Shown here in pieces: positions 1-33,975 of a stretch of DNA of 33,975 bases (the stretch's first letter is position 1; every line of letters begins with the position of its first letter). Under the pieces are notes generated by a model that had not been told where the DNA came from, searched no databases, and worked only from the letters and a program-made list of their open reading frames with translations. The position numbers and the translations under genes were made by a program. The DNA is from Actinomycetota bacterium (lineage in GTDB: Bacteria; Actinomycetota; Acidimicrobiia; Acidimicrobiales; RAAP-2), in the NCBI GenBank assembly GCA_021324355.1, contig JAJPJD010000001.1:1-33975 (forward strand), in the 5' to 3' direction.

Positions 1-309
1 CACCTCCCAACCGAGGGCCTCGAAGTCGAGCCGGCCGTCCCAGAACTCGCTCCAGCGCCGAGCTCCATCACGGATCGCCACCGCCCGTCGCTCGACGTCG
101 GACACGCGACGGGGGTGCTCGGCCTCGACTTTGATGATCGAAGACGTCCTGGCCCGGGCCAAGACGTCGATCCTCGGCCAGCGGCCCAACACGCCAATCG
201 CCGTCGCACGGGACCCTGAGCAGGCATTCCATCCATCTGGGACAACCGGCTTCTCCACGTCAGCCTCCAGCTGTGCCGGCCGAGCTCGTCTCTGAGGGAC
301 CGGCGTCAT
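1..309 (-). CDS. Partial hypothetical protein running off the left edge
   Basis: An open frame begins at an ATG at 309-307 and stays open for 103 codons to the first base of the window, so the C-terminus is missing. The second half looks protein-like, with alternating charged and hydrophobic residues and the stretches VEAEHPRRVSDVERRAV and FWDGRLDFEALGWEV. I do not recognise the family. No convincing ribosome binding site precedes the ATG, so the true start could be further in or the frame could be a relic. The uninterrupted length and residue pattern are the only support. Confidence 0.35.
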   Translation of the reverse strand, partial: MTPVPQRRARPAQLEADVEKPVVPDGWNACSGSRATAIGVLGRWPRIDVLARARTSSIIKVEAEHPRRVSDVERRAVAIRDGARRWSEFWDGRLDFEALGWEV

Positions 310-834
310 GCGTCCGCTACCGCCGACCCTGCCCGACCCTTCCCGTGTTTCTCGACCCACCTCCGCGGAACCACCACGTCCGGATCGAGAGCGTCGCTCG
401 GTCCGTCCGCGCCTTGTCGGCCACCAGATCGAGGGGGTGATGAACCTCGACCACCTCTGAGGACGTCGACATGGCTCGGCACCGGCGCTGTCTAGCCAAG
501 CACCGCAGCCTCCTCGATCCCCACCCACGCCACGGCCCCGAGCGTACGCGGGCCGAAGCTGAAGAAAGCCGACGCTCAGGATCGAGGTCGAACAGCGACC
601 GGGCTGACTAGGGTGCCTGATCACGGCCAAGACCATGTCCACCTCTATCCTGGCCTACCTCTGCCGAGCGCTCAAAGCCACTTGCCCACTCGGTCGAACG
701 AGCCGGCCCGGACCGAGAGCTGGACGCATGAGAAGCTCCTGTCTCGAATACGAGGTGGCGGTCCGCCAGTCCAACTGCGAGATCCGCATCCAGGCGGAAA
801 GACCTTGCCGCCTACTAGTCCGCTTTGCAGACGC
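310..834. other. No supportable gene
   Basis: All frames here are short, overlap one another and show no family motif. A short + strand stretch near 415-460 reads GHQIEGVMNLDHL before a stop, faintly like an HNH-nuclease core, but it is too short to call. The segment ends at the hairpin that follows the substrate-binding protein gene on the minus strand. Confidence 0.5.
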
Positions 835-878
835 GTTGAGGGGCCGGTCGCCGCCTTGTCGGCGACCGGCCCCTCAAC
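835..878 (-). terminator. Hairpin after the first substrate-binding protein gene
   Basis: A perfect 19-bp inverted repeat (835-853 with 860-878) encloses a 6-base loop. It begins 16 bases beyond the stop of the minus-strand gene ending at 895. The stem is GC-rich and lacks a clear T-tract, as is common for intrinsic terminators in high-GC Gram-positives. Position and perfection support a terminator role; function is inferred. Confidence 0.75.
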
Positions 879-894
879 TGCGATGAAACTGCCC

Positions 895-2613
895 CTACTT
901 CGATCCAGGCGCAGTGAACAACGGTGGCAAAGTCGCCGGCCAGTTGTTCAGCGAGAATCGCTTGCCGCCAAAGACCGGGATGTAGGTGCCCTTCTGGCCA
1001 TTGATCGGCGAGGTGGCATTGGCGTCCCAGTAGACCCAGCGGTCGTCGGTGATCGCGGTGTGGTCCCCGGTCCCGGGCTTGCCGCTTGGGCCCGAGTTCC
1101 ACGACCACGCCCCGTAGACGTAGCTGGGAGCCCCAAGCGTAGGCAGGGCGTGGACGCCCCGAGCCAGGTTCTGCGGCGTGAGGTCAGGACCAGCGGCCTG
1201 CAGGGCGTCGAAGATCCACACGAGGGTGCTGTAGTCACCGTCGGTCCCCGGCGGGATGGTGTGCCCGGTGAGCTGCTTGTAGAGCTTGCCGGCCGGGCTG
1301 TTCGGCCCGAAGAAGGTGTTCTCCGGAGAGGCCTCGCTCAGGCCGAACAGGGTTCCAGTGACCTCGGCCTGGTCGTAAGTCTGTGCGACCGTGTCCGTGT
1401 CGTCGAGCGCAACCCCGTTCAGAAGCCACTCTGGGTGGTAGTCCTGAGCCGCAGCAGCCTTGGTCAGCAGGGAAAGAGAGAACGAGTCACACGCGGTGAT
1501 GATCGTCGTCACCCCTGCTGCCTTGAAGGCCACGATGGCCTGTTGTGCCGAAGTCTGGAAGGTCGCGATGTCGAGACCGTAGGTGAAGACATGGAAGTCT
1601 GACCGGGGCACGTGATAGTGCTGAACCGAATAGTTAATGGACTCCTTCACGCACAAGCCATACGTGGGTAGGTTGGGAACGTAGATACCAAAAACACGCT
1701 TCTTGGTGCGCAGAGCTGGGTCACCTGCGTAAATCGCTGGCTTGTTGTCGAGGTACTTGCCGTACACCTGTCCGGTCATGACGGCGATCCGCTGGCACTC
1801 CTGCGGAATTCCCCAAACGTAGGGGTTGTACTGCTCGTACCAGGCCTCATCGAAGTAGGCCCCACCGTCGAACTCGACCAGACCATCCTTGGCCGCGCAC
1901 ACAGAGAAGGGCCCCGTTCCGCCAGCACCCTGGCCGTTCGGGTCGAGCGTGAAGTCCACTTCACCGAAGGCGTGCAGCGTGTGGGCGATGGTGTCCGCGT
2001 CGGCGCAGGCTTGCGACTGGTTCCCGTTGAGCAGCTCAGCCGTGTAGTTGCTCACTGAGTGTTCTTCAACGAGATTCACATGGCGACCATAGAGGTCGTA
2101 GACCTTGTTGAAGTAGTTGACGAACACCTTCGCAACTTGGTCTGTGACCGCGGGCAGAGCAATGCCCTCCTGCTTTGCGACAGCTACCTGCTCCTGATAG
2201 TTGGCGGTCTGCGGAAAGGTCCGCATTGCGAGAGTGATGGTGTTGCCGGTCACGCCGTTGTACGTGGCTCCCCCGTTGTTCCCCGTCCACTTGGCGACGC
2301 ACGGATCTGCATATGGGGAGTTGAATTGAGGCTTACCGGGACTGCAGGTGAAGCCAGCAATGGTCTTGCCAGTTCCCACCTTCACACTGCCTGATCCCGG
2401 ATACTTCCACGGGTACGGCCCCTCGCCAGGAGGGCCTGACTTCGCGAGCACTGGCCCATCTGACGTCGCGCTCGCTCCCCCACTGGTCGCAGGCACAACA
2501 CCGATTGCTAGGGAGATCACCGCGACCACCCCAGCAAAGCGCATCAACCGACTCCAGCCGCTTCGGTGGGGTTGCCAACGAAGACGATCCCCTCTCACAG
2601 CGTCTCTCTGCAT
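895..2613 (-). CDS. Secreted type-I periplasmic-binding-fold protein (branched-chain amino acid/amide-type solute-binding protein), copy 1
   Basis: This 572-residue protein resembles substrate-binding proteins of the branched-chain amino acid/amide ABC-uptake class (type-I periplasmic binding fold). The ATG at 2613 was chosen over an upstream GTG at 2673 because AAGGGGG sits about 7 bases before it. The N-terminus has a basic stretch, a hydrophobic core (VVAVISLAIGVVPA) and an AxA-like end, so a Sec signal is likely. No lipobox cysteine is visible, unlike most Gram-positive binding proteins. A mature-end block (GEGPYPWKYP, then CSPGKPQFNSPY and KWTGNNGGATYNGV) is shared with the divergent paralogue at 3085-4806. 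No permease or ATPase gene lies nearby, so it may act with a distant transporter or as a stand-alone sensor. Ligand unknown. Confidence 0.85.
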   Translation of the reverse strand: MQRDAVRGDRLRWQPHRSGWSRLMRFAGVVAVISLAIGVVPATSGGASATSDGPVLAKSGPPGEGPYPWKYPGSGSVKVGTGKTIAGFTCSPGKPQFNSPYADPCVAKWTGNNGGATYNGVTGNTITLAMRTFPQTANYQEQVAVAKQEGIALPAVTDQVAKVFVNYFNKVYDLYGRHVNLVEEHSVSNYTAELLNGNQSQACADADTIAHTLHAFGEVDFTLDPNGQGAGGTGPFSVCAAKDGLVEFDGGAYFDEAWYEQYNPYVWGIPQECQRIAVMTGQVYGKYLDNKPAIYAGDPALRTKKRVFGIYVPNLPTYGLCVKESINYSVQHYHVPRSDFHVFTYGLDIATFQTSAQQAIVAFKAAGVTTIITACDSFSLSLLTKAAAAQDYHPEWLLNGVALDDTDTVAQTYDQAEVTGTLFGLSEASPENTFFGPNSPAGKLYKQLTGHTIPPGTDGDYSTLVWIFDALQAAGPDLTPQNLARGVHALPTLGAPSYVYGAWSWNSGPSGKPGTGDHTAITDDRWVYWDANATSPINGQKGTYIPVFGGKRFSLNNWPATLPPLFTAPGSK

Positions 2614-3084
2614 CAATTGCCCCCTTTTGCAGCAAGGCACTTCCCCGCATGCGCCACGTCCCTCGACTGACACCGCACCCGAAGGACGTGGCGGACATTG
2701 TTCTTGCTACTGTCACCCGGCGCAAGAGCGCCCCCTACCTCCTAACTTCTTCTCATCTGCGAACGACCGCGGTCACTAGCGTGCCGTCAACGCGTGCCGA
2801 GTGGCACGTGTCCCCAAGGACGCCACCTTGGGGACACGTGCCTGCAGGTCAATAGTCGTCCAAAGCTTCTCGAGCTCGGCATGGGTACAGCGCGCGGTCG
2901 TCGTGCGGCTGACGCGACCCGGGACAAGTGCGAAGGTATCTGATGATAGTCAGTTTTTTAACCAGGGAAAATCCATGTCATCGGACACAGGTTGCTCTCG
3001 GATGACAAACGTGTTACGACGTGTGGGAACGATTCGACAAATGGCCGATCGGACGATTCGAGCCGAAGGGGAGGGGCGGCTGAA
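2614..3084. promoter_or_regulatory. Shared control region between two divergent binding-protein genes
   Basis: This 471-bp gap separates the starts of two diverging paralogues. It holds a perfect 17-bp hairpin (2803-2842), two direct GCGTGCC repeats (2779-2785 and 2792-2798), and an AT-rich patch with a T run near 2941-2975 that could serve transcription toward the right-hand gene. A 49-codon ORF at 2975-3124 has a plausible AGGGAAA site and overlaps the right-hand start in another frame. It might be a leader peptide or chance. No clear -35/-10 pair could be fixed. Confidence 0.5.
2803..2842. repeat. Perfect 17-bp inverted repeat in the divergent promoter region
   Basis: The arms 2803-2819 and 2826-2842 are exact reverse complements around a 6-base loop. 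Each arm contains the self-complementary CACGTG and a CCCC/GGGG run. It lies 189 bp from one start and 242 bp from the other, so it does not end either gene. No T-tract follows. It could be an operator, an attenuator for a leader transcript, or a relic of a small palindromic element. Confidence 0.8.
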
Positions 3085-4806
3085 ATGTCGGAACGCGGAC
3101 GGCGTCAATCGGAACGCACGCTGAGAGGCGAGCACACAAGTCCTCGACGAACAACCCACCTCGGCGCTCGCGCCGTCCTAGCTGCCGTTGCTATTCCGGT
3201 TGTGTTGCTGATGGCAGTGGTCCCGCCAGTCGGAGCGGCAAAGGCAAAGGGAGAAGGGCCTTACCCGTGGAAGTATCCCGCGAGCGGCAACGTGCAAGTA
3301 GGTACCGGAAAGACAATCAGTGGTCAGCCATGCAGTCCAGGCAAGGGACAGTTCAACTCTCCCTACGCCGCTCCGTGCATCGCCAAGTGGACCGGCAACA
3401 ACGGGGGCGCGACCTACAATGGCGTGACGGCGACAACGATCACTCTGGCGATGCGGTCGTTCCCGCAGACTGCGAACTCTCAGGAACTAGCTGCTCAAGC
3501 AAAGAATGAGGGAATTGCCGTGCCAGCGGTGACCGACCAGGTGGCTCAGGTCTTCCTGAACTACTTCAACAAGGTCTACGACCTGTATGGGCGCCACGTG
3601 AAGCTCGTCGAAGAAGATGCTGTCGGTAACGCAACGACCGAAGCATTGAACGGCGGCCAGGCACAGGCGTGCGCAGACGCTGACACCATCGCTCACACGC
3701 TGCACGCCTTCGGCGAAGTCGGGTTCACTCTTGATCCAAACCGAGTCGGGGGTGGCGGAACTGGACCATTCTCAATCTGCGCAGCTGAGCGAGGGTTGGT
3801 CGAATTTGCGGGTGGTCCATACTTCTCCGAGCAGTGGTTCGAGCAGTACAACCCGTACGTCTGGAACATCACACAGGACTGTCAACGGATTAGCAGCAAC
3901 GAAGCAGAGATCATCGCAAAGTACCTGGCTGGGAAGAAAGCCATCTACGCTGGCGAGGCGGACCTTCGCGACAAGATCCGCAAAATCGGGACGTACATTC
4001 CGAACGTGCAGCAGTACATCGAGTGCAATGGCAATCCGAACAGCTCGATGAACAAACTCCTCGAAACCAAGTACCACCTCCCGGCTAGCACGGCTCCAGA
4101 CTTCTTCACCTACAACCTCGATGTGTCGACATTCCAGCAGTCGGCGCAACAGGCGGCGGTGAAGTTCAAGGCGGATGGCGATACCACGATCAACCTGGCC
4201 TGCGATCCCTACTCGGCATCGCTGCTCATGAAGGCCGCGGCTGCTCAGAACTACTTCCCCGAGTGGCTCTCCGACGGCGTGGCACTCGAGGATACAGATT
4301 CAGTGGCGCAGACCTTCCCTGCTAACGAGGCACAGGGGCACCTGTTCGGGGTGGCAGAAGCCCCACCGCAACAACTTCTCTTCGGGCCCACCTCGCTAGC
4401 TGGGCAGCTCTACCAGAAGCTCACGGGACACGCGATTCCACCGGGAACCGACGGGGAGTACTACCAGCTCGTTCAAATCTTTGACCAACTGCAGGCAGCT
4501 GGGCCTGACCTGACACCACAGAACATGGCCCGGGGCACCCACGCGCTCCCGGTCCTCGGCAATACTTCTGACGGCCTCTGGGATTTCAGGACTGGCCCCA
4601 CCGGGACCCCCAACGCGGGTGATCACACGGCGATTGTGAACGACATGTTCGTCTACTGGAACCAGAACGCCACCTCGCCCGTCAACAATAAGCCTGGAAC
4701 CTACGTGGACCTCTTCGGAGGCAAAAGGTTCACGATCGGGCAATGGCCGAAGACGCTTCCGAAGCTCTTCACGGCTCCAGGCTCTGCTGCTACCAGCACG
4801 AGCTGA
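3085..4806 (+). CDS. Secreted type-I periplasmic-binding-fold protein, copy 2
   Basis: This 573-residue paralogue of the divergent protein encoded at 895-2613 aligns by eye over nearly the whole length, with well over half of positions the same (for example GTGKTI, KWTGNNGGATYNGV, ADADTIAHTLHAFGEV and LFTAPGS near the end). The ATG at 3085 follows GAGGGGCGG by about 8 bases; an upstream TTG at 2992 in frame lacks such a site. A hydrophobic segment at about residues 32-50 with an A-rich end suggests Sec export; again no lipobox cysteine is seen. The expected role is binding a small solute outside the membrane. The two copies differ mainly in loops around the middle of the protein, which fits divergence of ligand preference after duplication, but that is inference. 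Confidence 0.85.
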   Translation: MSERGRRQSERTLRGEHTSPRRTTHLGARAVLAAVAIPVVLLMAVVPPVGAAKAKGEGPYPWKYPASGNVQVGTGKTISGQPCSPGKGQFNSPYAAPCIAKWTGNNGGATYNGVTATTITLAMRSFPQTANSQELAAQAKNEGIAVPAVTDQVAQVFLNYFNKVYDLYGRHVKLVEEDAVGNATTEALNGGQAQACADADTIAHTLHAFGEVGFTLDPNRVGGGGTGPFSICAAERGLVEFAGGPYFSEQWFEQYNPYVWNITQDCQRISSNEAEIIAKYLAGKKAIYAGEADLRDKIRKIGTYIPNVQQYIECNGNPNSSMNKLLETKYHLPASTAPDFFTYNLDVSTFQQSAQQAAVKFKADGDTTINLACDPYSASLLMKAAAAQNYFPEWLSDGVALEDTDSVAQTFPANEAQGHLFGVAEAPPQQLLFGPTSLAGQLYQKLTGHAIPPGTDGEYYQLVQIFDQLQAAGPDLTPQNMARGTHALPVLGNTSDGLWDFRTGPTGTPNAGDHTAIVNDMFVYWNQNATSPVNNKPGTYVDLFGGKRFTIGQWPKTLPKLFTAPGSAATSTS

Positions 4807-4815
4807 TCGGCCTCG

Positions 4816-4855
4816 CCTGATCTGGGGCCCGTCTTCAAGAGGGCCCCAGATCAGG
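4816..4855. terminator. Hairpin between convergent genes
   Basis: A perfect 15-bp stem (4816-4830 with 4841-4855) with a 10-base loop starts 9 bases after the stop at 4806. The DUF429 gene arriving from the right stops at 4971, so the hairpin could end transcription from both sides. No T-tract is evident. Confidence 0.75.
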
Positions 4856-4970
4856 TATCGAGTCGGCCGTGCCGTTCGGTAGTGCCTTGTTCAGGGGTGG
4901 CCGCTCGGGATATGCGCCTGCCAGACGGATTGTCGATGGAGGTCCCTACCTCGTGGGGTCAGCCGAGCCG

Positions 4971-5645
4971 CTAACGCCAGATCGCGCCGATGCGCTCCGA
5001 ACCAGGAGGAAACGCAGCGGCCCGACGTCGCGCAATTCGATCAGCCGTCCAGGCGACGATGGCGGCGTCGAGAACGTCGGCGGTGCCGGCACCACCGGCG
5101 ACCCCAAGGTCCTCAGGGATCCGCAGACCTTGATCAGCCAGAATTTGCTTTCGCTGGAATACCCCATTCCATGAGGTTTTGGGCCACTTCAGGTGCTGGT
5201 CATTGTTTGCGCAAACAAAGGAGACCTCTGGATGCACTTCATGGATCCGCCCATCAGACAAAGCTAGCGTCTGAACCTCGAGGATAGCCTTGCGTAGAGC
5301 GAAGGCCTGCGCTGAGATTTTTGGGCCCTCTCGAGGACTAAGTGCCATGGCCTCGCTGTAACTTGCGGCACGCACCATGGCTTCGGGCGGGGCCGGAAAA
5401 ACCGAGGGCCATCGAGGACCAACGTAATCTCGGGCCAGCTGGTCCGCCAGACGCCGCTGGCCGAGTCTTGGGAGCCCGATCGGGACATCAACTCCGATGA
5501 TCGCGGCGTCTTCGAGCTCGTACTGGAATACCTCTTGAAGGCTCATGGCGACGAGGGCTAGCTCGAACCGACCGTTCTCCAGAACGACGATGACCCACCT
5601 CCCCTTCCAGATGTCAGCTCCAGCTACTCGCAAAGGATTCGCCAC
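4971..5645 (-). CDS. DUF429 family protein (predicted RNase H-like fold)
   Basis: This 224-residue protein carries the signature positions of the DUF429 family: an N-terminal VAGADIWKGRWVIVV strand with an acidic residue, VDVPIGLP at about residues 53-60, EVHPEVSF in the middle, and a C-terminal DVLDAAIVAWTA helix. The spaced acidic residues fit the RNase H-like fold proposed for the family; its biochemical role is unestablished. The gene starts 33 bp after the stop of the cell-wall-binding gene on the same strand, so the two are probably co-transcribed. A hairpin at 4816-4855 could end the transcript. Confidence 0.8.
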   Translation of the reverse strand: MANPLRVAGADIWKGRWVIVVLENGRFELALVAMSLQEVFQYELEDAAIIGVDVPIGLPRLGQRRLADQLARDYVGPRWPSVFPAPPEAMVRAASYSEAMALSPREGPKISAQAFALRKAILEVQTLALSDGRIHEVHPEVSFVCANNDQHLKWPKTSWNGVFQRKQILADQGLRIPEDLGVAGGAGTADVLDAAIVAWTADRIARRRAAAFPPGSERIGAIWR

Positions 5646-5678
5646 AGGAATCTTCGGAGATTCTCGAGCCCTGCTGAC

Positions 5679-7586
5679 CTATCCCACAGAGCTCTGGATG
5701 GCCGAGATCACGGCGGGGCTGACAGCCAGCGGACCGCCGAACACATAGCCGGGAGTTGTCGAAGGCAACGAGGACAGGTAGGTAGCGATTGCCGGGGGAA
5801 GCGGCGGTGTTTGCGCAACTAGCAAGAGTGGACCCAGCCTTCCTCCGGAAGCCATGAAGACGCCACCGCCCAGCGCATCGGGAAAGTCAGCCGACGTCGC
5901 GGCTCCGAAAACCTGAGCATTAGCAAAGAATCGGGACGCAACGGCGGCAGAAGTGTCATAGAGAGTTTGCCCGTAAATCGGCGATGCTGAAGGGTCTGCT
6001 CCTGCCGCTGCAAGGGGTCCACCGATAGCATAGCGAACATCGTTAGGAAATTCGGCGAGGTAGGCAGCAGTTTCAGGAGCCTGTGTCGAGCCGTTAGTGA
6101 GAAGAATGGCGGCATGAAGCGTGATCGCCGCTGGTACCGCCGACAGAGCATCATAGAAACTCAGTCCAGTTGCCTCGAAGATCGTCGAGGGGTTTCCAAG
6201 TTGCTCTGCTATGTCGACGGCTGTTGCATATTCATCGGCGCCTGCAAGCCGTACGACTCGATAGCCCAAGGTCTCAAGGGTGATATCGATGTTTGGGCTC
6301 AGAGCCAGGTCTCCACCGAGCACGTAGACCGTATCGCCAACTGGGAGCACACGCTCGATCTCCGCCTCGACTCGGGAGTCGAGAGTCGAGCTGACCGGTG
6401 CCCCTGGGGTGATGAGGAGCGGTCCATCCACTGAGGCTGCAAGCGGTCCACCAGCGAGTGCGTCCGCGAAAAAGTCTGACCTCGCCAGAACCACGGCGTG
6501 GGCAGATCCTGGAAACGGAAACTCAGCTTCCGATATCGCGACCGATGTCCCTACAGCATCGACTCCGTAGATTTGGTCAATGCTTGCTGATCCGCAAACA
6601 ATGTCGTAATCGGAACCGCCAGTGCTCCATTGGGTCAAGGAAACACGGCCACCCGTGAATGATGGATCCGTACAGTTGGCCTGAGCTTCCGTTTCGCTCG
6701 TAGCGCCGGGTATCCAGTCGTTCAAGCCCTCGAGCGACCCCAGTGTCGTGGTCCCCGTTATGAGCTCCCACTGATTCGGCGCCGCGTATATGCCGACGGC
6801 TGTTGCGCCGGAAGTGGTCAGACCGGCAAGCATCCCTTGGAGCACTGCTACGTTCATCGCTTCACCGGAGGAACCCGATTGCCAAGTGTTCGCTGTTTCG
6901 ACGTCCAACCACCACGGATAGCTCGACGGTGCTGCCGACACCGTTACCGCCGGCGTCTGAGAATTGATCTCAGACGCCGCGGATAGGAGCCAGCCCACGT
7001 CCTGAAGCGCCTGCTGATCACCGAACTGCCACGCACAGGCAGGCGAGTCGGCCCCAGCAATTGCAGACCCGTTGCTCGTCGACACCGTCATCGACGTGCA
7101 AGGACCGTAGGGGGTGTCACCAGATGACGGCCAGTCCGAGATGAGCGTGCCGTTGACTACGTCTCCTGGATCATCGGTATTCACGTAGAGGGATGCCTTC
7201 GGCTGGCCCGGGACGCCCGTTGTACCGGCAACTGCCCAATAAAGCTCGCTAGAGCTGTAGCTAGGAAACGATGCCGAGGTGCCGAAGCACGGATTCAGCT
7301 GGTCGGAGACTCCATCGTTGACTCCAACGATGCCAAAAGCAGCGGTGGTAGGGAGCGCCCCGCCACACTGCGGAAACGAGACGTCATCGCCGACCGCTCC
7401 GGCAGCTTGCGGCAGCACCCCAGCAGCTGGAACCGTCACCAGAGTCAGGCAGGCACCAACCAAGACCAGGCCTGCGAATCCAAGACACATTGCACCTGCC
7501 CGGCTGCCACCGCCATGGATGGGCCCGATTAACCTTGACGTAGACAAATGCCCCCCTCGCCGACTCAAGGGAACATTCTGCCGCAC
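5679..7586 (-). CDS. Secreted GH25-like domain protein with CWB2 cell-wall-binding repeats
   Basis: This protein of up to 635 residues has a signal segment (about 30-62), then a domain opening with DDVSFPQCGG and containing WWLDVETANTW and GIYAAPNQWELITG. These fit a glycoside-hydrolase-25-like TIM barrel. From about residue 345 to the end there are three CWB2-type repeats, seen as ARSDFFADALAGG, LAGADEYATAVDIAEQLG and SADFPDALGGGVF. CWB2 repeats anchor proteins to Gram-positive cell walls. The predicted role is a wall-attached, possibly lytic or purely structural, surface protein. The GTG at 7586 has no good ribosome site; an in-frame TTG at 7547 preceded by AGGGGGG is a serious alternative start and gives 622 residues. 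The gene is divergent from the HtrA gene. Confidence 0.85.
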   Translation of the reverse strand: MRQNVPLSRRGGHLSTSRLIGPIHGGGSRAGAMCLGFAGLVLVGACLTLVTVPAAGVLPQAAGAVGDDVSFPQCGGALPTTAAFGIVGVNDGVSDQLNPCFGTSASFPSYSSSELYWAVAGTTGVPGQPKASLYVNTDDPGDVVNGTLISDWPSSGDTPYGPCTSMTVSTSNGSAIAGADSPACAWQFGDQQALQDVGWLLSAASEINSQTPAVTVSAAPSSYPWWLDVETANTWQSGSSGEAMNVAVLQGMLAGLTTSGATAVGIYAAPNQWELITGTTTLGSLEGLNDWIPGATSETEAQANCTDPSFTGGRVSLTQWSTGGSDYDIVCGSASIDQIYGVDAVGTSVAISEAEFPFPGSAHAVVLARSDFFADALAGGPLAASVDGPLLITPGAPVSSTLDSRVEAEIERVLPVGDTVYVLGGDLALSPNIDITLETLGYRVVRLAGADEYATAVDIAEQLGNPSTIFEATGLSFYDALSAVPAAITLHAAILLTNGSTQAPETAAYLAEFPNDVRYAIGGPLAAAGADPSASPIYGQTLYDTSAAVASRFFANAQVFGAATSADFPDALGGGVFMASGGRLGPLLLVAQTPPLPPAIATYLSSLPSTTPGYVFGGPLAVSPAVISAIQSSVG

Positions 7587-7702
7587 AGCTGGCCGGGCTG
7601 ACGGTTGCCCACAGATCGCCGTGGTTTAGGTCATTGCTAGAGACCCTTAATGGAACCTTTATCTAGGCCTGGTAAGTGATGACGAGGACGCAAAGGAATC
7701 CC

Positions 7703-9040
7703 ATGGAACCTATTGACAACAGCGAGACAGACATGACCCAGGGAACCGAACATCCGGGGAGCCCGACGCAAACAAACTGGTGGCCCGGCTCGTCAGGAGC
7801 AGCGAGGCCTCCCGGCGGCCCAGGCGACACACCGACGAACCAGTCCCCTACTGACTGGAACCAACCCATCCCCCCTTGGGCGCCACCACGTTACCGTCCA
7901 CAACGCTCGGGAACCACCTTGCTATCGATCGCGCTGATCCTTGCAGCACTCGTGCTCCTGGCAGCCGGCGTTGTGATCGGTCACGGGTTGTGGACAAGGA
8001 CCGTCGGATCTGCCGGTGTCTCACCGCGCGTGACTCCGCCAACTGGCCCAACTCCCATAGGATCGGGCGGACCTTCGAACGCTGGTGCCATCGCAGCCAA
8101 GGTGGATCCTGGCTTGGTAGATATCAACACCACCTTGAGCTACCAAGAGGCCGAAGGGGCCGGGACCGGAATGGTGCTCACTCCCGGGGGGGAGGTACTG
8201 ACGAACAACCACGTTATTGAAGGGGAAACGAACATCTCAGTAACTGACATCGGCAATGGAAGAACGTATGGTGCTACGGTCGTCGGCTACGACGTGACCG
8301 CAGACTTGGCTATTCTCCAACTGCAAGGGGCGTCAGGGCTTCAGACCGTCTCTCTGGGCAATTCGTCAGACGTGAAGGTCGGGCAGAAGGTTGTGGCCAT
8401 AGGTAACGCCGAAGGCCGTGGCGGAACGCCTAGCTATGCCGGCGGGACTATCACCGCGCTCAATCAAACAATAACCGCAAGCGATGCCATTGATGGTTCA
8501 CGGCAACTGACAGGACTTATTGAGTCGAGCGCCTACATCCAACCCGGGGATTCCGGTGGACCAGTTGTAAACCAAGATGGACAAGTCATCGCTATGAATA
8601 CCGCAGCCTCGGAAGGCTTCGCGGGCTTCGAGTCGGGAGGTAGCCCCAGCTACTCAATACCTATCAATGAGGCGACTGCTGTTGCGAGACAGATCGAGGC
8701 TGGACGCGCCTCCAGTGCCGTCCATATCGGTCCAACCGCCTTTCTAGGCATCCAGGTCGAGGCGAACCCTCTCGCCCCTGGAGGCTTCGGCCCGCAAGTT
8801 CCTGTGACCAACGGGGTCCTCGTGGCTTCGGTGCTCGCTGGCGAACCAGCTGCCCAAGCTGGCATCGTGGCTGGTGATGTCATCACTAGTGTCGGAGGCA
8901 CGCAGGTCCGGTCCCCGTCGGCACTGACAGAGGTGCTCGAGAACTACCACCCCGATGGCAAGGTCCAGGTCGATTGGACCGATCCTTCCGGCCAACAGCA
9001 CTCAGCGACCATCCAGCTCGCCAGCGGCCCACCACAGTGA
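7703..9040 (+). CDS. Membrane-anchored HtrA/DegP-type serine protease with PDZ domain
   Basis: This S1C protease has a proline/glycine-rich cytoplasmic tail, a single membrane segment at about residues 71-94, a trypsin-like domain with His170 (TNNHVI), Asp201 (TADLAIL) and Ser284 (GDSGGP), and a C-terminal PDZ domain (about 345-435). All three catalytic residues are present. The ATG at 7703 is preferred because AAGGAA precedes it at a proper distance; in-frame starts at 7676 and 7679 lack one. The protease should work outside the membrane on misfolded or surface proteins. The next gene follows after 58 bp and is probably in the same operon. The divergent wall-binding protein is a possible client or partner, which is inference. 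Confidence 0.92.
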   Translation: MEPIDNSETDMTQGTEHPGSPTQTNWWPGSSGAARPPGGPGDTPTNQSPTDWNQPIPPWAPPRYRPQRSGTTLLSIALILAALVLLAAGVVIGHGLWTRTVGSAGVSPRVTPPTGPTPIGSGGPSNAGAIAAKVDPGLVDINTTLSYQEAEGAGTGMVLTPGGEVLTNNHVIEGETNISVTDIGNGRTYGATVVGYDVTADLAILQLQGASGLQTVSLGNSSDVKVGQKVVAIGNAEGRGGTPSYAGGTITALNQTITASDAIDGSRQLTGLIESSAYIQPGDSGGPVVNQDGQVIAMNTAASEGFAGFESGGSPSYSIPINEATAVARQIEAGRASSAVHIGPTAFLGIQVEANPLAPGGFGPQVPVTNGVLVASVLAGEPAAQAGIVAGDVITSVGGTQVRSPSALTEVLENYHPDGKVQVDWTDPSGQQHSATIQLASGPPQ

Positions 9041-9098
9041 TCACCCAGCCAGGCAACTGGGCCCCTCGTCCCGTAGCGTCAAAAGGAGCACCAACTCT

Positions 9099-9752
9099 AT
9101 GAGCCAGTCACCACAGATGATCACCTGCCCAGTAGGACATACGTTTCCTCGCGATCAGTTGACCTACCGAGACGGGCTCTCGGTGTGCCCCATCTGTGAT
9201 CAAATCGAATGGGCTCCACCTCGAGCAGCATGGTCTCGGCGACTGCTTGCTAACCCCCTTGTCCTGCTCGCAGCAGCAGTGGTCATGTTTTTGATCGAAG
9301 CGATCAGTGGTGTTGGGATCGGTGCTGATTATCAACACGTACACGTCTCCGGAGCCAGTTGGCTGATTGCAGGTTCAGCTGTTGCCATCGTTGGCGCTGT
9401 GGTTATCGTCTCTGGCATCATGCGGCTGGCGACTGTTCTCCGCTCGCAGCATTGGGACAGGAACGCACTCTTCGGACCACTCGTAGCGGTAACGGCCGGA
9501 ATCGCCATGTTCGCCATCGCAGACGTTGTGGAGCTGGGCCTAAATATTGCTTTCGTCAACGCTGGGAACCCAGGATCTGGGTGGCAGCTCACTGCTCAGG
9601 TCTTCGATTGCTTGTTTTATGCAGGCGTAGCGGGAGCGATCGGATGGGCGGCAGCTCTTACCCGCCGACCTGACCCTGCAGGTGCCAGGCACGGAACTCC
9701 GAATAGCGAGAGTGAGGAGCAGACGATCACCGGACCACCTTCTCGGCTCTAG
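9099..9752 (+). CDS. Multi-pass membrane protein with N-terminal zinc-ribbon-like motif
   Basis: This 217-residue protein starts at an ATG preceded by AAAAGGAG. The first 40 residues hold CPVGH and CPIC (Cys10, His14, Cys30, Cys33), the spacing of a small zinc ribbon. About four hydrophobic segments follow (roughly 50-70, 85-105, 120-145, 165-190), then a polar tail. I recognise no named family. It lies directly downstream of the HtrA gene, so it may assist or sense the state of that protease, though only the spacing supports this. Confidence 0.75.
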   Translation: MSQSPQMITCPVGHTFPRDQLTYRDGLSVCPICDQIEWAPPRAAWSRRLLANPLVLLAAAVVMFLIEAISGVGIGADYQHVHVSGASWLIAGSAVAIVGAVVIVSGIMRLATVLRSQHWDRNALFGPLVAVTAGIAMFAIADVVELGLNIAFVNAGNPGSGWQLTAQVFDCLFYAGVAGAIGWAAALTRRPDPAGARHGTPNSESEEQTITGPPSRL

Positions 9753-10289
9753 CGGCCACTGCGGTGATGTCAGGTTCAAAGAGCACGTCGTGTAAACGGA
9801 ATTCATGCTGTTGGGTCGTTGAGGTCGAATCACACTCGAGTCTGCGCTGGGTTATGGCACATCACCCAGCAGAACGTTGTCTTCCACGTCGTCGCGATCG
9901 GGCGAACGGGCAGATCCTGATCGACCACCGTAGTGGAGCGTTCGACAGCTTGGGCGTCGATGTAGTTGACCCCAGCCACCTCCCGTCGAGTGGCCGAGCC
10001 CAGGCCGGCCGACTCGGAGTTCCGAGCCGCAAGTAAATTCTCCCTGATTCGAGCGGAAAGGCGCTCTCACCGGTCCATCGTGTCCGCCGAGCTACTGTAG
10101 GAAGCCCAAAGCATCGCACCTGTGGAATACGACCAACACTAGACGCTCAACGTCAAGACACGAACTGTTTCGGTCAGCAGCGTTCGCCAGTCCCCTACTT
10201 CTGGGACTACCTAGACCACTGACACGGCGTGGACGTACGCCGCGGATCTCGATGTTGGGCGGAGGACTCTCGATGAGGACGTGGTTTCA
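9753..10289. other. Noncoding or degraded stretch left of the IS element
   Basis: No frame here is long or convincing. A minus-strand stretch around 9830-9980 reads like protein for about 48 codons (VNYIDAQAVERS onward) but has no start or family motif, so it may be a relic. A small hairpin with 6-bp arms lies near 10191-10212. Confidence 0.4.
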
Positions 10290-10297
10290 CACTGAGT
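10290..10297. repeat. Left 8-bp target-site duplication (CACTGAGT)
   Basis: The octamer CACTGAGT directly abuts the left terminal repeat and recurs in the same orientation at 11705-11712, against the right terminal repeat. An 8-bp duplication is the usual product of IS256-family transposition. Confidence 0.85.
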
Positions 10298-11704
10298 ATG
10301 TGAGTCCCCCCTGGTGGTGGGGTTTGAGGCAGCCGGAGGGTCCACCACGTAGGTGGCCACCGGGGTGATCCTCGGTGTGTTCCAGCAAGAACGCACCAAA
10401 GGAGAACACCCCGATGGCCCTGTCCCAGTCTGACGTCTCCGAGCTGCTCGACGCGCTCCGTGCCGGCGACGGCGTCGACCTCGTTCGTGATCTCGTCCGC
10501 CTCGTCCTCCAAGAGCTGGTGGAGACGGAAGCCTCCTCGGTGATCGGCGCCAGCCGCTACGAGCGTGCTGAGGGCCGTCTCACCGAGCGCAACGGCCACC
10601 GATCCAAGACGCTCGCCACCAAGGGCGGCGACGTCGAGATCGCCATCCCGAAGCTCAGGAAGGGCAGCTACTTCCCCTCGTTCTTGGAGCCCCGCCGGCG
10701 CATCGACCAGGCCCTCTACGCGGTGGTGATGGAGGCCTACGTGAAGGGGGTCTCCACCCGCTCGGTGGACGACCTCGTGGCCGCCCTCGGGGTCACCTCG
10801 GGCATCAGCCGCTCGGAGGTCTCCCGTATCTGTCAGAGGCTCGACCAGGCCGTCGGCGCCTTCCGCACCCGGCGCCTCGACCACGCCCGGTTCCCCTATG
10901 TGTACCTGGACGCGACCTATCTCCACGTGCGATGTGATCACCACGTCGTTTCCAAGGCCGTCGTCATCGCCACGGGCGTCCGGGAGGACGGGCACCGAGA
11001 AGTCCTGGGTGTCGATGTCGGCGACTCCGAAGACGAGCTGTTCTGGCGGACCTTCCTCCAGAACCTCAAGGACCGTGGGCTGTCGGGGGTGAAGCTCGTC
11101 ATCTCCGACCAGCACGCCGGCCTCGTGGCCGCCATCGTGCGCTGCTTCCAAGGAGCCGCCCACCAACGCTGCCGGGTCCACTTCGCCCGGAACCTGCTCG
11201 CCACCGTGCCCAGGGGCAACACCGAGATGGTGGCCGCCGCCTTCCGGACGATCTTTGCCCAGGCGAACGCCGAGGAGATGGCCGCCCAGTGGGACCACGT
11301 GCGGGCCACCTTCGCCGAGCGGTTCCAAAAGGCCGCTTTGCTCATGGACGCAGCCAAAGACGAGGTGCTCGCCTTCGCTGGGTTCCCGAGGGCTCACTGG
11401 CGCCAGATCTGGAGCACCAATCCGTTGGAGCGGCTCAACAAGGAGCTCAAGCGCCGGTGCCGCGTGGTCGGCATCTTTCCCACAGAGACCGCCCTCATCC
11501 GCTTGGCCGGCGCCGTCCTGCTCGACACGCACGAGGAGTGGCTGGCGGCCGACCGCCGCTACTTCTCGGAAGCCTCGATGGCCAAGCTCTATCCCGAGCG
11601 CGAAGATGAAGACGCGGCCGCCGGCGAGCTCGAACGAGCCCCCGCCGACTGACCGTCACCGGGGATCATGACGTCGAATCCCCACCACCAGACGGGACGC
11701 CATC
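10298..11704 (+). mobile_element. Complete IS256-family insertion sequence, 1407 bp
   Basis: The element is bounded by imperfect terminal inverted repeats of about 28 bp: 10302-10325 pairs with 11677-11700 and includes an exact 12-base core (CTGGTGGTGGGG on the left, 10311-10322). The outermost 4 bases do not match. Direct CACTGAGT repeats flank both ends symmetrically about the aligned arms. It contains one transposase gene with an intact reading frame. Well-matched duplications and an intact gene suggest a fairly recent insertion, landing between the membrane-protein gene and the GH3 operon. Confidence 0.88.
10414..11652 (+). CDS. IS256-family transposase
   Basis: This 412-residue DDE transposase cuts and joins the element ends. 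The catalytic triad is visible as Asp166 (YLDATYLH), Asp232 (VISDQHAGL) and Glu339 (TNPLERLNKELKRR). The family's Cys/His segment lies between the second Asp and the Glu (AHQRCRVHF). The length is normal for the family and no frame break is seen. The ATG at 10414 follows AAAGGAGAACACCCCG, a good ribosome site. A long minus-strand frame over the same bases is a GC-rich shadow. Confidence 0.95.
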   Translation: MALSQSDVSELLDALRAGDGVDLVRDLVRLVLQELVETEASSVIGASRYERAEGRLTERNGHRSKTLATKGGDVEIAIPKLRKGSYFPSFLEPRRRIDQALYAVVMEAYVKGVSTRSVDDLVAALGVTSGISRSEVSRICQRLDQAVGAFRTRRLDHARFPYVYLDATYLHVRCDHHVVSKAVVIATGVREDGHREVLGVDVGDSEDELFWRTFLQNLKDRGLSGVKLVISDQHAGLVAAIVRCFQGAAHQRCRVHFARNLLATVPRGNTEMVAAAFRTIFAQANAEEMAAQWDHVRATFAERFQKAALLMDAAKDEVLAFAGFPRAHWRQIWSTNPLERLNKELKRRCRVVGIFPTETALIRLAGAVLLDTHEEWLAADRRYFSEASMAKLYPEREDEDAAAGELERAPAD

Positions 11705-11712
11705 CACTGAGT
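11705..11712. repeat. Right 8-bp target-site duplication (CACTGAGT)
   Basis: Exact direct copy of the octamer at 10290-10297, placed immediately outside the right terminal repeat of the IS element. Confidence 0.85.
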
Positions 11713-12030
11713 CTGCTACAAGAAGGGTCGCTCGCTCCCCAGAGCTCATCTCAACATCGAACGGCTAGCAACGAAACACCGATATCCGAACTGAGACCTG
11801 ATGGCAATCGATGCTTCCAAACTCTCCACCCTTGTACTGGCACCTCAACAACCGGCTTCGAGCGGATATCATGCAACGGTGCAAGACCGACGATCATCTT
11901 CCTCTGCACTGACACTCCCGCGAATCCCATCTCGTCAGGCGCAAGAGCAACCAGTCCAAACTATCTCTGCGTTTGAAGGCTCAGTACTTCCATTTCTCCA
12001 GCTCAAACCCGGAACCAGTGAACTAAACCG
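11713..12030 (+). promoter_or_regulatory. Leader region of the GH3 gene, IS-proximal
   Basis: This 318-bp region lies between the IS and the GH3 start. Apart from a weak small ORF (11801-12034) it shows no gene. The promoter of the GH3 gene must lie here or within the IS. The insertion may therefore have replaced upstream control sequence, but no clear -35/-10 pair was identified. Confidence 0.35.
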
Positions 12031-12034
12031 ATGA
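11801..12034 (+). CDS. Possible small ORF overlapping the GH3 start
   Basis: A 77-codon frame from ATG 11801 ends in a TGA that overlaps the GH3 ATG as ATGA (12031-12034), the arrangement of translational coupling. The predicted peptide is rich in Ser, Gln and Pro and matches no family I know. GH3 itself has no strong ribosome site directly before its ATG, which makes coupling attractive. The composition is not clearly coding, so chance is the main alternative. Confidence 0.25.
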   Translation: MAIDASKLSTLVLAPQQPASSGYHATVQDRRSSSSALTLPRIPSRQAQEQPVQTISAFEGSVLPFLQLKPGTSELNR

Positions 12035-14475
12035 ATAACGAGGTAGATGAAGCGCGGATCAGCCACTTGCTAGAGGAGTTAACGCTCGACGAATCAGTCG
12101 GTCTCGCAAGCGGCTCGGACACGTGGCACACGACTTCAATCGAGCGGCTTGGCATTCCGGCTCTAAAGGTGACTGATGGTCCGAGTGGTGCACGGGGAGC
12201 AACGTTCGGCTCGGTGACGTCAGCCAGCTTTCCCTGTGGAAGCGCTCTTGGAGCAACGTGGAATCCCGACCTGCTTCGCGAAGTTGGAGCTTCCATTGCG
12301 ACCGAAGCGAAACGCAAAGGGGCTCGGGTACTCCTGGCTCCCACGATTAACCTCGTACGGCATCCTCTCGCCGGCCGAAATTTTGAGTGCTACAGCGAAG
12401 ATCCAGTACTAACTGCCGTGCTTGCAACCGCGTATGTCACCGGTGTCCAGTCACAGGGCGTTGCTGCAACTGCAAAGCACTTCGTCGCAAACGACAGTGA
12501 GCACCAGCGCCATACAATCTCGTCTGAAGTGTCCGAGCGTGCTCTCCGTGAGCTCTATCTCGTTCCGTTTGAGGCTGTTGTAAGGGCTGGAGTCTGGGCT
12601 GTTATGGCTGCTTACAATCGGGTTAACGGCATCTACGCAGCCGAACATCCGCTACTTAATGACTTGCTCAAGGGTGAGTGGGGCTTCAGCGGTCTGGTCA
12701 TGTCCGACTGGTGGGGAACGATGAGCACAGTCGAATCGGCCCTCGCGGGTCTCGATCTTGAGATGCCAGGGCCACCGACGCGCTTTGGACCACTGTTGGC
12801 CGATGCCATCAAGGCGGGTAAAGTCCCATCCGAAACTGTCAAGGAAAAGAACCGCCGATTGCTCCGACTCGCGATGCGAGTTGGTGCTTTCGACAACGGA
12901 AGCCCGGAACTCGAAGAGAAGGCTATCGACGACCCTCGGGATCGCGATTTGATCCGACGTGCAGCAACCGAGTCGATGGTCCTTCTTCGAAATGGAGGCC
13001 TTCTTCCACTGAGCTCTGAGCAGTCTGTCGCGTTGATTGGACCCTTGGGAAGGCAGTTGGCTACGCAAGGTGGCGGGAGCGCCTATGTCGAACCGCACCG
13101 AACTGTCGACCTGGTTCGGTCAATCGAACAACGAACCACTGGGCGAGTTACCTATGAAAAGGGCTGCCAGCTGCGCGACCAGCCATCCATCCTCGAGCAT
13201 GGCCTCATCACTGAGGTGGACGGCAGAGAGCGTTCCGGCCTCACAGTTGAGTTTCGAGACGGAGAAACTGTGCTCTCCAGCAGCTTTCGGCGTCGGCTTC
13301 AACTGAGCTGGCTAGGCGATCCCATCCCAGGCCTGGTCACTGGGCCCTTCTCGCTGCAAGCCCGAGCTTGGTATCTCCCCGAGGACCCAGGCGACTACAT
13401 GTTCACCCTCTCCAGCGTTGGTCCCTCTCAACTATGGATCGATGACCATTGTGTGGTTGACAACAGCGCACCGGAACCGGGCCGGTCGTTTTACGGGGCT
13501 GGCAGTGCCGAACGTACGGGCCACATCGCCCTGGAGGCAGGTCGACGGTACCAGCTCCGCGTCGACTACCAGGCGCCAGAGACCCGCGGAGTCCGTGGTG
13601 TCATGGCGGGCTGCCTCCCACCCACCCCTTCTAATCTACTCGAGCGTGCCATCAGCGCAGCCCGAGAAGCAGACGTCGCGGTTGTAGTTGTCGGAACGGG
13701 TCCTGAGTTCGACCGAGAGGGTGCCGACCGCCCCAGCCTGATCCTTCCCGGCAACCAGGACGAACTGGTCGCCCAGATAGCCAAAGCAAATAGGCGAACT
13801 GTGGTCGTGGTAAATGCCGGAGCACCAGTGACGATGCCATGGGTTCATGATGTGGATTCAGTCCTCTGGGCCTGGCTTCCCGGACAGGAAGGAGATGAGG
13901 CGCTTGCTGATGTTCTCTTCGGTAAGGCTGAGCCTTCGGGGCGCCTGCCCATAACCCTTACCCAGAGACTCGAAGATCACCCGAGCCATCTCCGATATCC
14001 GGGAGAAAACGGCCAGATCGTTTATTCCGAAGATATCTTCATGGGATACCGCGGCTTCGAACGAACCGCGACTTCGCCGCTCTTCCCCTTCGGCCATGGA
14101 GGCTCATACACAACCTTCGCCTACGGTCACGCTGCCCTTGATCAAGAGTCCACCGGTAATGTGCGGGTTACCCTCGAAGTCGAGAACATCGGGGACCGGC
14201 GGGGAGCGACCACAATCCAGATCTACGTAGCCCCGCCACCGCAATCGAAGTGGCTTCGGCCGCCGCAAGAGCTTCGGGCGTTCGCCAAGGTCGTCCTCGA
14301 CCCTGGAGAGCGACGCCAAATAGACACCCTGATCGAACGTCGGGCCTTCACAGTCTGGGACGCGCGCCAGTCTGCCTTCGTGACGGATCCTGGGCGCTAT
14401 CAGATTCGGGTAGCCACATCCTCCAGCGAAGTCCTGGAACGGCTCGATCTTGAGGTTCCACCACCTCTCAGCTGA
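12031..14475 (+). CDS. Glycoside hydrolase family 3 beta-glycosidase with PA14 insert
   Basis: This 814-residue enzyme has the GH3 layout: an N-terminal (beta/alpha)8 domain with KVTDGPSG, KHFVAND (Lys149-His150) and the nucleophile Asp226 in VMSDWWG; the alpha/beta sandwich domain; a PA14-like insert at about 390-530 (DPGDYMFTLSS, LWIDDHCVVDN); and a C-terminal fibronectin-III-like domain (about 700-805). It probably removes terminal beta-linked sugars such as glucose from oligosaccharides or glycosides. No signal peptide is visible, so it should be cytoplasmic and act on imported substrate. The MFS gene 197 bp downstream could be the importer or an efflux partner. PA14 inserts in this family often shape the substrate pocket. 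Confidence 0.93.
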   Translation: MNNEVDEARISHLLEELTLDESVGLASGSDTWHTTSIERLGIPALKVTDGPSGARGATFGSVTSASFPCGSALGATWNPDLLREVGASIATEAKRKGARVLLAPTINLVRHPLAGRNFECYSEDPVLTAVLATAYVTGVQSQGVAATAKHFVANDSEHQRHTISSEVSERALRELYLVPFEAVVRAGVWAVMAAYNRVNGIYAAEHPLLNDLLKGEWGFSGLVMSDWWGTMSTVESALAGLDLEMPGPPTRFGPLLADAIKAGKVPSETVKEKNRRLLRLAMRVGAFDNGSPELEEKAIDDPRDRDLIRRAATESMVLLRNGGLLPLSSEQSVALIGPLGRQLATQGGGSAYVEPHRTVDLVRSIEQRTTGRVTYEKGCQLRDQPSILEHGLITEVDGRERSGLTVEFRDGETVLSSSFRRRLQLSWLGDPIPGLVTGPFSLQARAWYLPEDPGDYMFTLSSVGPSQLWIDDHCVVDNSAPEPGRSFYGAGSAERTGHIALEAGRRYQLRVDYQAPETRGVRGVMAGCLPPTPSNLLERAISAAREADVAVVVVGTGPEFDREGADRPSLILPGNQDELVAQIAKANRRTVVVVNAGAPVTMPWVHDVDSVLWAWLPGQEGDEALADVLFGKAEPSGRLPITLTQRLEDHPSHLRYPGENGQIVYSEDIFMGYRGFERTATSPLFPFGHGGSYTTFAYGHAALDQESTGNVRVTLEVENIGDRRGATTIQIYVAPPPQSKWLRPPQELRAFAKVVLDPGERRQIDTLIERRAFTVWDARQSAFVTDPGRYQIRVATSSSEVLERLDLEVPPPLS

Positions 14476-14672
14476 CCCACGGGACCGCCTTCCAGCCGGG
14501 AGGGGGTCGGCAAGTCCGAGCTCACGATGGCGGTACGGTATTGGGGAATCCAAGGAGGTGATCGACCACGACATCGAACTCTTCCTATCGGGGCCCCGAC
14601 CAGCACCCCCGAACCGATCCTTCACCGTGGCACGTCCTGCGACGTCGCCGGGTCGGCCGAGAGGCATTATCG

Positions 14673-16517
14673 GTGCACGAGTCTCCCTCGCGCTTGCCTC
14701 GGGGCGGTCCGCGAATCCCAACAGAGGCTGGGACAGACGGCAGCGGCCATCTGGTGCCACCAACCACCGATGCCCATGATCTGGGTCATTACAAGTGGAT
14801 TGCCCTGTCGAACACCACTCTCGGCATGTCGATGGCCACCATCAATTCTTCGATCATATTGATTGCTCTACCCAATATCTTTCGTGGTATTGGCCTCAAC
14901 CCACTCGCCCCCGGCAATACCAGCTACCTCTTATGGATGCTCATGGGTTTCATGGTGTGCACCGCTGTCCTCCTCGTAAGCTTCGGGAGGATCGGCGACA
15001 TGTATGGCCGGGTCAAAATGTACACGCTAGGCTTCGCGATCTTCTCTGTTTTCTCGGTCTTGTTGTCGATCACTTGGATGCATGGGCCAAGCGGAGCCTT
15101 GTGGCTGATTTTGATGCGGGTCGGACAAGGAGTTGGTGGAGCGATGATCCTAGCCAACGCTGCTCCAATTCTGACCGATGCGTTTCCTCCTGACCAGCGA
15201 GGCCTTGCTCTTGGTATCAACAGCGTTGCTGCCATTGCTGGCTCATTTATTGGTCTCGTTCTTGGTGGCGTATTGGCGCCAGTTGACTGGCGCCTTGTCT
15301 TTCTGGTTTCGGTCCCATTTGGCATCTTTGGCACCGCCTGGGCTCGCCTCAAACTTCGTGAGATCGGTCAACGACGTGTGACACCCATTGACTGGTGGGG
15401 GAACCTAACCTTTGGGGCCGGGCTCATAGCGCTTCTCGTCGGCATAACATACGGGATCATCCCGTATGGGAGTAGCACGATGGGTTGGGCAAACCCGAAG
15501 GTCATCGCGGCGCTTCTGATAGGGGTCGTACTCCTTGGGGCTTTCTTGATGATCGAGCGGCGGGTTCCCAACCCCATGCTCAATCTGTCACTGTTTCGTA
15601 TTCGGGCTTTTGCCTTCGGCAATCTTGCCACGCTGCTCGCTTCGATCGGACGAGGCGGCCTCATGTTTATTCTCATCATCTGGCTACAAGGAATCTGGCT
15701 CCCTCAGCATGGCTATAGCTTCGCCGTGACACCCCTATGGGCGGGAATTTATATGCTACCTCTCACCGTGGGGTTCCTCATCGCAGGGCCGCTTTCAGGC
15801 GTGCTGTCTGATCGCTTTGGAGCCAGGCCATTTGCTTCTGGTGGCATGATCCTCGCTGCAGTTAGCTTCGGTCTGCTAGAGGCGCTTCCAGTAAACTTTT
15901 CCTACCTGGCCTTCGGAGCCCTTCTTCTACTTATGGGCCTCGCCATGGGAGTCTTCTCGGCACCAAACCTGGCTGGCGTAATGAACAGCCTCCCACCAGA
16001 TCAACGCGGTGCTGGTGCCGGGATGCTAACCACCTTTCAAAACTCCTCGATGGTCCTGTCGATCGGTGTTTTCTTTTCACTTATTATCCTGGGGCTAGCG
16101 AGTTCCCTGCCACATGCGCTCTATCACGGTTTGATCACTCAGGGAGTCCCAGGGCCCGCAGCACACCATGCAGCAGCACTGCCACCTGTGGCGAGTTTGT
16201 TTGCCGCGTTCCTCGGCTATAACCCGATGAGCACTCTGCTAGGTCGAACGTTGTCCCACCTGCCGACAGCTCGTGCTCATTTTTTGACTGGGCGTAGCTT
16301 TTTCCCGCGGCTTATCTCGGGCCCATTCCACTCTGGGTTGATAGAAGCCTTCACGTTCGCTCTCGTCGCCTGTTTGGTGGCCGCGGCCGCATCGTGGATG
16401 CGGGGCGGTAAATATCTCCATGGCGATCTGGCACAAGACGAGCTGATTGGAGCTGGCCTAGGCCACTCGGCTCCAGCAACCGAGAGCCCGACCATCAGAG
16501 AGACCAGACCGAGATAG
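14673..16517 (+). CDS. MFS transporter, DHA2 (14-TM) type
   Basis: This protein of about 614 residues has many hydrophobic helices typical of the 14-helix DHA2 drug:H+ antiporter group, with motif A-like GRIGDMYGRVKM after helix 2 and the helix 4-5 region RVGQGVGGAMI. A soluble-loop-rich segment before the last helices is longer than usual. The GTG at 14673 gives a basic, proline-rich N-terminus; an in-frame GTG at 14754 just before the first helix is an equally plausible start because neither has a clear ribosome site. It lies between a GH3 glycosidase and an F420-type oxidoreductase on the same strand, so its substrate may be linked to their pathway. DHA2 members mostly export. Confidence 0.85.
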   Translation: MHESPSRLPRGGPRIPTEAGTDGSGHLVPPTTDAHDLGHYKWIALSNTTLGMSMATINSSIILIALPNIFRGIGLNPLAPGNTSYLLWMLMGFMVCTAVLLVSFGRIGDMYGRVKMYTLGFAIFSVFSVLLSITWMHGPSGALWLILMRVGQGVGGAMILANAAPILTDAFPPDQRGLALGINSVAAIAGSFIGLVLGGVLAPVDWRLVFLVSVPFGIFGTAWARLKLREIGQRRVTPIDWWGNLTFGAGLIALLVGITYGIIPYGSSTMGWANPKVIAALLIGVVLLGAFLMIERRVPNPMLNLSLFRIRAFAFGNLATLLASIGRGGLMFILIIWLQGIWLPQHGYSFAVTPLWAGIYMLPLTVGFLIAGPLSGVLSDRFGARPFASGGMILAAVSFGLLEALPVNFSYLAFGALLLLMGLAMGVFSAPNLAGVMNSLPPDQRGAGAGMLTTFQNSSMVLSIGVFFSLIILGLASSLPHALYHGLITQGVPGPAAHHAAALPPVASLFAAFLGYNPMSTLLGRTLSHLPTARAHFLTGRSFFPRLISGPFHSGLIEAFTFALVACLVAAAASWMRGGKYLHGDLAQDELIGAGLGHSAPATESPTIRETRPR

Positions 16518-16573
16518 CACGCGATGCCCGAAACGGCCTGGTCCACAGGATCAGAGAGCGATACGGTCATGGC

Positions 16574-17623
16574 ATGAAACTCGCCACAGGGATCGGGGGT
16601 TGGCCCAAGCAAGCCATAGAGGCAGCCCGGAATGCGGAGCGCGAGGGGGCGGACATCGTCACCTGCGGAGAGTTGGCCCATGACTCGATGCTGGTAATGG
16701 CACTGGCGGCATCGGCAACGGAGCGGGTCGAACTCCAGACGTCTGTCACGATCGCCTTTCCCCGTAGTCCAATGGTGCTAGCAATGGAAGCCTGGGACAT
16801 CCAGCATCTCTCAGGCGGTCGCTTCAGTCTCGGGCTCGGCAGCCAAGTAAAAGGGCACAACGAGCGCCGGTTTGGGGGTACCTGGTCACCCCCTGCGCCG
16901 AGGATGCGAGAGTACATCGACATGATGCGGGCAATCTGGGACTCCTGGCAGCATCACACCCGCCCGAACTTTGTTGGTAAGCACTACCAATACACCCTCA
17001 TGAGTCCGAACTTTGATCCGGGCCCATTGGATGTTCCCTATCCGAAGATTGGTCTGGCAATGGTCGGCCCGGGAATGGCACGCGTTGGCGGGGAGCGTGC
17101 TGACGTGATCATGCCTCATGGAGGCATCATGTCGGACCGCTACATGCGCGAAGTTCTGCTACCAGCAGTCCGATCTGGACTCCAATCAGCTGGTCGGAAC
17201 TGGTCTGACGTGGAGATTGCCGCCACTGGTTACCTCATCCCCTATGAGGACGAGCGGGAGATTGAATCACGCATGCTCAGTATGCGCCAAGCGCTCTCGT
17301 TTTACGGCTCGACACGCACCTACCACAAAGTTCTCGAGCTTCACGGCCTCGAGGAACTCGGACAAAAGCTCCATTCACTCTCGCTGCAAGGGCGCTGGGA
17401 CGAGATGCGAGATGCAGTTCCGCTCGACGCGATCGCCGAACTGTCCCAAACATGTCGCTATGACGATCTACCGGAGTTCTTGATGAAGCACCGAGAGTAC
17501 GCCTCCAGGTTCAGCTTCTCGATGCCCGTGCGCTCAGAGGAGGATCGCCAGCGTGCTGCTGAGCTCCGACGAAGAATCCAGCAGCTGGAGACGCCACGCG
17601 TTCCACGCGGCCTCGAACTCTGA
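16574..17623 (+). CDS. LLM-class oxidoreductase, probably F420-dependent (TIGR03617-like)
   Basis: This 349-residue protein is of the luciferase-like (bacterial luciferase/methylene-H4MPT reductase) fold. The block SLGLGSQVKGHNERRFG followed by WSPPAPRMREYI and the later MVGPGMARVGGERADV are typical of the actinobacterial F420-dependent subgroup. It should use reduced or oxidised F420 (or FMN) to act on an unknown organic substrate in the cytoplasm. The start follows the MFS stop by 56 bp, so co-transcription is likely. A hairpin just past the stop separates it from the convergent peptidase gene. Confidence 0.88.
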   Translation: MKLATGIGGWPKQAIEAARNAEREGADIVTCGELAHDSMLVMALAASATERVELQTSVTIAFPRSPMVLAMEAWDIQHLSGGRFSLGLGSQVKGHNERRFGGTWSPPAPRMREYIDMMRAIWDSWQHHTRPNFVGKHYQYTLMSPNFDPGPLDVPYPKIGLAMVGPGMARVGGERADVIMPHGGIMSDRYMREVLLPAVRSGLQSAGRNWSDVEIAATGYLIPYEDEREIESRMLSMRQALSFYGSTRTYHKVLELHGLEELGQKLHSLSLQGRWDEMRDAVPLDAIAELSQTCRYDDLPEFLMKHREYASRFSFSMPVRSEEDRQRAAELRRRIQQLETPRVPRGLEL

Positions 17624-17629
17624 TCCAAA

Positions 17630-17655
17630 ACCTCCGACCCCGTCGGGAAGGAGGT
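17630..17655. terminator. Hairpin between convergent genes
   Basis: A 6-bp outer stem (17630-17635 with 17650-17655) surrounds a smaller CCC/GGG stem. It fills the 32-bp gap between the oxidoreductase stop and the peptidase stop, so it could stop transcription from both sides. It is modest in strength. Confidence 0.5.
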
Positions 17656-19056
17656 CTAGGGCCGCTCCCCGGCCCGACCAACCAGGTTGCCCAACTCGAT
17701 GAGGAGCTCCCCGGCCGCAAGGAGACCCTTGAAAAACTGGTCCATGACCATTCGTTCGTTGGGGGCGTGGATTCGGTCATCGGGTAGTCCAACTCCCAAG
17801 AATGCGAGTGGCGCTCGAAGAATACGTGCGAGTGTTTCTTCGGGCCCACTTCCACCTTCCCTGGTGAACAACGGTCGGGAGCCCCATACTCTCTCGACTG
17901 CCCGGACCACCGCTTCGACGGCCGGATGGTCAATGGGGGTCGAGACTGGGGCCACCGCACCTTGCCGGGTCACCTGACACTCAAGGACCTCGGGAGTTTG
18001 CTGAGTTAGCCAGGAGCGGAACAAGGCTTCTATCCGATCGGGTTGCTGGTCTGGCACAAGCCGAAAAGCGACCTTAAGGCCGGCGCTTGCAGGAACGATA
18101 GTTTTGATTCCCGGCCCGCCATAGCCGCTATGGATCCCGACCACCTCTGCGGTAGGACGCGCCCCGATCCGTTCAAGTGGCGAAAAGCCCACTTCGCCCA
18201 CCAGGCTCCGTATGCCGCCGGCTTGGGTTTTGAACGCTGACTCATCGAAGGGTTGAGCAGCGATCAACGCTCGCTCAAGGCTGGTCAGCTCCCGTACGTC
18301 GTCGTAGAAACCTGGCACCGCAACGCGGCCATCCCGATCGTGCAAGGCTGCGACAACTCGCGATGCGACTGCAGCTGCATTCGGGACAGCTCCTCCCCAT
18401 ACACCACTATGCAGGTCTACCGACGCTGTCCTCAAAGACACATCAAAAGCAACGAGCCCGCGCATCGACACCGTCACCGACGGAATATCAGGAGAAACCA
18501 TCCCGGTATCTGATACCACGACAACGTCGCATCTCAGTCGATCAGTCTCCCTTAACAAAAGGTCCTCAAGGTACGGGCTGCCAACCTCCTCCTCCCCCTC
18601 TACAAGGAACTTCACATTCACCGGAAGCTTCCCAAGGACTGAAAGCAAGCCTCGACAAGCCTCGATCTGGTACAGAACCTGGCCCTTGTCGTCAATTGCC
18701 CCTCGTGCCCGGCACTCTCCATCCATGATGACTGGCTGAAATGGCAGTGAGATCCACTCGTCCAACGGATCGACGGGCTGGACGTCGTGATGGCCGTAGA
18801 TAAGCACTGTCGGAGCCTTGGGCCCCGCGTGAAGCCAGTCCGCGTAGACAGCCGGCCCAATTGGGCTTTCCAAGACGGCCACGTGCTCGAGGCCAGCCGC
18901 TCCAAGCATTTCAGCGCAGAATCGAGCTGATGCCCACAGGTCTTCCGATCGTTCAGGGTCAGCAGAGATCGAAGGGATCTGAAGCCAATGCAGAAGGGAC
19001 CGGACGATCCGCTCTCGGTTCGCCCGCAGGTATGACTCGAGGACCAGAATGGCCAT
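17656..19056 (-). CDS. M20-family metallopeptidase (dipeptidase/carnosinase-like)
   Basis: This 466-residue zinc peptidase has all expected metal and catalytic positions: His89 and Asp91 (YGHHDVQP), Asp122 (GAIDDKG), Glu156/Glu157 (EGEEEVGS), Asp183 (VVSDTG) and a C-terminal His (RIHAPNERM). The dimerisation lid domain lies between (LHSGVWGGAVPNA). It should cleave dipeptides or similar amide-linked compounds in the cytoplasm. The ATG at 19056 gives the normal family N-terminus (MAILVLESYL); an open upstream extension to 19212 is basic and unlike the family. It is divergent from the flavin monooxygenase gene. Confidence 0.92.
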   Translation of the reverse strand: MAILVLESYLRANRERIVRSLLHWLQIPSISADPERSEDLWASARFCAEMLGAAGLEHVAVLESPIGPAVYADWLHAGPKAPTVLIYGHHDVQPVDPLDEWISLPFQPVIMDGECRARGAIDDKGQVLYQIEACRGLLSVLGKLPVNVKFLVEGEEEVGSPYLEDLLLRETDRLRCDVVVVSDTGMVSPDIPSVTVSMRGLVAFDVSLRTASVDLHSGVWGGAVPNAAAVASRVVAALHDRDGRVAVPGFYDDVRELTSLERALIAAQPFDESAFKTQAGGIRSLVGEVGFSPLERIGARPTAEVVGIHSGYGGPGIKTIVPASAGLKVAFRLVPDQQPDRIEALFRSWLTQQTPEVLECQVTRQGAVAPVSTPIDHPAVEAVVRAVERVWGSRPLFTREGGSGPEETLARILRAPLAFLGVGLPDDRIHAPNERMVMDQFFKGLLAAGELLIELGNLVGRAGERP

Positions 19057-19226
19057 CGCGGCAAGGTACCCGGCGTGCCGGCCAGGGGCCAACAGTCGAG
19101 CCCCCAACTTGCGAGGGTAGGAGGGACATTTCCTGGTGACCGGCGGGTTTCGCAGCTGACCAGCTCGGTTGCCACCCTGATCCGATCGATTCGGGCTGGG
19201 CTCAACCGCCAACTAGGCTAGGGGAC

Positions 19227-20846
19227 ATGGAGGGGGTTCGTAACTACGACGCAATCGTCATTGGCGCTGGATTCTCCGGCCTGTACGCCGTCTACTCGCT
19301 CAGAGAGGCAGGGTTCAGCGTCCGAGCGCTGGAGAAAGCAGACGGCGTGGGTGGCACCTGGTATTGGAACCGCTACCCAGGAGCGCGTTGCGATGTCCAG
19401 AGTATTGAGTACTCCTACAGCTTCAGCAAGGAGATCCAAGAGGAGTGGGAATGGACCGAGCTGATGCCGGCCCAGCCCGAGATCGAGGCATACCTCAACT
19501 TTGTCGCGGATCGGCTCGACTTACGAAAAGACATTGAGTTGTCGACCCGGGTCACAGCGATGACTTTTGATGAGTCCAGCAACACCTGGTTCATTGAAAC
19601 GGATCGGGGTCAGAATTTCGTTGCTCGCTGGGTGATCGCTGGCACCGGCTGTCTTTCGGAGCCACTCGAGCCGGACCTTCCAGGCCTGGACACCTTCAAG
19701 GGAGTTCAACTCTTCACGAACCGTTTCCCCAAGGAAGGTTTTGATTTCACTGGGCACCGAGTGGGCGTAATCGGAACGGGTTCCTCTGGTGTCCAATGCA
19801 TCCCCATCATTGCCGAGGCCGCTGACCACCTCTACGTCTTCCAACGTTCAGCTGCGTACAGCCGACCTGCCAACAACCGACCACTTCGGCCCGGCGAGCT
19901 TGAAGGGGTGAAGGCTAACTACGAGGAACTTCGAATCAAGCAGCGCAACGCGTTTGCCGGGCTGGTGAGCTTCGGTGCTGTTTCCTTCGAAGGACTCAAG
20001 CCGCCAGAACGCCGAATTCTCGAAACTCCGATTGAAGAGCGAATGAAGGTTCTCGACGAGCTTGGTTGGAGTGCACCAGCCGCCTGGGCAGACGTGATGT
20101 TCGACCTTGAGGCTAACCGCGCTGGAACCGAGCTCTACGGAGAACTTATCCGTAGGGTCGTCAAGGACCCTGACGTCGCCGAGTCACTGGTTCCCCACTA
20201 CCCGATGGGCTGCAAACGCCAGATCCTCGATACCGGGTACTTCGAGACCTTCAATCGTGACAACGTTACCCTGGTGGATCTGCGGAAAGAGCCAATCGAG
20301 CGCATCACTGCAAACTCTGTCGACACCATTCGGAGTTCGTATGAGCTCGACGTTCTTGTTCTCGCGACTGGATTCGACGCCATGACCGGCGCGTTAAACC
20401 GTATCGACATCCGCGGCAGGGATGGAAGGACTCTTCGTGATGTATGGACCACAGAAGGCCCGGTCAGCTACCTCGGGCTTCAGGTCGCCGGCTTCCCGAA
20501 CCTCTTCACCGTGACTGGGCCTGGAAGTCCATCCGTCCTTAGCAATATGGTCGTCTCAATTGAACAGCACGTGGAATGGATCACTGACTGCCTTGTCTTC
20601 CTGCGTGAGCATGGGTTGAACACCATCGAGGCAGAGCCTGATGCTCAGGCCGCGTGGGTTGAACATGCTGCCTCATTGGTCGAAGGGACGATCAGAAATT
20701 CCGAGGGCTGCAACTCGTGGTATCTAGGCGCCAATGTTCCTGGTAAAAAGCGTATCCACATGCCCTACACTGGCGGACTACCCGCATATCGCCGAAAGTG
20801 CGACGAGGTAGCCGCGACAGGGTATTCGGGCTTCTCGCTGAGCTAA
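19227..20846 (+). CDS. Flavin-containing monooxygenase, Baeyer-Villiger type but with altered fingerprint
   Basis: This 539-residue protein has an FAD Rossmann motif (GAGFSG, 13-18), the GGTWYWNRYPGARCD segment (43-56) found in Baeyer-Villiger monooxygenases, and an NADPH Rossmann motif (GTGSSG, 183-188). The class fingerprint FxGxxxHxxxW(P/D) appears at 157-168 as FKGVQLFTNRFP: Phe, Gly and Pro are kept, but the His is Phe163 and the Trp is Phe167. The family inserts oxygen next to ketones using NADPH and O2; here the activity may differ. AGGGG lies just before the ATG. The 3' end overlaps the convergent sirtuin gene by 4 bp. Confidence 0.88.
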   Translation: MEGVRNYDAIVIGAGFSGLYAVYSLREAGFSVRALEKADGVGGTWYWNRYPGARCDVQSIEYSYSFSKEIQEEWEWTELMPAQPEIEAYLNFVADRLDLRKDIELSTRVTAMTFDESSNTWFIETDRGQNFVARWVIAGTGCLSEPLEPDLPGLDTFKGVQLFTNRFPKEGFDFTGHRVGVIGTGSSGVQCIPIIAEAADHLYVFQRSAAYSRPANNRPLRPGELEGVKANYEELRIKQRNAFAGLVSFGAVSFEGLKPPERRILETPIEERMKVLDELGWSAPAAWADVMFDLEANRAGTELYGELIRRVVKDPDVAESLVPHYPMGCKRQILDTGYFETFNRDNVTLVDLRKEPIERITANSVDTIRSSYELDVLVLATGFDAMTGALNRIDIRGRDGRTLRDVWTTEGPVSYLGLQVAGFPNLFTVTGPGSPSVLSNMVVSIEQHVEWITDCLVFLREHGLNTIEAEPDAQAAWVEHAASLVEGTIRNSEGCNSWYLGANVPGKKRIHMPYTGGLPAYRRKCDEVAATGYSGFSLS

Positions 20847-21655
20847 CCACAGAGGTCTACCCTGCCTTCATGATTGGAGGGTTCTCTGGGTACACCAACG
20901 ATCGTGGGAAGCGATCTGGAGATCGACTCCCTGACCACGACTTCAGCGATGTCGTCATACGGCGTCGGCTGCTCGTTGACGATTACAACCTTCGCTCCGT
21001 GCGCAACTGACAGCGGAACTAGGCCCGCAGCAGGGTAGACACCAAGGCTCGTACCGACAACGAGGAGCAAATCACAGTTGACGACCGCGTGCTCAGCTCT
21101 TCGGAGAACTGACGGGAGGAGTGGTTGCCCAAAGCTGATGGTCGCCGATTTGAGAATCCCACCGCAGCTGAGACAGGCGGGGTCCTCGTCCCCCTGACGA
21201 ACTCGTTCGAGCGTCGGACCTGCTGGTTGCCTGACTCCGCAAGAGAGGCACACAACCTCTCGAAATGTGCCATGGAGTTCTACGACTCGAGCTGGGTTAT
21301 TCCCCGCGAGCTGGTGGAGACCATCGATGTTTTGTGTAAGCAGCATGTTGAGCTTCCCTCGGCGCTCAAGATGAACAAAGGCCCGATGGCCACTATTCGG
21401 CTGTGCTTTCCAGATCGGCGAGGTAAGTCGATTACGCCAGGCGCGCCGCCTGACTTCTGCATCACCCAGGTATGCGTCCAAGGTTGCTAGGCGTTCAGCT
21501 TCTGGATCCCTTGTCCAAATCCCTTGGGGCCCGCGGTAGTCAGGAATCCCTGAATCGGTGGATATTCCGGCTCCAGTCAAACCAACTATTCGATCGGCCG
21601 TGGCAATGATTGACTTTGCGGCAAGGATCGGGTCTGGGAAACCAGGATCTGACAT
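20843..21655 (-). CDS. Sirtuin NAD-dependent protein deacylase
   Basis: This 270-residue Sir2-family enzyme shows GAGIS (28-32), GIPDYRG (36-42), TQNIDGLH (107-114) and the catalytic His128 in ELHG. A zinc site is formed by Cys136/Cys139 and Cys161/Cys164. A C-terminal Rossmann part holds VVGTSLGVYPAAGL. It removes acyl groups from lysines using NAD+. The gene converges on the monooxygenase gene, with the two stop codons overlapping (20843-20846). Start ATG at 21655 follows AAGGG. Sirtuins often regulate metabolic enzymes; a link to the neighbouring catabolic genes is possible but unshown. Confidence 0.93.
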   Translation of the reverse strand: MSDPGFPDPILAAKSIIATADRIVGLTGAGISTDSGIPDYRGPQGIWTRDPEAERLATLDAYLGDAEVRRRAWRNRLTSPIWKAQPNSGHRAFVHLERRGKLNMLLTQNIDGLHQLAGNNPARVVELHGTFREVVCLSCGVRQPAGPTLERVRQGDEDPACLSCGGILKSATISFGQPLLPSVLRRAEHAVVNCDLLLVVGTSLGVYPAAGLVPLSVAHGAKVVIVNEQPTPYDDIAEVVVRESISRSLPTIVGVPREPSNHEGRVDLCG

Positions 21656-21983
21656 GAGGCTAACCCTTCAAACGTCGGAGGTGGGTACTTCCCTCACCTA
21701 GTGCCAGCCGGGACAATTGTCGAACTCCGCGCGGCCACATTTAGACTCTGTCAGCATTCTGTCAAGCACTCTCGCTCCCTGACGGGTGCCAGTCGACCTT
21801 GGATCTGCCGGTAGGGCACAGCTTCCCGAGAATGTCCATCTCCTGTGTCAGGTCAGGGGGACCTAGCAACGAGGATGGACATCGTGCACAAGAAGTTTTC
21901 TCCTGACGTCTCGTGGGATGTCGCCAACGCGGCGAGGCGAAATGGTCTCTCAGTGGCGAGGCTCGGCGGTTCGTTCGAGCGGA
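21656..21983. other. Intergenic stretch before the sirtuin gene; no gene seen
   Basis: Only short overlapping frames occur. It must contain the sirtuin promoter (minus strand), which I could not fix. An inverted repeat with 9-bp arms (21832-21840 with 21874-21882) and a 33-base loop is the only visible structure. Confidence 0.45.
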
Positions 21984-22430
21984 TCACGACACAGCGGTTC
22001 TCACCAAGACGGCGATTTTCTCCGCGACCTCTCGACTCCATTTTACGATGGCGTAGGACACTGGCCACATAGCGCCGTCGTCGAGTTGGGCGGCATCTTG
22101 AAACTCGAGCGTCGAGTAGCGAGTGTTGAACTTTCCCGAGTTCTTGAAAGCGACGACGATCTTGCCGTCGGCGTTCGCATAGGCGGGCATCCCATACCAG
22201 GTCTTTGCTGACAGCCCCGGTGCATTCGAGGTGATGATGGCGTGCACCCTCTCGCCGAGGGCACGGTCCTCTGGGTTCATGCGGGCAATGGCGTCGAGGG
22301 CAGCTTGGAGCTCATCAGCCCTTTTTCTTCCCTTTTTGCTCTCGGCACGCAGCTCGGCGGCACGCTCCTTCATGGCGGCGCGCTCCGCATCACTGAAGCC
22401 ATCGGCCTGCGTCGGTCTGCGATCTGCCAT
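21984..22430 (-). CDS. DUF1801 (YdhG-like) family protein
   Basis: This 148-residue protein has a charged helical N-terminus (to about residue 60) and then a DUF1801 domain: ITSNAPGLSAKTWYGMPAY, KIVVAFKNSGKFNTRY and MWPVSYAI are typical. Members have been linked to iron handling or stress but have no firm activity. AAAGGAG sits 6 bases before the ATG, a very strong start. A small ORF ends 45 bp upstream on the same strand, so both may be one operon. Confidence 0.85.
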   Translation of the reverse strand: MADRRPTQADGFSDAERAAMKERAAELRAESKKGRKRADELQAALDAIARMNPEDRALGERVHAIITSNAPGLSAKTWYGMPAYANADGKIVVAFKNSGKFNTRYSTLEFQDAAQLDDGAMWPVSYAIVKWSREVAEKIAVLVRTAVS

Positions 22431-22475
22431 CTAACACTCCTTTCATGGCCCTCATACGGTGGAGATCGGATCTTC

Positions 22476-22721
22476 TCAAAGCTCGTCGAGTCGGTTCTTG
22501 ATCCTGCGAGACCAGCTCAAGAGCACGATGGGATGCTCCTCCGGTCTCATTATCGCGGCGTGTGCCTCCTCGATGACACTGTCGCTCCCGGCGGCTGCTG
22601 GGTGCAAGTGTCCGTCCCGGACGATCTCTCGCCGGTAGCAGCCTGATCGGCCGGTTCGCGATGCCACCAAGAAGGCGGCCACGATGACTTGCTCGCCGTC
22701 CTGCTCCAACGCGCTCGCCAT
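22476..22721 (-). CDS. Small hypothetical protein
   Basis: An 81-codon frame starts at ATG 22721 with a weak AGG upstream and ends 45 bp before the DUF1801 gene. The predicted product starts MASALEQDGEQVIVAAFLVA and later reads IMRPEEHPIVLLSWSRRIKNRL, which is a plausible globular sequence. I do not recognise a family. The same-strand, short-gap position before DUF1801 supports it; GC-rich chance frames in this area argue for caution. Confidence 0.45.
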   Translation of the reverse strand: MASALEQDGEQVIVAAFLVASRTGRSGCYRREIVRDGHLHPAAAGSDSVIEEAHAAIMRPEEHPIVLLSWSRRIKNRLDEL

Positions 22722-22796
22722 CTTGGCCTGAACAGATCCTCACCGATCTGGTCAGGCGGAGTTCTCGGCAGCCAAAGGCGCGGCTAGCCGCTCGGC

Positions 22797-22823
22797 TGTC
22801 ACACCACGGCAGGCATCGGCGTC
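22797..22823 (+). promoter_or_regulatory. ECF41-type promoter (TGTCACA-N16-CGTC)
   Basis: TGTCACA at 22797-22803 and CGTC at 22820-22823 are separated by exactly 16 bases, 31 bp before the GTG of the oxidoreductase gene that overlaps an ECF41 sigma gene. As I recall, this is the recognition pattern reported for ECF41 sigma factors. A small 6-bp hairpin (22825-22840) follows at the likely transcript start. AGGGAGG at 22843-22849 is the ribosome site. Confidence 0.75.
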
Positions 22824-22854
22824 TAGTTGTCGAAACAACTTCAGGGAGGTCCCC

Positions 22855-24138
22855 GTGAAAGGCAAGTGCAATGTCGAGGTGGTGGTCGTCGGAGCGGGGC
22901 TTGCCGGGCTGACGGCGGCAGTCGTGGCAGCGCTTGATGGAGCGTCGGTCGTGCTGTGCGACGTGCGTGCGCTGGGAGGCCGAGCACGAAGCCATACGCG
23001 GGAAGGCTTCATCCTAAACCAAGGGCCCCACGCCCTCTACCGCACCGGCGCCGGTGCTGGAGTGCTCAGCCGACTGGGTGTCGACTTCAGCGGGTCGCCT
23101 CCACACCGAGCGGCCTTTGGGTACACGGAGGCGGGCAGCCTCGCGGTGCTTCCCACCTCGGCCGGGTCCCTGCTCCGCTCCTCAGTGCTCGGCGTCTTCG
23201 ACAAAGTCCGATTCGCTCGGCTGCTCGCGAGGGTGCAGCGGCTTGAGCCAGCCTCGTTCGCCAAAATGAGCGCCGCCGAGTGGGTCGCCTCGCTCGGCCT
23301 CAGCTCCCGGGGTGCTCGTGTCATCTCCGCACTCACGCGGGTCGCGACGTACGCCGGTGACCTCGATCTTGTCTCTGGTGACGCCGCCGTCGCCCAGCTG
23401 CAGCTCGCCCTCAGAGGGGTCCTCTACCTCGACGGCGGCTGGCAGTCCCTCGTCGAAGGTCTAAGGGCCACCGCAACTTCCTCTCGGGTGAGGGTCCTTG
23501 AGTGCGAGCAGGCGACCGAACTCCACGCCAGAGCGGACGGTACCTTCGAGGTGCGGACGTCAGCAAGGACCCTACAGGCGGCCTCGGTCGTGGTCGCCGG
23601 CGGCAGCCCGGCGGCAGCACGAGCGCTACTTCCCCGTCCTCCCGCATGGGAGCTCGGCGCGCCGGCAACGGCAGCCTGCCTCGACCTTGGCCTCTGCCGG
23701 CTGCCAACCACCATGGTGGCCTTTGGGCTCGACCAGCCGCTCTACCTCTCTACCCACAGCCCGAAGGCCTGCCTCGCTCCCCCCGGCGGGGCGGTCGTCC
23801 ACGTCATGCGCTACGGCGCCCGGATCTCCACTGACGACAGAGCCCAGCTGTGGGAGCTCGCGCGGCGCTGCGGTATAGGCGACCGCGATGTCGTTGTCCA
23901 GCGGTTCCTTCACGAGATGACGGTCTGTCATGCCCTGCCACGCCCCGGATCGGGGCTCCGTGGACGTCCGTCCATCGACGCGACCGGCACGGACGGAGTG
24001 TTCATAGCCGGTGACTGGGTTGGTTCGGTGGGCCTCCTCGCCGATGCTTCAATCGCCAGCGGGGAGGCTGCTGGGCGAGCCGCTTCGCAGCGCGCGAAGC
24101 GCCAGCGTGCCCTGGGTAGCGCGATGGTGGGGCCATGA
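22855..24138 (+). CDS. FAD-dependent oxidoreductase (phytoene desaturase/amine-oxidase-like)
   Basis: This 427-residue flavoprotein begins with the FAD Rossmann motif VVVGAGLAGLTAA (about 10-22), has RALGGRARSHTREGF soon after, and ends with the FAD-contact segment GVFIAGDWVGSVGLLADASI. This fits the NAD(P)/FAD amine-oxidase/phytoene-desaturase superfamily; the substrate is unknown. The GTG start follows AGGGAGG at a good distance. Its end overlaps the ECF41 sigma gene by ATGA (24135-24138), so the two are coupled. ECF41 genes commonly sit beside carboxymuconolactone decarboxylases, oxidoreductases or epimerases, and this gene fits the oxidoreductase role. Confidence 0.87.
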   Translation: MKGKCNVEVVVVGAGLAGLTAAVVAALDGASVVLCDVRALGGRARSHTREGFILNQGPHALYRTGAGAGVLSRLGVDFSGSPPHRAAFGYTEAGSLAVLPTSAGSLLRSSVLGVFDKVRFARLLARVQRLEPASFAKMSAAEWVASLGLSSRGARVISALTRVATYAGDLDLVSGDAAVAQLQLALRGVLYLDGGWQSLVEGLRATATSSRVRVLECEQATELHARADGTFEVRTSARTLQAASVVVAGGSPAAARALLPRPPAWELGAPATAACLDLGLCRLPTTMVAFGLDQPLYLSTHSPKACLAPPGGAVVHVMRYGARISTDDRAQLWELARRCGIGDRDVVVQRFLHEMTVCHALPRPGSGLRGRPSIDATGTDGVFIAGDWVGSVGLLADASIASGEAAGRAASQRAKRQRALGSAMVGP

Positions 24139-25001
24139 ACACCGCCGACGAGGTCTTCGCTGCCGAGCGACCGCGACTGCTCGGCCTCGCGTACCGCATT
24201 CTCTCGAGCTACACCGACGCCGAGGACGTCGTCCAGGAGTCCTGGATCCGCTGGCAGGGCATCGAGGTCAACACGATCGAACATCCCGTGGCTTACCTCA
24301 CGACCATCGTCACCCGTCTGGCACTCGATCGAGCCCGAACAATCGCCCGCCGGCGGGAACACTACGTAGGGCCATGGCTCCCCGAGCCAATCGCCATCCA
24401 ACGAACTCCCGAGGACCACGCCGAGATTGCCGAATCTCTCACGCTCGGGTTCCTGATGGTGCTAGACCGCCTCAGCCCGACTGAGCGTGCCGTGTGGCTG
24501 CTCGCCGATGTCTTCGGAGAGCCCTACGGGCTCATCGCCTCGGCCGTCGGCAAAAGTGAGGCAGCCTGCCGCCAGATCGCTGCTCGAGCGCGCCGACGTC
24601 TACGCGAAGAACGTCCTGAACCACCACAACGACTGGACCCGAGACTCTTACGACAGCTCTTGGCCGCCGTGAGCACCGGCGACCTCAAGGGGACCTTGGA
24701 GCTGCTTCATGCCGACGTCGTGCTCATAAGTGACGGCGGCTCCGAGCACCGTGCTGCCCGCCACCCCGTCGTCGGAGCAGATCGTGTAGCTCGCCTCGCC
24801 ATCAACCTCTCCCGCCGAGGCGAGATGACTTCCATTCGAGAGGCGACAGTCAACGGAGCAGCCGCATTTGTTGTCGAGGTCAACGGATCCATGCCTATCG
24901 TCATCACTGGCGAGCAGCACGAGGGGAAAATCACCTGCATCTATCTGCTCTTGAACGAAGACAAGCTCGGCAGTCTCGCTGCCAATCCGGTAATTACCTA
25001 A
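24135..25001 (+). CDS. sigJ: ECF41-group sigma factor with fused SnoaL-like regulatory domain
   Basis: This 288-residue sigma factor has region 2 (about 5-75, with DAEDVVQESWIRW), region 4 (about 100-160, with LSPTERAVWLLADVFG) and a C-terminal SnoaL-like domain (about 165-288). The ECF41 signatures are present: WLPEP (81-85) in the linker, DGGSE (200-204) for the DGGG box, and NEDKL (274-278) for the NPDKL box. The last two deviate slightly. In ECF41 factors the C-terminal domain replaces an anti-sigma factor and adjusts activity. The promoter-like site at 22797 ahead of the operon suggests the factor drives its own genes. Confidence 0.93.
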   Translation: MNTADEVFAAERPRLLGLAYRILSSYTDAEDVVQESWIRWQGIEVNTIEHPVAYLTTIVTRLALDRARTIARRREHYVGPWLPEPIAIQRTPEDHAEIAESLTLGFLMVLDRLSPTERAVWLLADVFGEPYGLIASAVGKSEAACRQIAARARRRLREERPEPPQRLDPRLLRQLLAAVSTGDLKGTLELLHADVVLISDGGSEHRAARHPVVGADRVARLAINLSRRGEMTSIREATVNGAAAFVVEVNGSMPIVITGEQHEGKITCIYLLLNEDKLGSLAANPVIT

Positions 25002-25160
25002 GCGAAGAGCGCGGTGACAGCCCGGAACCTGAGGATCGTGGCCGTCGAGTCGAACGTCCTCGAGAGCCCCCTTGTTGCGCCAGATGCATTGGTGCTTCAT
25101 GGCTCCGGGCAGAGACCGGGAAAGCCAACGTCCGAGAACCCCCGTCGCGTGAGAGGTTTC

Positions 25161-25185
25161 TGCCCCGGTCAACTTGCCCGGGGCA
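25161..25185 (+). terminator. Hairpin downstream of the sigma factor gene
   Basis: An 8-bp GC-rich stem (25161-25168 with 25178-25185) with a 9-base loop lies 160 bp after the sigma gene stop. No T-tract is present. It is plausible as an operon terminator, but the distance weakens the case. Confidence 0.45.
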
Positions 25186-25211
25186 CCAACTCAAAGTAAC
25201 CGCCGTCGAGC

Positions 25212-25521
25212 GACCGGACCTACGCGTCCGTCTTCGTGATCCCTGGCCGTGACGAGACGGGCTGGAAACACCGCAATCGCCGGGCTCGTCATCGGCCTCG
25301 CGCTCAACGCTGGTGCACCTCATCGGATCCCGATGGACGGCGCCTCGGTCAACCCGGCCCGAAGCCTCGGCCCCTCCCTCTTCGTGGGGAGCAGCGCCCT
25401 CGACCAGCTGTGGGCCCACCTCGTTGCTCCGCTCGTCGGTGGCGGCCTTTCGGCGCTCGTCTACGACCTCTTCTACCGCAAAGACGAAGAGGGAGCATCG
25501 CCCGAGGAGCAAGCGCGCTGA
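25212..25521 (+). pseudogene. aqpZ: C-terminal remnant of an aquaporin (MIP family), frameshifted
   Basis: The frame from 25249 reads AGNTAIAGLVIGLAL, then SVNPARSLGPSLFVG (the second NPA motif of aquaporins) and the last membrane helix QLWAHLVAPLVGGGLSALVYDLF. The first half of the protein is absent. Between LAL and IPMDG the expected family sequence TLVHLIG appears only in the +1 frame, so a base seems gained near 25305 and one lost near 25326. A further shift near 25247 joins SVFVI in another frame to the VTRRAGNT stretch. Aquaporins are channels of about 230-250 residues with two NPA motifs; one is left here. Sequencing errors could explain single shifts but not the missing half. Confidence 0.8.
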
Positions 25522-25574
25522 CCGGCGCCAGCCGGACCCCTGACCGCCACGAGCCGCCGTCGCAGGCGACAGCG

Positions 25575-26131
25575 GTGAGTGACCTGGAGCAGAGGATCGC
25601 TGCGCGCCCTTGGCCCGGTCAGAAGCGATCCGAGATGTGGGCGCGCCGGTGGTTCGCCGTCACCGCGCTGTGCGTCGCCGGAGGCGTCGCCATCAGCGTC
25701 TACACCGCGGCACACAACGGCGCCGGCCACTTCTCCAGCCCGGTCGAGCGGGCCTTCAATACCTTCGCCTTCGTCTCGGTCGACTCGTACCTGATCGTCG
25801 GGGTGACGGCGCTGCTCCTCGCCTTGAGGCCGGGCCCCACCTCCCAGCTGTTCGCAACCTTTCGGCCCATCGGCGTCGTTGCCATCACGGTGACCGGCCT
25901 CGTCTACCACGTCGCCCTGGCGAGTCTGCTCGACCTCCAGGGTTGGGACCAGCTCGGCAACCAGCTCGTCCACACCGTCGTGCCGATCCTGACCGTGGTC
26001 GGGTGGCTCATCTTCGGGCCGCGTCGACTCACCTCGGCCAAAATCGCCCTCTGGTCCCTTCCTTCCCAGTCGCCTGGCTTGGCTTCACCCTGATCCGCGG
26101 AGCCGTCGGGCACGCCGACACGCCTTCCTGA
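25575..26131 (+). pseudogene. Pr6Pr-type membrane protein, frameshifted near its end
   Basis: From a GTG at 25575 the frame encodes a multi-helix membrane protein with the family-typical NTFAFVSVDSYLIVGVTALL, VTGLVYHVAL and HTVVPILTVVGWLIFGPRR. At about 26056-26062 the reading frame breaks: the expected tail FPVAWLGFTLIRGAV continues in the +2 frame, up to a stop at 26131. After that the normal end of the family (a WYPYPF-like segment) is absent. The uninterrupted frame instead stops at 26093 after an unrelated tail. Function of the family is unknown. A single-base error in the data is possible, but the absent C-terminus supports real decay. Confidence 0.7.
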
Positions 26132-26158
26132 AGAGCACCACCACAGTGGCGCGTCTCG

Positions 26159-26455
26159 CTAGGCGGGAGATCCTTGGCGGTTGTGGCACTTGTGCCGCAA
26201 CGAGGGGAGCACGGACCACGAAAGCGGGCTCGTGACAAGAGCGTCACTCCCGACTGCTCCTCCGATCCGACGAGCGGTGAGATCGAGCAGCTCACCAGCG
26301 GTCTTAGTGGCGGGGGTTCGGGACCAGTGCATGACCATCGGGTTCAGGATCCGACGAAGGCGCTGGTCACAGTATTTGCCGTATGCAGCCGCCTTGCGGT
26401 TGCCCTTCCCAATGTTGCCGAACCGAAGGAACGACCTGAGAAACTCGCCGCTGTG
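26159..26455 (-). pseudogene. Start-less ORF remnant of unknown family
   Basis: A minus-strand frame of 98 codons runs from a stop at 26458-26456 to a TAG at 26161-26159, with no normal start near its head. It reads like a basic DNA- or RNA-handling protein piece: FLRSFLRFGNIGKGNRKAAA, then YCDQRLRRILNPMVMHW and TAGELLDLTARR. The rest of the gap 26132-26540 shows nothing else. I cannot name the family. It is probably a fragment left from a lost gene or element. Confidence 0.3.
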
Positions 26456-26540
26456 TTACAGGCTTCATCTTCCATCCACTATCCCCGGATCCTCACCCAA
26501 TCACGACACTTCCCAGGTTCGTACCGGAGGTCGCTCCGAG

Positions 26541-26930
26541 CTAGCAGTCGGAGAGTCGCCGAGCGTCGATGAGGTCATGGATGATCTGGAAATCGCCAAC
26601 GTTCTCGGTGAGGAGGGGCACTCCTTCCACGCGGGCGGTGGCCGCGATTGCGAGGTCGAGCTGGCGCCGTCTCGGGTTGCCACCACGCCGAGTCACCGCG
26701 GCGGCGAGCTGACCCCAGACACGGGCGACGTCGACGCTCAGGGGCAGAGGGTCGAACGTCGCTTCGATCGCTGATAGCCGAGCAATGCGGAGCGCTCGCT
26801 CGTCATCATCCTCAGCGATGAGGACACCGAAGTGCAGCTCGGCGATCGAAACGACGCTGATGGCCGCCTCGACCTCGTCGGGCGGGGGCAGCTCCCCGAT
26901 GAGCACCGACGTGTCGAGCAGAGCCCTCAC
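26541..26930 (-). CDS. vapC: PIN-domain toxin (VapC-type ribonuclease)
   Basis: This 129-residue protein begins at a GTG overlapping the antitoxin stop by 4 bp. It has the acidic PIN quartet: Asp6 (LLDTSVLI), Glu31 (SIAELHFG), Asp92 (QLDLAIAA) and a C-terminal acidic site around Asp113 (LLTENVGDFQ). VapC toxins are Mg2+-dependent RNases cutting tRNA or rRNA when free of their antitoxin. Length and motif order are normal, so the toxin looks intact. An open upstream extension in the same frame to 27200 is shadow of the antitoxin gene. Confidence 0.92.
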   Translation of the reverse strand: MRALLDTSVLIGELPPPDEVEAAISVVSIAELHFGVLIAEDDDERALRIARLSAIEATFDPLPLSVDVARVWGQLAAAVTRRGGNPRRRQLDLAIAATARVEGVPLLTENVGDFQIIHDLIDARRLSDC

Positions 26931-27172
26931 GAAGCGAAGGGGTCCACAACGCCAGCCGGCAGCCGCTCGAGGTCGACATCCAGCCCTCGAGGCGGCTCTG
27001 CGCGCCAGACTCCGGCGAGTGCGGCACCGCGAACCCAGCGGCGGCGGTGCACCGGACCGAGCTCGGCCACCGGACGACCGGCAACGGTCACGGTGATGGT
27101 CTCGCCGGCCTCGGCCCGACGGAGCACCTCGCCGACGTTGTTCCGCAGCTCCTTCTGTGGGATATCGCCCAC
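26927..27172 (-). CDS. Phd/YefM-type antitoxin partner of the PIN toxin
   Basis: This 81-residue protein begins GDIPQKELRNNVGEVLRRAE and continues with GETITVTVAGRPVAELGPV, the DNA-binding fold of the Phd/YefM antitoxins. The C-terminal part (about 45-81) would wrap the toxin. The last codons overlap the toxin GTG (GTGA at 26930-26927), ensuring coupled translation. A GTG start at 27172 lies only 2 bases from a 32-bp palindrome, leaving no room for a ribosome site; leaderless translation is likely. Confidence 0.88.
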   Translation of the reverse strand: MGDIPQKELRNNVGEVLRRAEAGETITVTVAGRPVAELGPVHRRRWVRGAALAGVWRAEPPRGLDVDLERLPAGVVDPFAS

Positions 27173-27173
27173 G

Positions 27174-27205
27174 CCGGCATGGTAGCAGAACTGCTACCAT
27201 GCCGG
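27174..27205 (-). promoter_or_regulatory. Perfect palindromic operator of the toxin-antitoxin operon
   Basis: Arms 27174-27188 and 27191-27205 are exact 15-bp reverse complements with a 2-base centre. The minus-strand hexamer TACCAT (27184-27179) lies inside the palindrome and ends 6 bases before the antitoxin GTG, the spacing of a -10 box on a leaderless transcript. Antitoxin binding here would block the promoter directly. No good -35 is visible. Confidence 0.82.
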
Positions 27206-27934
27206 TCCGACTTCCCGTCGATGACCGAAACGACCCGGGCCTCCTTGGTCACGACGGCGCCCGGGGTCCATTGACGAGGACTGCGTGGACGGTGGCCCTG
27301 GAGTGGCTGAACGTCGCGGCACGGTGTGCGACTGCGGCGGCGGTGGCGGAATCCGGCGGGGGTTCGCTGCTTAGGCGGCGTCACGGGTCTCGGCACGTTG
27401 AGCCGGGACTTCCTCCGCCGTGCCGTGGTATGCCGAAATAGCGGTGATCGTGGTACGACGAGCCCCTTGAGGTGCTCGTATCCTTGGACCATCTCCTGGC
27501 AGGCAAGGAGTCGGTCACCCTCAAGAACCTGAAGGCGAGCCTACCCCCGCCTGCGACGTCCCCCAACGAGCGCGCCGGAGCACCTTGCTCGCTCGCCCGA
27601 GAGCGTGCACCTGGCCGAGGAGCTGGTCGTCGAGACCGTCGAGGACAAGCTGCAGCTCATCGCCGCGGCCCGTCGCACCGCCACATCCCGGCCGGTCCGT
27701 AGCAAACTTCCGACCCACCCTCACCACCATCCCCTCAACGGCGTGGAGCCCAACCACGTCGTGGTCGCCACCCGAACCGGCAACCGCCACCGCCTCGGCA
27801 CCGCCTTTCGCGAGGCTGCCCGGGATGTGGCCTCGTCGGCCCTGGCGCTCTCCCCGCCATGGACGGCGGGACATGCCGTCGGGCGCAGCAACCGGACGAG
27901 CAGCTGCGAGCAGCACAGGTCGATCGAGAGTGGC
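27206..27934. other. Degraded stretch without a supportable gene
   Basis: Short protein-like pieces in differing + frames are visible, for example LVSLDHLLAGKESVTLKNL near 27475 and VHLAEELVVETVEDKLQLIA near 27605, separated by frame changes. They suggest one or more broken genes, but I recognise no family. The GC content is high, so long chance frames on both strands are expected. Confidence 0.4.
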
Positions 27935-29188
27935 TCAGCCACCGTCCGCTGGCCCGTGCCCGTCGCTGACAGGGCGGATGAGCGTCGGCTGGGAACTGAA
28001 CATCCGCTCGGGTACCACCCACACGCCAAGAGCGACGGCGACAACGCCGATGGCGGCAGCGGCTACCGCAGGAGCGGCTGAGCCAGCACCGGCCAGGGCG
28101 AGGCCGCCCACGCCGGCACCGATGGCGGTGCCGGCGTAGATCGCCGAGCCGTTGAGCCCGACGGCGACGGAGGCCAATGCCGGCACGGTGGCGAAGAGCC
28201 GGTGCTGTTGAGGGACGATGGTCAGCCCCACCGAGAGGCCGAGCGCGGCCATGGTCACGACGGCGACCGGGAGGAAGTGGCGGGTCGCGGCGAGCACCGC
28301 AACAGGGGCCGTGACGCCGACAGCACCGACCACGTAGGTGGTCCTGGCGCTTCGTCGCCGGATGAGACGGGCGACCACGCTGGTGCCGACCACCTGCCCG
28401 CTTCCGTAGGCGAGCATGGCCGCCACGATCCAGGTGCCCCCGGTCTGCACGATGGCCGGCAGGTAGGCGATCACCACGAAGGCCGAGGTCAAGACGGTGA
28501 CGGTGCCGGCCAGGACGCCGAGGACTCGGCGGTCGGTCAAAGCCTGGGCCCGTCGCCGCAGCCCCACTGCCGGCGCATGGGCCGGGGGCAGGAGCCGCAC
28601 CGCGAGCGCCGAGACGACCGCGAGGGCGACCAGGACCCACATGGCCGACCGCCACCCCCACGTCTGGCCGACCAGGATCCCGAAGGGCAGGCCGGCGACG
28701 AGCGCGGCCGAGCTTCCGCCGGCCACGATGGCGAGCGACCGTGCTCGGTGGTGGTCGTCGCTGAGGATGCCGGCCGCGCTATAGGCAGTGGCCTGGTATC
28801 CGGCAGCACCGAGAGCGGCGAGGATCCGGCCGGCGGCCACGGCGGCGAATTCGGTGCCGGTGGCCTGGACGATCATCCCGCAGATGAACACGCTCATCCC
28901 AGCGACGAGCACACTGCGGCGGTCCCAGCTGCTGGTGAGGGCAGCGATGAGCGGGGAGCCGACCGCGTAGACGAGGGCGAAGAGGGTGGTGAGCTGGCCC
29001 GCAGTACTGGTCGCGACGTGCAGCGACCTCGCCACCTGCGGCAGGAGGCCGGACAGCACAAACCCGTCGACGCCGAGGGTGAAGGTCCCGATGGACAGAA
29101 CGATGAGGTCGGCACCGCGCAGCGTCGGCCCCCCCGCTTCCGAGGTCGCCGCGACGGGCACAGTCTCCGACGCTGAGGTCGCGGTCAT
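27935..29188 (-). CDS. MFS transporter, 12-helix drug-efflux type (AraJ/Bcr-like)
   Basis: This 417-residue protein starts TATSASETVPV and has twelve predicted helices. LSIGTFTLGVDGFVLSGLLP is the first helix typical of DHA1 sugar-efflux/multidrug exporters, and SSWDRRSVLVAG is a motif-A-like loop. Its ATG overlaps the SDR stop as TGATG (29190-29186), so translation is coupled to that gene. With the divergent TetR regulator this forms a classical inducible efflux module. The exported compound is unknown. Confidence 0.88.
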   Translation of the reverse strand: MTATSASETVPVAATSEAGGPTLRGADLIVLSIGTFTLGVDGFVLSGLLPQVARSLHVATSTAGQLTTLFALVYAVGSPLIAALTSSWDRRSVLVAGMSVFICGMIVQATGTEFAAVAAGRILAALGAAGYQATAYSAAGILSDDHHRARSLAIVAGGSSAALVAGLPFGILVGQTWGWRSAMWVLVALAVVSALAVRLLPPAHAPAVGLRRRAQALTDRRVLGVLAGTVTVLTSAFVVIAYLPAIVQTGGTWIVAAMLAYGSGQVVGTSVVARLIRRRSARTTYVVGAVGVTAPVAVLAATRHFLPVAVVTMAALGLSVGLTIVPQQHRLFATVPALASVAVGLNGSAIYAGTAIGAGVGGLALAGAGSAAPAVAAAAIGVVAVALGVWVVPERMFSSQPTLIRPVSDGHGPADGG

Positions 29189-30093
29189 CACGAGAACTTC
29201 CCAACGAAGTACGCCAGGTCGTCGATCAGCTCCCGATGAGACGGCTCCCCGCCGAGGAGTCGGCGGGTCATCGCGCTCGATGCCGGCGCGTCGGTCGCAA
29301 CCAGCCCGGCGAGCCAGCCAAAGTGCGCCTTGGCCTGCTCGATGGCAACTGCGCGTACCGGCACGTCGCACAGCTCGCCGATCCTCGCAGCCAACGCCAG
29401 AGGCGGGATACCCCCCTCGCCCACTCCGCACAGGACGCTCCCTTCCGGTACCTGCTCGAGGGCGAGCCAGTAGAGCATGGCGGCATCCTGGCGGTGCACG
29501 GCAGGCCGTCGCTGCGAGCCGGCACCGAGATGGCCCGACACGCACCTGCGCTCGGCGATCGTGCCAGCAAAGGCTCGCCGGGCTGCGTCGTGGACTATCG
29601 GCGCGAGGCGCACCACCGCCACCCGGATGCCGCGCCAGACCGCCTTCTCGCTGGCGACGCGAGGCGCCGCGGGGGGGTCGGGGACCGCCTTGTCGGTCTC
29701 GCGACCGATCCGGCCGAGAGAGAAGACCAGGGTGCCCGAGGTGACCACCAGGGGACGACCGGTGCCGGCGAGGGCATCACCCAGAGCCTCGACCACTTGG
29801 TGATCGGTGTCGGCTGCCAATGCGGCGAGCTCCCTATGGCGGAAGGCCAGGTGGGGCACGCCATCGGATGCCGCCGCTGCTCGCTGCACGACGTCGAGGT
29901 CAGCCAGGGAGCCCTCGACCACACCGGCGTCGAGGGCTACAGGTTGGCCAGCGGAGGTGTCGGATCGCGCGAAGCCGGCCCCCAGCAGCTGAGAGACGAC
30001 CGCCGAGCCGGCGAACCCGGAGCCGCCGGCGACGAGCACCGGCCGCCCCCGATTCGGTCGTGCATACTTTTGACTGATCGTTCCATAAGTCAT
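29188..30093 (-). CDS. NAD-dependent epimerase/dehydratase-like SDR protein
   Basis: This 301-residue extended SDR has the Rossmann glycine motif GGSGFAG (23-29), DGVPHLAFRHRE, VVTSGTLVFSLGR and the late ASSAMTRRLLG block typical of a nucleoside-diphosphate-sugar epimerase-like group. The segment after the first helix (GAGFARSDTSAG) looks about five residues shorter than relatives, and there are other small gaps, so activity is not certain. The ATG at 30093 directly follows a good -10 box, implying a leaderless message; an upstream frame extension to 30159 would overlap the TetR start. The gene is coupled to the MFS gene. Confidence 0.8.
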   Translation of the reverse strand: MTYGTISQKYARPNRGRPVLVAGGSGFAGSAVVSQLLGAGFARSDTSAGQPVALDAGVVEGSLADLDVVQRAAAASDGVPHLAFRHRELAALAADTDHQVVEALGDALAGTGRPLVVTSGTLVFSLGRIGRETDKAVPDPPAAPRVASEKAVWRGIRVAVVRLAPIVHDAARRAFAGTIAERRCVSGHLGAGSQRRPAVHRQDAAMLYWLALEQVPEGSVLCGVGEGGIPPLALAARIGELCDVPVRAVAIEQAKAHFGWLAGLVATDAPASSAMTRRLLGGEPSHRELIDDLAYFVGKFS

Positions 30094-30152
30094 GCCAAGG
30101 AACCTACGACTTTTAGAACGCCTAGTCAAAAAAAGTCTGGTAGCGTGGCCCC
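30094..30152. promoter_or_regulatory. Divergent, apparently leaderless promoters of the SDR-MFS and TetR genes
   Basis: On the minus strand TTGACT (30129-30124), a 17-base spacer and TAGGTT (30106-30101) make a good promoter, with 7 bases to the SDR ATG. On the plus strand TAGCGT (30141-30146) lies 6 bases before the TetR ATG. Both spacings imply transcripts starting at the start codon. An A7 tract with AGTC repeats between the promoters (30124-30138) is a likely TetR operator. Confidence 0.75.
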
Positions 30153-30767
30153 ATGGCACGAACCGGCCGACCCCGCTCTTACGATGAGCAGGAAGTCATC
30201 GAACGCGCCTGCAATCTGTTCTGGTCACGGGGCTATCACGCCACCTCCGTCCAGGACCTGGTGGACGACCTCGCGCTCCAGCGCGCCAGCCTCTACAACG
30301 CTTTCGGGGACAAGCACAGTCTCTACCTGCGGGCACTGTCCCACTACGTCCGGGAGAACCTGGAGAAACTCAAGACCGCCCTGCGAAGCGGCCCGGTCCT
30401 CCCGGCGTTGCGCCGTCTGCTCACCAACCCGGCGAGCGTGACGGGCGTCTCAGGCCGCCACCAGCCTCGGGGCTGCCTGGTCGGCAACACAACGGCCGAA
30501 CTCGTCCCCGGCGACGACGCCGCCCAGGCGCTGGTCGCCGCCGCCTACGACGGGTTCATCGACGTGGTGAGCGATGCGCTGCGTCGCGGCCAGGCGAACG
30601 GCGAGGTGGTCACGACGGCCACCCCCGAGGCCCAAGCCCTGCTGTTGCAAATCGTGTTCCAAGGATCATCGTTGGTGGCGCGCGTCGGCATCGATCGACG
30701 GCGACTCGACCAAAGCATCGACGCGCTGATCGACTCTCTCCGTCAGCCAGAGGTGCCACCCGGTTGA
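30153..30767 (+). CDS. TetR/AcrR-family transcriptional regulator
   Basis: This 204-residue regulator has the TetR N-terminal helix-turn-helix at about 10-57 (LFWSRGYHATSVQDLVDDL, ASLYNAFGDKHSLY) and an all-helical ligand domain with GCLVGNTTAEL, a motif of a common TetR subgroup. It should repress the divergent SDR-MFS pair and itself until a small molecule binds. Start ATG at 30153 has no ribosome site, matching the leaderless promoter. Confidence 0.92.
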   Translation: MARTGRPRSYDEQEVIERACNLFWSRGYHATSVQDLVDDLALQRASLYNAFGDKHSLYLRALSHYVRENLEKLKTALRSGPVLPALRRLLTNPASVTGVSGRHQPRGCLVGNTTAELVPGDDAAQALVAAAYDGFIDVVSDALRRGQANGEVVTTATPEAQALLLQIVFQGSSLVARVGIDRRRLDQSIDALIDSLRQPEVPPG

Positions 30768-30859
30768 GGCCCGGACGTGCGGTCAGGGTCCTCTCGGGTG
30801 TCTACGAGCCGCGTGGAATTTCGGTCTCCTCCAGCGGGATCAGATGCACACAACCTGCG

Positions 30860-31520
30860 CAGGTACGGTCCTGGCTCCACTAGCCTGGGGATACCACCGC
30901 ATCCACGGTAAGCCCGCCACCATGGGCATCGCGATCGCCCCTCGAGCGTCTGGGCGATCCTGAAGCGCCACGACATCGAGCCGTCGCCGCAAAGGTCAGG
31001 ACCAACCTGGGCGGAGTTCCCCGCCGCGCAGGCGAAGGGACTGATGGCCTGTGACTTCTTCCACGTCGACACCGTTCTTCTCCGCAGGCTCTACGGGCTG
31101 GTGTCGCCTCGTCCGCATCGCCGGCATCACGAGAAACCCAGTCGCTGGCTAGGTGACCCAGTGCGCCCGCAACCTGTCGATGGATCTCGCCGAGCGCGCG
31201 AACCCGGTCAAGTTCCTCGTCGCCGCCGAGGATACGAAGGTCATCAAGACCCCTCATCAGAGCACCGCGTGCCAACGCCATCTGCGAGCGCGTCAGCGGC
31301 ACGTTGCAGCGAGTGCCTCGACCGGACGCTCGCTCACGGCCGCCGCCATCTGGAGGCCATGCTCGCCGAGTGCGCGAGCACTACAACGCGCACCGTCCGC
31401 ACCGCCATCTCCGTCAACGCGCGCCCTCCGCGCTCGACACCAGCCCTGCGCTGATCAGCGATTTCGACCCTACCAGGCTACGAAGAACCGATCTCCTGGG
31501 CGGCCTCATCCACGCCGCCG
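30860..31520 (+). pseudogene. Decayed integrase-core (rve, IS3/IS481-like) transposase
   Basis: Pieces of one transposase appear in order but in changing frames: WGYHRIHGKPATMG (about 30886-30930), SSVWAILKRHDIEPSPQRSG (from about 30943), ACDFFHVDTVLLRRLYGLV (about 31047), ARNLSMDLAERANPVKFLV (about 31165), then CLDRTLAHGRRHLEAMLAE and EHYNAHRPHRHLRQRAP (to about 31430), and LRRTDLLGGLIH near 31500. At least three frame changes and a stop after the NPVAG segment (about 31149) break it. Of the DDE residues, the first Asp and the final Glu (CERV) can still be placed. The element is long dead; no terminal repeats were found. Confidence 0.8.
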
Positions 31521-31696
31521 GCCGCGATCGGTCACTGCGCAGATCAGACAGATTGCAAAGGGGCGGCCTCGAGGTGCAGAAGTCGCCGCAACATCAATGA
31601 CTGTCCTCAAAGTTCGGCCAGCTCGGGAGACATCACCGGCAGTGGCTCAGGGCGGATGGCGATCGGGGCGCACGATCCGCATTCGGCTTTCTGGTA

Positions 31697-32210
31697 TTAG
31701 ACGAAGTTGACCCTGCCGATCTCCGGGTCGGCGTCGGGGTAGTCCTCTCGCGTATGGCCGCCGCGACTCTCCTTGCGCTGCAGTGCCCCCTGGGCCACGG
31801 CCGTGCCAGTAGGTCGGCAGCCAAGTTCCAACCGGGGTTGAAGGCTCGACCCCCACCAACCGAGACCTTGGCCGTCCGCTCCTTCAGCTCGGCCAGCTTC
31901 TCGAGTGCCTCCTCCAACTCTGGTCCGTTAGAAACGAGCCGGCGAGGGACTGCATGGTGCCTTGCTCCGGTCGGACAGCGTCCCCACGCCTCCAGCTCGC
32001 AATCCTGATTAGGGGCCTCTTGGGCGTGGATCTAGGCCATCCGCGCCAGTTGTTTAGCATCTTCCCGCCGCGCATGGTGTCGCGGAAGCGGACCTGCAAG
32101 CTGTCCTCGGGGTAGGACGTTGCCTATCGCAGCAACCATGCCTCGGGTGCACCTTGCCGAGCAGAGACTTGCAGATCACCGCCACTCGGAGCCCACCTGC
32201 TCATGGCCTC
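31697..32210 (-). pseudogene. sdhA: Collapsed remnant of a succinate dehydrogenase/fumarate reductase flavoprotein gene
   Basis: In order on the minus strand: VGLRVAVICKSLLGKVH (about 32200-32150), then after a frame change DSLQVRFRDTMRGGKMLNNWR (about 32110-32045), then IHAQEAP and CELEAWG interrupted by an in-frame TAG at 32034-32032, then EALEKLAELKERTAKVSVGG with RAFNPGWNLAADL (about 31915-31815), and in another frame ALQRKESRGGHTREDYPDAD to a stop at 31699-31697. These are the start, FAD-domain edge and C-terminus of SdhA-like proteins of about 600-650 residues. Most of the catalytic middle has been deleted near 31960-31985. The gene cannot work. Confidence 0.82.
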
Positions 32211-32259
32211 GAGTGTTCCTCTCGTTCCTGGGCGAGCTGCGGCCCTTCCGGCGATCCGG

Positions 32260-33681
32260 TCATCGGCCCGCCCCGCCCTGGTTCGGCGCGTCGAGGGCAG
32301 CCACTTCGATCTCGGGGGCACGCTGGCGAGCAAGGAGGAGGCTCGTCAGCGCGGCGAGGGCCATCGTCGCGATGCCGACCAGCGCGGCGGTGCTGTAGGC
32401 GCTGTCGGTGGGGAAGAGGTGACCGGTGTCAGTGCCCGCCGCGAGCACCAGGCCGCCGAGGGCGCTGCCGAGGGAGAACCCGACGCTGCGCACAACCTGG
32501 TTGAAGCTCATGGCGCTCGAGGTCTCGCGTTTGGGGGTGACGGCGAGGATGACCCCAGGCATGGCGGCCGAGAAGCTTCCGACCCCGAAGCCGAGCACTC
32601 CCATGGCCACGAACAGCTCGGCGAGGTTGGAGCGGGCTGAAGCGAAGAGTACGAACGCGCCGAGAACGACGACGGCGCTAGCGGCCAGGAGCAAGGGGGC
32701 GCCGAACCGTTCACGGACGCGCGGGGTGAGCTTTCCAGCGACGAAGCCCAGGACGGAGAACGGGACGAGGACGAGGCCAGCGACAAAGGTGCTGAGCCCG
32801 AAGCCGTAGCCGGCGCGCTGCGGGGTCTGGGCGTACCGGGTGATGAGGGTGAGGAGCAGGTACATGCCCACCCCGCCGACGAGCATGGCGAGGTTCGCCC
32901 CCGCGACCGCCGGGTGGCGCACGGCCCGGACATCGACGAGCGGCGCCTTGCTGCGAAGCTCCGATGCCGTCCAGACACAGAGCAGGAACGCAGCGGCAAC
33001 GGTGAGCGCCACTGCAAGGCTGAGGTGCCGGATCCACAGGCTCGTCTCGCTGGCGAGGAACAGGACGAGGAACAGTCCGCCCGCGAGCAGGACGCGGGCG
33101 AAGCGCCCCTCGGGAGCGGCCGGCATCGAGGCCAGCGCGGCGAGGAAGGCGACCGCGGTGACGAACAGCCCGAGCCCGTAGGCGGCACGAACCCCACCGA
33201 GGTCCGTGAGCAGACCAGCCAGTGGGTAACCGACGCCGATCCCGATGGTGGAAGCGACCGAGACCAGCGCGATCGTGGGCGCGCTGCGAGCCTCGGGGAG
33301 ATGGTCGCGGGCCACGCCCATCATCAGCGCGGTCAGACCGAGTCCCACCCCTTGTGCCGCCCGGCCGACGAGCAGCCATGCGAAGGGCAGTGGCAGCACG
33401 GTCAGCGCGCTGCCGGTGACCACGACCCCGAGCGTGGCGAGGATCGTCTCGCGGCGGTGTGACCCGGCGCCGAGCCGGCCGAGGAGCGGCGTGGCGAGGG
33501 CACCGCTAAACAAGGTGATGGTGAGCGTCCACTGCGCGCTGTCAAGCGAGACGTGGAACGTGGACGCCACGCTCGTGATGAGCGGAGCTCCGAGGCTTCC
33601 GATCGCGGCGACGACCAGCGCGATGAACATCAGCGAGGAGACCAGCAGCCGCGGCTCGGCCGAGGGCGGGGAAGGCTTCAC
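32260..33681 (-). CDS. MFS transporter, probably drug-efflux type
   Basis: This 473-residue protein has 12-14 hydrophobic helices, a motif-A-like GRLGAGSHRRETIL loop and the RAAQGVGLGLTALMMG helix with a proline/glycine-rich partner (GIGVGYPLAGLL) resembling antiporter motif C. It should export small molecules by proton exchange. The GTG start has only a weak GAGACG site. It stands alone between a collapsed sdhA and an ISL3 fragment. The long + strand frames here are shadows. Confidence 0.88.
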   Translation of the reverse strand: MKPSPPSAEPRLLVSSLMFIALVVAAIGSLGAPLITSVASTFHVSLDSAQWTLTITLFSGALATPLLGRLGAGSHRRETILATLGVVVTGSALTVLPLPFAWLLVGRAAQGVGLGLTALMMGVARDHLPEARSAPTIALVSVASTIGIGVGYPLAGLLTDLGGVRAAYGLGLFVTAVAFLAALASMPAAPEGRFARVLLAGGLFLVLFLASETSLWIRHLSLAVALTVAAAFLLCVWTASELRSKAPLVDVRAVRHPAVAGANLAMLVGGVGMYLLLTLITRYAQTPQRAGYGFGLSTFVAGLVLVPFSVLGFVAGKLTPRVRERFGAPLLLAASAVVVLGAFVLFASARSNLAELFVAMGVLGFGVGSFSAAMPGVILAVTPKRETSSAMSFNQVVRSVGFSLGSALGGLVLAAGTDTGHLFPTDSAYSTAALVGIATMALAALTSLLLARQRAPEIEVAALDAPNQGGAGR

Positions 33682-33757
33682 CGATTCGTCTCATTCGTGA
33701 TGTGGTCGATCAGGCCAGGGCGGATCTGGGTCCGCGCCCCTTCGGCCCACGGCTTGT

Positions 33758-33975
33758 TCATCCGGGGCGGTCGGCCGCCAAGAGCGCCTTGCCGTCGGTG
33801 GTCACTGCGTCGTTGACCGTGTGCCAGTCACAATCGAGCTCGCCCGCGACCTGAGCGACCGTGCGCCGGATGCCCACCTGGACCGTGGCCCACTTGGCCG
33901 CCCGGGTGGTGAGCAGGCAGCCCCTGGCTGCGATCCGGTGATGGACGAGCACCCAGGACTTCGTCGGACAGCCCG
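33758..33975 (-). pseudogene. ISL3-like transposase fragment, cut by the right edge
   Basis: The frame enters from the window edge reading CPTKSWVLVHHRIAARGCLL, then ATVQVGIRRTVAQVA and CDWHTVNDAV, the helix-turn-helix segment of ISL3-family transposases. It stops at 33758, about 15 residues after that motif, where intact relatives continue for some 250-300 residues with the catalytic domain. No continuation was seen to the left. It is therefore a 3'-truncated copy; its 5' end lies outside the window. Confidence 0.65.

Follow-up and report, generated by a model that had tools for sequence, protein, structure and literature searches.

ECF41 sigma factors have been studied in Bacillus licheniformis and Rhodobacter sphaeroides. 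According to the accessible text of Wecke 2012 (PMC3426412), the ECF41 proteins studied use the promoter TGTCACA-n16-CGTC, and no target was found other than the adjacent COE gene or operon. Shortening the C-terminal extension in part raised activity about 20-fold in B. licheniformis and 120-fold in R. sphaeroides, deleting it altogether abolished activity, and the same text reports no ECF41 phenotype in two species; in the portion of a review that deals with the group, some members are credited with protection against oxidative stress (PMC8103513). The commonest COE layout given in the survey, >COE> >ECF>, accounted for 107 loci (29%), in 97 of which the promoter preceded the COE gene, and this is also the layout of the locus described here.

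The two characterized systems, ecf41Bli-ydfG and ecf41Rsp-RSP_0606 (as presented in the accessible text of PMC3426412), share with this locus the promoter, the WLPEP linker and the fused C-terminal domain; in all three a redox-type gene adjoins the sigma gene as its reported or predicted target, and no anti-sigma gene was seen in the unit. Their partner is a carboxymuconolactone decarboxylase, whereas here it is an FAD enzyme of amine-oxidase fold. SigJ of Mycobacterium tuberculosis (PDB 5xe7) has sigma2, sigma4 and SnoaL_2-type domains in common with the present protein, while its boxes read DSNGK and NPDKF instead of DGGSE and NEDKL. SigG1 of Streptomyces tsukubaensis (ECF56, PDB 7qh5), the next fold match after SigJ, also carries a SnoaL-type C-terminal domain; it differs in that, according to the accessible text of PMC7730460, it lacks NPDKL and is controlled by RsfG, which is encoded beside it.

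Here we describe an operon in a stretch of 33,975 nucleotides (the window) from the actinomycetotal assembly GCA_021324355.1 (contig JAJPJD010000001.1). Well formed and ordinary for the ECF41-COE group, the operon is duplicated in the host assembly.

Results

Promoter and organization of the operon

The initial annotation had placed a TGTCACA-N16-CGTC site 31 bp before a two-gene operon, as an exact fit to the known ECF41 recognition pattern, and had described the genes as overlapped by ATGA. Inspection of the sequence bore out each of these points. The site matched exactly the pattern TGTCACA-n16(+/-1)-CGTC expected before a COE or sigma gene, with 31 nt between it and the GTG at 22855, and the ATGA at 24135-24138 combines the oxidoreductase stop codon TGA (24136-24138) with the sigma start codon ATG (24135-24137) (Table 1). 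This was the single match in the whole window, and dinucleotide shuffles of the window gave on average 0.01 matches to the exact N16 pattern and 0.08 when spacers of 14-18 were allowed.

Table 1. Positions of the operon features in the window
Feature	Position	Strand	Basis or remark
Predicted ECF41 promoter	22797..22823	+	Exact match; like sites upstream in relatives
-35 element TGTCACA	22797-22803	+	Followed by a 16-nt spacer
-10 element CGTC	22820-22823	+	
Likely ribosome-binding site AGGGAGG	22843..22849	+	5 nt 5' of the GTG start
FAD-dependent oxidoreductase gene	22855..24138	+	427 aa; GTG start
ECF41 sigma gene	24135..25001	+	288 aa; fused C-terminal SnoaL-like domain
Linker YVGPWLPEP, between sigma2 and sigma4	24363..24389	+	Residues 77-85; motif as named in PMC7730460 (accessible text)
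DGGSE, where a DGGGK box is expected	24732..24746	+	Alignment of paired sigma factors
NEDKL, where NPDKL is expected	24954..24968	+	Alignment of paired sigma factors

The nearest relatives (loci L012, L014 and L015) had a similar purine-rich ribosome site in the same place and a similar start. DNA similarity between the window and the second host copy on contig C18, the genome G018 and Aciditerrimonas began 11-20 nt 5' of the promoter and ended between 24968 and 25052, and the more distant G021 matched the window over 22818-24967; at the sequence level, the operon unit seems to end after the sigma gene. Neither a third gene nor an anti-sigma gene was seen in the conserved unit of oxidoreductase and sigma factor, and the search of the window against Rfam gave 0 matches at the gathering threshold.

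Elsewhere in the window, two divergent genes, 895-2673 (-) and 2992-4806 (+), encode long proteins with common stretches, GEGPYPWKYP and NNGGATYNGVT among them, and as a guess from these sequences they may be paralogous secreted binding proteins. A flavin monooxygenase-like gene (FMO-like, Pyr_redox_3) at 19227-20846 (+) converges with a Sir2-family gene at 20843-21655 (-), the two overlapping by 4 nt. The region 30884-31514, which may be a decayed transposase, has one part with 69.5% similarity to DNA that lies some hundreds of bases 5' of the G018 operon copy and one part with 77% similarity to the beginning of contig C12.

Other promoter sites and a second operon copy in the host genome

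A scan of the host genome (2.445 Mb) for further TGTCACA-N16-CGTC sites, which the initial annotation had proposed, revealed two perfect sites and none for the pattern read backwards. The second, at C18:3963-3989 on the minus strand, is followed by a second operon copy. For 11 fixed bases and both strands, simple arithmetic gives a chance expectation of about 1.2. The concern that the pattern might occur by chance genome-wide was thus justified for the number of sites (2 against 1.2), which is weak evidence, but not for their placement directly before the operon copies, which is strong. The looser pattern TGTCACA-N15..17-SGTY showed no enrichment (4 sites against 3 read backwards), TGTCAC-N17-CGTC occurred at 3 sites, and allowing up to one mismatch gave 150 sites against 86 read backwards, too many to use. 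A wider regulon in the host was considered and rejected, as its candidate sites (C39:185867, C3:49755 and C21:12131) all lie inside long reading frames.

The enzyme and the sigma factor of the second copy were, respectively, 79% and 79-80% identical to those of the window, and its genes are joined by GTGA instead of ATGA. The dN/dS between the copies was 0.17 for the sigma gene and 0.25 for the enzyme gene, values that show, as far as sequence divergence can, purifying selection on the host copies. C18 is a contig of 13.7 kb in an assembly of 64 contigs for which 1.42% contamination is given. It may be an older location of the operon or a stray (contaminating) contig, because its sigma factor resembles that of G018 (84.0%) more than that of the window (79.2%) and the TetR gene beside the C18 copy is partly shared with the G021 operon neighbourhood.

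The second copy (locus L009 = G000:C18, 1775-3990) is flanked by two direct repeats at 771-1265 and 5053-5520, of about 470-495 nt in three blocks that are 80-91% alike, and these reach into a gene that is presumably SRPBCC-like and into the first part of a TetR-type gene (PF00440). A third SnoaL-type ECF sigma gene was observed at L009 5944-6822; its product is 36% identical to the window sigma factor and has HVPDP where WLPEP is expected, and its 3.8-kb locus L005 contained no TGTCAC-N15..19-CGT[CT].

Conservation of the gene pair and of the promoter

Among the 61 genomes of the relatives search (E <= 1e-20), 11 had the enzyme, as did 11 of 396 sampled from the phylum (E <= 1e-40); the host is counted in both sets, and the distribution of the enzyme is therefore patchy. 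In the 61 related genomes it adjoined an ECF41 gene at 11 of 12 places (window and second copy counted); the exception, L020, has the enzyme and the motif and no sigma gene within 1.5 kb. Both genes lay within 1 kb of each other at 9 of 20 loci in named genomes, including those of Aciditerrimonas ferrireducens, two Acrocarpospora, Nocardiopsis listeri and three Bacillota (Marininema, Metabacillus and Paenibacillus piri), and several of the 11 loci without the pair were remote or cut-off enzyme matches. When 79 genomes of the order were searched for the sigma factor, 16 of them had it, at 26 places in all, and at 13 of these places the enzyme lay alongside.

Repeat views of one place were counted once (L003, L054; L004, L044; L045, L059; L046, L063; L056; L061; L067), which gave 32 distinct oxidoreductase-ECF41 pairs from Actinomycetota and Bacillota, the window and C18 included, 27 with the enzyme gene first and 5 with the sigma gene first. 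In a zone reaching from 340 nt upstream of the enzyme match to 30 nt inside it, TGTCAC-N16..18-CGT[CT] was present in 29 of the 32, and the strict form TGTCACA-N15..17-CGTC in 19; among the controls, the site appeared in 8 of 6400 single-base shuffles of the upstream stretches and in none of 96 stretches taken from coding sequence or the reverse strand. Since the pairs are related, some of them closely, 29/32 measures conservation and not 32 independent events. The pairs without the motif as defined were L017 (CGTCACA at -35), L021 (CGAC at -10) and L047.

Thirteen enzyme-only loci were kept apart from this count. The motif was found at L020, L031 and L053, the last two of which end with the contig on the far side, and was absent from L026, L033, L036 and L043; the remaining six (L035, L037 and L039-L042) gave no enzyme match at the script threshold and stood outside the motif test. 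Upstream of the enzyme gene at five loci (L016, L017, L018, L020 and L023), the CGTC is followed after about 8-9 nt by an ATG, an arrangement of the sequence that suggests leaderless messages. In the window operon, by contrast, a leader containing a ribosome site precedes the enzyme gene.

The 2 perfect genome matches, near the naive ~1.2, could be taken to mean that the promoter match is coincidental and that the operon is read from another upstream promoter. We consider this extremely improbable, as both sites lie directly before operon copies, a like site precedes nearly all of the pairs (29/32), and a scan of 22400-25300 for sigma70-like promoters found no consensus site of that type. Sequence, relatives and fold together support the ECF41 identity, the operon and the self-promoter.

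Family and predicted fold of the sigma factor

The sigma factor matched Pfam Sigma70_r2 (47.5 bits, cut-off 24) and r4_2 (34.1 bits, cut-off 25.7), so that both the sigma2 and sigma4 regions of an ECF41 protein were recognized. Its SnoaL_2 match stayed below the Pfam cut-off (19.1 vs 27), and that to the NCBIfam model SigX4 below the cut-off of that model (293.7 vs 323.25), while the cut-off of the SigJ model NF007214 was exceeded (291.7 vs 271). The nearest PDB sequence was SigJ of M. tuberculosis (5xe7, E 2.4e-44), which also came first in the fold search, at 33% identity in the Foldseek alignment; the whole-chain overlay was loose (TM 0.42, rmsd 10.4). The model itself was fair (pLDDT 74, pTM 0.50), with linker residues 73-105 below 50. 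Fold matches of the C-terminal domain included ketosteroid isomerases and a SnoaL-like enzyme with a substrate mimic. The SnoaL-like C-terminal extension of about 100 residues that characterizes ECF41 was thus recognized by the SigJ family model, by the full-length sequence match and by an NTF2/SnoaL-type fold.

Signature boxes and strength of the brake

The sigma factor was confirmed to contain WLPEP, DGGSE and NEDKL as first annotated. The changes in the last two boxes are real, although they proved not to be distinctive. An alignment was made of the 32 paired sigma factors, of which 31 were usable, the misaligned L050 being left out. WLPEP was kept in 27, and the window protein has the YVGPWLPEP linker of ECF41 intact. 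At the place of DGGSE, which we take to be the position of the box named DGGGK, the sequence is DGGPD in C18, G018 and Aciditerrimonas and DAGPD in G021. The DGGGK lysine was missing in 21/31 and present in only 10/31, so this box is no strict ECF41 criterion. The NPDKL proline was missing in five of the 31, namely the window, C18, G018, G021 and L027; it was kept in G003, from the genus of the window (NPAKT), in G017, from its family (NPDKT), and in Aciditerrimonas (NPEKL), all three with the same operon as the window. NEDKL retains the N, D, K and L of the box, the lysine being present in all 31. Judged from this alignment, the DGGSE and NEDKL changes are drift shared in the lineage.

With the NPDKL proline and the DGGGK lysine missing, the strength of autoinhibition is uncertain. 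In the accessible text of PMC7730460, the described brake is the contact by which NPDKL ties the SnoaL domain to the YVGPWLPEP linker, and the loss of the proline in the grouped window, C18, G018 and G021 proteins and in L027, together with the frequent loss of the lysine, would fit a lineage in which autoinhibition has weakened, the sigma factor is partly always active and the module acts mainly by dosage. This appears quite unlikely: the linker and the lysine of the NPDKL box are kept, purifying selection acts between the host copies, and G003, G017 and Aciditerrimonas keep the proline with the same operon.

The oxidoreductase

The oxidoreductase matched Pfam Amino_oxidase (PF01593, E 3.2e-13) above the cut-off and supplies the link to an oxidoreductase, carboxymuconolactone decarboxylase or epimerase that is expected of an ECF41 factor. 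Its AlphaFold model was good (pLDDT 91), and the best solved match (VIA-align) was 3ka7 (Z 33.8, rmsd 2.9 over 386 residues, 16% identity), followed by 3nrn, a bacterial monoamine oxidase, phytoene desaturase and putrescine oxidase; identities among the matches listed ranged from 13 to 21%. The N-terminal region has a GAGLAG FAD-type motif, the glycines of which do not vary among 12 family members. From this sequence match and the modelled fold, with its FAD-binding N-terminus, the protein is assigned to the flavin amine oxidoreductase superfamily, sharing the whole fold with 3ka7, 3nrn, monoamine oxidases, phytoene desaturase and protoporphyrinogen oxidase. Classical amine oxidases have a catalytic lysine. 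The window enzyme differs from the listed structures in its low identity, and the 12-sequence alignment of its family has no invariant lysine. The label 'amine oxidase' describes the fold of the enzyme. No NCBIfam family reached its own cut-off among the matches listed (25 of 50), and a substrate therefore cannot be named.

The initial annotation had suggested that, with an amine-oxidase-like partner, the signal handled could differ from that of better-known ECF41 loci. The idea that such a partner sets this locus apart was not supported, since Amino_oxidase is already among the ECF41 partner domains in the accessible list of Wecke 2012 (PMC3426412) and further Actinomycetota, as well as Bacillota, have the same pair; a claim of novelty on this ground was rejected. 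A literature search with few subscription papers gave no title on an ECF41-amine oxidase pair among the matches listed, which is no proof of absence.

Sigma phylogeny and exchange of the enzyme

The sigma tree comprised 37 rows, with the paired L050 and L066 and the unpaired L007, L069, L073, L074, L075, L076 and L077 left out. The window, C18, G018 and G021 grouped together (94/79; tree drawn open). Paired and unpaired sigma factors were mixed, with 4 label changes, a value as low as which was reached in 0 of 500 shuffles. The sigma factor of the L070 module (862-2331) was sister to that of the paired L025 (96/85), and its partner is a carboxymuconolactone decarboxylase (PF02627, E 2.5e-10), not a flavoenzyme, with a perfect TGTCACA-N16-CGTC before the decarboxylase gene. 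The sigma type and the promoter are thus retained when the enzyme is exchanged, in agreement with an enzyme that is the target and not a fixed partner; on these sequences, the enzyme is the exchangeable part of the module.

The tight ATGA coupling, the co-occurrence of the pair over two phyla and the ligand pocket made plausible, in the model, by the ketosteroid isomerase and SnoaL-like enzyme matches would all suit an oxidoreductase that takes part in sensing, by making or removing the SnoaL ligand or by touching the sigma factor, so that the enzyme would close the loop. We regard this as possible but rather unlikely, because the exchange at L070, with a decarboxylase behind the same promoter, argues against a fixed partnership, and co-expressed YdfG had no significant effect on Ecf41Bli activity, as reported in the accessible text of Wecke 2012 (PMC3426412).

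Discussion

Sequence comparison established the gene order and overlap, the promoter match, the conservation of promoter and pair, the domain make-up and the purifying selection. The locus is very probably a two-gene, self-activating ECF41 module, braked by its SnoaL domain and released by a ligand, with the flavoenzyme as output and not as regulator. In such a module, the sigma factor and RNA polymerase would recognize TGTCACA-N16-CGTC and transcribe the oxidoreductase gene and then the sigma factor's own gene, coupled through ATGA. The fused SnoaL-like domain would restrain the sigma factor through contact of the distal NPDKL-like box with the YVGPWLPEP linker, a small ligand or state would relax this brake, and the FAD oxidoreductase would be the output enzyme. 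By analogy with the studied systems, the sigma factor would use this promoter, would be autoinhibited and would have the enzyme only as a target.

Because the host has two copies with near-identical promoters, each host sigma factor probably fires both module promoters. A more elaborate version, in which the two modules cross-activate as a coupled positive-feedback switch, tuned by a weakened NPDKL brake, and the flavoenzyme adjusts the level of the SnoaL ligand, is speculative, and we give it little credence.

The signal is not settled for most members of the widespread ECF41 group. The operon leaves the picture of the group unchanged and adds to it a well-bounded flavoenzyme version of ECF41, which occurs twice in one genome, is shared by members of two phyla and offers compact pairs for reporter assays.
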